From assembly GCA_017305535.1 (NCBI GenBank), contig JAFKKN010000002.1, forward strand, positions 496,001-560,000: a DNA stretch of 64,000 nucleotides. The letters are read 5' to 3'. Origin of the DNA: Hyphomicrobiales bacterium (GTDB taxonomy: Bacteria; Pseudomonadota; Alphaproteobacteria; Rhizobiales; Xanthobacteraceae). Of this stretch, positions 1 through 64,000 are shown one piece after another. Position 1 is the stretch's first letter. Each line of letters opens with the position of its first letter. The notes under the pieces were generated by a model. The model saw only the letters and a list, made by a program, of their open reading frames with translations. It did no database searches and was not told the origin of the DNA. The position numbers were made by a program, and so were the translations under genes.

Positions 1-614
1 ATAGCGAGGCCGATCACGGTGCGCGTGAACAGCCCGCCCCACAGATAACTCGCGAGGATGATGACATCCGACACCGCGAAATACAGGATGAGGCTGGCGC
101 GTGCCACCGCCGCCGTCGTCGCGTCGCGCAGCCAGTACAGCACCACCGGGGGGCCGCCGACCTGCGCCACGCCGCCGAAGAAGCCGGCGAGCGCGCCGAC
201 CAATGTTGTCGCGAACGTGGTCGGTGGGCGCGGATAGCGCCAGCCCGCCATCATCAGGATCAGCAGCGGCACGATCAGCGCGACGATCATCCAGCGTATC
301 GCCAGCGGATCGGCATGCAGCAGCACCAGCGTGCCAAGTGGCACGCCGACCAGCGAGCCGATCGCCATCAGCATCACCTCGCGACGATTGGCGATGCGCG
401 CCGCGCCCGGCACCAGGCTCGCGGCGGCGATCATCTCGACGATCAGCAACAGGGGCGAAGCGACCTGCGCGCCGATCGCGGCGCTTGCGAGGGGCATGAA
501 GATCAGCGCCGAACCGAAGCCGGAAAAGCCGCGTGCCAGCCCGGCGATAAACGCGGTGACGGCAAGGACGGCGAGGGCCGCGAAGCTGAAGCCGTCAAGG
601 CCGGGAAGGGTCAT
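1..614 (-). CDS. TauE/SafE-family membrane permease (3' end beyond window)
   Basis: This is a partial gene: 204 codons are visible, and the stop lies beyond the left edge. The product is very hydrophobic, with about six membrane segments visible. It has the family's repeated glycine-rich motif, GLARGFSGFG at residues 25-34 and GGVAQVGGPPV at about 147-157, each inside a hydrophobic stretch. Family members (often about 250 residues) are thought to export sulfite, sulfonates or other organic anions across the inner membrane; the substrate here cannot be read from sequence. The start chosen is the ATG at 614. It is divergent from the serine hydrolase gene, and the intervening 190 bp presumably holds both promoters. 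Confidence 0.85.
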   Translation of the reverse strand, partial: MTLPGLDGFSFAALAVLAVTAFIAGLARGFSGFGSALIFMPLASAAIGAQVASPLLLIVEMIAAASLVPGAARIANRREVMLMAIGSLVGVPLGTLVLLHADPLAIRWMIVALIVPLLILMMAGWRYPRPPTTFATTLVGALAGFFGGVAQVGGPPVVLYWLRDATTAAVARASLILYFAVSDVIILASYLWGGLFTRTVIGLA

Positions 615-807
615 GCGTTGCTCGCGGCGGATCGAACCGAAACGATATTGGAACGACAGAGGAATGGCATGAGCGATCGACGGTTCGTGTCGTCGCCCCC
701 ATTTGCGATAGCCCCTGTCGCAACGGGACGCAATTGTCGTAAATCAATGGCAGAGTTGGAATGCCCGGATCGCCATGGCGGTCGGGCCTGAAAGCAAGGA
801 TGAGACG

Positions 808-2403
808 ATGGCGCGCGGGATCAATCTTTTATCGGCGCTAACGGTGGGCGCGGCGTTGTGCGCGGGTCCGTTCGATCGCGCACACGCCTTCGACCTCGCG
901 ATCGACGCGAAACTGCCGCCGTCGCAGGCGGTCGCGGTGCCGGCGCCGCCGGAGCAGGTCGACGCGGCGGTGAACAGGCTCGACGAACTCGCGGCCGAGA
1001 TCATGAAGAAGTCCGGCATGCCCGGCATGTCGGTCGCGGTGGTGCGCGGCGGCAAGGCCGTCTACGCCAAGGGGTTTGGCGTGCGCAAGCTGGGTGAAGA
1101 CGGCAAGGTCGATGCCGACACCGTGTTTCAACTGGCCTCGCTGTCGAAGCCGGTCGGCGCCAGCGTCGTCGCCGCGCAGGTCGGCAAGGGCGTGGTGAAG
1201 TGGGACGATCCCGTCGTCAAGTATCTGCCGTGGTTCGCGCTCTCCGATAAGGCGGTGAGCCGTGTCGTCACCATCGGCGATCTTTACGCGCATCGCTCCG
1301 GCTTGCCGGATCACGCCGGCGACGATCTCGAATTTCTCGATTATCCGCGCGTGGAGGTGTTGAAGCGGCTGCGCTACTTGCCGCTGGCGCCGTTTCGCGT
1401 GAACTACGCCTACACAAACTTCGGGCTGACCGCGGCGGCGGAAGCGGTGGCGGTGGCCTCGCAGCTCGATTGGGCGACGCTGTCGGATCGCGCGTTGTAT
1501 CTTCCGCTTGGCATGAACCGTACCAGCTCGCGTTTCGAGGATTTCAGCAATCGCGACAACCATGCCGTCAATCACGCCATGGTCGATGGTAAGTATCAGC
1601 CGCGTTATCAGCGCGAGCCGGACGAGCAGTCACCCGCTGGTGGCGTGTCCTCGTCGGCCAACGACATGGCGAAGTGGATGGCGATGGTGCTGGCGAACGG
1701 CATGCACGACGGCAAGCCGCTGATCGACGAGGCCGCACTGCGCGAGGCACTGCGGCCGCAGGTGATTTCCACGCCGCCGTCGAATCCCGCCGAGCGCGCC
1801 GGCTTCTACGGCTACGGCATGAATGTCGGCACTTCGCCGTCCGGCCGCGTGGTGCTGTCGCATTCCGGCGCGTTCCTGCTCGGCGCCGCGACCTGCCTGA
1901 CGATGATTCCGTCGCTCGATGTCGGCATCGTGGTGCTGTCCAACGCCGCGCCGACCGGCGCGGTGGAAACGCTGTGCGCGGAGTTTTCCGATCTGGCGCA
2001 GTTCGGCACCATCACCCGCGACTGGTATGCCGGCTATGGCCCGCGCTTCGCCGAGATGATGAAGCCGGTCGGTGCGCTGCTCGGCAAGACGCCGCCGGCC
2101 AAGCCGAAAGCGCAGGCCGCCGCCGAACTCTACAAGGGCACCTACGTCAACAAATACTTCGGCGACGCCGTGGTGGTGCGCAAGGACGGCAAGCTGATCC
2201 TGTTGCTCGGCAACGAGGCCGGCAAGGTGTTTCCGCTGCGCCACTGGGACGGCGACACGTTCGTCATCGACCTGCAAGGCGAGGTCGCCGCGCAAGGCTC
2301 GGTGTCGACGGTGACCTTCAACCGCCAGCGCGGCAAGGCGAAGTCGTTGCAAGTCGAATTCTTCGCCGACGATCTGGCGAAGGGCGTATTCAAGCGAGAG
2401 TAA
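808..2403 (+). CDS. secreted serine hydrolase, beta-lactamase/penicillin-binding-protein-like
   Basis: A 531-residue protein. An ATG 33 bp upstream is in frame, but starting at 808 puts a signal peptide at the N terminus (hydrophobic core 6-20, likely cleavage after AHA at 25-27), and an AAGGA ribosome site precedes it. All three class C beta-lactamase/DD-peptidase motifs are visible: S111-L-S-K114 (nucleophile serine and lysine), Y202-T-N204, and H352-S-G354 in the KTG position. The last 110 residues form a separate domain often seen in this family. The likely role is a periplasmic esterase or peptidase acting on an ester, amide or peptidoglycan substrate. The motifs alone do not establish beta-lactam resistance. 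It stands alone as a transcription unit, followed by a 500-bp repeat-filled gap. Confidence 0.85.
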   Translation: MARGINLLSALTVGAALCAGPFDRAHAFDLAIDAKLPPSQAVAVPAPPEQVDAAVNRLDELAAEIMKKSGMPGMSVAVVRGGKAVYAKGFGVRKLGEDGKVDADTVFQLASLSKPVGASVVAAQVGKGVVKWDDPVVKYLPWFALSDKAVSRVVTIGDLYAHRSGLPDHAGDDLEFLDYPRVEVLKRLRYLPLAPFRVNYAYTNFGLTAAAEAVAVASQLDWATLSDRALYLPLGMNRTSSRFEDFSNRDNHAVNHAMVDGKYQPRYQREPDEQSPAGGVSSSANDMAKWMAMVLANGMHDGKPLIDEAALREALRPQVISTPPSNPAERAGFYGYGMNVGTSPSGRVVLSHSGAFLLGAATCLTMIPSLDVGIVVLSNAAPTGAVETLCAEFSDLAQFGTITRDWYAGYGPRFAEMMKPVGALLGKTPPAKPKAQAAAELYKGTYVNKYFGDAVVVRKDGKLILLLGNEAGKVFPLRHWDGDTFVIDLQGEVAAQGSVSTVTFNRQRGKAKSLQVEFFADDLAKGVFKRE

Positions 2404-2419
2404 GGAGGCGAATGCGGCC

Positions 2420-2462
2420 GTCATCCTGAGGTGCGAGGGCGCAGCCCGAGCCTCGAAGGATG
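2420..2462. repeat. palindromic extragenic repeat, family C copy 1
   Basis: A short imperfect palindrome of the form TCATCCTGAGGTGCGAG...CTCGAAGGATG directly after the serine hydrolase stop. The same unit recurs at 10925-10962. It is extragenic and has no coding signature. Confidence 0.6.
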
Positions 2463-2548
2463 CGCCACGCACGCCGCCGCCCTTCGAGGCGACGCCCTGA
2501 ATGCCTGATCGGAAGTTTGCGTTGCGCTCGGATTAACAACACGAAAGC

Positions 2549-2674
2549 CGTCGTCCCCGCGCAGGCGGGGACCCATAGCCCCTGGCCGTGATTGTTATCA
2601 CGTGCGCGATCAACAAGCGCTTTTCGTCTCACCGAGGCTGCGGAGTCTGGGTCCCCGCCTGCGCGGGGGCGACG
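2549..2674. repeat. palindromic extragenic repeat, family A copy 1
   Basis: The two ends are inverted copies of GTCCCCGCGCAGGCGGGGACCCA, and each end is itself a small hairpin. The middle holds a variable stretch of about 70 bp. Matching elements lie at 13575-13700 and 41608-41738. Together with families B and C it fills the 496-bp gap 2404-2899, which holds no gene that I can support. Confidence 0.75.
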
Positions 2675-2737
2675 CTGAGGATGGCGAGGCGCTTCGCGTA
2701 CGATCTCAAGGGAGGCTGAGTCTCGCATATGGCACGG

Positions 2738-2864
2738 CGTCATGGCCGGGCTTAGCCGTTCGAAGAACGGTGTCGCTTCGCTCGCCTGTGTCCCGGCCAT
2801 CCACGCTTTTCATATTGCGAGGTAACAAGAACGTAGATGCCCGGCGCAAGGCCGGGCATGACGG
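2738..2864. repeat. palindromic extragenic repeat, family B copy 1 (long form)
   Basis: Begins CGTCATGGCCGGG and ends with the inverted CCCGGCATGACGG-type arm. An internal sub-palindrome (CCGTTCGAAGAACGG) is also present, inverted, in the copy at 26281-26410. Shorter copies lie at 10304-10394, 28455-28545 and 44694-44784. Confidence 0.75.
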
Positions 2865-2899
2865 TGAGGTTTGGGTACGACGGAGAAGGCGCGGCGGCG

Positions 2900-5320
2900 C
2901 TACCCTCGCAGCGTGCCGCCGGTTTTCTTTGTTACTTCCGCGACGATCTTCGCGGCGATGGCGTCGATTTCCTGATCGGTCAGCGTCTTTTCGCGCGGCT
3001 GGATCGTCACCGCGATCGCCACCGACTTCTTGTCGGGATCGATGCCCTTGCCTTCATAGACGTCGAACACGGTCACATTGGTGACGAGCTTCTTGTCGCC
3101 GGCCTGCGCGGCGCGGACGATGTCGGCCGCTTTCACGTCGCGGGCGACGATAAAGGCGAAGTCACGCTCGACCGGGTGGAATGCCGGCAGATCGAGCTGC
3201 GGCTTGGCACGGGTTGTTTTCGCCTTGCCTTCCGGAATGCGGTCGACGATCACTTCGAACGCCATCACCGGGCCGTCGGCGCCGAGAGCCTCCAGCGCGC
3301 GCGGATGCAATTCGCCGAAATAGCCGAGCACATTCTGCGGCCCCATCTGGATCGCGGCGGAACGGCCGGGATGCAGCCACGCCGGGAAGTTGTTTCCGCC
3401 GCCCGGTGCGATCTGCAACGCCTGCACGGAGGCGCCGGCCGCTGCCAGCACCGCGAAGGCGTCGGCCTTGGTGTCGAATGCGCTGGCTGGTGCCGCGCCG
3501 GTCCAGCTTCGGCCCAGGCCTTGCGACGAAGCGAAGCCGCGACGCACGCCGCTCGCCGCCGTGAACTGATCCTGCGGGCGGTCGCCCTTGAAGATCTGTC
3601 CGACCTCGAACAACGCGACGTCATCGGAGCCGCGATCGTGATTGGCCTGCGCCGCCGCGATCAATCCCGGCAGCAGCGAAGGCCGCATGTCGGAAAGATC
3701 GGCGGCAATCGGATTGGCGAGCGCCAATTCGGGCTGCCCGCCGCCGAACAGTTCGGCGTGGGGCTTTGCGATGAACGACCACGTCACCGCTTCCACCATG
3801 CCGCGCGCCGCGAGCGCGCGTTTGGCGCGGCGCGTGCGCGATTGCAGCGTGGTGAGCACCGGCTTGCGTGGATTGTCGCCGCGCGGGAACGGCGTCATCG
3901 GCACCTTGTCGACGCCGACGATGCGCACGATCTCCTCGACGATGTCGGCCTTGCCGTGCACGTCGGTGCGCCACGACGGCACCGCGATCTTCACCACCGG
4001 GCCGTTGCCCGCCACCATGAAGCCGAGCCGTTGCAGGATGCCGCGCGCTTCCGGCAGCGGCACTTCGATGCCGGCGAGGCGTTTCAGTTCGGACAGCGGA
4101 TAGTCGATGACGCGATCGTCGGGGAAGGCCTTGCCGACCACGACGTTGTCGGACGGCGTGCCGCCGCACAACTCCATCACCATCTTGGTCGCGAGTTCGA
4201 GCCCCGGCACCATGAAAGCCGGATCGACGCCGCGCTCGAAGCGATAGCGCGCGTCGGAATTGATGCCGAGCTTGCGGCCGGTCTGCGCGATGTTGATCTC
4301 GTTCCACAGCGCCGATTCGATCAGCACGTCGGTGGTGGTCTCGTCGCAACCGGATGCCTCGCCGCCCATGATGCCGGCGAGCGATTCGACACCGTGATCG
4401 TCGGCGATGACGCAGATCGACGGGTCGAGCTTGTAGGTCTTGCCGTCGAGCGCCAGCAACTCCTCGCCATCGCGTGCGTGGCGCACGGTGAGGTTGCCCT
4501 TCACTTTCTTCGCGTCGAATACATGCAGCGGCCGCGCACGGTCGTAGGTCATGAAGTTGGTGATGTCGACCAGCGCGTTGATCGGGCGCAGGCCGATCGC
4601 GGTGAGGCGCTGTTGCAGCCATTCCGGCGACGGGCCGTTCTTCACACCGCGCACCAGGCGCAGCGCGAAGCCGGGGCACAGCGTCGCGTCTTCGACGGTC
4701 ACCTGTACGGGACAAGGGAATTCGCCCTTGATCGGCTTGATGCCGGGGTCTTTCAGCTTGCCCATGTCGGCGGCGGCGAGATCGCGCGCGATGCCGTGGA
4801 CGCCGGTGGCATCCTGCCGGTTCGGCGTCAGATTGATCTCGATCACCGGATCGATCAGCTTCGCCCATTCGACATAGGACGCACCGATCGGCGCATCCGC
4901 CGGCAGTTCGACGATGCCGCTGTGGTCGTCGGAGATTTCAATCTCTGCGCCGGAGATCAGCATGCCGCGCGATTCCACGCCGCGAATGCTGCCGACGCTG
5001 AGCGTGATGTTCTTGCCGGGAATGAAGGTGCCGGGCGGGCCGAAGATGGTGACGAGCCCGTCGCGCGCGTTCGGCGCGCCGCACACCACCTGCACCGGCG
5101 CGCCGCCGTCGCCGATGTCGACCATGCACACCCGCAGACGATCCGCATTCGGATGCTGCACGGCGGAGATCACGCGCGCGATGCGGATCGGCTTGAGCTG
5201 TTCGGCCCTGTTCTCGATGTGCTCGACCTCAAGCCCGATCATGGTGAGCTTGTCGGCGAGCTTTTCGAGCGGCTCGTCGGTCTCGAGATGATCCTTCAGC
5301 CAGGAGAGGGTGAATTTCAT
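2900..5320 (-). CDS. pheT: phenylalanine--tRNA ligase beta subunit
   Basis: An 806-residue protein of normal length for the family. Order of domains: an EMAP/Arc1-like tRNA-binding domain (about 40-150), B3/B4 editing domain (about 200-390), B5 domain (about 400-475), catalytic-like core, and a C-terminal anticodon-binding FDX-ACB domain (about 712-806). With PheS it forms the alpha2-beta2 enzyme that charges tRNA-Phe in the cytoplasm. The start ATG has a GAGG site 9 nt upstream and overlaps the TGA of the preceding DUF559 gene as ATGA. In most bacteria pheT directly follows pheS; here 553 bp separate them, nearly all of it the inserted DUF559 element. Confidence 0.97.
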
Positions 5321-5811
5321 GACTGCGAACCTCGAACTGATAGAGCGGCGGATTGAACTAAATTGGCGGAGTTGGTGTTTTTGGAGGGCACGGTTCCTCC
5401 GTTCCCTCCCCCCTTGTGGGGGAGGGGCAGGGAGGGGGGTGAGCCGTTCGTGCAGGACGACGCGGCAAGACGAATGGCTTCCACAACGCCTTCCAGATTC
5501 GACATCACATCCTGATTGGTGAAGCGCAGCACCTGAAAGCCTTCAGCTACGAAGAACGCATCGCGGGTCGCGTCAGCCTTCTGCTGCGCGTGGAAATCAT
5601 GCGACGGACCATCAAGCTCGATGATCAACTTCGCTGACAGACAGGCGAAGTCTATGATGTAATTCTTGAACGGGACCTGGCGGCGAAAGCCTAATCCATC
5701 GACTCGATTGGCCTTCAGATATCGCCAAAGCAGAGTTTCGGCAGGCGTCATCACCTGGCGCAATTGCTTTGCGCGACCGCGTTGACGTTCACTGACCGAT
5801 GCGTGCGGCAT
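5317..5811 (-). CDS. DUF559 PD-(D/E)XK-type endonuclease-like protein inside an inverted-repeat element
   Basis: A 164-residue protein. The frame stays open upstream into pheS, but homology to the family begins at the ATG at 5811 ([10 protein letters not shown]). Features of the DUF559/Vsr-like fold: AE--LW (24-29), GFRRQ (41-45), D54 in IIDFAC, E65-x-D67-G with H71, and VLRFTNQDV (94-102). D54, E65 and D67 are the likely metal-binding acids. Residues about 121-138 ([13 protein letters not shown] region) are encoded by the downstream terminal repeat, and the last 26 residues read through host sequence to a TGA overlapping the pheT start. The start codon is 9 nt inside the upstream repeat, whose purine-rich edge supplies a possible ribosome site. 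It lies between pheS and pheT, in their orientation. The nuclease assignment follows from the fold family; activity is inference. Confidence 0.85.
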
Positions 5812-5864
5812 TCCGGGTTTACCCCCCTCCCTGACCCTCCCCCACAAGGGGGGAGGGAACGGAG
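5397..5864 (-). mobile_element. 468-bp inverted-repeat element carrying a DUF559 gene (family D copy 1)
   Basis: The terminal repeats 5397-5440 and 5821-5864 are inverted copies of each other over 44 bp with one mismatch. Each arm is also internally palindromic (CCTCCCCC-ACAA-GGGGGGAGG). Between them lies the DUF559 reading frame. The element occupies the pheS-pheT junction and has no transposase gene. I see no clear target-site duplication. The right arm is nearly identical to the left arm of the gene-less copy at 31597-31764. Calling it mobile is an inference from repeated structure and position. Confidence 0.6.
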
Positions 5865-5873
5865 AGTCTGTTC

Positions 5874-6962
5874 TCACGAACTTAATCCTCCCGCGAGCGT
5901 CGGGATATCGAGCGGCCTGAAGCCGTAGTGGTTGAGCCAGCGGGCGTCGCCTTCGAACAGTTGGCGCAGGTCGGCGATGCCGTATTTCAGCATCGCGATG
6001 CGGTCGATGCCCATGCCCCAGGCAAAACCCTGATAGACGTCGGGATCGATGTCGCAGGCGCGCAGCACGTTGGGATGCACCATGCCGCAGCCGAGAATCT
6101 CCAGCCAGTCCTCGCCTTCGCCGAAACGGATCTCGCCCTTGTCGCGGCGGCACTGGATATCAACTTCCAGCGACGGCTCCGTGAACGGGAAGAACGACGG
6201 CCGGAAGCGCATGTTGATGTGATCGACCTCGAAGAACGCCTTGCAGAATTCGTGCAGGATCCACTTCAGGTGACCGAGATGCGAGCCCTTGTCGATCACG
6301 AGGCCTTCGACCTGATGGAATTGCGGCGTATGCGTCGCGTCGGAATCGATGCGATAGGTGCGGCCCGGACAGATCACGCGGATCGGCGGCTTCTGGCTCA
6401 GCATGGTGCGCACCTGCACCGGCGAGGTGTGCGTGCGCAGCAGCAGGCGCGAACCGTCTTCCTTCGGATTGAAGAAGAAGGTGTCGTGCATCTCGCGCGC
6501 GGGATGCCCTTCGGGAAAATTCAGCTTGGTGAAGTTGTAGTCGTCGGTCTCGATGTCCGGACCTTCGGCCACCGCGAAGCCCATGTCCGCGAAGATGGTG
6601 GTGAGTTCGTCCCACGTCTGGCTCAGCGGATGGATGCGGCCGGCGTCGGCCGGCGTATCACGCAGCGGCAAGGTGACGTCGATGGTCTCAGACGCGAGGC
6701 GCGCGTCGAGCGCGGCGTTCTTGAGCACGTCGCGGCGCGCGGTCAATGCCTGCGTCACCGCATCCTTGGCGAGATTGATCCTGGCGCCCTCGGACTTGCG
6801 TTCGTCGGGCGACATCTTGCCGAGCGTGGCGAGCAGCGCCGAGATCGAGCCCTTCTTGCCGAGCGCCGAAACGCGCACGGCTTCGAGCGCGGCTTCGTCG
6901 GAGGCGGCGGCGATGTCGGTGAGGATTTGGGATTGCAGAGTTTCGAGATCGGACATGGACAT
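5874..6962 (-). CDS. pheS: phenylalanine--tRNA ligase alpha subunit
   Basis: A 362-residue protein, within the usual length range. The N-terminal about 90 residues form the coiled-coil tRNA-binding arm; the rest is the class II aminoacyl-tRNA synthetase core, with motif 2 visible as [16 protein letters not shown] and motif 3 as [18 protein letters not shown]. It is the catalytic subunit that activates phenylalanine. The ATG is 1 nt after the stop of the small membrane-protein gene, so the two are probably translationally coupled. A second ATG two codons in is an alternative start. Confidence 0.97.
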
Positions 6963-6963
6963 C

Positions 6964-7566
6964 TCAGGAGTTCACGCGGCGGATACGGTAATCAGAGATC
7001 TCCCGGATTTTTTCGGAGGGGCCGTCGAGGAGATCGAGCAGGACCGGCGGGCTGTCGGTCTTGAGTTCGAGTTGAAACAACTGGGTCGGTCGCGACCAGA
7101 CTCTCAGCGGAGATTCGTAGAGAAACCAGGCTATCCCCTCGAGCAGCGTTTGCGGCCGCGCCGGTTTTATCGCGTTGACGTCCCTGTATGCAATGCGTCG
7201 TCCCGATGAGCCGATGACGAAGGCGTCGGTGCGCAACTGAAGCGGCGCCGTCTGTCGGGATTGATCCAGCCGCTGAGTTAGCCATCGCCAGACAATCGCG
7301 GCGGCACCTGCGAAAAGCAGAGCCACCAAAGCGAGAGATAGGGGGCCTTTCTGAAATAAATGCGCGAACAGGTTCGCGCTGATGCCGTCAATCAGCGTGG
7401 CTTGCCACACAGCGATGCCGAGCAGGCCAGCCGTGATAAGGGCCATGACGATCTGATGCCGGCGCAGCCGTGACGTATTTTCGGCATAGGTCAGTTCGCC
7501 GCTCCGCTCTGCTTCCGTGAGCGAAGCGATGCCTGTCCAGTTTGCTGAATCGACATCAAGCGTCAT
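6964..7566 (-). CDS. hypothetical membrane protein between rplT and pheS
   Basis: A 200-residue protein from the ATG at 7566; an in-frame extension upstream would run through the rplT terminator and is unlikely. Two hydrophobic segments are visible (about residues 37-58 and 72-94), followed by a cytoplasmic domain of about 105 residues with a possible beta-rich fold ([19 protein letters not shown]). I do not recognise the family with confidence. It is tightly coupled to pheS (1-nt gap) and is separated from rplT by a terminator-like hairpin, so it probably heads the pheS-pheT transcription unit. Confidence 0.75.
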
Positions 7567-7582
7567 CGCCGGTGCCTTACGC

Positions 7583-7612
7583 GAAAAGCCCGCCGGGATT
7601 ACCGGCGGGCCC
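7583..7612 (-). terminator. rho-independent terminator after rplT
   Basis: On the minus strand a GCCCGCCGG-TAATC-CCGGCGGGC stem is followed directly by TTTT. It lies 37 bp after the rplT stop, and closes the infC-rpmI-rplT unit. Confidence 0.8.
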
Positions 7613-7649
7613 GACAACTCTCGGCAGGGGTATGTGCTGGCTCTGAGCC

Positions 7650-8009
7650 TCAGGCCGCGAGCGCGGCCTTGGCCTTCTCGGCGATCGCCTGGAACGCGGC
7701 GGGCTCGTGGATCGCGAGGTCCGACAGTACCTTGCGGTCGACGGTGATGCCCGACTTGGCAAGGCCGTTGATGAACACGCTGTAGGTCATGCCGAGCGGC
7801 CGCACGGCGGCGTTGAGGCGCTGGATCCAGAGCGCGCGGAAGGTGCGCTTCTTACGCTTGCGGTCGCGGAAGGCATATTGCTGCGCCTTGTCGGCGGCGG
7901 CCTTGGCGGCGCGAATGGTGTTCTTCCGGCGGCCGGAGAACCCCTTGGTGATCTTGTAGACTTTCTTGTGCTTGGCGTGAGCCGTCACACCGCGTTTAAC
8001 GCGAGACAT
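7650..8009 (-). CDS. rplT: 50S ribosomal protein L20
   Basis: A 119-residue, strongly basic protein with the typical N terminus [16 protein letters not shown] and the [11 protein letters not shown] segment. It binds 23S rRNA early in large-subunit assembly. In enterobacteria L20 also represses translation of its own operon. Third gene of infC-rpmI-rplT, 70 bp after rpmI, with a terminator downstream. Confidence 0.98.
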
Positions 8010-8079
8010 GACCGATCTCCTTCAAATGACTGGGAAATTTGACGCCGCGCGACGCGGCGAGGTTGCAACGGACAGGCCG

Positions 8080-8280
8080 TCAGGCGTTCGGCAAGAAATA
8101 CTTCTTGATGTTGTCGCCGTCGGTCTTGAACAGGATGCGGGTCCCGCGAAGCTGACGAATCTGCTTCTTGGTCCGCTTGATCATGCCGTGTCGCTTGCCG
8201 GCGTGGGCGGACACCACCTTGCCGGTCCCGGTCACTTTGAAGCGCTTTTTGGCGCCCGATTTGGTCTTCAGCTTGGGCAT
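8080..8280 (-). CDS. rpmI: 50S ribosomal protein L35
   Basis: A 66-residue basic protein, start [15 protein letters not shown], preceded by GAGGAGAG; a longer in-frame extension upstream is not part of the family. It is a small structural protein of the large ribosomal subunit. It normally follows infC closely, but here 431 bp separate them, including a 169-bp repeat element (8529-8697). Confidence 0.97.
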
Positions 8281-8711
8281 TTGGCTCTCCTCAAAGCCAC
8301 GGCAAAACCGCCCCAAGGGGCGGCAGCGTGGCTAAAATGCTCGTTAGAGCGTTGAAAGTGCTCGATTTTTCCGAAAGGAACAAACCCGCACGGCTCATCG
8401 CCACGGCAGCCCTTAATCAGCCGGGCGACGAAGATGGGGCTTATGACAGAGGATTGGGGGAAAGGCAACGCGATTCAGCGAAAGGGTGAAACAGTGATGC
8501 CGCTGATGTCCTTCGGCGGCTTAAGCGGCCCCCTCCCTATCCCTCCCCCGCAAGCGGGAGAGGGGACTGGCCCGTCGCGGGGTGGGCGCATTGCCCATCA
8601 TTCCGCGCGGGGCTCTCTCAATAAAATTGAGGGATAGAATATCCGCAGGCACGGCGCGCTCCCTCTCCCGCTTGCGGGGGAGGGTTGGGGTGGGGGCTCT
8701 TGGAATGCCGC
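8281..8711. other. enlarged infC-rpmI intergenic region
   Basis: 431 bp without a supportable gene. The infC-proximal part is the gene-less repeat element 8529-8697. The remaining about 250 bp next to rpmI has no obvious open frame, and could hold the translational control leader or an internal promoter for rpmI-rplT. I could not identify specific boxes. Confidence 0.5.
8529..8697. repeat. 169-bp gene-less inverted-repeat element (family D copy 4)
   Basis: Left arm about 8529-8566 and right arm about 8657-8697 are imperfect inverted copies (CCCTCCCCCGCAAGCGGGAGAGGG type). They enclose about 90 bp with no gene. It has the same arm type and almost the same length as the copy at 31597-31764 (168 bp), suggesting a defined short form and not random decay. 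It sits between infC and rpmI. Confidence 0.65.
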
Positions 8712-9251
8712 TCAGCGCGGCGACAGCACCATGACGACCTGACGGCCTTCGAACTTGGCGTCCTGCTCGACCTTGGCGATGTCGGCGACCTCGTCCTTCA
8801 CCTTGTTGAGCAGCTTGGTGCCGATGTCCTGGTGCGCCATCTCGCGGCCACGGTAGCGCAAGGTAATCTTGACCTTGTCGCCTTCCTCGAAGAACCGCTT
8901 CATCGCCCGCATCTTCACGTCGTAATCGTGGTCGTCGATCATCGGCCGGAGCTTGATCTCCTTGATCTCGACGATCTTCTGCTTCTTGCGCGCCTCGGCG
9001 GCCTTCTTCTGCGCCTGGAACTTGAACTTCCCGTAGTCCATGATCTTGCATACGGGAGGATTGTTGTTCGGCGAAATCTCCACCAGGTCCATGCCGGCTT
9101 CGGTGGCGAGCTTGATCGCGGCGATGGTTTCCACCACGCCGTGGTTGACCCCGTCCTGATCGATCAGCTGAACCTGGGCATTGCGGATTTCGTCGTTGGT
9201 GCGCGGCCCATCCTTGGCGGCGACGGGCGGGGCTCTGTTGGGACGGCGAAT
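8712..9251 (-). CDS. infC: translation initiation factor IF-3, with a non-canonical AUU start
   Basis: A 179-residue protein. No ATG, GTG or TTG fits the expected N terminus; the codon in the right place is ATT at 9251 (encoded I-R-R-P-N-R). A GGAG site lies 8 nt upstream. AUU-type starts are the known autoregulatory signature of infC, because IF-3 discriminates against them. IF3-N (about 20-90, [11 protein letters not shown] visible) and IF3-C (about 95-175, [13 protein letters not shown] and [10 protein letters not shown]) are intact. It prevents premature 50S joining and proofreads initiator tRNA. First gene of the infC-rpmI-rplT unit, divergent from the alpha/beta hydrolase gene. Confidence 0.93.
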
Positions 9252-9467
9252 GGGTGCTTCTCCAGAATTGTGAATGAAGGCTGTAGTTTGAAGGAAACCG
9301 CACCGGCGGGCAAGCATCGCAAGCCCTTGCGCGGCAAAACCCTTGCCACGCGGCATTTTGGTCACGCTGCCGTCGCGGTTCCCGCTCACGTAGCGCTCAC
9401 ATAGATTGCGCCGGGCGGTTACGCAAGCGACAGTGCGGCGCGCAACAGATCGACGGAGACACCATTC

Positions 9468-10271
9468 ATGACCAGTGCAACCGAGGCCGTGGCGGCGGCC
9501 GCGCCGGAGTTCGTCACGATCGGCGAGGGCGCGGCAAGCCGCCGGATCGCGGTGCGGGCGCGCAAGGGCAGCGCCCAGGGGAGCGGTGTACCCGGCCTGT
9601 TCTGGCTCAGCGGTTTCAATTCCGACATGGCGGGCACCAAGGCGGTGGCGCTGGATGCCTGGGCGGCGGAACAGGGCCGCGCCTGCGTGCGCTTCGATTA
9701 CTCCGGCCACGGCGAATCCGGGGGGCAATTCGTCGACGGCACCATCGGTCGCTGGGCGGAGGAGGCGCTCGCGGTATTCGACCGCTGCTGCAAGGGAGCG
9801 ATGGTCGCGGTCGGTTCCTCGATGGGCGGCTGGATCGCGCTTCTCGTTGCGCGCGAACTGAAGCGACGTGGCACGCCGCTCGCCGGCCTGGTGCTGATCG
9901 CACCGGCGCCGGACTTCACCGAGGAGCTGATGTGGAAGAATTTTCCGGACGCGGTAAAGCGCGAGATCGAATTGAACGGTGTGTGGATGCGGCCGTCGGA
10001 GTATGGCGATCCCTATCCGATCACGCGCGGGCTGATCGAGGACGGCCGCAAGCACCTGTTGCTCGGCGGCAGCATCGACATCGGTTGCCCGGTGCGAATC
10101 CTGCAAGGCGCGCAGGACCCCGACGTGCCGTGGCGCCATGCCTTTCGCCTCACCGAATGTCTGCCCAGCGATGACGTGGTGCTGACCATGGTGCAGGATG
10201 GCGACCACCGCCTGTCGCGGCCGCAGGACATCGCGCGACTCTTGGCGGCGGTGGGGGAGTTTTCGACCTGA
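9468..10271 (+). CDS. alpha/beta hydrolase
   Basis: A 267-residue cytoplasmic protein with no signal peptide. It has the nucleophile elbow G116-S-S118-M-G120, an oxyanion-region FDYSGHGES (76-84), and a C-terminal DGDHRLSR that supplies the catalytic histidine; the acid is probably in AQDPDVPW. It resembles palmitoyl-thioesterase ABHD10-type and general carboxylesterase hydrolases; the substrate is unknown. It stands alone, divergent from infC. Confidence 0.85.
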
Positions 10272-10303
10272 GCTGTTCTGAGTTCGTCATACCCGGATGA
10301 ATT

Positions 10304-10394
10304 CGTCATGCCCGGGCTTGTCCCGGGCATCCACGTCTTTCTAGGATAGCCATAAGCAAGACGTGGATGGCCGGAATAAATCCGGCCATGACGG
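10304..10394. repeat. palindromic extragenic repeat, family B copy 2
   Basis: Begins CGTCATGCCCGGGCTTGTCC and ends with the opposite GGCCGGAATAAATCCGGCCATGACGG arm; CCACGTC and GACGTGG pair in the middle. It lies between the alpha/beta hydrolase and SnoaL-like genes, and its last bases sit next to the ribosome site of the downstream gene. Confidence 0.8.
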
Positions 10395-10405
10395 GAGGAT
10401 GCGTC

Positions 10406-10873
10406 ATGGATGCGACAACGATGCTTCGCGAATTCTGCGATGCTGTTGAGCAACGTCAGGGTCAAAGGTTCGCAACACTCTTCACCGACGACGGAGTCTA
10501 TCACGACATATTCTACGGCGCGTTCGAAGGTCGCGCGAAAATCGCCGAATTGATCGACGACTGGTTCTATCGCACGGCGGAGGATTTTCGCTGGGTGATG
10601 CACGACCCGGTCAGCGACGGCAAAACGCTCTATGCGCGCTACACGTTCAGCTATCGCTCGAAACTGCCGGAAGCGAACGGCGCCCGCGCGATGTTCGAGG
10701 GCGTTTCGATCATGCAGCTTCGCGACGGTCTGATCGCGACCTATCACGAAGTCGCCAACACCGGGCCGGCGTTCGTCGATCTCAACTTCGCGCCGGAGCG
10801 TATCGCAAAGATCGTCGGCCGTCAGGGTGCGGCGTTGAAAGCGCGCGACGAGATGAAGCTGCATCTGAAGTGA
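10406..10873 (+). CDS. SnoaL-like/NTF2-fold protein
   Basis: A 155-residue protein. The ATG at 10406 follows GGGAGG by 7 nt; an upstream in-frame ATG lies inside the family B repeat and is not credible. The sequence has the NTF2-like pattern: an N-terminal helix pair (LREFCDAVEQRQ), a cone-forming beta sheet with GAFEGRAKIAELIDDWF, and later MFEGVSIMQLRDGLIATYHE. Such domains are small ligand-binding or isomerase/hydratase enzymes, so no specific reaction can be assigned. Cytoplasmic. Confidence 0.75.
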   Translation: MDATTMLREFCDAVEQRQGQRFATLFTDDGVYHDIFYGAFEGRAKIAELIDDWFYRTAEDFRWVMHDPVSDGKTLYARYTFSYRSKLPEANGARAMFEGVSIMQLRDGLIATYHEVANTGPAFVDLNFAPERIAKIVGRQGAALKARDEMKLHLK

Positions 10874-10924
10874 CGGCGTGGTGCCCGCCGCTGGCGCGCG
10901 ATCGGCTTGAATCGAAGCGCGTGT

Positions 10925-10962
10925 CGTCATCCTGAGGTGCGAGCGAAGCGAGCCTCGAAGGA
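10925..10962. repeat. palindromic extragenic repeat, family C copy 2
   Basis: Contains TCATCCTGAGGTGCGAG followed by CGAAGCGAGCCTCGAAGGAT; the same unit as at 2420-2462. It sits between two convergent genes. Confidence 0.6.
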
Positions 10963-10991
10963 TCGCGGCCGCCGGTTCCGCACATCATGGT

Positions 10992-11780
10992 CTACGGCGG
11001 CGGCGTGCTCATCATCTGGCGTTGCCCCAGCGCCGCCACGCTCGCGGTGCCGATCGGTCCCGCTGCGTCGTAGAGCCAGCATTCGCCGATGGCGACGCCG
11101 TCGGTGGCGTGGTGATTGACGACCTCGTAACCGATCCATTCCGTGACCGGCAGCCGGTGCAGATAAAGCGTGACGTCGCTGTTGATGTAGCCGAGGCCCC
11201 GATCGCCGGCATTGGCGAAGGGGCTGGCGAAATCCGCGCCGACCGCGACGCGCACGAACGGCGTGATCGGTACGCCTCCGACTACGTCGCGCACCTCGCT
11301 CATCCAGAGCTTGCGCGGGCCGACGGTGCCGATGCCGCCGGTGATGCGGCGGACCGCCCACATGCCGTTCATGCCGAGTCTCGGATCGGGCGGCGGCAGG
11401 TCGTCGGGTTTGGGCGCATCCCATGTCGGCGGCGACCAGACAGTGCCCGGCGGATTCTCGGTCCGGAGCAGTAACTGACACGACGCGCGCGCCATCGAGA
11501 CGCCACCGCTGAAAAACTCTGCTTCCACCACCTTGATGCGTTTGCCGTCGCGAACCAGTCGCGTGGTGACCTCGACCGGATCGAGGCCCGGCAGGCGGAA
11601 CATGTCGACGGTCAAGCGCGCCGGCACGTAGGCAACGTCGCCGTGACGTTCCTCGATGACGAAAGCCAGCAGGCCGACCACGACGCGGCCGTGCAGGGAA
11701 CTGCGATCCCACGGGCTGACGCCGATATCGGTGGGAACGAAGCCGTCACCATCGCGGGTGAAGAAGGGAACATTGCTCAT
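10992..11780 (-). CDS. TesB/4HBT-like acyl-CoA thioesterase family protein
   Basis: A 262-residue protein from the ATG at 11780 (a TTG four codons upstream is possible). It has two tandem hot-dog half-domains: residues about 10-110, with SLHGRVVVGLLAF and a PARLTVDMFRL strand, and about 145-255, with FVRVAVGADFASPFANAGD and YINSDVTLYLHRLP. This is the layout of TesB-like thioesterases that hydrolyse acyl-CoA or carry inactive halves. The substrate chain cannot be read from sequence. Its stop faces the SnoaL-like gene convergently. Confidence 0.75.
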   Translation of the reverse strand: MSNVPFFTRDGDGFVPTDIGVSPWDRSSLHGRVVVGLLAFVIEERHGDVAYVPARLTVDMFRLPGLDPVEVTTRLVRDGKRIKVVEAEFFSGGVSMARASCQLLLRTENPPGTVWSPPTWDAPKPDDLPPPDPRLGMNGMWAVRRITGGIGTVGPRKLWMSEVRDVVGGVPITPFVRVAVGADFASPFANAGDRGLGYINSDVTLYLHRLPVTEWIGYEVVNHHATDGVAIGECWLYDAAGPIGTASVAALGQRQMMSTPPP

Positions 11781-11842
11781 GACGCCGAGCAATGCCGGGC
11801 CTGGGCCGTGAAATCAAGGCGGGGGTTATTGGCGCGGGGGTT

Positions 11843-12535
11843 TCAGAAATCGAGGTCGACGTAGCTCTGCGAGGCGGGGACGCCGGCCAGCCATTCCGAC
11901 AGCAGTGGCCGGAACGAGGGGCGCGACTTGATCCGCGCGTACCAGGATTTCGCGGCGTCGTCCTCGTTCCACGGCACATCGCCGAGGTAATCGATCGCGG
12001 AGAGGTGCGCGGCGGCGGCGAGGTCGGCATAGGTCAGGCGGTCGCCGGCGAGAAAGTTCCGGGTCCGCGCCAGCCAGCCGATATAGGAGAGGTGGTAACG
12101 GACATTGGCCTTGGCGGCGCGCATCACGTCGGCCGAAGGTGCCCCGCCGCCGTCCTCCTCGCTCATGAAGCGCTTGTAGATGCGTTCCGTCACCAGCGGG
12201 TTGGAGGCTTCCTCGAAGAACTTTTCGTTGAACCAGGCGGTGAGCCGCCGCACCTCGATGCGCTCGGCCATGGATTGCGGCAGCAGGCGGCGGTCGCCGC
12301 GCGCCTCGCCGCAGACCTCGTCGAGATATTCGGCGATCAGACTGACGCCGGGAACCGGGGGAACGCCGTCGGCGGTCAGCACCGGCGTGGTGCCGGCCGG
12401 ATTCATGATCAGGAACTCTTCGCGCCGCTCCCAGGTCCGTTCCTCTGACAACGTCAGGTCAAGCCCGTATTCGCCGAGCGCGAGGCGAATGAAACGCGAG
12501 TGAGGGCAGAACGGATGATGGAACAGCGTGAGCAT
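11843..12535 (-). CDS. glutathione S-transferase family protein
   Basis: A 230-residue protein. The N-terminal thioredoxin-like domain (1-80) has FHHPFCPHSR with C10 in the catalytic position, the cis-proline region NPAGTTPVL, and a PGVSLIAEYL glutathione-binding segment. The C-terminal all-helical domain runs about 95-220, with the conserved GDRLTYADLAAAA. It is a cytoplasmic GST-like enzyme for glutathione conjugation or thiol exchange; the true substrate is unknown. It starts 220 bp from divergent uppP. Confidence 0.88.
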   Translation of the reverse strand: MLTLFHHPFCPHSRFIRLALGEYGLDLTLSEERTWERREEFLIMNPAGTTPVLTADGVPPVPGVSLIAEYLDEVCGEARGDRRLLPQSMAERIEVRRLTAWFNEKFFEEASNPLVTERIYKRFMSEEDGGGAPSADVMRAAKANVRYHLSYIGWLARTRNFLAGDRLTYADLAAAAHLSAIDYLGDVPWNEDDAAKSWYARIKSRPSFRPLLSEWLAGVPASQSYVDLDF

Positions 12536-12755
12536 CGGGTCCTTAGATAGGTTTTCGTCCTTAACAAAGCGTCTCCGGCGGGCCGGAATCGCTAGGCCGG
12601 CAAGCGGCGCGGGTTTTCCTTACGCCTGAAGGCGACGCAACCGAAGCACGGGATTCAGGCAGGCGGCCTGCGTATTTTGCCATTGCGGCCGTGGGGCGAA
12701 TAGGCGAGAAGAACCGGCATTTTCGTGCCCCTCTCGGCTGAAAGCGAAAGTTCCC

Positions 12756-13562
12756 ATGATATCTGATGCCATTCGCGCGGTGATCCTTGGCGTTGTCGAG
12801 GGTGTCACCGAATTTCTGCCGGTGTCGTCGACCGGCCATCTGCTGCTGGTCGAACGTTTTTTCGATATGGGCGGAGATGATTTCTGGAAGAGCTTCGCGA
12901 TCCTGATTCAGCTCGGTGCGATCCTCGCCATTCTCGCCATCTATTTTGTCAAATTGTGGCAGGTGGCGCTGGGCATGTTCACCGATCCGGCCGCACGCCG
13001 CTTCGTCATCGGCGTGCTGGTGGCGTTCTTGCCGGCCGCGGTGATCGGCGGCCTGCTCGGCGGCTACATCAAGAGCTATCTGTTCAACCCGTGGGTGGTG
13101 TGCTTCTCGCTGATCCTCGGCGGCGCGGTGCTGATGTGGGTCGATCAACTCGATCTCAAGCCGCGTTTGCACGACGCCACGACTTTCCCGCTGCCGACCT
13201 ATCTCGCCATCGGCTTCGCGCAATGCACCGCCATGATCCCCGGCGTGTCGCGTTCCGGCGCCACCATCGTCGCGGCGATGTTGCTTGGCGCCGACAAGCG
13301 CGCCTCGGCGGAATTCTCGTTCTTCCTGGCGATCCCGACCATGCTCGGCGCCTTCGTCTACGACCTCTACAAGAGCCGGCACGAGATGACGCTGGATCAC
13401 TCCTACATCATCGCCATCGGCTTCGTGGTGTCGTTCATCACCGCGATCATCGTGGTGAAGGCGTTCCTGAATTACGTCACCCGCAACGGATTTACGTTCT
13501 TCGCCTGGTGGCGCGTGATCGTCGGCACGCTGGGCCTGATCGCGCTGGCGCTGGGGTTCTGA
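12756..13562 (+). CDS. uppP: undecaprenyl-diphosphatase
   Basis: A 268-residue, eight-segment inner-membrane protein of the BacA/UppP family. The conserved catalytic motifs are EGVTEFLPVSSTGHL (15-29) and PGVSRSGATI (about 163-172). It removes a phosphate from undecaprenyl pyrophosphate, recycling the lipid carrier for peptidoglycan and LPS synthesis. The final residues WWRVIVGTLGLIALALGF are a normal C-terminal segment. It is followed by a family A palindromic repeat. Confidence 0.97.
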   Translation: MISDAIRAVILGVVEGVTEFLPVSSTGHLLLVERFFDMGGDDFWKSFAILIQLGAILAILAIYFVKLWQVALGMFTDPAARRFVIGVLVAFLPAAVIGGLLGGYIKSYLFNPWVVCFSLILGGAVLMWVDQLDLKPRLHDATTFPLPTYLAIGFAQCTAMIPGVSRSGATIVAAMLLGADKRASAEFSFFLAIPTMLGAFVYDLYKSRHEMTLDHSYIIAIGFVVSFITAIIVVKAFLNYVTRNGFTFFAWWRVIVGTLGLIALALGF

Positions 13563-13574
13563 GCGATATTTTTT

Positions 13575-13700
13575 GTCGTCCCCGCGTAGGCGGGGACCCA
13601 TTACGCCTGGCTTTGGTTGTCATCGCAGGGGCGTGCAACAGACGCTTTCCCTGCATCGCTGCCGCTGCGGAGACTGGGTCCCCGCCTGCGCGGGGACGAC
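13575..13700. repeat. palindromic extragenic repeat, family A copy 2
   Basis: Left end GTCGTCCCCGCGTAGGCGGGGACCC, right end the inverted form, about 75 bp between. It is nearly collinear with the copy at 2549-2674, including the CTGCGGAG(A/T)CTGGGTCCCCGCCTGCGCGGGG right arm. It lies between the convergent uppP and NDUFA9-like genes. Confidence 0.8.
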
Positions 13701-13757
13701 TCGCGAAAGGGGTATGCTGAGCAACGAACGTTGTGCCGGAGACGGCTCGCGTAACGC

Positions 13758-14738
13758 TTACGCGTTCTTGCGCTGGAATTGGCCCTGCGGCCGGAACATC
13801 CACAGGTACTGCGGGGCGACGGCCTCGAGCGAATCCGGCGCGATGCCGAGTCCTTCCAGCGTCAGCCCGGCGGCCTTCGCGGCATCCGACACCACGTTGT
13901 CGGATTGCAGCAAGGTCACCTGATCACGGGTCAGCGTGAACGGCGACGGCGCGAATTGCAGGACCAGCGCCTTGAGCTTGGCGAGGCCGAACGGCAGCGG
14001 GATCAGCGCGCGTTCGCGATCGGTGATCGCCAGAATGATTTGGTTGATCTCGCGCAAGGTCAGCACTTCCGGCCCGCCGAGTTCATAGGTCGCGCCCGCC
14101 TTCGCCGTGCCGTCCACCGCATCGGCGATGGCGCTGGCGACGTCGCCGGCATAGACCGGCTGCATCCTGGTTTCGCCGCCGCCGATCAGCGGCAGCACCG
14201 GCATCATCCGCGCCAGCGAGGCGAAGCGGTTGGTGAAATCGTCTTCCGGGCCGAACACCACCGACGGCCGTACGATGATGCTGTCCGGCGCCGCCTCGCG
14301 CACGGCGGCCTCGCCGGCGGCTTTCGAGCGGGCATAGGCGGAAGCCGATTCGGCGTCGGCGCCGATCGCCGAGACGTGCACCAGCCGGGCCCCGGCGGCG
14401 GTCGCGGCCTGCGCCACGGCGCCGGCGCCCTTGACGTGGACGGCATCGAAAGTCTGCGCGCCGCTGCCGGCAAGGATGCCGACCAGGTTGACGACGACGC
14501 TGGCGCCGCGCGTCGCGGCGTCCACCGAGGCCGGATAGCGCAGATTGGCCTGCACGGCGTGGATCTGGCCGACCTTGCCGAGCGGTTGCAGATGGCCTGC
14601 AAGCTCGGGTCGGCGCACGCCGACGCGGATGCGATAACCGCGCTTGGCCAGTGCGCGGACGACATGCCGCCCCAGAAAACCCGAACCGCCGAACACGGTG
14701 ACGAGGGTATCTGAATTCGAGGTCACGTAGGACGACAT
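13758..14738 (-). CDS. NDUFA9-like NAD(P)-binding protein (complex I-associated, atypical SDR)
   Basis: A 326-residue atypical short-chain dehydrogenase-like protein. The Rossmann glycine motif GGSGFLG is at 17-23, preceded by a beta strand. It matches the NDUFA9/39-kDa subunit family, which in mitochondria is an accessory subunit of NADH:ubiquinone oxidoreductase that binds NADPH and stabilises the matrix arm. In alphaproteobacteria the gene is usually unlinked to the nuo operon, as here. Its role as a complex I assembly factor is inferred from the family. Confidence 0.85.
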   Translation of the reverse strand: MSSYVTSNSDTLVTVFGGSGFLGRHVVRALAKRGYRIRVGVRRPELAGHLQPLGKVGQIHAVQANLRYPASVDAATRGASVVVNLVGILAGSGAQTFDAVHVKGAGAVAQAATAAGARLVHVSAIGADAESASAYARSKAAGEAAVREAAPDSIIVRPSVVFGPEDDFTNRFASLARMMPVLPLIGGGETRMQPVYAGDVASAIADAVDGTAKAGATYELGGPEVLTLREINQIILAITDRERALIPLPFGLAKLKALVLQFAPSPFTLTRDQVTLLQSDNVVSDAAKAAGLTLEGLGIAPDSLEAVAPQYLWMFRPQGQFQRKNA

Positions 14739-14937
14739 GGAATCACCTCAACCGGCCCAATGGCCCCGATGCAGCAAAGCCGCGGCTGTTTCGGCCGCTG
14801 TATAGCGGATTTGCGGCGGGCATGGCAATTTTCGGCCATGCGATTCGGGTGGCGCGACCCCTGCGAGGCGGGACTCTGCGGGAAGCCGCGTTTTGCCGTT
14901 TGACAACTGCGCGGCCGATCCGTATCAACCGGCCCGG

Positions 14938-15024
<87 letters not shown>

Positions 15025-15107
15025 CTCTTTTTGAGTCCGCCCTCCCAATCAGTACATCCTATTCAAAGGCTTTTGCATTGCCCCCGGCTGTGCCTGCGCA
15101 TGGGGCC

Positions 15108-15656
15108 TCACTGCCTTGGCCGCGTGCCAGAGTCACAAGCTCTTATCGTCTCCCCGGTCGCGTGGTCGAACAGCGTCGGATCGCCCATGGCATGGGACAT
15201 CAGCAACGCGCCCTGCAGGGCGCTCGAAAACACCAGGGCACGCTTTTCCGGTTCGTCCGCGCCCGATCCGGCGAAGGCCGAGATCAGCCAATCCCGGCAA
15301 GCGATAAAGTAGTCCTTGAGGGCCGCGCCGACGGGCTCCGGCAAGCCGGCGTGCTCGGCGGCCAATATTCCGCAAAGACAAATCCCCGCCTGCGAGAGTT
15401 TTGTTTTGTAGGCGTCGCAGACGGCGCCGAGCTTGTCCGCCAACGCGCGGTCATCTCCGGCGTCGCCGAAGGCCGCCAGCATTTCCTCCCGGTAATTCCG
15501 CATCAGGCCGACGGCGAGATCGGCCTTGGTCGGAAAATGATAGTGCACGCTGGCGCTTTTGATCCCGACGTCCGCGGCGAGATCGCGAAAGCTGAAGCCG
15601 TGAAATCCGTCGCGCCGCATCCGCGCCTCGGCCGCCTTCAGAATGGCATCCTTCAT
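15108..15656 (-). CDS. TetR-family transcriptional repressor
   Basis: A 182-residue protein from ATG 15656 (a GTG at 15665 is an alternative). Residues about 3-50 form the TetR helix-turn-helix, with FSFRDLAADVGIKSASVHYHF across the recognition helix. The C-terminal half is the ligand-binding/dimerisation domain, with two cysteines in GICLCGILAAEH that could sense an electrophile. It is divergent from a SnoaL-like gene. The gap holds two near-identical palindromic operators 50 bp apart, so it probably represses itself and the neighbour. The inducer is unknown. Confidence 0.9.
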   Translation of the reverse strand: MKDAILKAAEARMRRDGFHGFSFRDLAADVGIKSASVHYHFPTKADLAVGLMRNYREEMLAAFGDAGDDRALADKLGAVCDAYKTKLSQAGICLCGILAAEHAGLPEPVGAALKDYFIACRDWLISAFAGSGADEPEKRALVFSSALQGALLMSHAMGDPTLFDHATGETIRACDSGTRPRQ

Positions 15657-15670
15657 CGTGTCCACCCACG

Positions 15671-15690
15671 TGTCTATCTATCGATAGATA
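15671..15690. promoter_or_regulatory. operator 1 of the TetR regulator
   Basis: TGTCTATCTATCGATAGATA. Positions 15675-15690 form a perfect 16-bp palindrome. It lies in the leader of the tetR gene and upstream of the -35 box of the divergent gene. The first ten bases are identical to those of operator 2. Confidence 0.8.
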
Positions 15691-15695
15691 TATTA

Positions 15696-15723
15696 TTGAC
15701 AGGCGATTTCCATGGGATATTGT
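15696..15723 (+). promoter_or_regulatory. promoter of the divergent SnoaL-like gene
   Basis: TTGACA at 15696-15701 and TATTGT at 15718-15723, 16 bp apart. The -10 box overlaps operator 2, so repressor binding would block RNA polymerase. Predicted from sequence only. Confidence 0.55.
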
Positions 15724-15740
15724 CTATCTACTGATAGATA
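15721..15740. promoter_or_regulatory. operator 2 of the TetR regulator
   Basis: TGTCTATCTACTGATAGATA, identical to operator 1 except for the two central bases, which are swapped. It starts exactly 50 bp after operator 1, close to five helical turns, so both repressor dimers would bind roughly the same DNA face. Confidence 0.8.
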
Positions 15741-15759
15741 GATAGTCGGGAGCCAGACC

Positions 15760-16134
15760 ATGACCGCGTCCAACAAGGAAATCGTGCTCGACGTCTTGAA
15801 AAGAGCTTTCGTCGATCGCGATCCGACGGTCGTCGCGGAGTATTTCGGCGCGAACTACAAGCAGCACAACCCGGTGATCCTGGACGGCCCGTCCGCCATC
15901 GCCGGCATGATCCCGACCCTCACCAGCCTGACCTATGAACCCGGCATGGCGGTCGCGGACGGCGACCTCGTCATGGTCCATGGCCGCTATACCGGCTGGG
16001 GACCGAAACCGATGGTCGCCGTCGATATCTTTCGCGTCGAGGGCGGCAAAGTGGTGGAGCACTGGGACGTGATGCAGGAGGAGGTTCCGGCCGCCGACAC
16101 GGCGAGCGGCAACGCCATGTTCACGAGGCCCTGA
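15760..16134 (+). CDS. SnoaL-like polyketide cyclase/NTF2-fold protein, probable TetR target
   Basis: A 124-residue protein of the predicted SnoaL-like aldol-condensation family. It shows the N-terminal helix NKEIVLDVLKRAF, the YKQHNP pattern typical of the family (about residues 33-38), and the C-terminal VDIFRVEGGKVVEHWDVMQ with the conserved H-W-D. The catalytic acid and histidine are probably H36, H97 and D99. The reaction is unknown. It is the only gene under the divergent operator-controlled promoter, so it is likely the regulated target. Confidence 0.85.
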   Translation: MTASNKEIVLDVLKRAFVDRDPTVVAEYFGANYKQHNPVILDGPSAIAGMIPTLTSLTYEPGMAVADGDLVMVHGRYTGWGPKPMVAVDIFRVEGGKVVEHWDVMQEEVPAADTASGNAMFTRP

Positions 16135-16289
16135 CGGACGAGGCAGCCCTTCGCCGCATGTTCTTTCCGCATGGATCGCGGCGCCGAACGGGCCGCTTGC
16201 CCCAAGCCCTGCCGAAATCGACGTGGTGCGGGAACCGCGACGGGCGTATGGTCCGGTGCTGTGGCAAATGTCCACAGGGAGCATCGCGG

Positions 16290-16556
16290 ATGTTCGGGAA
16301 ATTGATCATCGTGGCCGGCGCCGTCGCGGCGCTCGGCAGTTTATCGCTGGCAACAAATGCGTCGGCGGGAGGCCGTGGCGGGCAAGGCCAGCGGCCCACC
16401 TACACGGTCAAGAACGGCAACCTGAATCTCGGTGGCAAGCCGCCATCGAATTACACTTCCGCGCGGGGTGTTCCCGGTTCGGCGACCACCAACAACGGCA
16501 ATTTCGGCGCGCACGGGCCGTATATCGGCATGAAATGGATCGGCAACGTTCCTTAA
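16290..16556 (+). CDS. small secreted protein, function unknown
   Basis: An 88-residue protein. Signal peptide: hydrophobic core about 5-20, predicted cleavage after ASA at 24-26. The mature part (about 62 residues) is Gly/Asn-rich, with NGNLNLGGKPPSNYTS and NNGNFGAHGPYIGMKWIG and no cysteines. I do not recognise the family. The ATG at 16290 has a CAGGGA site upstream. It is followed within 82 bp by the secreted esterase on the same strand. Confidence 0.65.
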   Translation: MFGKLIIVAGAVAALGSLSLATNASAGGRGGQGQRPTYTVKNGNLNLGGKPPSNYTSARGVPGSATTNNGNFGAHGPYIGMKWIGNVP

Positions 16557-16637
16557 GACGCAACGGGCGCAACGATCTTGGCAAAGGTTTCGGCGGGTGC
16601 GAACTTCGCGGGCCGCGAGGCTGCGGAGCCGATTGTC

Positions 16638-17972
16638 ATGCGCGTGTATGCCGTCCTTGCATTCGCCGTTCTTTTGTTGGCCGTCAGCATGACGTGGCTT
16701 GCTCCCGCTTTGGCGGCGCAGCCGCTGGAGCCGGTGACCTGTCCCGCCGCCGTGGCGGATGTCACCTGCTATCGCGGTCAGGATGACAACGGCTCCTATA
16801 TCCTCGCGGGTATGCCGAAGGCGTGGGATGGCATTCTGGTGGTGCACGCCCACGGCGGGCCACGGCTTGCGCCCATCACCCCGGACTACAGCAACAAGGA
16901 TTTCGAGCGCTTCTCCGAATTCGTCCGCGAGGGGCACGCCTTCGTTGCCGCCAGCTATCGCCGCCCCGGCTACGGGGCACGGATGGCGGCGGAAGACATC
17001 GAGAACGCGCGCAAGGCGTTCGTTGCGAAGTTCGGCAAGCCGCGACGCACCATCATGCACGGGCAGTCGTGGGGCGGCGACGTCGGCGCGCGCGTGATCG
17101 AACTGTATGCCATCGCTCCGGATGGTACCCGCAACTACGACGGCGCGCTCCTGACCAGCGGCGTGATCGCCGGCGGCACCCGGACCTACAATCCGCGCAT
17201 CGATCTGCGCGCGCTGTTTCAATATTACTGCCACAGCCTGCCGAAGCCGGACGAGCCGCAATACGATCTCGGCATCGGCCTCCCGGCGGATTCAAGGCTC
17301 GATCAGAAGGAACTGCACGCGCGCTTTGACGCTTGCACCGGGGCGAAGCTTCCGGCCGCGCAGCGCAGTCCGGAGCAGAGCCGGGCGTTGTCTGAAATGG
17401 CGGCGCTGACGCGGATTCCCGAGCCCGCACTTTTCTCGCATCTGGCGTGGGCGACGTTCCTGTTCCGAAACATCGCCATCCACATCACCGGCGGCAAGAG
17501 TCCGTTCGGCAATGTCGGTGTGGTCTATCGCGGCTCGTCCGACGATGACAGGTTGAACCGCGAGGTGCCGCGCATTGCGGCCGATCCGGAGGCGCGCGCG
17601 CTGCTCGCCTATGACAGCGATCCCACCGGGCAGATCGCCATTCCTGTGCTGACCTTGCACGCGATCGACGATCCGACCGCGGCGGTGGAGAACGAGGCGG
17701 CCTATCGCGACACGGTGGAGCACGCCGGCAATGCGCGGCTGCTGGTGCAGACCTTCGCGCGCGAGCATGTGCACAGCAAGCTGTCGTCGCCGCTCTATCC
17801 GGCCGAACTCGACGCGCTGCTGGCGTGGATCGACAAGGGCGAGCGGCCGACGCCGCAGGCCGTGCTGGATCGTTGCCACGCCAAGCAAAAAGCCTATCCC
17901 GGCGACTGCACCATTGATCCTGCCTATCAGGTCGCGCCGTTCCTGAGCCGAAGCTGGCCGCGAGCGCCGTAA
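16638..17972 (+). CDS. secreted alpha/beta-hydrolase fold esterase
   Basis: A 444-residue protein. An in-frame TTG start 60 bp upstream exists, but ATG 16638 gives a clean signal peptide (MRVYAVLAFAVLLL..., cleavage near ALA at 25-27). It has the nucleophile elbow G142-Q-S144-W-G146, an HAHGG oxyanion-hole region (70-74), the acid candidate D in TLHAIDDPT, and a late histidine in REHVHSKL. Several cysteines suggest disulfides in the periplasm. Larger than simple esterases and resembling secreted prolyl-oligopeptidase/tannase-like hydrolases; substrate unknown. It follows the small secreted protein. Confidence 0.8.
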   Translation: MRVYAVLAFAVLLLAVSMTWLAPALAAQPLEPVTCPAAVADVTCYRGQDDNGSYILAGMPKAWDGILVVHAHGGPRLAPITPDYSNKDFERFSEFVREGHAFVAASYRRPGYGARMAAEDIENARKAFVAKFGKPRRTIMHGQSWGGDVGARVIELYAIAPDGTRNYDGALLTSGVIAGGTRTYNPRIDLRALFQYYCHSLPKPDEPQYDLGIGLPADSRLDQKELHARFDACTGAKLPAAQRSPEQSRALSEMAALTRIPEPALFSHLAWATFLFRNIAIHITGGKSPFGNVGVVYRGSSDDDRLNREVPRIAADPEARALLAYDSDPTGQIAIPVLTLHAIDDPTAAVENEAAYRDTVEHAGNARLLVQTFAREHVHSKLSSPLYPAELDALLAWIDKGERPTPQAVLDRCHAKQKAYPGDCTIDPAYQVAPFLSRSWPRAP

Positions 17973-17985
17973 CCGCACCGACCGA

Positions 17986-18744
17986 TCAGGATTGCCTCTC
18001 TGTTTTGGCAGAGGCTTTTGGGGACCGAAGTTTGATGCGGAGGTGGCCACCGTCGCCCTTTTCGACGTCGAATGCGCCTGTCTTGCGCACCAAGTCGCTC
18101 AGTTTGCCGAACCCATAGGTGCGTGTATCGAAATCCGTGTTTAGCTTGGAGACTTGTTGGCCGACGGTGCCGAGCGGGGCCCATCCGTCTTCGCTCTCAA
18201 TTTGCGTAATTGCCGTTTTCAGGATTGGCACTGCCGCGCTCGGTGGCTTCAGTGCTTTCAGTTTTTGGGCATTATCACCAGTGGATGCCACGATCTCTGG
18301 CAACAAGTTCTCGGTGTAGATGAACCTGCGGCAGGCCTGACGAAAACTCTCCGGTGTTTTTTGCGCGCCGAAGCCGTAAACGTCCGCGCCTTGTTCACGC
18401 AGCCGCGAGGCGAGGCGGGTAAAGTCGCTATCCGATGAGACGAGGCAGAAGCCATCGAAACGGCCGCTATGCAGCAGGTCCATGGCGTCGATTACCAGCG
18501 CGATGTCGGATGCATTTTTGCCTTTGGTGTAAGCGAACTGCTGATAGGGATCGATCGCGTGCTTCTGGAGGATATCGGCCCATGACTTGAGTTGTGGGCT
18601 GGAAAAGTCGCCGTAGATGCGGCGAACGCTGGCCTCGCCGAATTTCGCGACCTCTTCGAACAGTCCCTCGGCGATCTGCGGTGAAGTGTTGTCGGCATCG
18701 ATGAGAACCGCGAAGCGGGCCAACCGGTGTTGCTCGACTTTCAT
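17986..18744 (-). CDS. NYN (PIN-like) domain protein with C-terminal OST-HTH/LOTUS domain
   Basis: A 252-residue protein from ATG 18744. The NYN nuclease-like domain (about 8-150) has the acidic residues of the family: VLIDADN (D16, D18), KNASDIALVIDAMDLL, and LVSSDSDFTRLASRL. The C-terminal part (about 180-245) fits an OST-HTH/LOTUS RNA-binding module, with GWAPLGTVGQQVSKL, FDTRTYGFGKLSDLVRK and GGHLRIKL. This architecture suggests an RNA-targeted endoribonuclease, as in the MARF1 and VapC/PIN relatives. The partner and target are unknown. Confidence 0.88.
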   Translation of the reverse strand: MKVEQHRLARFAVLIDADNTSPQIAEGLFEEVAKFGEASVRRIYGDFSSPQLKSWADILQKHAIDPYQQFAYTKGKNASDIALVIDAMDLLHSGRFDGFCLVSSDSDFTRLASRLREQGADVYGFGAQKTPESFRQACRRFIYTENLLPEIVASTGDNAQKLKALKPPSAAVPILKTAITQIESEDGWAPLGTVGQQVSKLNTDFDTRTYGFGKLSDLVRKTGAFDVEKGDGGHLRIKLRSPKASAKTERQS

Positions 18745-18978
18745 GGGGCAATCCCTAGCAACGAACAAGTGATGGCGGCATGACAACCTGACGATGCACG
18801 CCGATCAAGATATTATTTCAGCTCGTCAGTGGTTTAGGAAATCTCGGGCGATGTTTGTCAGGTTCGCCCGGATCTCGACTCGCGTCCTGAACCGGGATCG
18901 TGCGATTGCCAGAGAATGCACGAATGGTCTAAGCCGAGCTGACGCGACGATATTTGCAAAGATCAGGACGACCTCACA

Positions 18979-19593
18979 ATGACCATCCGTCTGCATCGCG
19001 GCGATTTGCCGGACCTGGGCCGCTACACCGATTCGGTGGCGATCGACACCGAAACCATGGGGCTCAATCCGCATCGCGACCGACTCTGCGTGGTGCAGCT
19101 CTCGCCCGGCGACGGCACCGCCGATGTGGTGCAGATTCCGCAGGGTCATACCGACGCGCCCAACCTGAAGAAGCTGTTGGGCGATCCGAAGGTGACGAAG
19201 ATTTTTCACTTCGCACGCTTCGATCTCGCCGCGCTCGATAACGCGCTCGGGGTGATGCCGCAGCCGGTCTATTGCACCAAGATCGCCTCGCGCCTGACCC
19301 GCACCTACACCGACCGCCATGGCCTCAAGGATCTGGTGCGCGAGTTGCTCGGCGTCGATCTCTCCAAGCAGCAGCAATCGAGCGATTGGGGCGCGGATAC
19401 GCTCACCGAAGCGCAACTGGCCTACGCGGCCTCCGACGTGCTGCATCTCCATGCGTTGCGCACCCGGCTCGACGTCATGCTGGCGCGCGAAGGCCGCACC
19501 GAACTGGCGCGGGCCTGCTTCGAGTTCCTGCCCTCGCGTGCCCGGCTCGACCTCGGCGGCTGGGAGGAAGAGGACATCTTCGCCCATTCCTGA
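18979..19593 (+). CDS. ribonuclease D-like 3'-5' exonuclease
   Basis: A 204-residue protein, the single DEDD exonuclease domain without the HRDC domains of full-length RNase D. Catalytic acids: D23 and E25 in IDTETMG, D in HFARFDLAAL, and the Y-x3-D of YAASDVLHL (DEDDy type). Likely a cytoplasmic 3'-5' exonuclease trimming structured RNAs; the single-domain form is common in alphaproteobacteria. It begins 260 bp before lptC. Confidence 0.92.
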   Translation: MTIRLHRGDLPDLGRYTDSVAIDTETMGLNPHRDRLCVVQLSPGDGTADVVQIPQGHTDAPNLKKLLGDPKVTKIFHFARFDLAALDNALGVMPQPVYCTKIASRLTRTYTDRHGLKDLVRELLGVDLSKQQQSSDWGADTLTEAQLAYAASDVLHLHALRTRLDVMLAREGRTELARACFEFLPSRARLDLGGWEEEDIFAHS

Positions 19594-19853
19594 GTGGCCC
19601 CGGCGACCCGTCCGCCGGACTGGCGTGACCGGAGCCGCGCCCCTATGTCATAATCGGACGTGAGACATAGGGCGTGAGACTTGGGGTTTGTCGGGGGACG
19701 ACCGTGCCTTGTCGGCGCGGCGCGGGATTTCAACATTTGAACACAACATTTGAGCAGAAGGTTTCGCCCCCTCGTCGGGGTGCCGCCGGTGGGACCCGGC
19801 GGGTCGGTCGATACGTAACCGTAACTTATTGAGATCAGGGATATTCATCGTGG

Positions 19854-20705
19854 GTGGTCGGGACGGTCGGCGACCCTCGTGACGCGGGAGGCACGGTGTA
19901 TTCGGCACAAAGTCCGGCCTATCAGGCGGCTCTGGAGGCGCGCTTTGCCGCCGCCGCCCGGCACAGCCGGCTGGTGCGACTGTTGCGGATCGCGGTTCCC
20001 GCCGCGGTTGCACTGTCGCTGGCTGCGATCGTTCTGGTGTCGGTCTTCAACCCGTTCCGTGTCCTGATGCCGGACTTGCCGGTTGATATCGATAACCTGG
20101 TGGTGTCCGGAACCAAGATCACGATGGAATCGCCGCATATGTCCGGTTTTTCGCCCGATCAACGGCCCTATGAGGTCTGGGCCAAGACCGCGACGCAGGA
20201 TTTGACCGACCCCGACCATGTCGAACTGGCGACGATACGGGCGCGGGTGACGATGGAAGACAAATCGACGGTGACGATGGACGCCCATAGCGGGGTCTTC
20301 GACACCAAGGCACAGCTTCTCGATCTGAAGAAGGATATCTTCTTGCAATCCTCCACCGGTTACGAAGCGCGGCTGACGCGGGCGCTGGTCGATATCAACA
20401 AGGGTCTGGTGACGTCGGACGAACCGGTGGCGGTGAAGCTCCTCAACGGCACGCTCGATTCCGACCGTCTGCGGATCATCGACAAGGGCGACGTGGTGCG
20501 TTTCGAAGGCAATGTGAGAATGAATCTGGTGATGGAGCAGCCGAATGCCGACGCCAACAATCCGCCGCAGGGCAGCAGCGGAGAGGGTGGCGGCGGCAAC
20601 GAGCCGGTATTCAACCTGAGTCAGGACCCTGAACCTTTGACGCCGCCGTCAAAGCCGTCGTCGTCGAAGCGGTCTTCCGCCAGCAAACACAGCGGGTCCC
20701 GATGA
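19854..20705 (+). CDS. lptC: LPS export ABC transporter periplasmic protein LptC
   Basis: A 283-residue protein from a GTG start. An in-frame GTG at 19896, 4 nt after GGGAGG, is an equally possible start and would shorten it by 14 residues. One N-terminal membrane anchor (about 45-65) precedes the periplasmic LptC fold, with the characteristic TMDAHSGVFDT and a series of beta strands. The C terminus is Ser/Pro-rich. It links LptB2FG in the inner membrane to LptA in LPS transport. The stop overlaps lptA (ATGA). The leader contains a direct repeat CAACATTTGA at 19731 and 19744. Confidence 0.93.
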   Translation: MVGTVGDPRDAGGTVYSAQSPAYQAALEARFAAAARHSRLVRLLRIAVPAAVALSLAAIVLVSVFNPFRVLMPDLPVDIDNLVVSGTKITMESPHMSGFSPDQRPYEVWAKTATQDLTDPDHVELATIRARVTMEDKSTVTMDAHSGVFDTKAQLLDLKKDIFLQSSTGYEARLTRALVDINKGLVTSDEPVAVKLLNGTLDSDRLRIIDKGDVVRFEGNVRMNLVMEQPNADANNPPQGSSGEGGGGNEPVFNLSQDPEPLTPPSKPSSSKRSSASKHSGSR

Positions 20706-21430
20706 GTGCGGCGGCGGTTGACACGAGGCACGGTACGCGCGGCATGACGCGGACCACGATGTGTTACGGCGTGCTGTTGGCGCTGCTACTGGCCGCCGGT
20801 GTCGGCGCGGACGCGCACGCGCAGGGCGCGATGCAGGGCGTGCCCAACGCCATGCAGGGATTCTCGCAGAATCGCGACCAGCCGATCCAGATCGAAGCGG
20901 CCTCGCTGGAGATGGTGGACAAGAAAAAGGAAGCCACCTTTTCCGGCAGCGTGAAGGTGGTGCAGGGCGATACCACCATGCAGTCGCAGTCGCTGGTGGT
21001 GTTTTATGAATCGTCGAAGGATTCTTCCGGCAACGCGGCCAAAAGCAAGCCCGCTCCGAGCAAGGCCGCGATGAAGTCGGCTTCGCCGGGGCCGGGCGGC
21101 TCCTCGTCGATCCGCCGGCTCGAGGCGCGCGGCGGCGTCGTGGTGACGCAGAAGGAACAGGTGGTGACCGGCGATCTCGCGGTGTTCGATACGCGCAGCA
21201 ACCTGATCACGATGAAGGGCAACGTGGTGCTGACGCAATGCAAGAACGTGCTGCGCGGCGACCGTCTGCTCGTCAACATGACCACCGGTGTGTCGCGCGT
21301 CGAATCCGACAGCGGGCGCGTGCAGGGCCTGTTCATTCAATCCGAAGGCAGCGGCTGCGGTGCGAAGTCATCGACGCCTGCGGCGCCGGCACCCGCGGCG
21401 AAGCCGCCGATCCCGTTGCTGGGACGATAG
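20702..21430 (+). CDS. lptA: LPS transport periplasmic protein LptA
   Basis: A 242-residue protein with a signal-peptide-like segment (about 20-41, cleavage after AHA). The mature part has the LptA/OstA fold: QPIQIEAASLEMVDKKKEATFSG, then GDTTMQSQSLVVFY, and a second half with GDLAVFDTRSNLITMKGN. A low-complexity insert of about 40 residues splits the two halves. It forms the periplasmic bridge that carries LPS to the outer membrane. Translationally coupled to lptC by a 4-bp overlap. M15 is an alternative start. Confidence 0.94.
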   Translation: MSAAAVDTRHGTRGMTRTTMCYGVLLALLLAAGVGADAHAQGAMQGVPNAMQGFSQNRDQPIQIEAASLEMVDKKKEATFSGSVKVVQGDTTMQSQSLVVFYESSKDSSGNAAKSKPAPSKAAMKSASPGPGGSSSIRRLEARGGVVVTQKEQVVTGDLAVFDTRSNLITMKGNVVLTQCKNVLRGDRLLVNMTTGVSRVESDSGRVQGLFIQSEGSGCGAKSSTPAAPAPAAKPPIPLLGR

Positions 21431-21440
21431 GATCATCGCC

Positions 21441-21563
21441 ATGACGATCGCGCACGCAGGGCTTCGCCGATCCGGTACGGATTTGTTCATGCCGGATGGC
21501 TATCGTGTCGACGAAGTGAATCTCACCGCCGGGTTTGGGCGGCAACTCGCAAAGGCCAAGTGA
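21441..21563 (+). CDS. possible 40-residue small protein between lptA and lptB
   Basis: ATG 21441 to TGA, 40 codons, sequence beginning MTIAHAGLRRSGTDLF. It lies in the lptA-lptB gap and follows GATAGGATCATC, a weak ribosome site. No family recognised; it may be a spurious open frame in GC-rich sequence. Confidence 0.25.
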   Translation: MTIAHAGLRRSGTDLFMPDGYRVDEVNLTAGFGRQLAKAK

Positions 21564-21569
21564 CGCGGC

Positions 21570-22547
21570 ATGGTGGATCTCCGCGATATGTTCCGGCGGA
21601 AGCCGCCGCAGCGCGGCCAGCAAGGCTTTGCGCGCGCGCGCGCCGATATCACCACAGCGCTCGATAACGGCGCCGCCGGCGCGATGCTGGAGCAGCCGGT
21701 GCGTGATGCGCCGCCGGTCGCCCGTCACGTCGCCGCGCCGCAAGTCCAACCGCAGGCGCGGCAACCTCAGCCGCAACCGCAACCGGCGCAACGTCGCGCG
21801 ACGACCACCGCATCAGCGCAGCGCACCGATTATCTCGCGGTGCATGGCATCGAGAAAAGTTTCGGCTCGCGGCAGGTGGTGCGCGGCGTCAGTATCTATG
21901 TGCGGCGGGGCGAGGCGGTGGGCCTGCTCGGGCCGAATGGCGCCGGCAAGACCACGGTGTTCTACATGATCACCGGTCTGATCAAGGCCGACCGCGGCAA
22001 GATCGAACTCGACGGCCACGACGTCACCAAGCTGCCGATGTATCAGCGCGCGCGGCTCGGCATCGGCTATCTGCCGCAGGAAGCCTCGATCTTCCGTGGC
22101 CTCACCGTCGAACAGAACATCCGCGCCGTGCTGGAAGTCGTCGAGCCCAGCCGCAAGAAGCGCGAAAAGGAACTGGATTCGCTGCTCGACGAATTCAACA
22201 TCACGCGGCTGCGCAAGTCGCCGTCGATCGCGCTGTCGGGCGGTGAGCGCCGCCGCGTCGAGATCGCGCGCGCGCTGGCGACGCGGCCGAGCTATATGCT
22301 GCTGGACGAGCCGTTCGCCGGCATCGACCCGATCGCGGTGGGCGACATTCAGGACCTGGTGCGCCATCTCACCAATCGCGGCATCGGCGTTTTGATCACC
22401 GACCACAACGTGCGCGAAACGCTCGGTCTCACCGACCGCGCCTATATCGTCTATGCCGGCCAGATTTTGACCGAGGGCGACCCCGACGCCATCGTCAACG
22501 ATCCCGACGTGCGAAGGCTGTATCTCGGCGAGGAATTCCGGCTGTAG
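21570..22547 (+). CDS. lptB: LPS export ABC transporter ATP-binding protein LptB with extended N terminus
   Basis: A 325-residue protein; typical LptB is about 240. Residues 1-85 form an extra low-complexity tail with a Gln/Pro-rich stretch (about 58-73). The ABC domain starts about 86: Walker [10 protein letters not shown] 121-129, Q-loop [10 protein letters not shown], signature LSGGE, Walker [12 protein letters not shown], and switch His in [10 protein letters not shown]. It powers LPS extraction with LptF/LptG, which are not in this window. It is downstream of lptC-lptA and directly precedes rpoN, an order widely shared in proteobacteria. Confidence 0.96.
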
Positions 22548-22751
22548 GCTGGGTTGAAGCGAGGCCATCGCCTCTGTGTTGCGCGCGGATTTGCAGCACG
22601 AAAATCGCCGTCCCCCGCAGACGGGACGACGCCAACCGGACGCCAAGGGCGGCCATCACAAATCGCACCGTGCGAAGGTGAGCCGTGTACTTCCGGTCGC
22701 AAAGCGGTTAAGCAAGAAACGGACCAATTCGATGGAACGGTTTTTGCCTTC

Positions 22752-24353
22752 ATGGCGCTGTCGCAAAAGCTAGAGTTCCGCCAGTCGCAAGCACTGGTGA
22801 TGACGCCGCAGTTGATGCAGGCGATCAAGCTCTTGCAGTTGTCCAATCTCGATCTTGTTGCCTTCGTCGAAGACGAACTGGAGCGCAATCCGCTGCTGGA
22901 ACGCGCCAGCGAGGGCGCGGACGGAGGGGCCGAGCGCAGCGGCGAAACTGATGGCGATGCCGGCGAGGCGGCGGGCGACGAGGCCGCATCCGGCGACGGA
23001 TTCGAGGCCGCCGCCGATGGCGGGCAGGAGGAATGGCTCAGCCCCGACCTCGGCAGCCGTGCCGAAATCGAGGGTTCGCTCGACACACGCCTCGACAACG
23101 TGTTTCCCGAGGAACCGGCGGACGCCGCGGCGCGTGCCGCGCAGGATGCGGCGCCGACCGCCTATACCGAATGGGGCGGCGGCGCGTCGAACGACGACGA
23201 CTACAACCTCGAAGCCTTCGTCGCAGCGGAAATTACCCTCGCCGATCATCTCGCCGAACAGTTGTCGGTGGCGTTGCCGCAGCCCTCGCAACGTATGATC
23301 GGCCGCTACCTGATCGATCTGGTGGACGAGGCGGGTTATCTGCCGCCCGATCTCGGCAGCGCGGCGGAGCGGCTCGGCGCAACGCAGCAACAGGTCGAGG
23401 CGGTGCTCGGTGTGTTGCAGAGTTTCGATCCGTCCGGCGTCTGTGCGCGCAGTTTGAGCGAGTGCCTTGCCATTCAGTTGCGCGAGCGAGATCGTTTTGA
23501 TCCGGCGATGCAGGCGCTGGTGGACAATCTCGATCTGCTGGCGCGGCGCGACGTCGCGAGCTTGCGCAAGCTGTGCGGCGTCGACGACGATGATCTCAGC
23601 GACATGATCGCGGAAATTCGCCGGCTTAATCCGAAGCCCGGTCTGCAATTCGCCAGCGTCAAGGTGCAGACCGTGGTGCCCGACGTTTACGTGCGGCCGG
23701 GCGCGGACGGCGGCTGGCTGGTCGAGCTCAACAGCGACACCTTGCCGAAGGTGCTGGTCAACCAGACCTACTACACGCAGCTTGCGAAGACCGCGCGCAA
23801 GGACGGCGACAAAAGTTACTTCAGCGACTGCCTGCAAAACGCCACATGGCTGGTGCGCGCGCTCGATCAGCGCGCCCGCACCATTCTGAAAGTGGCGACC
23901 GAGATCGTGCGGCAGCAGGATGGCTTCTTCGCGCACGGTGTCGCGCATCTGCGGCCGCTCAATCTCAAAGCCGTGGCGGACGCGATCCAGATGCACGAAT
24001 CGACGGTGTCGCGCGTCACCGCCAACAAATATGTCGCGACCAATCGCGGTGTGTTTGAATTGAAATACTTTTTCACGGCCTCGATCGCTGCCGCCGATGG
24101 CGGCGAGGCGCATTCGGCCGAAGCCGTTCGCCACCAGATCAAACAGTTGATCGATGCCGAACAGCCCGACAATATCCTGTCCGACGATACCATCGTGGAA
24201 CGTCTTCGTGAAACGGGGATTGATATCGCTCGGCGTACTGTGGCGAAATACCGCGAGGCGTTGCGGATTCCCTCGTCGGTGCAGCGCCGGCGCGACAAGC
24301 AGAACATGCTCGGACCGGCGCGTGCCGCCGGCCGCCAGGCGGGCGCGCGTTAA
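22752..24353 (+). CDS. rpoN: RNA polymerase sigma-54 factor
   Basis: A 533-residue protein. The frame stays open 200 bp upstream, but the family N terminus begins at ATG 22752 (MALSQKLEFRQSQALVMTPQL). Region I is the Gln/Leu-rich activator-responsive segment, region II is acidic and long, the core-binding domain follows, and the C terminus contains the HTH (KAVADAIQMHESTVSRV) and the RpoN box ARRTVAKYRE. It directs transcription from -24/-12 promoters for nitrogen and other functions with enhancer-binding activators. It lies between lptB and hpf, a classic rpoN neighbourhood. Confidence 0.97.
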   Translation: MALSQKLEFRQSQALVMTPQLMQAIKLLQLSNLDLVAFVEDELERNPLLERASEGADGGAERSGETDGDAGEAAGDEAASGDGFEAAADGGQEEWLSPDLGSRAEIEGSLDTRLDNVFPEEPADAAARAAQDAAPTAYTEWGGGASNDDDYNLEAFVAAEITLADHLAEQLSVALPQPSQRMIGRYLIDLVDEAGYLPPDLGSAAERLGATQQQVEAVLGVLQSFDPSGVCARSLSECLAIQLRERDRFDPAMQALVDNLDLLARRDVASLRKLCGVDDDDLSDMIAEIRRLNPKPGLQFASVKVQTVVPDVYVRPGADGGWLVELNSDTLPKVLVNQTYYTQLAKTARKDGDKSYFSDCLQNATWLVRALDQRARTILKVATEIVRQQDGFFAHGVAHLRPLNLKAVADAIQMHESTVSRVTANKYVATNRGVFELKYFFTASIAAADGGEAHSAEAVRHQIKQLIDAEQPDNILSDDTIVERLRETGIDIARRTVAKYREALRIPSSVQRRRDKQNMLGPARAAGRQAGAR

Positions 24354-24571
24354 CTGTTGCCGAAATGGCCGATGTTAACCGGTTCGCGGTAACAGCCGGC
24401 GCGCGGTCGGTCGTTGCCCGAAAGGTCTACCGCATTCGATCACGCTGCTATCATCGTCGCGACATCGAACGGGCTTGATTGCAACCTCATTCATCGGAAT
24501 ACTCTGTCATGCGGGCGTCACGAACAATGGATTCGGGATGCCCCATGAGGTGTGATGAATCGAGGTACGAC

Positions 24572-25192
24572 ATGAGCATTCGAGTCTCGGGCAAAAGCAT
24601 CAATATCGGTGAAGCCTTGCGCGGGCGCGTCAGCGACCGCACCGAGGAAGTGCTGCGTAAATATTTCGACGGCAACTATTCCGGCCATATGACTTTCAGC
24701 AAGGACGGCTTTGGATTCAAAACCGATTGCGCGCTGCATCTGGATTCCGGCATCACGCTTGAAGCCGAATCCAACGCCACCGATGCCTATGCCAGTGCGG
24801 ACCAGGCGCTCATCCAGATCGAGAAACGACTGCGGCGTTACAAGAGTCGGCTGAAGGATCGTTCGGCGCGCAAGTCTCACGCGGCGGCGGCGGTGATCGC
24901 CGAGCGCGAGGCCGGGCCGCTCGATACGCGCAGCTACGTGCTCGAAGCACTCAGCCATGACGATGATAACGACGATGAAGTCACGGCGTACAATCCAGTC
25001 ATCATCGCCGAAGCGACGAGTTCGCTGAAGCGGATGTCTGTGAGCGAGGCGGTGATGGAGTTGGATTTCACCGGCGCCGCGGTGATCGTGTTCCAGCATG
25101 GCGGATCGGGCCGCGTGAACATCATCTATCGTCGCGCCGACGGCAATGTCGGCTGGATCGATCCGCCCGAGGTGCAGCCGCGCGCATCGTGA
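24572..25192 (+). CDS. hpf: ribosome hibernation-promoting factor, long form
   Basis: A 206-residue protein from ATG 24572, which has GAGG upstream; an upstream in-frame start is less likely. The N-terminal S30AE domain (about 1-100) begins MSIRVSGKSINIGEALRGRV. The C-terminal domain (about 145-200), with VMELDFTGAAVIVFQHGGSG, drives dimerisation of 70S ribosomes into 100S particles. It is a stationary-phase ribosome protector. It is located between rpoN and ptsN as usual. Locally often called raiA or hpf. Confidence 0.94.
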   Translation: MSIRVSGKSINIGEALRGRVSDRTEEVLRKYFDGNYSGHMTFSKDGFGFKTDCALHLDSGITLEAESNATDAYASADQALIQIEKRLRRYKSRLKDRSARKSHAAAAVIAEREAGPLDTRSYVLEALSHDDDNDDEVTAYNPVIIAEATSSLKRMSVSEAVMELDFTGAAVIVFQHGGSGRVNIIYRRADGNVGWIDPPEVQPRAS

Positions 25193-25787
25193 GCGCGGCG
25201 CATCATTTGCGCGTTAACTAACGCACGCGCGAAAGAAAGACGGCGCACCGCGTCCGATCGCATGTCGCAATTGCATCGGACGCGGCGACGCAGCCTTGTT
25301 GGTGTTGCTTCACCGCAATAACAGAAAATGCATTGCAGCATCGGTGCTTGCTGCCGATGTCGAGGCGACATGTCGAGACGGGAACCCGGCCCATCGGCAT
25401 ATAATGAGCGATAAAACCGATGATTTCGGCCGGCCGGTATGGACAGGTTTTATCGCCCACGCGCTTGCAATCGCCATTGACGCCCCGTAAGGCGGTCCCT
25501 ATGGTCCGCCGCCTTGACGGGGGGGACCTGCCGGGCGGGCCGAGGGGCGGTTGCATTGTCCGCGCGATTGGTCCATCTGATTGATCGGGTCTTGAAGGTC
25601 GCGAGCCGAATTCGGACCTTAGCAGGCGTGGGTGGCGGTGCTACAATGGTTGGAACGAGTGGGCCGAAGCAGCTTCGAGCGGCGTGTCTGATTTCTGTCT
25701 GAGACAGTAAGTGCGCGTCGCGCCAATCCAAACCTTTCACAATCGTGTTTCGCAATCGGCGGTCAAACTTCTTTCTCGGAATGCTCC
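25193..25787. other. 595-bp intergenic region with two strong inverted repeats
   Basis: No credible gene. Two inverted repeats are visible: GCGATAAAACC at 25408-25418 pairs perfectly with GGTTTTATCGC at 25446-25456 (27-nt loop containing GGCCGGCC), and a bulged stem at 25483-25522 (CCCCGTAAGGCGG against CCGCCTTGACGGGG). Neither is followed by a T-run, so neither is a simple terminator. It could be a leader RNA or small RNA ahead of ptsN, or stacked repeats. Confidence 0.5.
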
Positions 25788-26249
25788 ATGATGATTACTG
25801 ATCTGGTCGCGCCCGAGGCGATACTTCCGGCGTTGAAGGTCAACAGCAAGAAGCAGGCGCTGCAGGAACTCGCCGCGCGCGCGGCTGAACTGACCGGCCA
25901 GAGCGAGCGCGCGATTTTCGAAGTGCTGTTGCAGCGGGAAAAGCTCGGCACTACCGCGGTCGGTTATGGCATCGCGATTCCGCACGGCAAACTGCCGAAG
26001 CTGGAAAAACTGTTCGGTCTGTTCGCACGGCTGGAACGCCCGATCGATTTCGAAGCGATGGACGGCCAGCCGGTGGATCTGTTGTTCCTGCTGCTGGCGC
26101 CGGAAGGCGCGGGCGCCGATCACCTCAAGGCGCTGGCGAAGATCGCGCGACTGCTGCGCGATCAGGAAGTGGCGCGCAAGCTGCGCGCCTCCACCGACGC
26201 ACCGGCGATCTATTCGGTGCTGGCAATGCCGCCCGCGACGGTGGCGTAA
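25788..26249 (+). CDS. ptsN: nitrogen-regulatory PTS enzyme IIA (EIIA-Ntr)
   Basis: A 153-residue PTS EIIA type-2 domain. The phospho-accepting histidine is H66 in GIAIPHGKL, and the GREKLGTTAVG motif precedes it as in the family. It takes phosphate from EINtr/NPr and regulates potassium transport, nitrogen and carbon balance, and, in rhizobia, other transporters. It is the last gene of the rpoN-hpf-ptsN group, after a long gap. An adjacent second ATG is at 25791. Confidence 0.95.
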   Translation: MMITDLVAPEAILPALKVNSKKQALQELAARAAELTGQSERAIFEVLLQREKLGTTAVGYGIAIPHGKLPKLEKLFGLFARLERPIDFEAMDGQPVDLLFLLLAPEGAGADHLKALAKIARLLRDQEVARKLRASTDAPAIYSVLAMPPATVA

Positions 26250-26280
26250 GGGCGAACGATAGTCGATTGAGTTTCAGTTC

Positions 26281-26410
26281 TCGTCATGCCCGGGCTCGTC
26301 CCGGGCATCTACGTCTTTGCGGGATAACAAGTATCAAGAACGTGGATGGCCGGGACCATAGGCAAGCGGAAGCGACGCCGTTCTTCGAACGGCTATGCCC
26401 GGCCATGACG
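26281..26410. repeat. palindromic extragenic repeat, family B copy 3 (long form)
   Basis: Left arm TCGTCATGCCCGGGCTCGTC, right arm GGCTATGCCCGGCCATGACG. The inner insertion GCCGTTCTTCGAACGGC is the reverse of the one in copy 1, showing that long forms share an extra sub-palindrome. It lies between convergent ptsN and ilvD. Confidence 0.8.
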
Positions 26411-26465
26411 ATCTTCAGCGGTCGTGACTCGCAATGACAAGCTGAGAGATTGATGACTTAACCGA

Positions 26466-28307
26466 TCAATCCTTCACCACGCGTACCGCACCGAGGGCGG
26501 CACTGGTGGCGTGGGCAGCGTAGGCTTTCAGCGCCATGGTGACACGGCGGGTGCGCGGCGCGGGCTTCCACGCCTTGTCGCCCTTCGCTTCCATCGCGGC
26601 GCGGCGCTTTTCGAGTTCGGCGTCGCTCACCGCGAGATGCACCTTGCGGTTTGGAATATCGAACTCGATCGTATCGCCTTCCGCAACCAGACCGATGGCG
26701 CCGCCTTCCGCTGCTTCCGGCGAGACGTGACCGATGGAGAGGCCCGACGAGCCGCCGGAGAAGCGGCCGTCGGTGATCAGCGCGCACGCTTTGCCGAGGC
26801 CCTTCGATTTCAGGTAGCTGGTCGGATACAGCATCTCCTGCATGCCGGGGCCGCCGCGCGGGCCTTCGTAGCGGATCAGCACCACGTCGCCCGGCTTGAT
26901 CTTGTTGGTGAGGATAGCCTCCACCGCCGCGTCCTGGCTCTCGAAGATGCGCGCGGGGCCGGAGAATTTCAGGATGCTGTCGTCGACACCGGCGGTCTTC
27001 ACGATGCAGCCGTCACGCGCGATGTTGCCGAACAGCACGGCGAGGCCGCCGTCCTTCGAGAAGGCGTGTTCGAGATCGCGGATGCAGCCGGTGCTGCGAT
27101 CGGCGTCGAGCTCCTCGAAGCGGCGTTCCTGACTGAACGCCACCTCGGTGCGCACGCCGCCGGGCGCCGCGCGATAGAACGTGCGAACGCTGTCGCTCTT
27201 GGTGCGCGTGATATCCCAGCGCTCCAGTGCGTCCTTCAGCGACTTGCTGTGCACCGACGGCAGGCTGGTGTCGATCAGGCCGGCGCGATCGAGTTCGCCG
27301 AGAATGCCCATGATGCCGCCGGCGCGATGCACATCTTCCAGATGCACATCGGCGACCGCGGGCGCGACCTTGCACAGCACCGGCACGCGGCGCGACAGCC
27401 GGTCGATGTCCGCCATCGTGAACGGCACTTCGCCTTCATACGCGGCGGCGAGCAGATGCAGTACGGTGTTGGTGGAGCCGCCCATCGAGATGTCGAGCGT
27501 CATCGCGTTTTCGAACGCCTTGAAGTTGGCGATGTTGCGCGGCAGCGCGCTCTCGTCGTTCTGCTCGTAGTAGCGGCGCGCCAGATCGACGATCAGGTGG
27601 CCGGCTTCGACGAACAGGCCCTTGCGGTCGGCGTGGGTGGCGAGCACCGAGCCGTTACCGGGCAGCGCGAGGCCGAGCGCCTCGGTGAGGCAGTTCATCG
27701 AATTGGCGGTGAACATGCCGGAGCATGAGCCGCAGGTCGGGCAGGCCGAGCGCTCGATCACTTCGACGTCGGCGTCACTCACGCTGTCGTCGGCGGCGGC
27801 GACCATGGCGTCGATCAGGTCCACCGACTTGATCTTGCCGTTGAGGTTCACCTTGCCGGATTCCATCGGTCCGCCGGAGACGAACACCACGGGAATGTTG
27901 AGACGCAGCGCGGCCATCAGCATGCCGGGGGTGATCTTGTCGCAGTTCGAGATACAGACCATGGCATCGGCGCAGTGCGCGTTGACCATATATTCGACCG
28001 AGTCGGCGATGATCTCGCGCGAGGGCAGGCTGTAGAGCATGCCGTCATGGCCCATGGCGATGCCGTCATCGACCGCGATGGTGTTGAATTCCTTGGCGAC
28101 GCCGCCGGCCTTCTCGATCTCGCGCGCGACGAGCTGGCCGAGGTCCTTGAGGTGGACATGGCCCGGCACGAACTGGGTGAAGGAGTTCACCACCGCGATG
28201 ATTGGTTTGCCGAAATCCTCGTTCTTCATGCCGGTGGCCCGCCACAGTCCGCGCGCGCCGGCCATGTTGCGGCCATGGGTGGAGGTGCGGGAACGATAGG
28301 CTGGCAT
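26466..28307 (-). CDS. ilvD: dihydroxy-acid dehydratase
   Basis: A 613-residue protein from ATG 28307, with GAGG upstream; an in-frame extension further upstream runs into repeats and is rejected. Fe-S and substrate motifs are visible: [30 protein letters not shown], and [11 protein letters not shown]. It dehydrates dihydroxy acids in the third step of valine, isoleucine and leucine synthesis, using an iron-sulfur cluster and magnesium. It stands alone, between two family B repeats. Confidence 0.97.
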
Positions 28308-28454
28308 GATGAAATCCTCGAACGACTGCGGTTTGGCGTGCTGGCAATAAAGTTCCGCCGACGGCGGCGAGGCGACCATACTCTCGCCCGGCGGCGGGTC
28401 AAACCACGGCACGCGAAAAATCGCCGCGCGAATGGATGCCATGCGCGATGTTTC

Positions 28455-28545
28455 CGTCATGCCCGGCCTTGTGCCGGGCATCCACGTCCTTCCGAATGAG
28501 CGGCTGAGTAGACGTGGATGGCCGGGACAAGCCCGGCCATGACGG
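28455..28545. repeat. palindromic extragenic repeat, family B copy 4
   Basis: CCGTCATGCCCGGCCTTGTG at the left, the inverted GCCCGGCCATGACGG at the right, and CCACGTC/GACGTGG inside. It lies upstream of ilvD, in the 377-bp gap 28308-28684, which otherwise holds only the DUF1150 terminator. Confidence 0.8.
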
Positions 28546-28581
28546 AGGCTGAGGCAGGCAGAGATAGAAAACTGGCAGGGC

Positions 28582-28617
28582 AAAAACAAAAGCGGCGGCG
28601 CATCATGCGCCGCCGCT
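28582..28617 (-). terminator. terminator of hsp20-DUF1150 unit
   Basis: Stem AGCGGCGGCGCATGATGCGCCGCCGCT (28591-28617) followed on the minus strand by TTTTGTTTTTG. It lies 68 bp after the DUF1150 stop. A T-rich flank on the other strand would make it weakly bidirectional. Confidence 0.75.
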
Positions 28618-28684
28618 TCAAAAAACCATCCGTCACAGCCCGCCCTGGCGGGCCGTCAGGTCGCCGTGTACCGGCTGGCCTACG

Positions 28685-28951
28685 TCAGTGGACGCTGACC
28701 GCCTGCAACTCGTTGCTCCAGGCGTTGGCGATCGCCGCTTCGCGACTATCGGTCAGCATCATCGGCGTGCCGTCGGCCGCGTGCAGCGCGAACAGTTTGG
28801 TACCCGGCGCGAGGTCCGGCGCCTGCGGGAACAGCCCATGCACGTCCTCGGACTTGATCTCCTTGACGTAGGCGATGTGGCCGCCACCCAGCGAGGCGAG
28901 CGCCTCAGGGGTCACGGTATTCGGGGTGAAAACGTTGTTCGGTTCGGTCAT
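28685..28951 (-). CDS. DUF1150 family protein
   Basis: An 88-residue acidic protein, beginning MTEPNNVFTPNTV, of the alphaproteobacterial DUF1150 family. Function unknown. It has a conserved LASLGGGHIAYVKEI segment and a C-terminal MMLTDSREAAIANAW helix. It lies 52 bp downstream of hsp20 in the same direction, and the pair recurs in relatives, so it is probably heat-induced and may assist the chaperone. The role is inferred from linkage only. Confidence 0.85.
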   Translation of the reverse strand: MTEPNNVFTPNTVTPEALASLGGGHIAYVKEIKSEDVHGLFPQAPDLAPGTKLFALHAADGTPMMLTDSREAAIANAWSNELQAVSVH

Positions 28952-29003
28952 GGTCTCGACTCCTCTACAGTTTCAAGCGGTCGAGTCCGCTCCACTTCTC
29001 AGA

Positions 29004-29429
29004 TTATTCGTGCTCATTGATAGCGATTGTCTTAACGACCCTTTCAGGTTCCGGCCTGGCCAGGTCGATCGACAACAGCCCGTTCTTCAGATCCGCACCC
29101 AGCACCAGCATCCCCTCCGCCAGCACGAAGGTGCGCTGGAAGTGGCGCGCGGCGATGCCGCGATGGATGTATTGCCGGGTCTTGTCCTCCTGCTGGCGGC
29201 CGCGGATGACGAGCTGATTTTCCTCCATGGTTACATCGAGTTGGTCGCGGGTGAACCCCGCCACCGCCAGCGTGATGCGCAGGCGCTCGGGTTGACCGTT
29301 GGTGCGGTCGCACCGCTCGATGTTGTACGGAGGATAGCCGTCGGCGCCTTTCACGACGCGGTCGAGCGCACGCTCGATCTCATCGAATCCCAAAAGGAAC
29401 GGACTGGACAACGTTGGAACACGAGACAT
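29004..29429 (-). CDS. small heat shock protein, Hsp20/alpha-crystallin family
   Basis: A 141-residue protein. The alpha-crystallin domain spans about 33-125, with PPYNIERCDRTN, ITLAVAGFTRDQLDV, and the A-x-x-x-x-G-L strand at ADLKNGLLSIDLARPEPE. The C-terminal I-A-I (TIAINEHE) is the oligomerisation IxI motif. It is an ATP-independent holdase similar to rhizobial Hsp/IbpA proteins. Regulation is visible: a sigma32-type promoter at 29517-29545 and a ROSE-like hairpin at 29433-29454 that sequesters the ribosome site. Confidence 0.95.
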   Translation of the reverse strand: MSRVPTLSSPFLLGFDEIERALDRVVKGADGYPPYNIERCDRTNGQPERLRITLAVAGFTRDQLDVTMEENQLVIRGRQQEDKTRQYIHRGIAARHFQRTFVLAEGMLVLGADLKNGLLSIDLARPEPERVVKTIAINEHE

Positions 29430-29432
29430 TGC

Positions 29433-29454
29433 AAAGTCCTCTCGAAGCGACTTT
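29433..29454 (-). promoter_or_regulatory. ROSE-like RNA thermometer hairpin in the hsp20 leader
   Basis: On the minus strand AAAGTC G CTT CGA GAG GACTTT folds into a hairpin ending 3 nt before the ATG. The 6-bp outer stem encloses AGAGGA (the ribosome site), opposed by TCGCT with a bulged G, the same arrangement as the U-(U/C)-GCU anti-SD of ROSE elements. Two upstream hairpins fit in the about 80-nt leader: GACCGA/TCGGTC and GGGCG/GCCGC-type. Heat would melt it. No folding energy was calculated. Confidence 0.75.
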
Positions 29455-29516
29455 GAAGGTTGGGCCCTTGCGGCGCCCGGTCGACCGATCGGCGATTTGC
29501 CCCTCGGTCACCCCAC

Positions 29517-29545
29517 AATATGGGCATATTCGGGAGCCGTTCAAG
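29517..29545 (-). promoter_or_regulatory. sigma32 (RpoH)-type heat-shock promoter
   Basis: On the minus strand CTTGAA (29545-29540), a 15-bp spacer, then CCCATATT (29524-29517). This matches the RpoH consensus of CTTGAA and CCCCATNT with 13-15 bp spacing. It lies about 90 bp upstream of the hsp20 start, which leaves room for the thermometer leader. Confidence 0.75.
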
Positions 29546-29579
29546 CGGTCCGCGAATGGCGCATAAGATATTGTAAAGG

Positions 29580-30668
29580 CTATAGTTCGATCCGGCTGCG
29601 GCCGTCGGCGCCGAAGATATGCAGCTTGTCGCGCGGCGCCACGGCGACGATCCGTTCGCCGATCGCCGGGGCGGCCTGCCCGGGAAGCCGGACGATGATC
29701 TCGCCCGGCGGCAGTTCCCCGGGTTTGCTGCTCACGGCAGCAGCTTCCTTGGCGCCGTTGCGCGAGCCGTAGACGAAGGTTTCGGCGCCGACCCGCTCGA
29801 TAGCCTCGACGGTAAGGTCGTAGCGTATGCCGCCGTCCGACGCGGTTCCCGTGGTCAGGGTCAGGTCTTCGGGGCGGACGCCCAAAATGCCGCCAGTGTT
29901 TCCGGGAACCGCAATGCTCGCCTCGCCCGGCTTGAACGGCGTCAGGTTCATCGGCGGCGCGCCGATGAAGGAGGCGACGAAGGTGGTGGCGGGCTTCTGG
30001 TAGATGTCGAGCGGATTGCCGATCTGCTCCACCACGCCGCCGTTCATCACCACGAGGATGTCGGCGAGCGTCATCGCCTCGAGCTGGTCGTGGGTGACGT
30101 AGATCGAGGTGGTGCTGAGCCGGCGTTGCAGCTTGCGGATCTCGACGCGCATGGCGATACGGAGTTTCGCGTCGAGGTTGGACAGCGGTTCGTCGAACAA
30201 AAACACTTTCGGCTGGCGCACGATGGCGCGGCCCATGGCGACACGCTGGCGCTGGCCGCCGGAGAGCTGCTTCGGCTTGCGGTCGAGCATCGGGCCGATC
30301 TCGAGGATTTGCGCCGCCTCGCGCACCCGCTTGTCGATCTCGGGTTTCGCCATGCCGCGGTTGCGCAGGCCGTAGGCCATGTTGTTGTAGACGCTCATAT
30401 GCGGGTAGAGCGCGTAGTTCTGGAACACCATCGCGATGTCGCGATCCGCCGGCTCGACCTGGTTGACGACGCGGCCGCCGATATCGATCTCGCCCGAGGT
30501 AATAGTTTCAAGGCCCGCGACCATGCGTAGCAAGGTGGACTTGCCGCAGCCGGAAGGCCCGACCAGCACGCAGAATTGTCCGTCGCCGACCTCGAAGTCG
30601 ACGCCCTTGATGGCGTCGACGCCACCCGGATAGGTCTTGCGGACGTTGCGGAGAACGACGTTAGCCAT
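29580..30668 (-). CDS. ugpC: sn-glycerol-3-phosphate ABC transporter ATP-binding protein
   Basis: A 362-residue protein. Walker [10 protein letters not shown] (38-46 region), signature LSGGQRQRV, Walker [16 protein letters not shown], and switch [12 protein letters not shown]-terminal OB-type TOBE domain (about 240-362) is typical of UgpC/MalK carbohydrate importers. It energises import of glycerol-3-phosphate or its diesters; the exact substrate within the CUT1 family is inferred from the SBP and gene order. Last gene of the minus-strand ugpB-ugpA-ugpE-ugpC group. Confidence 0.95.
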
Positions 30669-30674
30669 GTGAAC

Positions 30675-31523
30675 TCACTTCTCCGTCTCCACCAGACCGC
30701 GCACGAACAGCTTCTGCATCACGATGACGACAAGCACCGGCGGCAGCATCGCGAGGATCGACGTCGCCATCACCACCGGCCACTCGGTGAGCGCGTCGGA
30801 GGTGACGATCATCTTGCGGATGCCGACCTGGATCGTCTGCATGTCGTCGCGCGTGGTGATCAAGAGTGGCCACAGATATTGATTCCAGCCGTAGATGAAC
30901 AGGATCACGAACAGCGCCGCCATGTTGGTGCGCGACAGCGGCAACAGCGTATCCTTGAAGAAGCGGAACGGCCCGGCGCCGTCGATGCGCGAGGCTTCCA
31001 TCAATTCGTCCGGCACCGTCATGAAGAACTGCCGGAACAACAGCGTCGCGGTGGCGGAGGCGATCAGCGGCAGCGCCAGACCTGAATAACTGTCGAGCAG
31101 ATTGAGATCGGCGGCGATCTTGTAGGTCGGATAGATGCGCACCTCGACCGGCAGCATCAGCGTGATGAAGATGATCCAGAACACCGTCATGCGGAACGGG
31201 AAGCGGAAGAATACGATGGCGTAGGCCGACAGGATCGAGATGAAGATTTTGCCGAGCGCGATCGACAGCGCCATGATCAGCGAGTTGAGCAGCATCGTGC
31301 CGACGGGCTCGCGTGTGGTGCCCGACGATCCGACGAACAGCGTCTTGTAATAGGTCTCGAGGAAATGGCCGCCCGGCAACAACGACATCTGGCCGTTGGC
31401 GATCGCGGCGTTGTCCTGCGTCGAGGCGACGAAGGCGAGATAGACCGGAAACGCCACGATGGCGATGCCGATCCACAGGATCGCGTGCGCAACGTAACGC
31501 CGGATGCCCTCGTTCTCGACCAT
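30675..31523 (-). CDS. ugpE: sn-glycerol-3-phosphate ABC transporter permease UgpE
   Basis: A 282-residue protein from ATG 31523, the expected length for UgpE. Six membrane segments with the EAA loop MEASRIDGAGPFRFFKDTLLPLS before the last segments. It forms the transmembrane channel with UgpA. The gap to ugpA (274 bp) holds a 168-bp repeat element, an unusual interruption within this operon. The next gene, ugpC, starts 6 nt after its stop. Confidence 0.94.
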   Translation of the reverse strand: MVENEGIRRYVAHAILWIGIAIVAFPVYLAFVASTQDNAAIANGQMSLLPGGHFLETYYKTLFVGSSGTTREPVGTMLLNSLIMALSIALGKIFISILSAYAIVFFRFPFRMTVFWIIFITLMLPVEVRIYPTYKIAADLNLLDSYSGLALPLIASATATLLFRQFFMTVPDELMEASRIDGAGPFRFFKDTLLPLSRTNMAALFVILFIYGWNQYLWPLLITTRDDMQTIQVGIRKMIVTSDALTEWPVVMATSILAMLPPVLVVIVMQKLFVRGLVETEK

Positions 31524-31596
31524 CAGGCGGTGCCTTCGATGATGCGTTCGCGTGCAGACGCGATTGGTGAAACAAATCGATGCAATCGCCGCTGCC

Positions 31597-31764
31597 ACCC
31601 CCCTCCCTGGCCCTCCCCCACAAGGGGGGAGGGAACTGAGAGGATTGGTGTCAACGGATCAGCAGTTAGTTTGCTCTGTGTGGTGTTTCGTTGAGCTTTC
31701 TGCCTTAGCCAGACGCGCCGCGCGGCTCCCTCTCCCCTTATGGGGGAGGGGTGGGGAGGGGGGT
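31597..31764. repeat. 168-bp gene-less inverted-repeat element in the ugpA-ugpE gap (family D copy 3)
   Basis: The left arm ACCCCCCTCCCTGGCCC... CAAGGGGGGAGGGAAC (31597-31636) is near-identical to the right arm of the DUF559 element in pheS-pheT. The right arm (about 31723-31764) is an imperfect inverted copy. About 85 bp of non-coding DNA lies between. It has the same length class as the element at 8529-8697, and so looks like a short non-autonomous form of the DUF559-bearing elements. Confidence 0.75.
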
Positions 31765-31797
31765 CGAACGCGAGACCGGCGCGAATGATGCTAACCA

Positions 31798-32679
31798 TCA
31801 GTACGTCACCTTGCGTTCAACGAAGCGGAACTGGATCGCGGTGAGCGCGATGACGATGCCCATCAGGATCACCGACTGCGCCGCCGAGGAGCCGAGATTG
31901 CCGCCGAGCAGGCCGTCGGAATAGACCTTGTAGACCAGCGTTTCGGTGGCCTTGGCGGGACCGCCGCGCGTCATGGTGTCGATGATGCCGAAGGTGTCGA
32001 AGAAGGCATAGACCACGTTGATGACGATCAGAAAGAAGATCGTCGGCGTCAGCAGCGGGAAGGTGATGGTCCAGAACCGCCGCACCGGTCGCGCGCCGTC
32101 GATGGCGGCGGCTTCATGCACGCTCTTCGGAATGCTTTGCAGCCCGGCGAGAAAGAACAGGAAGTTGTAGGAGATCTGTTTCCATGCCGAGGCGAGGATG
32201 ATCAACAGCGCGGCCTGATTGCCGTCGAGCAAGGGATTCCAGTCGATTCCGATGGCGCGCAGGCCATGCGCGAGAATGCCCAGCGACGGATTGAGCATGA
32301 AGATCCACAGCACGCCGACCACCGGCGGCGCTACCGCATAGGGCCAGATCAGCAGCGTGCGATAGACGCTGACGCCGCGCAGCGGCTTGTCGGCCATCAC
32401 CGCCAGCAGCAGCGCCAGCGAGAGCGACGACAGAGCGATCGCGGCAGCGAACACGAAGGTGCGCACCACCGAAGCGAAGTAATCCGGCTCGGCCAGCAGT
32501 TCCTTGTAGTTGTCGAACCAGACGAACGCGGTCGAGAGTCCGAACGCATCCTGCAACAGGAACGATTGCCGCACGGCCTGCGCCGCCGGCCAGTAGAAGA
32601 ACACCAGCACGACGATCATCTGCGGTGCGATCAACAGCCACGGCAGCCAGCGGGAATTAAAGACGGATTGCTTCTGCAT
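31798..32679 (-). CDS. ugpA: sn-glycerol-3-phosphate ABC transporter permease UgpA
   Basis: A 293-residue protein with six membrane segments. The EAA loop is [24 protein letters not shown]. It pairs with UgpE. It starts 3 nt after the DUF559 gene stop (32683), so it may be translated by coupling. In a normal operon it would follow ugpB directly; here a DUF559 element intervenes. Confidence 0.94.
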
Positions 32680-32682
32680 CGG

Positions 32683-33093
32683 CTATCGCCCCGCGTCGCC
32701 GCATTTCCCCTCCCCCCGCTCTCGCGGCGGGGAGGGGTCAGGGGTGGGGGGTGCCACGCGCAGAGCGCCGATGATTGTCTCAAACACGCCATCGATATTG
32801 CCGAGCACGTCGTTATTCCAGAATCTGAGGACGCGATAGCCGCTCGCTTCGAGATAACTTGTACGGGTCGCGTCGCTGGCGCTCTCCGCGTGTTGCCCGC
32901 CATCGATCTCGATCACGAGGCGATGGGTATGACAGGCGAAGTCCGCGAAGTAGGGGCCGATCGTCGCCTGACGTCGAAAGTGCGCCGCGCCCGGCAGCAT
33001 GCGCAATCGCTGCCAGAGCTTGCGTTCGGCGTCGGTCGGATTTTGTCGAAGTTGGCGCGCGCGCGGGACACGACGATCCACAGAGCGAGACAT
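32683..33093 (-). CDS. DUF559 PD-(D/E)XK-type endonuclease-like protein in the ugpB-ugpA gap
   Basis: A 136-residue protein from ATG 33093. Motifs: AERKLWQRLR (22-31), HFRRQ (38-42), D51 in FADFAC, E62-x-D64-GGQH68, and YRVLRFWNNDV (86-96). It has the same DUF559 fold and likely metal-binding acids as the protein between pheS and pheT, from which it is clearly diverged. Residues about 115-128 (PPTPDPSPPRERGEG) are encoded by the downstream inverted repeat. The start codon is 9 nt inside the upstream repeat, as in the other copy. It is transcribed with the ugp operon. Confidence 0.85.
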   Translation of the reverse strand: MSRSVDRRVPRARQLRQNPTDAERKLWQRLRMLPGAAHFRRQATIGPYFADFACHTHRLVIEIDGGQHAESASDATRTSYLEASGYRVLRFWNNDVLGNIDGVFETIIGALRVAPPTPDPSPPRERGEGKCGDAGR

Positions 33094-33148
33094 TCGTAGC
33101 GTCCCCCCACCCCCGACCCCTCCCCGCCGCAAGGGCGGGGGGAGGGGA
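32706..33148 (-). mobile_element. 443-bp inverted-repeat element with DUF559 gene (family D copy 2)
   Basis: The arms 32706-32751 and 33103-33148 are inverted copies over 46 bp with about three mismatches (CCCCACCCC-GACCCCTCCCC...GGGGGGAGGGGA). GCAT occurs outside both ends (32701-32704 and 33149-33152), offset by one base on the left, so it is only a weak hint of a duplicated target. The arms differ in sequence from those of the pheS-pheT element although the architecture is the same, so this is an independent family member. Confidence 0.6.
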
Positions 33149-33222
33149 GCATGAGCGGCTTTTGCGAACTGCAATCGAAAAGCGCCCATGGCTCCTAGCT
33201 TCATGGCTCCCAGCGTCGTCGA

Positions 33223-34554
33223 TTACTTCGCCGCCGTCCGCTCGAACTGGCGCAGCATGGTGTTGCCCCGCGTCACGGCGGCGTCGAGCGCTTCCTTGGC
33301 GGTCTTCTTGCCGGCCAGCGCCTGTTCGATTTCCTCGGCCCAGACGTCGCGGAGCTGCGCCATGTTGCCGAGCCGCAGGCCGCGCGAGTTTTCCGTTGGC
33401 GGCTTGTTGGTCAGTTCCAGGAGCGGCGTTTCGAGATACGGATGTTCCTTGTAGTAACCCTCCGCCTTGGCTTTGTCGTAAGCGGCCTTGGTAATCGGCA
33501 GATAGCCCGAGGCCTTGTGGATGTAGACTTGGCGGTCGGTGTCGGAGAGGAAGGCAAGGAACTTCGCGACGCCCTTGTATTCGTCCGCCGACTTGCCGCC
33601 CATCACCCACAGCGATGCGCCGCCGATGATCGAGTTTTGCGGCGCGTCCTTGACGTCCGGGTAGTAGGGCATCGGCGCGTTGGTCCAGTTGAACTTGGCC
33701 TGCGACTTGACGTTGCCGAAGAATCCGGACGAAGTCAGGAAGATCGGGCATTCGCCGGAGGTGAAGCGGCCCTCGCCGGCATTGGTGCGGCCCGAATAGT
33801 CGTAGGTTTTGTCCTTCTGCAACTCGATCAGCTTTTCGAGGTGCTTGACCTGCAACGGGCCGTTGAATTCCAGCACCGTGTCGAAACCGTCGAGGCCGTT
33901 CGCCTTCGAGGACAGCGGCACGTTGTGCCAGGCCGAAAACTGCTCGAGATTCACCCACGTCACCCAGGCGTTGGAGAATCCGCACGTAGCATAGCCGGCG
34001 GCCTTCAGCTTCTTGGCGTCCTCGAACACCTCCGGCCAGGTCTTCGGAATCTCCGCGATGTTGGCCTTCTTCAGCGCGTCGAGATTGACCCACATCACCG
34101 TCGACGACGAGTTGAAGGGGAACGACAGCATCTCGCCCTTCGAGGTCGAGTAGTAGCCGGTGATCGCCGGCAGATAGGCGTTCGGATCGAATTTTTCGCC
34201 GGTCTCCTTCATCAGTTGATAGACCGGCTTCACCGCGCCCTTGGCGGCCATCATGGTCGCGGTGCCGACTTCGAACACCTGCATGATGGCGGGGGCGTTG
34301 CCGGCGCGGAACGCGGCGATGCCGGCATTCATGGTGTCGGCGTAACCGCCCTTGTAGGTCGGTACCACCTTATAGTCGCTCTGCGAGGCGTTGAAGTCAT
34401 TGGCGAGCTTGACGACGACATCGTTGTTGCCGCCGGTCATGGCGTGCCACCACTGGATCTCGGTCACCGCAAGAGCGGGGCTGGTCAGTGCCGAGGTCAA
34501 GGCCAGCGCCAGCGTGGCGGCGGCGGTTGCGGCGGCAAGTCGTCGAATCGGCAT
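33223..34554 (-). CDS. ugpB: sn-glycerol-3-phosphate ABC transporter substrate-binding protein
   Basis: A 443-residue protein from ATG 34554. The signal peptide is MPIRRLAAATAAATLALAL..., cleaved after about A29. The mature protein is a class I/CUT1 binding protein, with EIQWWHAMTGGNND at the start and NSSSTVMWVNLDALKKA and a WVMGGKSADEYKG segment matching UgpB. It captures glycerol-3-phosphate (or glycerophosphodiesters) in the periplasm. First gene of the operon. Confidence 0.93.
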   Translation of the reverse strand: MPIRRLAAATAAATLALALTSALTSPALAVTEIQWWHAMTGGNNDVVVKLANDFNASQSDYKVVPTYKGGYADTMNAGIAAFRAGNAPAIMQVFEVGTATMMAAKGAVKPVYQLMKETGEKFDPNAYLPAITGYYSTSKGEMLSFPFNSSSTVMWVNLDALKKANIAEIPKTWPEVFEDAKKLKAAGYATCGFSNAWVTWVNLEQFSAWHNVPLSSKANGLDGFDTVLEFNGPLQVKHLEKLIELQKDKTYDYSGRTNAGEGRFTSGECPIFLTSSGFFGNVKSQAKFNWTNAPMPYYPDVKDAPQNSIIGGASLWVMGGKSADEYKGVAKFLAFLSDTDRQVYIHKASGYLPITKAAYDKAKAEGYYKEHPYLETPLLELTNKPPTENSRGLRLGNMAQLRDVWAEEIEQALAGKKTAKEALDAAVTRGNTMLRQFERTAAK

Positions 34555-34956
34555 CGCGTTCCTCCAGTTTAAGCCATCATCTTCGTTTCGCGCGATAACA
34601 GCGGCGGATGACGTGCAAGTGACCGTCCCGGCAATCGGATGGTAAGGGGGAAGGTTGCTCCAAGCAAAGGAGAAAAACATCTCCCCGCGTAGAACTTAAC
34701 GGATGCGGGCGCATCGCTCCGGGTCGGATGTGTTGCGGTCGCGGCGGCAGCCGCCACCTTCGGAGCTTGACTGGGAATTCCTTAAACCTGGACGGATGAG
34801 CAGTACGAAAGCCGTTATATTCCGCGAAAGCGGAGTATCCAGTGCGCTGTGCCGACTTAAATTTCCCGCGCGCACGGGATACTGGATCGTCCGCTTTCGC
34901 GGACGATGACGTCTCGTTTTCGGTCGGGCTCTCAGGATGACGCCGTGCTGAACACG
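34555..34956. other. ugpB-CoA transferase intergenic region with an inverted repeat
   Basis: 402 bp with no gene. At 34821-34903 the arms TCCGCGAAAGCGGAGTATCC and GGATCGTCCGCTTTCGCGGA are inverted copies separated by about 35 bp, a further extragenic palindrome type. The rest probably contains the ugpB promoter; I found no clear boxes. Confidence 0.6.
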
Positions 34957-36174
34957 CTAGCGCCGCCGTTCCTTGCCGCAGACCACGCCCTGCGCCACCA
35001 GATCCGCGATCTGCTCCTTGGTGTAGCCGAATTCCTGCAACACGGTTTCGGTGTGCTGGCTGAATTTCGGCGGCAGATGGCGCAGGCTGGCCTTGGTGCG
35101 CTCGAAGCGGATCGGTGAGGCGACGCCCTTGTACCAGTCCTTTTCGATGATATCGCCGCGATGCTTGACGTGCTCGCTGGTGAGCGCCTTGTCGATCGAC
35201 TGCACCGGGCCGGCGGGCAATCCGGCGGCCAGCAGTCGACGGCACAGCGGTTCGCTGTCATGGTCTTTCAGGATATCGACCAGTTCGGCGCGCAGCGCCT
35301 CGCGATTGGCAACGCGGTCGCGGTTGCGGGCGAAGCGCGGGTCGGTGCCCAGCTCCGGCCGTCCGAGTTCGCGGCACAGCTTGCGGAAGGTTCCGTCGTT
35401 GCCGACCCCCATGAAGATGTTGCCGTCGCGTGCCGGAAACACCGAATAGGGCACGAGGTTGGGGTGCTCGTTGCCGGTCAGCGCCGGCGGCTTGCCGGTG
35501 AAGAAGAAGTTCGCCGTATGCGGATGCATGATGGCGAGACCGGTTTCGAACAATGTGGTTTCGAGGAACTGGCCCTTGCCTGATTTCTCACGCTCCGCCA
35601 GCGCCATCAGGATGCCGACGGTGGCGTAAAGTCCGGTGGTGATATCCACCAGCGCGACACCGATCCGGGTCGGGCCGCTTTGCGGCGATCCGGTCGCCGC
35701 CATCATGCCGGTCATCGACTGGATGATGGCGTCGTAGCCGGGGTGGCCGCCGTGCGGGCCGTCGGCGCCGAAGCCGGAGATGCGGCAATGGATCAGCCGC
35801 GGAAATTTTTCGCGCAGCACGTCCTTGCCGATACCCCATTTGTCGAGCGTGCCCGGCTTGAAGTTCTCGATCAGCACGTCGGCCGTCTCGAGCATCTTCA
35901 TCAGCACCGCGCGGCCGCCTTCGGAAGCGAGGTCGAGGCCGATCGCGCGCTTGTTGCGGTTGGTGCCGATGAAATACGCCGCGTCGTCCTCATGGAACGG
36001 AGGGCCCCAGTCGCGGGTCTCGTCGCCGGCGGGCGGCTCCACCTTGACGACCTCGGCGCCATGATCGGCGAGGATCTGTGTGCAATAGGGGCCGCCGAGC
36101 ACGCGGGAGAGATCGACCACGCGCAGTCCGGCAATGGCTTCCTGACCGGGGAGGGAGGGCGTTGCAGTTGTCAT
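34957..36174 (-). CDS. CaiB/BaiF family (class III) CoA-transferase
   Basis: A 405-residue protein from ATG 36174; a longer frame upstream is possible but adds a Lys-rich tail unlike the family. It has the hallmarks GLRVVDLSRVLGGPYCTQILADHGAEVVKVE, the NRNKRAIGLDL segment, and the catalytic-aspartate region GHPGYDAIIQSMTG. Class III transferases move CoA between carboxylic acids, such as formyl-, succinyl-, carnitinyl- or aromatic acyl-CoA; the substrate is not decided by sequence. No adjacent CoA ligase or dehydrogenase is in this window. Confidence 0.9.
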   Translation of the reverse strand: MTTATPSLPGQEAIAGLRVVDLSRVLGGPYCTQILADHGAEVVKVEPPAGDETRDWGPPFHEDDAAYFIGTNRNKRAIGLDLASEGGRAVLMKMLETADVLIENFKPGTLDKWGIGKDVLREKFPRLIHCRISGFGADGPHGGHPGYDAIIQSMTGMMAATGSPQSGPTRIGVALVDITTGLYATVGILMALAEREKSGKGQFLETTLFETGLAIMHPHTANFFFTGKPPALTGNEHPNLVPYSVFPARDGNIFMGVGNDGTFRKLCRELGRPELGTDPRFARNRDRVANREALRAELVDILKDHDSEPLCRRLLAAGLPAGPVQSIDKALTSEHVKHRGDIIEKDWYKGVASPIRFERTKASLRHLPPKFSQHTETVLQEFGYTKEQIADLVAQGVVCGKERRR

Positions 36175-36224
36175 GAGGCGTTTCTTGTGAGGCTTGTTTG
36201 GCTTTCGATCGCGCCAATAAACCA

Positions 36225-36461
36225 TCACAACCGCGTCTTCGCAAATGCGCGGCCAGATGCCGATTTCAGATATCGCTCAAACGCGAATGCCTGCTTTTCG
36301 TCACTGAATGCAATGTATGTCTTGATTTGCCACGGCCGGAATTTCGCCGTGTGGGTCACTTCACCGGCATTATGCTTGGCCAATCGGGCGCGAAGATCAT
36401 CGGTTACGCCGACGTAGAAATGCTCGGAATCAAGACTTGTAAGGATGTAGACGTATTTCAT
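36225..36461 (-). CDS. small GIY-YIG nuclease-domain protein
   Basis: A 78-residue protein. The GIY-YIG core is YVYILTS with FYVGVTDDLRARLAKHNAG (the Y-V-Y and Y-V-G variants of GIY and YIG, and the conserved R in LRARLAKHN), plus the KQAFAFERYLKSASGRAFAK end typical of the UPF0213/YhbQ-like stand-alone group. Possibly acts on nucleic acids, but many family members are uncharacterised. It lies between the CoA transferase and the tandem repeat by tRNA-Ala. Confidence 0.85.
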   Translation of the reverse strand: MKYVYILTSLDSEHFYVGVTDDLRARLAKHNAGEVTHTAKFRPWQIKTYIAFSDEKQAFAFERYLKSASGRAFAKTRL

Positions 36462-36483
36462 CGAGCTATCTTAGCCCGGAAAT

Positions 36484-36711
36484 AAGAAATGATGCGGCCC
36501 GGCTTCGCCCTTCGGGCTACGCCGCGGCAGCCTTCGCTGGCTTCGCCTTCGATAGGTTTGGAATTTGGCTTGCCGAGCCGTAGCTGGCGAATTGGTTATA
36601 GAAAAGAAATGATGCGGCCCGGCTTCGCCCTTCGGGCTACGCCGCGGCAGCCTTCGCTGGCTTCGCCTTCGATAGGTTTGGAATTTGGCTTGCCGAGCCG
36701 TAGCTGGCGAA
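36484..36711. repeat. tandem 108-bp direct repeat next to tRNA-Ala
   Basis: Two identical 108-bp copies (36484-36591 and 36604-36711), 120 bp apart start to start, with a 12-bp spacer. The unit contains AAGAAATGATGCGGCCCGGC, GCCTTCGCTGGCTTCGCC and GAATTTGGCTTGCCGAGCC. The second copy abuts the downstream flank of the tRNA-Ala gene, with which it shares GCCAGCGAAGGCTGG. Perfect identity suggests a recent duplication. Confidence 0.95.
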
Positions 36712-36723
36712 GCCAGCGAAGGC

Positions 36724-36799
<76 letters not shown>

Positions 36800-36905
36800 T
36801 TCACCGTTCCACACGCGCCTCGGATGATCTGGGTGATTCATCGTCCGGCGCGGCGGCGCAACCCTGACCACAGATCAGGGCCGATCTCAAGTCCCTTTTA
36901 CAGGA

Positions 36906-37304
36906 TCAACTCTCTTCGTCGTCGGAGACGTCGCCGATGATGTCGGTGACGTCTTCGTCGCCCTCTTCCTCGTCGGCGATGAAGGTCGAATCGTCATCGT
37001 CATCGTCGTCGAGCGTGTCGTCGACCTCGATATCGTCTTCCGACTCAGGCGTCGCGGCCTTGACCTTGCCGGTTTTTTCCTCGGCGTCGGCCTCCTCCAG
37101 CGAGATCATCTCCTCGGTCTCGGCCATCTCCGGCGCATCCTCGCTGGTGGCGCGCGCTTCAGGGCGGCCACGCGGCGGAGCAACCGGAGCAATCGGCACG
37201 ACTTCGCCGGTATAGGGCGAAATGACCGGATTCTTGTTCAGATCGTAGAACTTCTTGCCCGTGGTCGGGCAAATGCGTTTGGTTCCGAGCTCGGATTTGG
37301 CCAC
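36906..37304 (-). CDS. TIGR02300 family protein (FYDLN acid protein)
   Basis: A 132-residue protein. The N terminus MAKSELGTKRICPTTGKKFYDLNKNPV is the family signature, with a short Pro-rich region next (VPIAPVAPPRG). The second half is extremely acidic, with runs of Asp and Glu (about 65-132), and likely disordered. Function unknown; the family is typical of alphaproteobacteria and is often found next to aroA, as here, where it is divergent from aroA. A hairpin-like CCCTGATC/GGTCAGGG sits after the stop. Confidence 0.93.
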   Translation of the reverse strand: MAKSELGTKRICPTTGKKFYDLNKNPVISPYTGEVVPIAPVAPPRGRPEARATSEDAPEMAETEEMISLEEADAEEKTGKVKAATPESEDDIEVDDTLDDDDDDDSTFIADEEEGDEDVTDIIGDVSDDEES

Positions 37305-37462
37305 GTGTCAATCCTGGGGATTTCTGAAAGCGGTGCATCACTTGGCTAGTTGTCACGGCGCTGTCAATAGCCTTGCGCGCACGATCCCGTTTTGCCGCCG
37401 GCGGCGGCGTGACGCGGCGGGTGGGGTGTGTTACCAGCCCGGCCGTATAAAGGATTGCACCC

Positions 37463-38800
37463 GTGACCCATTCCAGCCAGCCCTCGCCGCTCAAGGCCAG
37501 CCGAAGTTCGCCGTTGACCGGGCGGATCCGGGTGCCCGGCGACAAATCGATTTCGCACCGCGCCCTGATTCTGGGTGCGCTGGCGGTCGGGGAAACCCGC
37601 ATCCAGGGGTTGCTGGAGAGCGAGGACGTGCTCAACACCGCCAAGGCGATGCGGGCGCTCGGCGCACAGGTGGCGCGCGAGAGTGACGGAACCTGGACGG
37701 TACACGGTGTCGGCGTGGCGGGTTTCGCGCAACCCAAGGCACCGCTCGATTTCGGCAATTCCGGCACCGGCTGCCGGCTGGTGATGGGGGCCGTCGCCGG
37801 TTGCCCGATCAGCGCGACTTTCGACGGCGACGCCTCGCTGCGCTCGCGGCCGATGCGCCGCATCGTCGATCCGCTGGCCCTGATGGGGGCGAAGGTGACC
37901 GCGCAAAGTGATGGCGGCCGGTTGCCGCTGACCCTGGCTGGCGCGCGCGATCCGCTGCCGATCGAATACCGCTCGCCGGTGGCTTCGGCCCAGATCAAGT
38001 CGGCGGTGCTGCTGGCGGGTCTGGCCGCGCCGGGCACGACCACGGTGATCGAGCCCGCCGCCAGCCGCGACCATACCGAATTGATGCTCAAGCACTTTGG
38101 CGCCGAGATCGTGTCGGTTCCGGATGGCACGGAGGGGCGGAAAATTTCGTTGACCGGGCAACCGGAACTGCACGGCGCGCCGGTGGCGGTGCCGGCCGAT
38201 CCGTCGTCCGCCGCGTTTCCGATCGTCGCGGCGCTGATCGTGCCGGGCTCGGATGTCACCTTCGACGACGTGATGACCAATCCGTTGCGCACCGGCCTGT
38301 TCACGACGCTGCGCGAGATGGGGGCGTCGATCGAGGAAGCCAACGCGCGCGGCGACGCCGGCGAGCCGATGGCGCAGCTACGGGTACGCGCCTCCAAGTT
38401 GCGCGGCGTCGAGGTGCCGGCGGCGCGCGCGCCGTCGATGATCGACGAATATCTGGTGCTGGCGGTGGCTGCGGCCTTCGCGGAGGGCACCACCATCATG
38501 CGCGGGCTGCACGAATTGCGGGTCAAGGAATCCGATCGGCTCGAGGCCACCGCGGCGATGCTGCGGGTCAACGGCGTCAAGGTCGAGATCGAGGGCGACG
38601 ACATGATCGTCGAGGGGCGCGGCCATGTGCCGGGCGGCGGCGTGGTGGCCACCCACATGGATCACCGCATCGCCATGTCGGCGCTGGTGATGGGCTGTGC
38701 TTCCGATGAGCCCGTGAGCGTCGACGATACCGCTTTCATCGCCACCAGTTTCCCGGATTTCATCCCGATGATGCAGCGGCTGGGAGCGGATTTCGCATGA
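37463..38800 (+). CDS. aroA: 3-phosphoshikimate 1-carboxyvinyltransferase (EPSP synthase)
   Basis: A 445-residue protein. Substrate-binding motifs are visible: [21 protein letters not shown] (the Lys/Ser-Arg motif), [15 protein letters not shown], and later [27 protein letters not shown] and MDHRIAMSA. It joins shikimate-3-phosphate and PEP in the sixth step of the shikimate pathway. [13 protein letters not shown] with the GNSGT motif resembles class I/II forms; I did not attempt to classify glyphosate sensitivity. The stop overlaps the cmk start (ATGA), indicating coupling. Confidence 0.97.
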
Positions 38801-39435
38801 TCATCGCCATCGACGGTCCGGCTGCCTCGGGCAAGGGCACGCTCGGCAAGCGGCTCGCCGCGCACTACCATTTTCGGCACCTTGATACCGGCGTGATCTA
38901 CCGCGCCGTCGCCAAGGCGCTGCTCGATGCGCGCATCGATCTGGGCGATGAGGCTGCCGCCGTTGCCGCCGCGATGGAACTCGACCCGGAGAAATTCGGC
39001 GATCCGGTGCTGAAGACCCAGGCCGTGGGCGATGCTGCGTCGGTGGTGTCGGCCTACCCAAAGGTCCGCGAGGCGCTGGTGACGTTCCAGCGCCAGTTCG
39101 CGGCGGAGCCGCCCGGCGCGGTGCTGGATGGCCGCGATATCGGAACCGTGATCTGTCCTGACGCCGACGTGAAGATCTTCGTGGTCGCCGCGCCCGAGGT
39201 CCGGGCCCGCCGCCGCACCCTGGAGGCGAAAGCACGCGGCGAGGTGGCGGACGAGGCACTGGTGCTGGCCGACATCCTCAGGCGCGACGACCGCGACAAG
39301 AACCGCGCCGTGGCCCCGCTGAAACCTGCCCCGGATGCGCACTTGCTGGATAATTCGCATTTGGATATAGAGGGCGGCGTCCGGGCTGCCATCGCGATTG
39401 TCGAGGCTGTCCGAGCGGGCCGGCAGCGGGTCTGA
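38797..39435 (+). CDS. cmk: cytidylate kinase
   Basis: A 212-residue protein. P-loop GPAASGKGT (about 7-15), DGRDIGT, and an [12 protein letters not shown] segment. It phosphorylates CMP and dCMP to the diphosphates. Overlaps aroA by 4 bp and precedes rpsA, the usual aroA-cmk-rpsA order. Confidence 0.96.
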
Positions 39436-39764
39436 AACCCCTGCCGTTTTGGAGGACCGCCCCGCTCGGCCTTGCGATCGATGGCTCGAGGAATCGACGT
39501 GAGGATCGCGCTGGCGATCTTGTTCGGTTCACCTTAGATTTCCGGTCATGAGCGACGCGTCTGCTTTCCCGTTTTTGCGGGATTCAAAGACGCCATCAGA
39601 ATTTGCATCGATACGTATCGATCGTGCAGGCACAGGCCGGCCCGTGATCGCTATTTCCCATCGAGGAGTGGCGGCGCGGTCGTCAAAGGTAGCGGACCTT
39701 TGGCCCTTCACGCGCGATACGCCCTTCAACCCGAACGGCCGGCACATCCCGCACTGGAGAACAA
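39436..39764. other. cmk-rpsA intergenic region with a perfect 16-bp palindrome
   Basis: 329 bp with no credible gene, although a 76-codon frame crosses it and runs into rpsA. ATCGATACGTATCGAT at 39607-39622 is a perfect palindrome, a possible protein-binding site. The remainder probably holds the rpsA leader and promoter. A GGAG site lies just upstream of the rpsA ATG. Confidence 0.5.
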
Positions 39765-41468
39765 ATGGCTTCGACTGATACTTACAATCCGTCCCGCGAC
39801 GATTTCGCTGCGATGCTCGACGAGTCCTTCGCCGGCGGCAATCTGCAGGAAAGCTCGGTCATCAAGGGCAAGGTTGTTGCGATCGAGAAGGACATGGCCG
39901 TCATCGACGTCGGCCTGAAGACCGAAGGCCGTGTGGCGCTGCGCGAATTCGCCGGCCCGGGCCGTGAGAATACGCTGAAGGTCGGTGACGAAGTCGAGGT
40001 GTTCCTCGACCGCATCGAGAACGCGCTCGGTGAAGCCGTGCTGTCGCGCGACAAGGCGCGCCGCGAAGAAAGCTGGGGCAAGCTCGAGAAGGCGTTCAAC
40101 GCCAACGAGAAGGTGCACGGCGTCATCTTCAATCAGGTCAAGGGTGGCTTCACCGTCGATCTCGACGGCGCAGTGGCCTTCCTGCCGCGTTCGCAGGTGG
40201 ACATTCGCCCGATCCGCGACGTCGGCCCGCTGATGAACAACACCCAGCCGTTCCAGATACTCAAGATGGATCGCCGCCGCGGCAACATCGTTGTCTCGCG
40301 CCGTACCGTGTTGGAAGAGACCCGCGCCGAGCAGCGTCAGGAGCTGGTGCAGAACCTCGAAGAGGGTCAGGTGATCGACGGCGTCGTCAAGAACATCACC
40401 GATTACGGTGCGTTCGTTGACCTCGGCGGCATCGACGGCCTGCTGCACGTCACCGACATCGCGTGGCGTCGCGTCAACCATCCGACCGAGGTGCTGTCCA
40501 TCGGTCAGACGGTGAAGGTCAAGATCATCAAGATCAACCACGAGACCCACCGCATCTCGCTCGGCATGAAGCAGCTGCTGGACGATCCGTGGCAGGGCAT
40601 CGAGGCGAAGTATCCGCTCAATGCGCGCTTCACCGGTCGCGTCACCAACATCACCGACTACGGCGCGTTCGTCGAGCTGGAGCCGGGCATCGAAGGCCTG
40701 ATCCACGTCTCGGAGATGTCGTGGACCAAGAAGAACATGCACCCCGGCAAGATCGTGTCGACCTCGCAGGAAGTCGAAGTGCAGGTGCTGGAAGTCGATT
40801 CCGTCAAGCGCCGGATTTCGCTGGGTCTCAAGCAGACCATGCGCAATCCGTGGGAAGTCTTCGTCGAGAAGTTCCCGGTCGGCTCCACCGTCGAAGGCGA
40901 AGTCAAGAACAAGACCGAGTTCGGCCTGTTCCTCGGCCTCGAAGGCGACGTGGACGGCATGGTGCATCTGTCCGACCTCGACTGGAAGCTGCCGGGCGAG
41001 CAGGTCATCGACAACTTCAAGAAGGGCGACATGGTCAAGGCCATCGTCCTCGACGTCGATGTCGAGAAGGAGCGCATTTCGCTCGGCATCAAGCAGCTCG
41101 AAGGCGACCCCTTCGCCGAGCCGGGCGATGTCAAGAAGGGCGCTGTCGTGACTTGCGAAGTGCTCGACGTGAAGGATGGCGGCATCGAGGTTCAGATCTC
41201 CGGTACCGACTTCCAGACCTTCATCAAGCGTTCGGAACTGGCGCGCGACCGTAACGACCAGCGCTCCGAGCGCTTCGCCGTTGGCGAAAAGGTCGATGCC
41301 CGCGTCATCCAGTTCGACAAGAAGGCCCGCAAGGTCCAGGTGTCGATCAAGGCGCTGGAAGTGGCGGAAGAGAAGGAAGCCATCGCGCAGTACGGCTCGT
41401 CCGATTCGGGCGCGACGCTGGGCGACATTCTCGGCACCGCGCTCAAGCAGCAGCGCGACGGCAAGTAA
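39765..41468 (+). CDS. rpsA: 30S ribosomal protein S1
   Basis: A 567-residue protein with six S1 RNA-binding repeats, of about 70 residues each, from about residue 30 to 530. The repeats carry ITDYGAFVDLG and ITDYGAFVELEPG, and later NKTEFGLFLGLEG. It recruits mRNA to the 30S subunit. Followed by a terminator hairpin at 41518-41541. Confidence 0.98.
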   Translation: MASTDTYNPSRDDFAAMLDESFAGGNLQESSVIKGKVVAIEKDMAVIDVGLKTEGRVALREFAGPGRENTLKVGDEVEVFLDRIENALGEAVLSRDKARREESWGKLEKAFNANEKVHGVIFNQVKGGFTVDLDGAVAFLPRSQVDIRPIRDVGPLMNNTQPFQILKMDRRRGNIVVSRRTVLEETRAEQRQELVQNLEEGQVIDGVVKNITDYGAFVDLGGIDGLLHVTDIAWRRVNHPTEVLSIGQTVKVKIIKINHETHRISLGMKQLLDDPWQGIEAKYPLNARFTGRVTNITDYGAFVELEPGIEGLIHVSEMSWTKKNMHPGKIVSTSQEVEVQVLEVDSVKRRISLGLKQTMRNPWEVFVEKFPVGSTVEGEVKNKTEFGLFLGLEGDVDGMVHLSDLDWKLPGEQVIDNFKKGDMVKAIVLDVDVEKERISLGIKQLEGDPFAEPGDVKKGAVVTCEVLDVKDGGIEVQISGTDFQTFIKRSELARDRNDQRSERFAVGEKVDARVIQFDKKARKVQVSIKALEVAEEKEAIAQYGSSDSGATLGDILGTALKQQRDGK

Positions 41469-41517
41469 GCCGACAACGGTTGCGAGGCGGCTTTCGTCGC
41501 CTCGCGCAAGACATCAA

Positions 41518-41548
41518 GGCTCCGGTGCGAACCGGGGCCTTTTTGTTT
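41518..41548 (+). terminator. rho-independent terminator of rpsA
   Basis: AAGGCTCCGGT-GCGA-ACCGGGGCC followed by TTTTTG; stem GGCTCCGGT/ACCGGGGCC with one T-G or mismatch, then a T-run. Ends the aroA-cmk-rpsA unit 50 bp after the stop. Confidence 0.85.
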
Positions 41549-41607
41549 TTGGGTTTCTGATGGACCGACAGAGAGGGAAGGGCCCGCGGCGAAGACCTGT
41601 TCTATCA

Positions 41608-41738
41608 GTCCATCCCTGCGAAGGCAGGGACCCGTATGCCGTGTCGTTTGTCGTTCCGCGAAGCGTTGATGATCGCCGTGGAAACGCTATCCGTATCGCG
41701 ACTCCAGGGGTTATGGGTCCCGCCTTCGCGGGGACGAC
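41608..41738. repeat. palindromic extragenic repeat, family A copy 3
   Basis: Left arm GTCCATCCCTGCGAAGGCAGGGACCC, right arm ATGGGTCCCGCCTTCGCGGGGACGAC. It has the same arrangement as the copies at 2549 and 13575 but a different middle. It fills most of the 395-bp gap between rpsA and sppA. Confidence 0.75.
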
Positions 41739-41863
41739 AAAAGTCTCGCTTTCTTCAAATTGCCGCGCAATTGATGTATTGCAGTGACGACATCTCAACG
41801 CCGCTTGGGCATGACCGCGCGGCTTGCACTTAAATCGTGCAGTCAACCGCTCAGGAGCCTGCC

Positions 41864-42844
41864 ATGTCGCTCGATTCCGATGCGATCCTTGATCGCCGCC
41901 GCATTCGCCGCAAGCTGACGTTCTGGCGCGTTGCCGCCGTCGCGGTGGCGGTCGCCGCTGTCGTCGGCGTCGGGCTGATGGCCATGCCATCGACGCGTTC
42001 GGCGCTGTCGAGTTCGGGCTCGATTGCGCGGATCAATATCGAGGGCCTGATCCGTAGCGATCAGGCGCGCGTCGAGGCGCTGGAGCGGCTGGAGAAGTCC
42101 TCTGTCGCCGCCGTCGTCGTGCACATCAATTCGCCGGGTGGCACCACCGCGGGCTCCGAACAGCTTTACGATTCGCTGGTGCGGCTGAAGGCCAAGAAAC
42201 CGCTGGTGGTGGTGGTCGAAGGCTTGGCCGCGTCGGGTGGCTATATTGCCGCGCTCGCGTCCGACCACATCGTGGCGCAGCAAAGCTCGCTGGTCGGCTC
42301 CATCGGCGTGCTGTTTCAGTACCCCAACTTCACCGAACTGCTGAAGACCGTCGGTGTGCAGGTGGAATCAGTCAAATCGTCGCCGCTGAAAGCCGCGCCG
42401 AGCGGCTATGAGCCCACCAGTCCCGAGGCGCGCGCCGCGCTCGACGCGCTGGTGAAGGATTCCTATGCGTGGTTTCGCGATTTGGTGCAGAGCCGGCGCG
42501 GCATGGATGCGGCGCAACTCGACAAGGTCGCGGACGGTCGTGTTTTCACTGGGCGTCAGGCGATCGATCTCAAGCTGATCGATCAGCTCGGCGACGAAAA
42601 AACCGCGGTGGCGTGGCTGGTCGCGGAAAAGAAGGTGAAGCCCGATTTGCCGGTAAATGACTACAAGCTGGCGCCGCGTTTCGGCGATCTGACATTTCTG
42701 CGTACGGCCGCGTCGCTGACGCTGCACGCGCTCGGTCTTGAAGGCATGGCGCGTCGAATCGAGCAGTCCAATGTCGCGCAAGCGGTAGACCGGCTGACCC
42801 TCGATGGCATGATCGCGCTTTGGCAACCGGCGACCTCGAATTGA
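41864..42844 (+). CDS. sppA: signal peptide peptidase SppA (S49 family)
   Basis: A 326-residue protein from ATG 41864, with GGAG upstream; an in-frame GTG 27 bp earlier is possible. One N-terminal membrane anchor (about 25-47, RVAAVAVAVAAVV). The catalytic serine is in GLAASGGYIA and the general-base lysine in VKSSPLKAAPSGYEP, the Ser/Lys dyad of the short S49 family. It cleaves residual signal peptides in the inner membrane. Single gene, about 190 bp before ihfB. Confidence 0.93.
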   Translation: MSLDSDAILDRRRIRRKLTFWRVAAVAVAVAAVVGVGLMAMPSTRSALSSSGSIARINIEGLIRSDQARVEALERLEKSSVAAVVVHINSPGGTTAGSEQLYDSLVRLKAKKPLVVVVEGLAASGGYIAALASDHIVAQQSSLVGSIGVLFQYPNFTELLKTVGVQVESVKSSPLKAAPSGYEPTSPEARAALDALVKDSYAWFRDLVQSRRGMDAAQLDKVADGRVFTGRQAIDLKLIDQLGDEKTAVAWLVAEKKVKPDLPVNDYKLAPRFGDLTFLRTAASLTLHALGLEGMARRIEQSNVAQAVDRLTLDGMIALWQPATSN

Positions 42845-43035
42845 CGGCGCTGCTGCATCTGCGTTGAATAGTATGAATCGCGTTTCAGCAAGACTATTGC
42901 CACCGATGCTGCATTTGCGACGCAGAAACTTGCTTGGCCTTAGCCGATTTGCGATGATCGGAGACGAATTAGCCGCTTGACAGTCCGCGACTTTTTCAAG
43001 GAAATGTCGCCTGCACGCCACGGGTCCCTATATCG

Positions 43036-43350
43036 ATGATCAAATCCGAACTCGTTCAGCGCATCGCCGAGCACAATCCACACCTGTATCAGCGCGATGT
43101 CGAGAACATCGTGAATGCCATTCTCGACGAGATTGTCGCTGCACTGGCTCGGGGCGATCGTGTCGAGTTGCGAGGGTTCGGTGCATTCTCGGTGAAGCAT
43201 CGTCCGGCCCGTGCGGGACGCAATCCGCGCACCGGCGCGCATGTGCCGGTGGATCAGAAGAGCGTGCCGTTCTTCAAGACCGGCAAGGAAATGCGCGAGC
43301 GGCTCAACCGCGATGTGCCGTCGGCGGAGACCGCTCAGCCGGGCGCCTGA
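43036..43350 (+). CDS. ihfB: integration host factor beta subunit
   Basis: A 104-residue protein of the HU/IHF family: [26 protein letters not shown], a beta-arm [26 protein letters not shown] with the conserved Pro and Arg, and [14 protein letters not shown]. With IhfA it bends DNA at specific sites and supports rpoN activation and replication control. It lies before lapA and the trp genes. Confidence 0.96.
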
Positions 43351-43509
43351 TTATTTCGCAATTTGCTTGTCCCGCGTTTGCGTTTGGCGACCGCGTTCAA
43401 CGATAGCGACTGGCGGATTGCGCGCTGGATTTTCGCAGGCGCGCATGGTCCAATTGTCGCATCGGCCTTGGCGATATCGACTGCGCGCCGACCACCTGTG
43501 AGAGAGGCG

Positions 43510-43899
43510 ATGCGAAAATTCTTCACCGCGCTGGTGCTGATTCCGCTCGGCATCATTTTCCTGGCTTTTGCCATCGCCAACCGGCGGCTGGTGACGGTGT
43601 CGTTCGATCCATTCAACGCCACCGATCCGTCGGTCGGACTGACCTTGCCGCTGTTCATGGTGATTATCGTGGTGGCGATCCTGGGCGTGCTGGCGGGGAG
43701 CTTCGCGACCTGGTTGCGGCAGCGGCACTGGCGTCGGGCCGCCCGCCAGTATGAGACCGAGGCGCGGGACGCGCGGGCGCAACTGGCGCAGTTGCAGGCC
43801 GCCATGCAGCCGCAACGCGCCCCGAGCAGCCCGGCCTTGCTGCCGGATCTCAGCGGAACCGGCATCGGCGCCCGCGACAAGCACGGCGCGACGTTGTAG
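43510..43899 (+). CDS. LapA/DUF1049-domain inner-membrane protein
   Basis: A 129-residue protein from ATG 43510, with GAGAGG just upstream; a GTG at 43498 is an alternative. Two membrane segments (about 5-25 and 45-67) typical of the LPS-assembly protein A domain, then a basic/coiled-coil tail (QYETEARDARAQLAQLQ, 80-97). The domain is linked to LPS assembly in E. coli (lapA). The gene follows ihfB and precedes trpF, as in related genomes. Confidence 0.88.
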   Translation: MRKFFTALVLIPLGIIFLAFAIANRRLVTVSFDPFNATDPSVGLTLPLFMVIIVVAILGVLAGSFATWLRQRHWRRAARQYETEARDARAQLAQLQAAMQPQRAPSSPALLPDLSGTGIGARDKHGATL

Positions 43900-43996
43900 A
43901 ACCCGCCCCAGCGGGCGCTCGCGCGGCATCAGATCTGGTGCATCGGCGCTGGGCCTTGCGAAAATAGTCCTGAATCGAAAGCCAGCCGCCAAAGCC

Positions 43997-44674
43997 ATGT
44001 CCTTGATCGTCAAAATCTGTGGCCTGTCGACGCCCGAGACACTCGCGGCGGCGCTGGAGGCTGGTGCCGACATGGTGGGCTTCGTGTTCTTTCCGCCGTC
44101 GCCGCGTCATATCGATCTCGGCGCCGCAGAGCGGCTTGGACGGCAGGCCAAAGGCCGTGCGCTGAAGGTGGCGCTGTCGGTCGATGCCGACGATGCGTTG
44201 CTGGCCAACAGCATCGAGGCGCTGCGGCCGGACCTGCTGCAATTGCACGGCAAGGAAACCACCGCGCGCGTGCGCGACATCAAGCAGAAATTCGGCCTGC
44301 CGGTGATGAAGGCGGTCCCGGTCGAGACCGCCGCTGATCTCGCGCCGCTGCCGGGCTACGCCGCGGTGGCCGACCGCATCCTGTTCGATGCGCGCGCGCC
44401 GAAGGAGGCGACGCGGCCGGGCGGACTCGGCGCGGCATTCGACTGGCGGCTCCTGGAAAATTTCAAGTGTGGTGTGCCGTTCATGGTGTCCGGCGGGCTG
44501 CACGCGGACAACGTCGCGGAGGCGGTGCGCGTGACGCGTGCCGGCGGTGTCGACGTGTCGTCCGGCGTCGAAAGCGCGCCCGGCGTCAAGGACATCGAGA
44601 TGATCCGCGCCTTCATTCGCGCCGCGCGGATGGCCGATCGCAATTTGCGTGAAGCGAGCCCGCATGTCGGTTAG
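43997..44674 (+). CDS. trpF: phosphoribosylanthranilate isomerase
   Basis: A 225-residue TIM-barrel protein: MSLIVKICGLSTPE with the catalytic Cys in KICGL, GFVFFPPSPRHI, LQLHGKE, RILFDARAPKE with the catalytic Asp, and VSGGLHADNVAEAV. It isomerises phosphoribosylanthranilate in tryptophan synthesis. Separated from trpB by a family B repeat. Confidence 0.96.
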   Translation: MSLIVKICGLSTPETLAAALEAGADMVGFVFFPPSPRHIDLGAAERLGRQAKGRALKVALSVDADDALLANSIEALRPDLLQLHGKETTARVRDIKQKFGLPVMKAVPVETAADLAPLPGYAAVADRILFDARAPKEATRPGGLGAAFDWRLLENFKCGVPFMVSGGLHADNVAEAVRVTRAGGVDVSSGVESAPGVKDIEMIRAFIRAARMADRNLREASPHVG

Positions 44675-44693
44675 CTTTGCACCGTCGCCACAG

Positions 44694-44784
44694 CCGTCAT
44701 GCCCGGATTTATTCCGGGCATCCACGTCTGTCAGAATTCACAGCAAGCAAGACGTGGATGGCCGGGACGAGCCCGGCCATGACG
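44694..44784. repeat. palindromic extragenic repeat, family B copy 5
   Basis: CGTCATGCCCGGATTTATTCC at the left and GGCCATGACG at the right, with CCACGTC and GACGTGG inside. It sits in the trpF-trpB gap (114-120 bp), and its right end is directly next to the trpB ribosome site. Confidence 0.8.
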
Positions 44785-44794
44785 AAGGATGACA

Positions 44795-46012
44795 ATGAAC
44801 TCCCGTCCCAATTCCTTCCGGTCCGGCCCCGACGAACGCGGGCACTTCGGCATGTTTGGCGGACGCTTCGTCGCCGAAACCTTGATGCCGCTGATCCTCG
44901 ATCTCGAAAAAGCTTACGCCGACGCCAAGGCCGATCCCGCGTTTCAACGCGAGATGAACGGCTATCTCAAGGACTATGTCGGCCGGCCGTCGCCGCTGTA
45001 TTTCGCGCAGCGTCTCACCGAGCATCTCGGCGGCGCGAAGATTTATCTCAAGCGCGAGGAGCTGAATCACACCGGCTCCCACAAGGTCAACAACGTGCTC
45101 GGCCAGATCATGGTCGCGCGCCGCATGGGCAAGAAGCGCATCATCGCGGAAACCGGCGCGGGCCAGCACGGCGTTGCCACCGCGACGCTATGCGCACGCT
45201 TCGGGCTCGATTGCGTCGTCTACATGGGCGCGGTCGACGTGGCGCGGCAGGAGCCGAACGTCATCCGCATGGAAATGTTAGGGGCGACAGTGGTGCCGGT
45301 GCAGTCCGGCACCCGCACGCTCAAGGACGCCATGAACGAGGCGCTGCGTGACTGGGTCACCAACGTCCACGACACGTTCTACTGCATTGGCACGGTGGCG
45401 GGGCCGCATCCCTATCCGATGATGGTGCGCGATTTCCAGTCGATCATCGGCCATGAGACGCGCGCGCAGATGCAGGAAGCCGAAGGCCGGTTGCCGGATT
45501 CGCTGATCGCCTGCATCGGCGGCGGCTCCAATGCGATGGGCCTGTTTCATCCGTTCCTCGACGATCCGAGCATCGAGATTTTCGGCGTCGAGGCTGCGGG
45601 CCACGGGCTCGACAAGCTGCATGCGGCGTCGCTCACCGGCGGACGCCCTGGCGTCCTGCACGGCAACCGTACCTACCTGCTGATGGATGCCGATGGGCAG
45701 ATCCAGGACGCGCATTCGATCTCGGCGGGGCTGGATTATCCCGGCATCGGGCCGGAGCATTCGTGGCTGCACGAGACCGGCCGCGTCAAATACATCTCCG
45801 CGACCGACGAGGAAGCACTCGCCGCGTTCCAGTTGCTGTCGCGGCTGGAAGGCATCATCCCGGCGCTGGAATCCGCGCATGCGATCGCGCGCGTCATCGA
45901 CCTCGCGCCAGCGCGCGCGAGCGATCACCTGATGGTGGTCAATCTTTCGGGGCGCGGCGACAAGGACGTGCCGCAGGTCGGCGATATTCTGAAGGGCAGG
46001 AAGGCAAAGTGA
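44795..46012 (+). CDS. trpB: tryptophan synthase beta subunit
   Basis: A 405-residue protein from ATG 44795, 5 nt after GAAGGA; the ATG at 44789 would add two residues. The PLP lysine is in [10 protein letters not shown] (about K97). Glycine loop GGGSNAMG, and [13 protein letters not shown]. It makes tryptophan from indole and serine with TrpA. Its stop overlaps the GTG of trpA. Confidence 0.97.
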
Positions 46013-46845
46013 CCACCCGCATCGACACACGTTTGGCCGACCTCAAGAAGCAAGGCCGCGCCGCTTTCGTCACCTTCCTGATGGCAGGCGATCCCGATCC
46101 GGCGACGTCGCTCGCGATTATCAAGGCGCTGCCGCAGGCGGGCGCGGATATCATCGAGATCGGCATGCCGTTCACCGATCCGATGGCCGATGGCCCCGCG
46201 ATTCAAGCCGCCGGCCTGCGCGCGCTGAAGGGCGGCATGACCTTGCGCAAGACGCTCGATCTGGTGCGCGGCTTCCGCAAGGACGATGACGCGACGCCAA
46301 TCGTGCTGATGGGTTATTACAACCCGATCTACATCTACGGTGTCGAGGCGTTTCTCACTGACGCCAAGGCCGCCGGCGTCGACGGCCTGATCATCGTCGA
46401 TCTGCCGCCGGAGGAAGACGACGAGCTTTGCCTGCCAGCGATGAAGGCGGGACTGAATTTCATCCGCCTCGCCACGCCCACCACCGACGACAAGCGGCTC
46501 CCGGCGGTGCTCGCCAACACCTCGGGCTTCGTCTATTACGTCTCGATCACCGGCATCACCGGCTCGGCGGCCGCCAACGCGGCGCAGGTCGGCGAGGCAG
46601 TCGCGCGCATCAAGCGGCACACGCCGCTGCCGGTTTGCGTCGGCTTTGGTATCCGCACGCCGGACGCGGCGCGCGATATCGCCCGCGCGGCGGATGGCGC
46701 GGTGGTCGGCACCGCGCTGGTCGATGCCTTGGCGAAAAGCCTCGATGCCGAAGGCCGCGCGACGTCCTCAACCGTCAAGGCGGTGGCCGATCTGACCGCA
46801 TCGCTGGCGCAGGGCGTACGCGGGGCGGCGCAGGCCGCCGAATAA
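46009..46845 (+). CDS. trpA: tryptophan synthase alpha subunit
   Basis: A 278-residue TIM barrel. The start is GTG at 46009 overlapping the trpB stop (GTGA). The catalytic Glu is in [16 protein letters not shown] (about 45-60), Asp in [10 protein letters not shown], with [13 protein letters not shown] and VGFGIRTPD loops for phosphate binding. It cleaves indole-3-glycerol phosphate and channels indole to TrpB. Confidence 0.97.
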
Positions 46846-46934
46846 CGCCACAATCGCGGCCGAAAAGGCCTCCTTGGCGCGGGTTGCCCGCCGCCGATTC
46901 CGGGGCCATATAGGGCTGATCGACGGAGCAAGAC

Positions 46935-47882
46935 ATGAACTGGTTGACCAACGTTGTCCGGCCCAAAATTCGCAGCATTCTCAAGCGCGACACGCCGGAG
47001 AATCTGTGGATCAAGTGCCCGGATTCCGGGCAACTGGTGTTCTACAAGGACGTTGAGGCCAATCAGTTCGTTATCCCCGGCTCGAACTACCACATGCGTA
47101 TGGGCGCGGTGGCACGGCTGAAATCGATCTTCGACAACGAGACCTGGTACGATGTGGCGCTGCCGGACGTCGCCGCCGACCCGCTGAAGTTTCGCGACGA
47201 GCGCAAGTATGTCGATCGCATCAAGGACGCGCGCGCCAAGACCGGGCTGAACGACTCGGTCAAAGTCGGCTACGGCAAACTGGAAGGCCAGGGCGTCGTC
47301 GTCACCGTGCAGGATTTCGATTTCATGGGCGGCTCGCTCGGCATGGCGGCCGGCGAGGCGATCATTCGCGGTTTCGAACTGGCGATTGAAAAGAAGTCGC
47401 CGTGTATCGTGTTTGCCGCGTCGGGTGGCGCGCGGATGCAGGAAGGCATCCTGTCACTGATGCAATTGCCGCGCACCACCGTCGCGGTGGAGATGCTGCG
47501 CGAGGCGGGTCTGCCCTATATCGTGGTGCTGACCAATCCGACCACCGGCGGCGTCACCGCGTCCTATGCGATGCTGGGTGATATCCAGATTGCCGAGCCC
47601 GGCGCGCTGATCGGCTTCGCCGGCGCGCGGGTGATCGAGCAGACCATTCGCGAAAAGCTGCCGGAAGGATTCCAGCGCGCTGAGTATCTCAAGGACCACG
47701 GCATGGTCGACATGGTGGTGCATCGCCATGATCTGCGGCCGACCCTGGCGCGGCTGTGCCGTCTGTTGACCCGCGCGCCGGCGCTCGAAGTCGTCACCGC
47801 CCCGAAGGCGATGCCAGTCGCCGTCGATACGCCCGCCGACGTTACCTCCGAAGGCGCGGCTTCGGTTGCGCCGCAGGCGTGA
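46935..47882 (+). CDS. accD: acetyl-CoA carboxylase carboxyltransferase beta subunit, zinc ribbon degenerate
   Basis: A 315-residue protein. The carboxyltransferase core has [35 protein letters not shown] and [16 protein letters not shown] intact. The N-terminal zinc ribbon of canonical AccD (Cys4) is not: in [10 protein letters not shown] and [10 protein letters not shown] only C28 remains, with S31, I47 and S50 in place of Cys. It therefore cannot bind zinc in the usual way; this may be a clade-specific feature. With AccA it transfers CO2 to acetyl-CoA. folC follows with a GTGA overlap. Confidence 0.95.
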
Positions 47883-49210
47883 GCGGACCCGCCGCCACGC
47901 CGCCGCCGTCGCTGGACGAACTGCTGGCGCGGCTGTCGCGGCTTCATCCCCATCGCATCGACCTGACGCTGGAGCGCGTCGAGCGGTTGCTGGCGGCGCT
48001 CGATCATCCCGAACGCAAATTGTCGCCGGTGATTCACGTTGCCGGCACCAACGGCAAGGGCTCGACGCTCGCTTTCCTGCGCGCGATGCTGGAAGCGGCG
48101 GGCCTGCGCGTGCATGTCTACACCTCGCCGTGGCTGGTGCGGATCAACGAAAGCATTCGCCTCGCCGGTGCGCTGGTCGGTGATGACGAACTGCGCGAGG
48201 TGTTGCTGGAATGCGAGCGCGTCAATGCCGGCGCGCCGATCACGCGTTTCGAGATCGAGACGGTGGCGGCACTGCTGTTGTTCGCGCGGCATCAGGCCGA
48301 TGTTGTTCTTCTCGAAACCGGCCTTGGCGGTCGGCTCGATGCCACCAACGTCATCGAGAGCCCCGCCGTGTGCGTGCTGACGCCGATCGGCATGGATCAC
48401 ACTGAATTTCTCGGGCCAACGCTGGATGCCATCGCGGTCGAAAAGGCCGGTATCATCAAGCGTAACGTGCCGGTGATCAGCGCCGCGCAATCGCCGGAAG
48501 CGCTGGCGGTGATCGAGGCGCAGGCGAAGCGGATGCGTGCGCCGCTCCATGCCGCCGGGGAAACGTGGCATGTCGGCGTCGAGCACGGACGACTGGTCTA
48601 TCAGGACGAGCGCGGCCTGCTTGATCTCGCGGCACCACGTTTGCTCGGCCGTCATCAGGTCGATAATGCCGGGCTCGCGATTGCCACGCTGCGCGCGCTC
48701 GAGATGTTCCGCATCGATCACGCGGCGTACGAGGCCGGCATCGCCGCCGCGCAATGGCCGGCGCGAATGCAGCGCCTTACCACTGGCACGCTGGTGGCGC
48801 ATGCGCCGCGCGACGCCGAGATCTGGCTCGACGGTGGCCACAATGCCGACGGCGGGCGTGTCGTCTCGGCCGCAATCGGCGATCTTGAGGAGCGGGTGTC
48901 GCGGCCGCTTGTGCTGATCGTCGGAATGATGGCCAACAAGGATGCCGATGCGTTCCTCGCCAACTTCGCCGGGCTGACGCGCCACATCATCGCGGTGCCG
49001 ATCCCGGATCGCGAGGGTGCGATGCCGGTGGCGCAACTGGCCGAGGCAATCCGGCGGCTCGGCATGCGCGCGGAGATGGCGGCAAGCGTCGATGCGGCGC
49101 TGCAATTCCTGGCGCAGCTGGCTTACGAAATCCCGCCGCGCATCCTCATCACCGGCTCGCTCTATCTCGCGGGGCATGTGCTGGCCGCGAATGGCACGGT
49201 GGTGAATTGA
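47879..49210 (+). CDS. folC: dihydrofolate synthase/folylpolyglutamate synthase
   Basis: A 443-residue Mur-ligase family protein. The start is GTG 47879, overlapping the accD stop. P-loop GTNGKGST (56-63), the [14 protein letters not shown] loop, and [11 protein letters not shown] in the C-terminal domain. It adds glutamates to folates. The coupling with accD is common in proteobacteria. Confidence 0.96.
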
Positions 49211-49214
49211 GCTT

Positions 49215-49373
49215 CTTCACCTCTCCCCGCTTGCGGGGAGAGGTCGGCCGGCGCAGCGTAGCGGAGACGGCCGGGTGAGGGCGTACCGAGTGCACAACTG
49301 CGCGCATTGGCCCGCCTGATCCTCCTTGCCCCTCACCCCGACCCTCTCCCCGTAAACGGGGAGAGGGAGAAGC
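49215..49373. repeat. about 159-bp inverted-repeat element after folC (family D copy 5)
   Basis: The left arm begins CTCTCCCCGCTTGCGGGGAGAG, followed by a nested GCGCAGCGTAGCGGAGACGGC insert. The right arm has CCCTCTCCCCGTAAACGGGGAGAGGG. Same architecture as family D but more diverged; no gene inside. It lies between the convergent folC and trxA genes. Confidence 0.6.
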
Positions 49374-49379
49374 AAAACA

Positions 49380-49412
49380 AAAACGGCCGGCGAAACTCGC
49401 CGGCCGTTTTGT
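49380..49412 (-). terminator. terminator of trxA
   Basis: Stem AAACGGCCGGCGA/TCGCCGGCCGTTT with a 4-nt loop and TTTT after it on the minus strand, just after the trxA stop. Also symmetric enough to stop transcription from folC. Confidence 0.85.
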
Positions 49413-49432
49413 AAACCGATATGCGCGTCGGA

Positions 49433-49756
49433 TCAGACCGCCGTGGAAATCCACTGCTGCAGCTTCTGCTTCGGCGCGGCGCCGACCTGACGCGAGGCCA
49501 TCTCGCCACCCTTGAAGATCATCAAAGTGGGGATCGACATCACGCCGTACTTCGACGCGGTCTGCGGGCTCTCGTCGACGTTGAGCTTGACGATCTTGAC
49601 CTTGTCGCCCATCGCGCCCGCGATCTCGTCCAGAGCCGGTGCGATCATGCGGCAGGGGCCGCACCATTCCGCCCAGAAATCGACCACGACCGGGCCCTCC
49701 GCCTTGAGCACCTGCGCTTCGAAATCGGCATCGGAAACCTTGCCTACGGCGGCCAT
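49433..49756 (-). CDS. trxA: thioredoxin
   Basis: A 107-residue protein from ATG 49756; a longer frame upstream is rejected because thioredoxin homology begins here. Active site W31-C32-G33-P34-C35, FKGGEM and the cis-proline in MSIPTLMIF. It is the general cytoplasmic disulfide reductant. It is the last gene of the minus-strand string from coaBC through addA. Confidence 0.97.
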
Positions 49757-49854
49757 GATATACCTCGTTGTTCCTTGAAATCGGTGGCGCGGGAATCGCG
49801 CCTCACATCTGGCGCTGAACGTAGGAAGACGACCCCGCCGGGTCAAGACTTCAC

Positions 49855-52800
49855 CTATCGTGCCAGCGCGGATGCCAGCCCGGCGTCCAGCGCAGGCGGG
49901 AAAATCTTCATTATTTCAAGCGTTTCGGTCCATAGCAGGGCGGCGTGAATGGTCCGCCCGGGATAGAGGTTGGCGAGCACGGCGCGATACAGCGCCAACT
50001 GCCGGATGTAGGCGGGCGGGGCATCCTTCGGATGCGTCGGTGGCGTGTGGTTGGTTTTGTAGTCAACGATCAGGACGGCGTCGTCGGTGACCACCAGACG
50101 GTCGATCTGGCCGGAGACGAGGACGTGTCCGCCGCGCGGACGAGGCAGCCGGCCGACGATCGAGACCTCGGCGCGGCTGCCGGCCCCGAACACCGGTGCG
50201 AAGCGCGGATCGTCGAGCAACGCCAGCGCCTGCGAGATCAAAGTGTCGCGTTCGTCGTCGCTCCAATCGCGCGCGGCGCGCGCGAGATAGCGGCGCGCGG
50301 CACCGCTGCGCTGCTCGCGTGTGAGATCCGGTAGGGATTGCAACAGCCGATGCACCAGCGTGCCGCGTTGCAAGGCGCGTGCGCGTTGCTCTGCCGACTC
50401 GCCGCTGCGGATGCCGTGCGTTTTATCGTCGTCGGCATCCGATGGTCGCAAAACGGCGTCGGCGCGCGGGCCCGGCGTGGCGCGCGTGCGCAGCCATGAT
50501 GGCAACGAAAGCCCTGTCGCTGTTTCCGCCTTTGAGGCTGGTGTGGTCGTGGAATGCGTGTCGCCGGTGCGGGTGTAGCGCTTCACCAAGCCGAACGTTG
50601 TGTCGATGTCCTCGCATTGCAGATCGGACGCGGCGCGCCCCGCCTCAAGTCCCTTGGCGATCAGATCGTACCAGGAATGTTCGCGCACCGCGTTGCGGTT
50701 GCCGGGCTGGCAACCGCCGACGATCAGGCGATCTGCGGCGCGCGTCATGGCCACGTAAAGCAGGCGGCGATACTCGTCCTCGGTGTCGTCCAGCATGGTC
50801 GCGCGCGCGGCGGCAACAGTGGCGGGATCGTCGGCCTTGCCGCCGGCCCAGACGTTGACGCTCAGCCCGTGCGGATTGGCGTTGCCTTGCGGCACGCGGA
50901 TCAGGCGCAGCCGCTGGGTGTCGCGCGGCGAGGTGGTGGTGTCGACCATGAACACCACCGAGGCTTCGAGTCCCTTCGCGCCATGCACGGTCATGACGCG
51001 TACTTCGTCGCGGCCGATGTCCATGTCGCGCTTCACGTCGGTGTCGGCGGCGCGCAGCCACGCCATCAAACCTTGCAGCGAGGCGGGGGCCTTGCGCTCG
51101 TAGGTTAGCGCAAGATCGAGGAATTCGTCGAGAGCGTCGTTGGCTTCGGGTCCCAGTCGTTTGAGGATGCGCGCGCGGCCGTCATCACCGCCGAGCAGCC
51201 ACGCGTAGAAGGTGAATGGTGTGTCCGTGAACGCGCGCTCCTCGTAACGTGCGAGGCGATCATGCGCGGTCTTCAGTTTCGTATCGCTGTCCGCGTGCTG
51301 CGCCAACGCGTCGCGCAGATTTCCTTTGCGCTTCGGTGCAATTGCCAGCAAGTCATCATCGTCGAGACCGAACAACGGGCTCTTCAGTGCCACCGCCAGC
51401 GCGAGATCGTCGCGCGGCAATAGCAACGCATCGGCGAGACTCATCAGGTCGATGACCGCGATATGCTCGGTGAGCTTGAGGCGATCCGCACCCGCCACCG
51501 GAATGCCGGCATATTTCAGCGCCTGGATCACGGCGTTGAATGTTTTCTCGCGCCGCCGCACCAGCACCAGAATATCGCCGTAGCGCAGCGGTCGTCGATC
51601 GTTGGCCGGGCCGGTCATGGTGCCGCCAGCAATCAGCGTCGCGATCTCGGCCTGCACGCGCCGGGCCAGCTTCACCTGCGGACTGGTTTCCGACACTGCA
51701 TCGAACGGCGCCCGCCAGCCTTCGATGTCGGGCTGTTCGTCCGGCTTCTCCAGTTCCCACAGGTCGATCAGGCTTGGTGCGGCGTCACTGAGCGCGAGAT
51801 GCGGCGGCATGCCGTCGAGATCGGTGGTGATGCTCTTGTAGATGTCCTGCGATTTGAAGGTCTCGGAGACGGCGGACAACACGGTTGCGCCGGAGCGGAA
51901 CGAATAGGTGAAGGACACCGGCGCGAAGCGCAGCCCCGCATGGGTGAAGCGGCGTTCCAGCTCGCGGCGGCGATGATCGAACTCGCGCGGGGCCGCGCCC
52001 TGAAACGAGAAGATCGATTGCTTCTCGTCACCGACGGCGAAGATGGTGCGCTTGACGATGTCGCGCGCGCCTTCGCCGGCGGTGAACTCCGCGATGATGC
52101 GATCGACGATGTCCCATTGTCGCGGGCTGGTGTCCTGCGCCTCGTCGATCAGCACATGATCGACGCCGCGATCGAGCTTGTAATGCACCCAGCCGGACGA
52201 GACGTTGTCGAGCATCGCCAGCGTCTTGTCGATCAGGTCGTCGTAATCAAGCAGGCCGCGCTGCTGTTTCTCGGCGCGATAATGCGATGCCACCGTGCTG
52301 GCGATGGTCAGCAGCGCCTCGGTGCGGTCGCGCTGGATGACGGCGCGCCGCTTCTCGAGAAGGCCGGTCAGGCGTGCACTCTCATCGGATAGCGTTTGCG
52401 CGAGGCCGGGCTGTGCATCGCCGAGCTTCTTGGTGAAAAGCGATTTGCGTGGCTCCCGGCTTTGCGTGAGGAACACGCTGAAATAAGTTTCCAGTTGCGC
52501 GTCGTTTTTGAGATCGAAAGCCGCGAGCAAACGGTTGGCCTGATCGTGGTCGCTTTTGCTGCCGGTCATGAAGATCGCGGCGAAGTCTTTCCATCGTGCG
52601 CGCGGCAGGTGCGGGCCATCGACGATATCGCGCTCGATGTCCGCGAGCCTGTCGTCAGCCGTGACGCCGAGCGTGCGTGCGAGCTGCGCGCGTGCGGCCT
52701 CGATGCCGCCGGCCTGATCGGCCCAGGCGATGAAATGCTCGCGGGAAAGGCACGCCTCGCGCACCACCTCCTTGAAGGTGACGTCGGCGGCGTAAGTCAT

Positions 52801-53358
52801 GGCGGTCGTGAGTGCACGGCCGACAGCGCTGTCCGGCGCGTGTGATGCTTCCAGCAGCACCGCGAGATTGGCGCGCTCCATCATTTCGCTCTGGTCGCGG
52901 TCGTCGAGCACGGCGAAGCGCGCCGGGACGTTGGCCTCGAACGGAAACTGTTGCAACAGCCGGGTGCAAAGCGCGTGGATGGTTTGCACCTTCAGTCCGC
53001 CTGGTGTTTCCAGCGCGCAGGCGAACAGCTCGCGCGCACGCTCGCGCGTCTTGGCGGAAGGCTTCGTCGCGCCGGTGGCGAGGATTGCGATATCGAGCGC
53101 GGCGTCGTCGAGCGTCACCCAGCGGCCCAGCGTCTCGAACACGCGTTGCGCCATGTTGGCGGCGGCGGCTTTGGTGAAGGTGATGCAGAGGATTTTTTCC
53201 GGCGGGACGCCGTCGAGCAGCAGCCGGATCACCCGGTTGACGAGAACGTGGGTCTTGCCGGCGCCGGCATTGGCGGCGACGAAAGCGGATGTGTCGGGAT
53301 CGGACGCCTTGGCCTGCGCCTCGCGTACCGCCAGCGGAATATCGCGGCGCGCGCTCAT
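49855..53358 (-). CDS. addA: double-strand break repair helicase AddA
   Basis: A 1167-residue UvrD/RecB-type helicase-nuclease from ATG 53358. Walker A AGAGKT (31-36), [14 protein letters not shown] (Walker B), motif [19 protein letters not shown], and a C-terminal RecB-type nuclease with [11 protein letters not shown]. With AddB it resects double-strand ends for RecA. The start overlaps the addB stop. Confidence 0.96.
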
Positions 53359-56300
53359 GCATCGCCTCCGTCGTCGCTGCCGCCGCCCGCCGACCATTCC
53401 TTGATGCGAGCGAGATCGTCGTACCGGCCGTAGCGGTTGGTCCACATCGAGAGATTGAGCGAGGTGTAGGGTTGAGCCTCGTCATCGAAGCGGCGAATCA
53501 ACGCTTCGAGTTTGCGCAAAGCTTCGTCCGCGCCATCATCCGGAAATTGCGGCGTGTCGGTGCGGTTGATTTTCAGTTCAACCGGCCTCGGTTCGCCCGG
53601 CGGGGTGTTGCCGCTGAGGCGGATGTACAGAAGTTCGCTGACGGAGGAGCCGGCGGCGATGCCCTCGAAACCGCCCTGCCGCAGGATCGCGGCTTCCAGC
53701 GTCAGTTGCGGCGACAGTCCCATGCGCACCTGCTTGCCGGTCGGTGGAATGCCGGTCTTGTAGTCGAGCAGCGCGAAGGTACGGTCGGCGCGATGCTCGA
53801 TACGGTCGGCGCGTGCCGACAGCGTGAAGGCGCGGCCGTCGTCGAGGTGAATTTTTGTCTCGCCGCGAATTTCCGCATCGATGCGTGCGACCTGGCCTCG
53901 CCGTTCGCGCTCCCAGCCAGCGAACCATCCGGCGATGCGCAGGAAGCGCGGCCACCACAGCGCGCGCGCCTCGGGCCGCTCCATCAAGGCCGCGAAGTGT
54001 TGTGTGCCGATGCCGCGCAAGGCCGCTTCGATGTCGTCGGGGAGTGCATCGGAAAATTGCCGCGAAAAATCGCCCAGCGCGGCGTGAATTGCCGAGCCGC
54101 GATCCGCCGCCGTCAGCGGCATGTCCACCGGATCGAGCGGTGTCAGTTGCAGGATACGTTTGGCGAAGATCGTATAAGGATCGCGCAGCCAGTCCTCGAT
54201 CTCGGTTACCGACATCTTGAGTGGCCGCAGCGCACGCGGCGGTTTTGGCGCAGGTTGCGTGCTCGGCTTGACGATGTCCGGACGGTCGAGCGCTTCGGCG
54301 TAGTGCAGATAGGTTGCACCAGCCTCTTTCGCCCTGCGCCAAGCGTCTGCACCTGCGGTCGCTTCAAGTCGATGCAGGAAGCGCGAGGCAACTGCGGGCG
54401 CGCCGCCGGATTTCGCGGCGTGGCTCAGGATCACTTCGCGGGTGCCCAGCAGTTGTGTGAAGTCGTGCGCGGTGAGGCCGATGCGGCGTTCCGGCAGGTC
54501 GAGCCCGAGCTGATAGCGCATCGGCCGGCTCAGCCACGGATCGATGCGCGGCGCGGGCGGCCAGGTGCCTTCGATCAATCCGCCGAGAATGACGCGATCG
54601 TGTTCCGTGAGACGCGCTTCGAGCAGGCCATAGATGCGCAGTTGCGCGTTCGCGGCGAGCGGCTGCCGCGCCACGCGGTCGCCGAAAGCGGTCTGGAACA
54701 CTTCGGTGTAATCGCGCAAAGGCACCGGCAATCCGCTCGGCGCGGGCTTGCCGTCAACGGTTTCGCTCAACAGGTCGTCGAACGCGGCAAGTACCGCGCG
54801 GCCGTCATTATCGTCGAATGCCGGCGTTGCGTTGGTGTCGTCGGTTGCGAGCGCGATCAGCGCGCCGCGATGCTGCTCGGCGAGAGCCGTGAAATCCGGT
54901 GACGCCTTGGGGCCGGCGCTTTCGAGTGGTGCGAAGATTGCCTGCAACGCGGCGATCAGCGCGGCGGCTGCATCGAGCTGCGGCTCCTGCAATTTCGCAC
55001 GCGGCTCGCTGCCATGGATCGCGGAATCTTCGCCGCGATTGAGTTTGATCAGTTCGGCGCGGAAGGTCGCGAAGTCGCGCGCGAGGCCGGCGCTGCCGGC
55101 GGCGGGACGCGTGCCGCGCAGCAGTGCGAGTTCGAGCGTCTCGGCGGCGGTGCGCCAACCGTTCTGTGCGCGGCCGAGGCGAAACAGCGGATGCTTCAGC
55201 AGTGCCAGCAAGGTCGGCGGTTCCAGTCCCTCGCAGGCGGCGCGCGCCGCAAGCCGCGTGAAAATGCCGGGAGGCGTATCGAGGAGCGGGTCGCCGCCGG
55301 AATCGTCGTAGGCGAGATTCCAGCGGTCGAGCGCCGCCATCACGCGCCGCGCCAGCGCGCGGTCTGGCGTCACCAGCGCCGCCGTCAGATCGAGTTGGCG
55401 TGCTTCGCGCATCGCCACCGCGATCGCCAGTGCTTCCATTTCCGGGTTTGGCGCTTCGATTACGGTGAACCGATGCATCGCATCCGCGATGTGTTGCGCC
55501 ACGTCGGGCTCGGCGAGGCGTTGATGCCATTGTCCGGTGGCGCTGGCGGGTCGCATCGCTTCCGATGCCAAGACCTCGCGGCCTTGTGGCGCAGGCCTGC
55601 CAAGCTGAACGACATCGCGACGTTCGATGCCGAAACGTTGCAGCAAGCCATGCAGCGCGAATTGCGGATGGTTCGACGCGGGCGCGACATCATACTGGCC
55701 GCTGGCATCGCGATGGCCGCCGATGCCATGCCACGCACTCTCGTCGAGATCTGTGTCGAGACCAGGCAGCACCACCGCGCCATGCGGCAGTTGTGCGATG
55801 GCGTGCAGCAACTTCGCGGTCGCGGGAATCGAGCCGGTGGAGCCTGCCGCGATCACCGGGCCGTGGTGATGCGTCTTCAACCGCTCGGCTTCGGCCGCGA
55901 TCAGGAGATCGCGGCGCGTGGCGGGTTCGATGTGGGCGGTTTCTTTTAGGAAAGCTGGCCACGTCTCGCGTGCGATCTTGAGGAAATCCAGCGACAGCTT
56001 CCAGTAGTCGTCGAGCGCATCGGGCACGAGGCCGTCGAGCGCGGCCCAGTCGACGTCGCGCGTCGCCATGTCGTCCATCAGCCGCGCAAGATCGGTGGCG
56101 AGCGCGAGTGTGGCGGCGGGGCCACCCACCACCAGCGGCGCGACCAACGGGCTTTTCGGCCGCAATTGTTTCGCCCAGGCGCCGACCAGTTGCGCCAGCG
56201 TCAGGCGCCGCTGCAATCCGCCGAGCGCGGGTGGAAGATCGAACGCGTCGCGGATGTCGGTGTCGGCGAAGGCGCCTTCGTCCTCGTCGATATCGCCGAG

Positions 56301-56522
56301 CGTGACGATGCGCGGCAGCACCGCCGCATCGAGGTTAAGTACGTCGAGAAAAACTTCGCGCGCGAGACGTCCGGCGCGTCGCGTCGGCAGATACAGCGTG
56401 GCGGTTGCCAACAATTCCGGATTGTCGCGCGCGGCAAAACCGTCGATCAGCCGGCCGTCCACCAGCGCTTCGATCAGCGTGTGCAGAAACGGCGCGGAGG
56501 CGGGAATGTTAAAGACGTGCAT
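53355..56522 (-). CDS. addB: double-strand break repair protein AddB
   Basis: A 1055-residue protein from ATG 56522. N-terminal inactivated helicase-like domain and, near 870-950, a RecB-family nuclease with FALLDYKTG. Typical of alphaproteobacterial AddB (about 1000 residues). The stop overlaps the addA start (53355-53358). Confidence 0.94.
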   Translation of the reverse strand: MHVFNIPASAPFLHTLIEALVDGRLIDGFAARDNPELLATATLYLPTRRAGRLAREVFLDVLNLDAAVLPRIVTLGDIDEDEGAFADTDIRDAFDLPPALGGLQRRLTLAQLVGAWAKQLRPKSPLVAPLVVGGPAATLALATDLARLMDDMATRDVDWAALDGLVPDALDDYWKLSLDFLKIARETWPAFLKETAHIEPATRRDLLIAAEAERLKTHHHGPVIAAGSTGSIPATAKLLHAIAQLPHGAVVLPGLDTDLDESAWHGIGGHRDASGQYDVAPASNHPQFALHGLLQRFGIERRDVVQLGRPAPQGREVLASEAMRPASATGQWHQRLAEPDVAQHIADAMHRFTVIEAPNPEMEALAIAVAMREARQLDLTAALVTPDRALARRVMAALDRWNLAYDDSGGDPLLDTPPGIFTRLAARAACEGLEPPTLLALLKHPLFRLGRAQNGWRTAAETLELALLRGTRPAAGSAGLARDFATFRAELIKLNRGEDSAIHGSEPRAKLQEPQLDAAAALIAALQAIFAPLESAGPKASPDFTALAEQHRGALIALATDDTNATPAFDDNDGRAVLAAFDDLLSETVDGKPAPSGLPVPLRDYTEVFQTAFGDRVARQPLAANAQLRIYGLLEARLTEHDRVILGGLIEGTWPPAPRIDPWLSRPMRYQLGLDLPERRIGLTAHDFTQLLGTREVILSHAAKSGGAPAVASRFLHRLEATAGADAWRRAKEAGATYLHYAEALDRPDIVKPSTQPAPKPPRALRPLKMSVTEIEDWLRDPYTIFAKRILQLTPLDPVDMPLTAADRGSAIHAALGDFSRQFSDALPDDIEAALRGIGTQHFAALMERPEARALWWPRFLRIAGWFAGWERERRGQVARIDAEIRGETKIHLDDGRAFTLSARADRIEHRADRTFALLDYKTGIPPTGKQVRMGLSPQLTLEAAILRQGGFEGIAAGSSVSELLYIRLSGNTPPGEPRPVELKINRTDTPQFPDDGADEALRKLEALIRRFDDEAQPYTSLNLSMWTNRYGRYDDLARIKEWSAGGGSDDGGDA

Positions 56523-56595
56523 GAGCAACCTGATTTGAGAATCAGATTACCCCATCGCAAGGGTGCAATCACAGCGAGAAATCGGCGGTGGCGGA

Positions 56596-57318
56596 TTAGG
56601 CCGCGCTGGCGAGGAACGCCTGTTCGGCCGCTTGCACCGCGTCGGGTGTGCCGACGTGCATCCACAGGCCGTCGAGCCGCAGGCCGAACAGCCTGCCCTG
56701 CTCGCCGGCGCGGTCGAACAGTTTTGTCAACGCGAATTCGCCCGATGGCGCATCTGCGAAGATCGCGGGCGAGAGAATCGCGACGCCGGCATAGACGAAC
56801 GGCACCACCTCGCGTTCCTTGCGCCGGCGCAGCGCGCCGTCCGGCAGCATGGCGTAGTCGCCGTTGCCGCTGTAGCCGATGCTGCCGGCGGTGGGCGCCA
56901 TCAGCAGCAGGATGTCCATGCGGGCGGGGTCGAAGGCGTCGGCGAGTCGTATCAGGTTCGGCTGCGCACCATCGATCCACAACGTATCGGCGTTGAGGTG
57001 ATAGAACGGCGCGTCGCCGAGATGCGGGAGCGCTTTCACCACACCGCCGCCGGTGCCGAGCACCGCGTCACGCTCGTCGGAGATGGTGATGCGCGGCGTT
57101 GTCCGCGCGGCCGTATGGTCGATGATCTGGTCGGGCAGGTAGTGGACGTTGACGACGGCGTCGGTGACGCCGGCTTCAGCCAGTTTATCGAGAACATGAT
57201 CGAGCAGCGGGCGGCCGGCCACCGGCACCAACGGCTTCGGCATCCGGTCGGTCAATGGCCGCATCCGCGTGCCGAATCCGGCGGCAAGAACCATGGCTTG
57301 GGTGGGGCGAACGGGCAT
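56596..57318 (-). CDS. murU: N-acetylmuramate-1-phosphate uridylyltransferase (MurU-type nucleotidyltransferase)
   Basis: A 240-residue protein from ATG 57318, with GGAG upstream. The nucleotide-binding signature is MVLAAGFGTRMRPLTDRMPKPL region (9-30), with the metal-binding AD in LNADTLW and HVGTPDAV. In this family MurU transfers UMP to N-acetylmuramate 1-phosphate; the partner kinase AmgK is encoded as part of the TsaE fusion 560 bp upstream, which supports this assignment over mannose-1-phosphate guanylyltransferase. It bypasses de novo synthesis of UDP-MurNAc in cell-wall recycling. Confidence 0.85.
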   Translation of the reverse strand: MPVRPTQAMVLAAGFGTRMRPLTDRMPKPLVPVAGRPLLDHVLDKLAEAGVTDAVVNVHYLPDQIIDHTAARTTPRITISDERDAVLGTGGGVVKALPHLGDAPFYHLNADTLWIDGAQPNLIRLADAFDPARMDILLLMAPTAGSIGYSGNGDYAMLPDGALRRRKEREVVPFVYAGVAILSPAIFADAPSGEFALTKLFDRAGEQGRLFGLRLDGLWMHVGTPDAVQAAEQAFLASAA

Positions 57319-57440
57319 GCTTGGCTCCGGCAAACGGACAGCGAGAATCGGTTGTGACGATGCTATCACGCCTGCATCGGTCGATGCTGCCATAGGCATC
57401 GAGGATGACAGCGATATGACGGGCAACGCGTCTCGGCGTC

Positions 57441-57761
57441 TCAGACCTCGACGACCTGTCCCGTGTTGCGTCCCTTCTTCTTCTTTTCGCCCTGTTTCAG
57501 GAAATTGACGCCGATCTGGTCGCCGTTGACCCAGGCCAGTTCGCAGCGACGATAGGCGAGGCCGGTGGAAGACAGGAGCAGGAAAAATTCCTTGAGGTTC
57601 AGCCCTTCCATCGAGCCTTGAACCGTGAGCTTGGCGCCGGTTTCGGAGACGTCTTCCATGGTGCAGTGGCGGCGCCAAGTGCCGTCGATGCCCATCAGGT
57701 GCGCGTTGAAGCCGCGCTCGAAGGTGATGCGTTCGCCGGTGCGTCGCTGTTCCGCCGCCAT
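57441..57761 (-). CDS. PilZ-domain protein
   Basis: A 106-residue protein. The c-di-GMP-binding motifs are both visible: QRRTGER (R-x3-R, about 5-11) and DVSETGAKL ([D/N]-x-S-x-x-G, about 37-45). A C-terminal Lys-rich tail (KQGEKKKKGRN). Single-domain PilZ effectors bind c-di-GMP and act on partners by protein contact. It lies between the AmgK and MurU genes, with 120-bp gaps, hence perhaps a regulator of the wall-recycling or cell-cycle genes around it; that link is only positional. Confidence 0.9.
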   Translation of the reverse strand: MAAEQRRTGERITFERGFNAHLMGIDGTWRRHCTMEDVSETGAKLTVQGSMEGLNLKEFFLLLSSTGLAYRRCELAWVNGDQIGVNFLKQGEKKKKGRNTGQVVEV

Positions 57762-57881
57762 GCTCGTTTCCCCACAGCTCGCCTGGGCTGAACCGCATTG
57801 CCCCGGGGCGATGCGGTTCTGCCCAATGTCACGCACTCAGGTTTAAGCCCAAGCTGGCTAACAGATGGTAAAATGAAACGC

Positions 57882-59405
57882 TCAGGTTTGCGGCGGCGGG
57901 ACGTGGGTGGCGTACCACTCGCGCAGCACCGCCAGCGCGGGGTGCGCCAGCGAGCGGTGGAGGTAGGTCCAGATCCGCGGCTGATGGCGGAGATAGTGCG
58001 GTTTGCCGTCGCGCCGGTTGAGTCGGGCGAAAGTGCCAAGCAGGCGGGTGTTGCGCTGCGCCGACATCACGGCGTAGCTTTCGGCGAAGGCGGCGGCGTC
58101 GAAGCCGGGATCGAAGCCACGACGCGTTTTGGCGTAGCGGGCGAACATCGCCAGTTCGAGCGGCTCCGGTACGTCGATGCGGGCGTCCTGCAACAACGAC
58201 ACCAGGTCGTAGCTCGGCGGCCCCATCACGGTGTCCTGGAAGTCGATCACGCCGACCTGGCCGATGCCGGGGCGATCCGCGAGCCAGATCAGGTTGGGCG
58301 AGTGGAAATCGCGGAGTGCCCAGGTTTCGTCCGTCGGCTGCCGCACCAGCAGCGCGTGCCACATCGCCATGAATTCGTCGCGCGCGGCTTTGCCAGGGTC
58401 GACGCCACGGTCGGGCAGATACCATTCCAGCATGAGACTGATTTCGATCAGCATCGCCTCGGTGTCGAAATCGGGAATGGTGTAGGTGGATTGCGGCGTC
58501 AGCGGCAGCGTTGATGCCAACGGCGTGTGGTGCAATTCCGCGAGAAGGTCGGTTGCCATCTGGTAGCGACCGGGGATCGGTTGCGGCGGCGTGCCGCCGA
58601 TCACGCCTTCACTACCGAGATCCTCGAGAATGAGGAAACCGTTGTCGAGATCGGTATAGTGGATCGCCGGCGCGGACAGCCCTTGCGCGCGCAGGCCGTT
58701 GGCCATCGCCACGAACGGCCGCACATCTTCAGCGAGATGCACCGCCGCGCTGTAGGATTTGCCGCGATAGAGCGCCGGGCCATCCGGCCGCTTCGGCGCG
58801 TTCATCAGGATCACGGCGCTGTCGCCCTTGTACAGTCGCGCGTAGGAGCGGGTCGAGGCATCGCCCGCCATCCGCCGCCGCCGCGCCTGATCGTGATCGG
58901 AGCGCTCGAGGAAGCGCCGCAACGCCGCAAGCCGCGCCACCTGCGCCGCCGCCTTGCCATGGCCGGTGATCTCGGCCGCGCGCGCCGACGCGCCCAACGC
59001 CGGACGATGGCTGAGAGCGATGTCGATGCGGTCGGCGGGCAAGGCGTGCGCCGCGCGCTCCGGCCACTCGATCAGCACGACGACACCGTCCGGGAGCGGA
59101 TCGAGCCCGATCTCCTCGAGTTCGCTGGCGTCCTCGATGCGATAGAGGTCGGCGTGCAGCAGCGGGAACGACGGCAGGTCGTAAGTCTGTGCCAGCGTGA
59201 ACGTCGGGCTTGGCACTTCCAGCGTGTCGTCGCCGGAGAAGTAACGGATCATCGCGCGCGCCGCGGCGGTCTTGCCGGCGCCGAGATCGCCCGACAGCGT
59301 AATGACGTCGCCGGCGTTGATGAGTAGCGCCAGATCTGCCATCAGGTTTGCGGTCGCCGTCTCGTTGGCGAGCGCCACGGCGAATGTCGCGGGAGCCGCC
59401 GTCAT
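57882..59405 (-). CDS. TsaE-AmgK fusion: tRNA threonylcarbamoyladenosine ATPase fused to N-acetylmuramate/N-acetylglucosamine kinase
   Basis: A 507-residue bifunctional protein. Residues 1-150 are TsaE: Walker A GDLGAGKT (39-46), SPTFTLAQTY and HADLYRIED. It is the ATPase of the TsaBDE complex making t6A37 in tRNA. A linker follows, then from about 175 an aminoglycoside-phosphotransferase fold of the AmgK anomeric sugar kinase family: GDASTRSYARL, LRDFHSPNLIWL (catalytic Asp), and VIDFQDTVMGPPSYDL (metal Asp). Such a fusion is known in alphaproteobacteria. It overlaps divL by 4 bp and lies upstream of PilZ and murU. Confidence 0.93.
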   Translation of the reverse strand: MTAAPATFAVALANETATANLMADLALLINAGDVITLSGDLGAGKTAAARAMIRYFSGDDTLEVPSPTFTLAQTYDLPSFPLLHADLYRIEDASELEEIGLDPLPDGVVVLIEWPERAAHALPADRIDIALSHRPALGASARAAEITGHGKAAAQVARLAALRRFLERSDHDQARRRRMAGDASTRSYARLYKGDSAVILMNAPKRPDGPALYRGKSYSAAVHLAEDVRPFVAMANGLRAQGLSAPAIHYTDLDNGFLILEDLGSEGVIGGTPPQPIPGRYQMATDLLAELHHTPLASTLPLTPQSTYTIPDFDTEAMLIEISLMLEWYLPDRGVDPGKAARDEFMAMWHALLVRQPTDETWALRDFHSPNLIWLADRPGIGQVGVIDFQDTVMGPPSYDLVSLLQDARIDVPEPLELAMFARYAKTRRGFDPGFDAAAFAESYAVMSAQRNTRLLGTFARLNRRDGKPHYLRHQPRIWTYLHRSLAHPALAVLREWYATHVPPPQT

Positions 59406-61915
59406 TCAGCCGCGCTGCGATGGATGGCCTGATCGGCCGGAAATTCGCATGTCACCGTGGTGCCCTTGCCGACGGCGGAATCCACGCGCACCTTGCCGCC
59501 ATGCAGTTCGACGAACGAACGCACCAGTGACAGGCCGAGGCCCGCGCCGCGATGCCGCGAGCCGTTGGAGTGACTCTCGAACCAGTCGAATACCTTGTCC
59601 TTTACCTCGGCCGGAATCCCGGGGCCGTGATCGCTGACGGCGAAGACGACGCTATGGTCGTTACGCCGCGCGCTCAGTATCACCGCAGAATCCTGCGGTG
59701 CGAAGCCGACGGCGTTGGCGAGCAGATTGTAGAGCACCTGCACCACGCGGCGTTCGTCGCCGACAAACTGACCGATGTTCGGATCGGCATCGACGCGCAA
59801 GGCGATGTGGTCGCGCGCCAGCCGGTCCTGAATGCCTTCGGCGGCCGCGTCGATCGCCTTGCGAATATCGACCGGGCCGAGATTGAGCGTCATCGCGCCG
59901 GCGTCGATGGTGGCGAGATCGAGGATGTTGTTGATGATCGCCAGCAGCGCGTTGGTCGAGGCGGTGATGTAGCCCAGATACTCGTCCTGCTTCATCGTCA
60001 GCGGACCGGTCGACGGATCGCTGAGGAAATGCGCGAAGCCGATGATGGTGGTCAGCGGCGAGCGCAGTTCGTAGGAGACGTGGTGGACGAAATCCACCTT
60101 CATCTGGTCGGCGGCTTCCAGTGCCTCGTTGCGCTCGCGCAGCGCACGCTCGACGTTCTCGGTGTCGGTGATGTCCTGGAACGTCAGCATGGTGGCGCCG
60201 TCGGGCAGCGGCAGCGTCATGCAGTCGAGCACGCTGCCGTCGCTGCGTTCCATCTTTAATGGCTGCGGGCTGCGGTTCTCGATGGCGGTGATGGCATCGT
60301 GAATGGTGCGCCACGCCGCGTCGTCGCTGTAGAGCGGCTTGCACCAGTCCACCACGGTTTCGATGTGCGGCTGTTCGTTGAGTGCTTCGGGCGACAGTCG
60401 CCACATCTTGGCGAAGGCCGGATTGAACAGTTGCGCACGGCCGTTGCTGCCGAACACCGCGACGGCTTCGGCGAGATTGTCGAGCGTCTCACGTTGCACC
60501 CGGATCAAGCCGTCGAAGCGGCGTGCGAGATCGAGGCTCTCGGTGACGTCGTCGAACAGATAGGTGACGCCGCCTTCGGGATTCGGCGTGGTGACGATGC
60601 TGACCGCGCGGCCGTCCGGCAGATACCAGACGTCCTTGGCCGGCTCCACGGCACGATAGGCCTCGTGCAGCCGTGCTTTCCATGCGCGGAAATCCGGCTG
60701 CTCCGGAATCTTTCGTGCGGCGCGCAGCTTGTCGAGAATGCCGGAGTCGTCGGGATTGCTGTCGAGGAAATTGCGGTCGAGATCCCACAGCCGGCGATAG
60801 GAGTCGTTGTAGAACGCGAGCCGCCGTTCGCCGTCGAACACCGCCACGCCGGAGGAGAGTTGATCGAGCGTGCGGCGATGCGCGTCGGCCATCCGTTGCA
60901 GCGCCGCGCGAAGGGCCGCCGCTTCGGTGGCGTCGATGGCGAGGCCGGCGCTGCCGCCGGGCACGTTGCGCGCGTGAATGTCGTAGATACGCCGTTCGCC
61001 GCCGACCACGACGGGCAGGCGCGCGTCGAAGGCGACGTTGTCGTTCAGCGTGCGCGCCATGGCGGCACGATCGTCGCTGTCGAGCAATTCGAGGTTGCCG
61101 GCAATGGCATCGTCCGGCGTTGCTGCGTCGGTGGCGCGCGCATAGGCGGCATTGGCGTAAGCGAGTTGGCCGTTGGCCTTACGTGCCCACAGCGGCCACG
61201 GCGCGGAGGCGGCGATGCCGCGCAGCATTTCGGTTTCGGCGACGAGGTCGCGATAGCGCAGGCTCATTTCCGCGAGATCGCGGCGCAAGCCGCCGAGTTC
61301 GCGAATCCGCACGATGGCCTGACCGCCGATGGCGCGGCCTATCGCCTCCACCGCGCGGCCATTGCTGGCGGTGAGGTGAAGCTGAAAACTCTCGCCGGCT
61401 TCGCGCAATGCGTCGACGGCGTGATCCATCTGCAAGGCAGGCTCTGGCGGCAGCCAAGTGCCGAACGCCAGCACGCGTTGCGGCGCGAGCGACGGGGAAT
61501 CTTGCGGCAACAACAAGGCGATGTCGCCGCTGATATTCGGGCGGTCATCGCCGGCGGGCCACGAGATCAGCACCTGCGGTTCGGCGAACAGCAGCGCGCG
61601 ATAGCGGTCGGCTTCCGCCTGCAGGGCATGGAGGTCGGTCTTGAGGCGGCGTTCGCTGGTGGCGGCGCGAACCCGCGTGCGCATCAGGAGAATGGCGGCG
61701 AGCACCGAGAAGCACGCCACGCTGGACGACAGCAGCATCGCCATGATGCCGCGCTGGTCGAGATCGGCGAGAATTGCCAGGGCGGAACTCAAGTCGCTGG
61801 CATGTGCCGGCGATGCGGTGAAGGCCGTGGCGGCGGCGAGCCCGATCATGCCGTCGCGCACCAGCGATGTGCATGACAGCATGGTCCGACGTATCGCTGC
61901 GATGACGCCTGACAT
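59402..61915 (-). CDS. divL: DivL-like cell-cycle pseudo-histidine kinase (Tyr in place of phospho-His)
   Basis: An 837-residue protein from ATG 61915. N-terminal membrane region (about 20-80), several PAS domains between about 230 and 600, then a HisKA-like dimerisation segment and HATPase domain. The H-box reads VSYELRSPL, with Tyr615 where kinases have the phospho-accepting His (codon at 60071-60073). The ATP-binding N box (YNLLANAV), VSDHGPGIPA and GAGLGLSLV are intact. This matches DivL, which in Caulobacter has the same Tyr and controls CckA-CtrA. Adjacent tsaE is the usual neighbour. Start overlaps nothing; the stop overlaps tsaE-amgK. Confidence 0.92.
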   Translation of the reverse strand: MSGVIAAIRRTMLSCTSLVRDGMIGLAAATAFTASPAHASDLSSALAILADLDQRGIMAMLLSSSVACFSVLAAILLMRTRVRAATSERRLKTDLHALQAEADRYRALLFAEPQVLISWPAGDDRPNISGDIALLLPQDSPSLAPQRVLAFGTWLPPEPALQMDHAVDALREAGESFQLHLTASNGRAVEAIGRAIGGQAIVRIRELGGLRRDLAEMSLRYRDLVAETEMLRGIAASAPWPLWARKANGQLAYANAAYARATDAATPDDAIAGNLELLDSDDRAAMARTLNDNVAFDARLPVVVGGERRIYDIHARNVPGGSAGLAIDATEAAALRAALQRMADAHRRTLDQLSSGVAVFDGERRLAFYNDSYRRLWDLDRNFLDSNPDDSGILDKLRAARKIPEQPDFRAWKARLHEAYRAVEPAKDVWYLPDGRAVSIVTTPNPEGGVTYLFDDVTESLDLARRFDGLIRVQRETLDNLAEAVAVFGSNGRAQLFNPAFAKMWRLSPEALNEQPHIETVVDWCKPLYSDDAAWRTIHDAITAIENRSPQPLKMERSDGSVLDCMTLPLPDGATMLTFQDITDTENVERALRERNEALEAADQMKVDFVHHVSYELRSPLTTIIGFAHFLSDPSTGPLTMKQDEYLGYITASTNALLAIINNILDLATIDAGAMTLNLGPVDIRKAIDAAAEGIQDRLARDHIALRVDADPNIGQFVGDERRVVQVLYNLLANAVGFAPQDSAVILSARRNDHSVVFAVSDHGPGIPAEVKDKVFDWFESHSNGSRHRGAGLGLSLVRSFVELHGGKVRVDSAVGKGTTVTCEFPADQAIHRSAAE

Positions 61916-62070
61916 CGTTCGCCCCAAAACCGCACGGACGCATCGCGGCCACCAGCACCGCGCGCGAATCGCTCTCAATATCCCTCAACCGGACTCGCAC
62001 GAACAGAGTCCAGACCGTGAACGGGAGTCGCGGGTCGAAAAAATGCGGGCATCAGTGCGCGTGGTTGTGG

Positions 62071-62165
62071 TCCTCTCCCCGGCTTGCGGGGGAGAGATGG
62101 AGAGAGGCACCTCTCACGCGGAGTTCCCCGACCCCAACCCTCTCCAGCAAGGGGGAGAGGGAGTG
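62071..62165. repeat. about 95-bp inverted-repeat element (family D copy 6)
   Basis: Left arm TCCTCTCCCCGGCTTGCGGG...GGAGAG, right arm CCCTCTCCAGCAAGGGGGAGAGGG, about 30 bp apart. The shortest copy, no gene. It lies in the 293-bp gap between dut and divL. Confidence 0.55.
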
Positions 62166-62208
62166 CTCAGTGCTCGTGGTGATTCGATTCAGCCATGAGC
62201 AAATTGCA

Positions 62209-62676
62209 TCAGCGGCCGGTGGAGCCGAAGCCGCCGCTGCCGCGCGTCGTAACGGACAATTCGCCGTCGGCGGGAACCAGCGTTGCCCGCGTTACCGGCG
62301 CGATGATCATCTGCGCGATGCGCTCGCCGCGCTTGATCGTGAAGGGCTCGCGACCGTGGTTGATCAGCAGCACATTGATCTCGCCGCGATAGTCGGCGTC
62401 GATGGTGCCGGGCGAATTGAGCACGGTGACGCCGAACTTGGCGGCGAGGCCGGAGCGCGGCCGCACCTGCGCCTCGAAGCCCGGCGGCAGCGCGATGATG
62501 AGCCCGGTCGGGATCATGCCGTAAGCGCCGGGCGCAAGCATCATTGGCGCATCTTCCGCAACCGCGGCGACGAGATCCATGCCGGCGGCATGTTCGGTCT
62601 GACAGGCGGGCGGCGGCAGGCCGCGCCCATGCGGCAGTTGCAGGAATTCGACGGTTGCAGTTGTTTCCACGGTCAT
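62209..62676 (-). CDS. dut: dUTP diphosphatase
   Basis: A 155-residue trimeric dUTPase. The five motifs: AGMDLVAA (1), RSGLAAKFG (2), [11 protein letters not shown] (3), RIAQMIIAP (4), and C-terminal [11 protein letters not shown] (5, the flexible lid). It removes dUTP and makes dUMP. Its start overlaps the coaBC stop (62673-62676). Confidence 0.97.
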
Positions 62677-63998
62677 GACGTCTGCTTCTGCAGTGTAGTG
62701 ACGATCTGCGCGACCAGATGCGTCGCGACCTCGTCCTTGCCCATTGCCGGCCAGGAGTCGATGCGGACGCCGCCGGCCGCACCATCGTCCTTGCTGATGA
62801 GGTGCACAGTGTTGCGGTCGCCGCCCATGATGCCGGTCGCGGGTGAGACATCATTGGCGACGATCCAGTCGCAGCCTTTTCGCGCGAGTTTCGAGCGGGC
62901 GTTGTCGAGCAGGTGCTCGGTCTCGGCGGCGAAGCCGATCACCAGCGGCGGCCGTCCGTCGGTGCGATGCGCGATGGTGGCGAGAATGTCGGGGTTCTCA
63001 ACGAGATCGAGTTGCGGGAAGCCGCTCGCGGTCTTCTTGATCTTCTGCTCGCCTTGATTGGCAACGCGCCAATCCGCAACGGCGGCGGCGAAGATCGCGA
63101 CATCGGCGGGGAGCGCCGCTTCCACCTCGGCCAGCATGTCGCGCGCGCTTTCGACACGCTTGACGGCGACGCCTTGCGGATCGCCGAGCCCGACCGGGCC
63201 GGCGACCAGCGTCACCTCGGCGCCGGCGGCCTGCGCTGCTGCGGCGATGGCAAAACCCTGCTTGCCGGAGGAGCGGTTGGCGATGTAGCGCACCGGGTCG
63301 ATCGGCTCGTGGGTCGGCCCGGCGGTGATCAGGATACGCTTGCCGGCGAGCGGCCGGGCGCGCGAGGGCCGGATCACCTCCAGCGCCCGCGCGGCGATCT
63401 CCAGCGGTTCGGACATGCGGCCGACGCCGGCCTCGCCCGCCTCCGCCATGGTGCCGCTGGCGGGGCCGATCATGCGGACGCCGTCGCGCTGCAACTGGGC
63501 GACGTTGCGCCGGGTGGCGGCGTTGCCCCACATCAGCGGGTTCATCGCGGGCGCCAGCAGCACCGGCCGGTCGGTGGCGAGCAGGATGGCGGTGGCGAGG
63601 TCGTCGGCATGGCCTTGTGCCATCTTTGCCATCAGATCGGCGGTTGCGGGTGCGACTACGATCAGGTCGCAGTCCCGCGCCAGACGAATGTGGCCGGCAT
63701 CGAACTCGCTCGCGGAATCGAACAGATCGGTGTAGCAGCGCTGGTTGGAGAGCGCGCTGGCGGCCAGCGGGGTGACGAATTGCTGCGCAGCATTTGTCAG
63801 CACACAGCGGACGGTGAAGCCGTTATCCTTGAGCCGGCGAATTAGGTCCAGCGCCTTATAGGCCGCGATTCCGCCGCCAATGATGAGTGTTGCGCGCAAA
63901 TTCCCGGTATTTTGGCTTGCGACGGCGCTGTCTTGCGATGCTGCGGTGCGATATGAAGCCTCAGCGGCGGTTGCTCCGGATCCTGCGGCTTCGCGCAA
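62673..63998 (-). CDS. coaBC: bifunctional phosphopantothenoylcysteine decarboxylase/phosphopantothenate--cysteine ligase (5' end near window edge)
   Basis: 441 visible residues. CoaC half: [31 protein letters not shown], and the PAMNPLMW flavin/active-site motif. CoaB half: [25 protein letters not shown] and the later KFAAAV-like and IVANDV segments. It makes 4'-phosphopantetheine in CoA synthesis. The frame is open to the edge, so the true start may lie outside the window. Overlaps dut. Confidence 0.95.
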
Positions 63999-64000
63999 AA

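Follow-up and report, generated by a model that had tools for sequence, protein, structure and literature searches.

DUF559 nuclease genes are framed by inverted repeats of triplex-motif design: a probable REP/RAYT-like system with a nuclease of the Vsr fold

Genes of the DUF559 family are framed by two inverted copies of a hairpin repeat with the design of the published intrastrand triplex motif, and it is highly probable that the genes and the repeats belong to one system. As the pairing recurs across many bacteria, the DUF559 family probably spreads triplex-motif repeats. That the nuclease itself drives this spread is suggested, with fair confidence, by the anatomy of the units, by cohorts of matching repeats and by one duplication of a whole unit. 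The arrangement can reasonably be taken as a REP/RAYT-like system run by a nuclease of the Vsr fold, in which the association was observed and the nuclease-driven spread is what we infer. We lean slightly towards the wider reading, in which DUF559 would be the source of the orphan triplex-motif repeats and would constitute a second, independently evolved REP-like system, with a Vsr/homing fold and not HuH.

The DNA analyzed (the window) is a stretch of 64,000 nucleotides located in contig C15 of a genome of 4.7 Mb. The operon order on its minus strand is pheS, then DUF559, then pheT, all co-directional according to the open reading frames and the profile search. The features of the locus are:

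5317..5811, minus strand: DUF559 (PF04480) gene, 164 aa, with its ATG at 5811 (PF04480 E-value 1.4e-35)
5874..6962, minus strand: pheS
2900..5320, minus strand: pheT
5816..5864, minus strand: upstream arm (in the sense of the gene), with the hairpin CCCTCCCCC-CTTGT-GGGGGAGGG and, on the gene side, the third strand AGGGAGGGGGG
5397..5445, minus strand: downstream arm in inverse orientation, third strand towards the gene and hairpin outside
5317..5879, minus strand: stretch inserted relative to the empty site of genome G001, with the hexamer TC(A/G)TGA at both ends (stop/start)

The initial annotation had described a DUF559 gene lying co-directionally between pheS and pheT, sharing ATGA between its stop and the pheT start (5317–5320), and enclosed by 44-bp inverted arms with one mismatch, all of which was borne out by the open reading frames, the PF04480 search and the comparison of the arms. 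The full arms are of 49 nt each and 94% complementary, and they include the 44-nt stretch with one mismatch. The inverted repeat stands, with the correction that each arm is composed of an outer hairpin and a further G-rich stretch (the third strand) on the inner, gene-facing side. The C-terminal tail of DUF559 is encoded through the downstream arm. Neither a GTAG nor a CGTC tag was seen when the stem bases of these two arms were read by eye. Allowing up to three mismatches, the hairpin pattern has eight matches in the window, versus a mean of 0.29 and a maximum of 3 in 100 shuffles. Beyond the upstream arm, positions 6959–7648 hold a 217-aa open reading frame between pheS and rplT; this stretch also looks inserted, as the distance between its flanks is only about 140–205 bp in genomes G001, G002, G004 and G005.

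Concerning the encoded protein, the pheS-pheT copy matched PF04480 with 121.9 bits (cut-off 20.6). Its earlier assignment to the PD-(D/E)XK/Vsr-like nucleases agrees with the predicted fold, for which the nearest structures were those of a DUF559 protein, PvuRts1I, a homing endonuclease and Vsr. In the AlphaFold2 model, 81 residues within approximately 11–123 have pLDDT values of at least 90, with a dip at 71–80, and residues 124–165, which include the arm-encoded tail, fall below 50. Foldseek comparison of the model with the PDB gave 3hrl (Neisseria DUF559) with an E-value of 1e-7, PvuRts1I with 2e-4, the catalytic domain of I-Bth0305I (3r3p) with 1.2e-3, and Vsr (1cw0) with 0.04. E14, D43, E54, D56, H60, D69, R72 and N88, numbered along the domain, were kept in all 61 armed proteins compared, and these residues are candidates for the active site, a role assigned to them from the family. 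Among the copies of genomes G000, G003 and G005, dN/dS was 0.08–0.12, and dS was 0.70–1.01 versus 0.24–0.30 for the part of pheT compared. Membership of a defence system was rejected, the PADLOC matches (DpdF and Hhe) being just weak.

The window contains a second DUF559 gene, framed by arms in the same manner as the first, and several free repeat pairs, three of which are given here:

32683..33093, minus strand: second DUF559 gene, 136 aa, 48% identical in amino acids to the first over the domain
32702..32752, minus strand: downstream arm of the second DUF559, of a different hairpin type
33100..33150, minus strand: upstream arm of the second DUF559
31527..31793, with hairpins at 31599–31632 (minus) and 31729–31762 (plus): free pair of the same motif as the pheS-pheT arms, third strands outward
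8529..8695, no strand assigned: free pair of a related motif, third strands outward; hairpins at this place number none in G001 and one in G005
49220..49368, no strand assigned: free hairpin pair; the matching place has two hairpins in G005 and none in G001

At the site of the second gene, G005 has a single hairpin only, which combines the outer half of one arm with that of the other. The free pair at 31527–31793 is missing from G001 and G005, and on both its flanks there is the 8-bp repeat ACCATCAG; the place is a stop/start overlap, and 5 of the 8 bases would be conserved there by selection alone.

The generality of the framing was analyzed in the home family, i.e., that of the window, using genomic stretches of 20 kb at most surrounding DUF559 genes (mostly best-scoring places, not random ones). 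The 200-nt flanks of the genes were compared, and the controls were greedy longest open reading frames of 90–300 aa from the same regions, which are not annotated genes. From 79 domain matches, four low-scoring, overlapping antisense frames were removed, and two of the remaining 75 had short flanks, which left 73. An inverted-repeat score of at least 30 was reached by 69 of these 73 DUF559 genes versus 3 of 506 control frames, with median scores of 63 and 17, respectively. Hairpins stood on both sides of 59/73 DUF559 domains versus 0/506 controls, and on either side of 70/73 versus 15/506. The unit formed by arm, DUF559 gene and arm has a median size of 470 nt (quartiles 451–496; n = 61, score of at least 40). 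At least one framed DUF559 gene was present in 27 of the 28 genera of the home-family sample, and 24 of the 28 had framed ones only. The polarity of the arms was nearly constant: among left arms, 55 had the third strand on the gene side and one had it pointing away, 17 of the 73 not being scorable, while in right arms it pointed towards the gene in 53, away in none and both ways in one, with 19 not scorable. Outside the home class, hairpins occurred on either side of 16/20 DUF559 genes versus 3/124 controls and on both sides of 8/20 versus 0/124, and an inverted-repeat score of at least 30 was reached by 11/20 versus 1/124. Neither of the outcomes that the initial annotation had named as contrary to its proposal was found, namely a lack of empty sites and flanking repeats unrelated to DUF559 genes elsewhere.

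The arrangement has variants. In six records of a plasmid collection, read by eye, such motifs or related ones adjoin DUF559 in varying arrangements: the motif copies are direct in a Neisseria record, the third strands point outward in Synechocystis, and the motif is present on one side only in the Deinococcus and Sinorhizobium records. The Pseudanabaena plasmid (L238) carries several copies of a repeat on both sides of DUF559; this repeat is rich in C and G, has AATT in its stem, and is a different motif with a similar design of hairpin and G-rich strand. The DUF559 genes of genus g76 (loci L215, L223 and L230; family f24) stand between related hairpins with other stems, which are missed by the counting pattern. 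At locus L198 (G013:C12), the 200-nt flanks of DUF559 form an inverted repeat of 116 nt with a score of 191, far above the usual arm length. Each of eight genomes of the genus also has one long DUF559 protein, in open frames of about 400–520 aa, and at the one such locus inspected (L003) no arms were found.

The arms of each gene are also dispersed in its own genome. Those of the pheS-pheT gene match about a dozen other places, the best match of each being of 84–100% over 30–67 nt. At seven of these places an inverted partner lies at a distance of about 60 bp, and in the pair at 31.6 kb of the window the distance is about 130 bp. Nine of the places were read. In seven of them the arm is followed, after about 25 nt, by an inverted partner whose type is the same in all seven; the third strands point inward, as they do in the gene unit, and one of these seven places has a degraded hairpin. 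L345 has no such partner, and that of L347 differs. The second DUF559 gene has arms that match a few other places, and these are different ones, the overlap amounting to one weak pair near C3:92.5 kb. A 37-nt arm sequence with two positions left free occurred in 30 of 149 home-family genomes. Within the genus, it was present at six places in G000 (two of them arms), three in G003 (two arms) and three in G005 (one arm), all of which have the pheS-pheT gene, and it was absent from G001, G002, G004 and G007, which have an empty pheS-pheT junction. In genome G104, among the matches listed, 19 places match the DUF559 unit from its first 1–6 bases; the matches begin about 20 bases outside the hairpin, and many of them are inverted pairs. 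The free pairs of G104 (L303–L325) share a leader containing GCCACGC and CTCGGC, and also an inverted trailer in which CCGAGTTCGG is present. As these bases outside the hairpins are common to the free pairs, the unit may end outside the hairpins in G104. The third strands of free pairs point inward in some and outward in others.

A text search with the letters of the arms led to the intrastrand triplex motif (TM/PIT), whose design the arms share. The E. coli motif of Holder 2015 is given as CCCTCNCCC N3-6 GGGNGAGGG N3 GGGNGAGGG (PMC4666352). According to the available part of that paper, the motif class is present in more than 260 genomes, and the 23 copies of E. coli MG1655 include ten that form five inverted pairs; the repeats are described there as abundant and tied to genome instability, with a source not known, as having no promoter or terminator activity, and as not associated with transposons, phages or plasmids, nor with flanking genes of a common function. 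The window arms fit just a relaxed form, devised in this analysis, of the consensus CCCTCNCCC-loop-GGGNGAGGG-N3-GGGNGAGGG. An exact match to the consensus was found in E. coli KE47 at the 3′ end of ycjD, which is a DUF559 gene; this copy is eroded in MG1655, and in both strains there is a further copy about 170 bases beyond. The features shared with the triplex motif are the arm design, the exact match at ycjD of KE47 and the inverted pairs of E. coli. The link to DUF559 is contributed by this analysis; the available part of PMC4666352 gives none to mobile elements or to the function of flanking genes.

A query covering sapF-ycjD-fabI was matched over at least 80% of its length in 3362 of 5426 E. 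coli genomes. A clean insertion of ycjD was ruled out, as four strains without ycjD have, as read, an efflux operon in that place. The same replacement is contained in the available text of PMC12817139, where a missing eef efflux operon is taken as its loss. Since in the place of eef there is a DUF559 gene with a 3′ repeat, the exchange between sapF and fabI may involve these repeats. The E. coli motif pairs at hrpB-mrcB and lldD-trmL vary among strains, and the strain comparison gave no clear target duplication at either. At hrpB-mrcB of one strain the outer hairpin halves are fused, a deletion like that seen at the second DUF559 site in G005.

Whether the repeats go together with the gene was considered in 299 genomes of Pseudomonadota, taking as a strong DUF559 match an E-value of 1e-20 or lower and counting weaker matches as without. 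Of the 77 genomes with a strong match, 62 had at least two hairpins, and of the 222 others, 20 did. Within the 16 families that hold both kinds of genomes, the figures were 52/66 versus 11/112 (Mantel-Haenszel odds ratio 112, p 5e-14). The association persisted without the largest family (p 7e-9), and without the home family it was 44/58 versus 10/111, the odds ratio being unchanged when the home family was added. The correspondence is far from strict. Fifteen genomes of this sample without a strong match, a few of them with weak ones, have at least five hairpins and up to 118, and eight genomes with a DUF559 match have no copy of the hairpin pattern; g76 relatives of two of these eight have a related hairpin that the counting pattern misses. 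In the home family, hairpins are present in 10 of the 11 genomes without any DUF559 match (9–98 in number, the median of the 11 being 57), and the seven genus genomes G000–G005 and G007, all with DUF559, have 9–42. G025, G102, G106 and G122, with no DUF559 match, have 60–98 hairpins each. So, the number of repeats in the home family does not track the presence of DUF559. DUF559 as a strict condition for the repeats was rejected, as they are held by DUF559-less genomes of the home family and of the phylum sample. Old repeats outliving their gene would explain the hairpins of DUF559-less home-family genomes. The covariation between arms and proteins was weak (Mantel rho 0.22, reached in none of 2000 permutations; rho 0.09 for pairs below 60% identity).

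Concerning movement, the clearest case is that of G104, where two DUF559 units, separated by 35 kb, show 93.6% identity over 455 bp and have unrelated flanks. The matching stretch starts slightly outside one arm and stops where the other arm ends, and the pair is a clean copy of the unit of arm, gene and arm at a non-allelic place. Such duplicates were rare: one of 46 within-genome DUF559 pairs, drawn from part of the copies of 14 genomes, had at least 80% nucleotide identity. The 145 locus pairs with DUF559 genes at least 80% identical in nucleotides shared both flanks in 119 cases, one flank in 26 and none in 0. This set does not include the second copy of G104, many of its rows refer to the same place, and contig ends account for some of the single flanks. 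At pheS-pheT, a recognizable DUF559 was present at 9 of the 30 loci read. The empty sites whose search the initial annotation had proposed were found in G001, G002, G004 and G007, of the same genus, and the filled ones are in G000, G003 and G005. In trees of three regions, not every genome being in each tree, G000 groups with G004 and G001 with G005, so that the pattern of filled and empty sites needs repeated loss, recombination or repeated gain. As judged from these sequences, it is compatible with an old insertion that was followed by losses or recombination. The data do not support a recent movement of the pheS-pheT copy, because close DUF559 gene pairs share their flanks and because G000, G003 and G005 share the copy while the sisters G004 and G001 are empty. 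The operon-tolerant mobile element of the initial annotation is supported in part, by the empty sites and the dispersed arms, and weakly if at all as regards a recent movement of this copy; an action of the nuclease on its own terminal repeats would belong to the mechanism proposed below. The repeat at the ends of the pheS-pheT insert is of 6 bp with one mismatch and lies on the stop/start overlap. A consistent target duplication was not found, and just one free pair combines a repeat (8 bp) with a clear empty site; over the 224 kb in which G000 was compared with G005 and G001, target duplications were mostly unreadable because the intergenic DNA has diverged.

Among the closest known systems is that of REP repeats and REPINs with their RAYT (TnpA-REP) transposases. 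The shared features are the dispersed inverted palindrome pairs in many copies and the mostly vertical nuclease gene standing between two inverted copies, with repeat types matched to the gene; a framed nuclease gene with many copies of its repeat elsewhere was found here as well. The parallel drawn in the initial annotation, with a nuclease of another fold, was reinforced by the general association of arms with DUF559 and by the dispersal of the arms in their own genome. The enzyme of REP/RAYT is of the HuH/Y1 type, while here it is a PD-(D/E)XK DUF559 protein (PF04480), and the GTAG tag of REP is not in the pheS-pheT arms of the window, which are hairpins with a third G-rich strand. So, the DUF559 system would work like REP/RAYT and yet is not a member of it, since it does not have the HuH/Y1 nuclease that defines it. 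MITEs and their parent insertion sequences share with it the coexistence of a gene-bearing unit and short gene-less pairs with its ends, but the DUF559 unit is without a classical transposase, and the candidate target duplications differ in length, with 8 bp at one free pair and 6 bp (one mismatch) at pheS-pheT. YcjD, Caulobacter VsrA and NGO0050/3hrl belong to the same family as the window DUF559, and Vsr has a similar fold; these Vsr/DUF559 proteins have been studied as repair or putative nucleases, and the accessible parts of the publications do not mention flanking repeats. I-Bth0305I, a Vsr-like homing endonuclease, has a structurally close catalytic domain and is not a repeat-framed DUF559 unit.

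A mechanism can be proposed in which the unit of arm, DUF559 gene and arm would be the gene-bearing ('autonomous') member of a small-repeat family. Each arm would form a hairpin from a C-rich and a G-rich strand and, next to it, have a second G-rich strand able to fold back on the hairpin, and DUF559 may recognize this structure in single-stranded or extruded DNA, e.g., on the lagging strand, and nick at the ends of the folded arms. Repair or replication would then copy short pairs of motif, spacer and motif to new places and, rarely, the whole gene unit, while deletion between the two palindromes would leave single hairpins. The unit may tolerate operon sites because a stop and a start are left at its ends. 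RAYT genes persist as mostly vertically inherited, selected genes, and the DUF559 gene would likewise persist mostly by vertical inheritance under selection.

Other explanations have to be weighed against this. DUF559 could be a host nuclease for Vsr-like repair or genome guarding, with the motifs acting as regulatory elements (insulators, mRNA ends) or as a policed substrate, and the repeats not being moved by it. The predicted fold similar to Vsr, the purifying selection on DUF559, the flanks shared by close gene pairs and the persistence of repeats without DUF559 in the home family are compatible with such a role, as is VsrA of Caulobacter: the SOS response of cells lacking a cytosine methylase depends on this DUF559 protein, for which the available source proposes a role in mismatch repair. 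This explanation is nevertheless unlikely, considering that the motifs stand at both gene ends, almost always with inward polarity, and at hardly any control frame, that the dispersed copies match each gene's own arms, that the repeats are reported, in the part of Holder 2015 at hand (PMC4666352), to have no promoter or terminator activity, and that the vsr profile TIGR00632 was reached by the second window protein alone, with 18.3 bits, far below the cut-off of 97.85, the first protein giving no match.

It could also be that another enzyme (a RAYT, an IS200/IS605 or an unknown transposase) mobilizes the repeats and that DUF559 genes are passengers landed between them. Some genomes do have many repeats without DUF559, and REP repeats with GTAG or CGTC tags are present in Bradyrhizobium and other Alphaproteobacteria according to the accessible part of PMC3733652. 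The initial annotation had seen no transposase, and for Y1_Tnp (PF01797) this extends to the genus: none of eight same-genus genomes had a match, versus 5 of 14 control genomes, including E. coli, in the same search. This, together with the lack of framing on both sides of any other small gene of the same regions (0/506), the framing of many diverged DUF559 proteins and the unit ends shared by free repeats, makes the passenger explanation improbable. It seems quite improbable that DUF559 units behave as homing-like genes, with empty alleles being cut and the unit copied in by recombination, and with the dispersed repeats as deletion by-products. I-Bth0305I is the nuclease of a selfish element; Foldseek places the DUF559 model beside its catalytic domain, and presence and absence at pheS-pheT depart from a simple genus-tree pattern, both of which would suit homing. 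On the other hand, free pairs with conserved ends stand at unrelated places, which in-place deletion does not explain, and the unit copy of G104 is at a non-allelic place.

The spread of the repeats by DUF559 nucleases is the reading preferred here. No paper linking DUF559 with such repeats was found among open-licence texts, judged mostly by their titles and the openings of their abstracts and including the part of PMC12907096 available, and a prior description elsewhere is possible. If the reading is true, the repeats of hundreds of bacterial genomes, among them that of E. coli K-12, would trace to DUF559 nucleases, and a biological role could be given to DUF559, so far a domain of unknown function. 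The origin of the repeats of E. coli, pseudomonads and alphaproteobacteria would become directly testable, many E. coli strains being without ycjD, and REP-like systems would have arisen with two unrelated nuclease folds.
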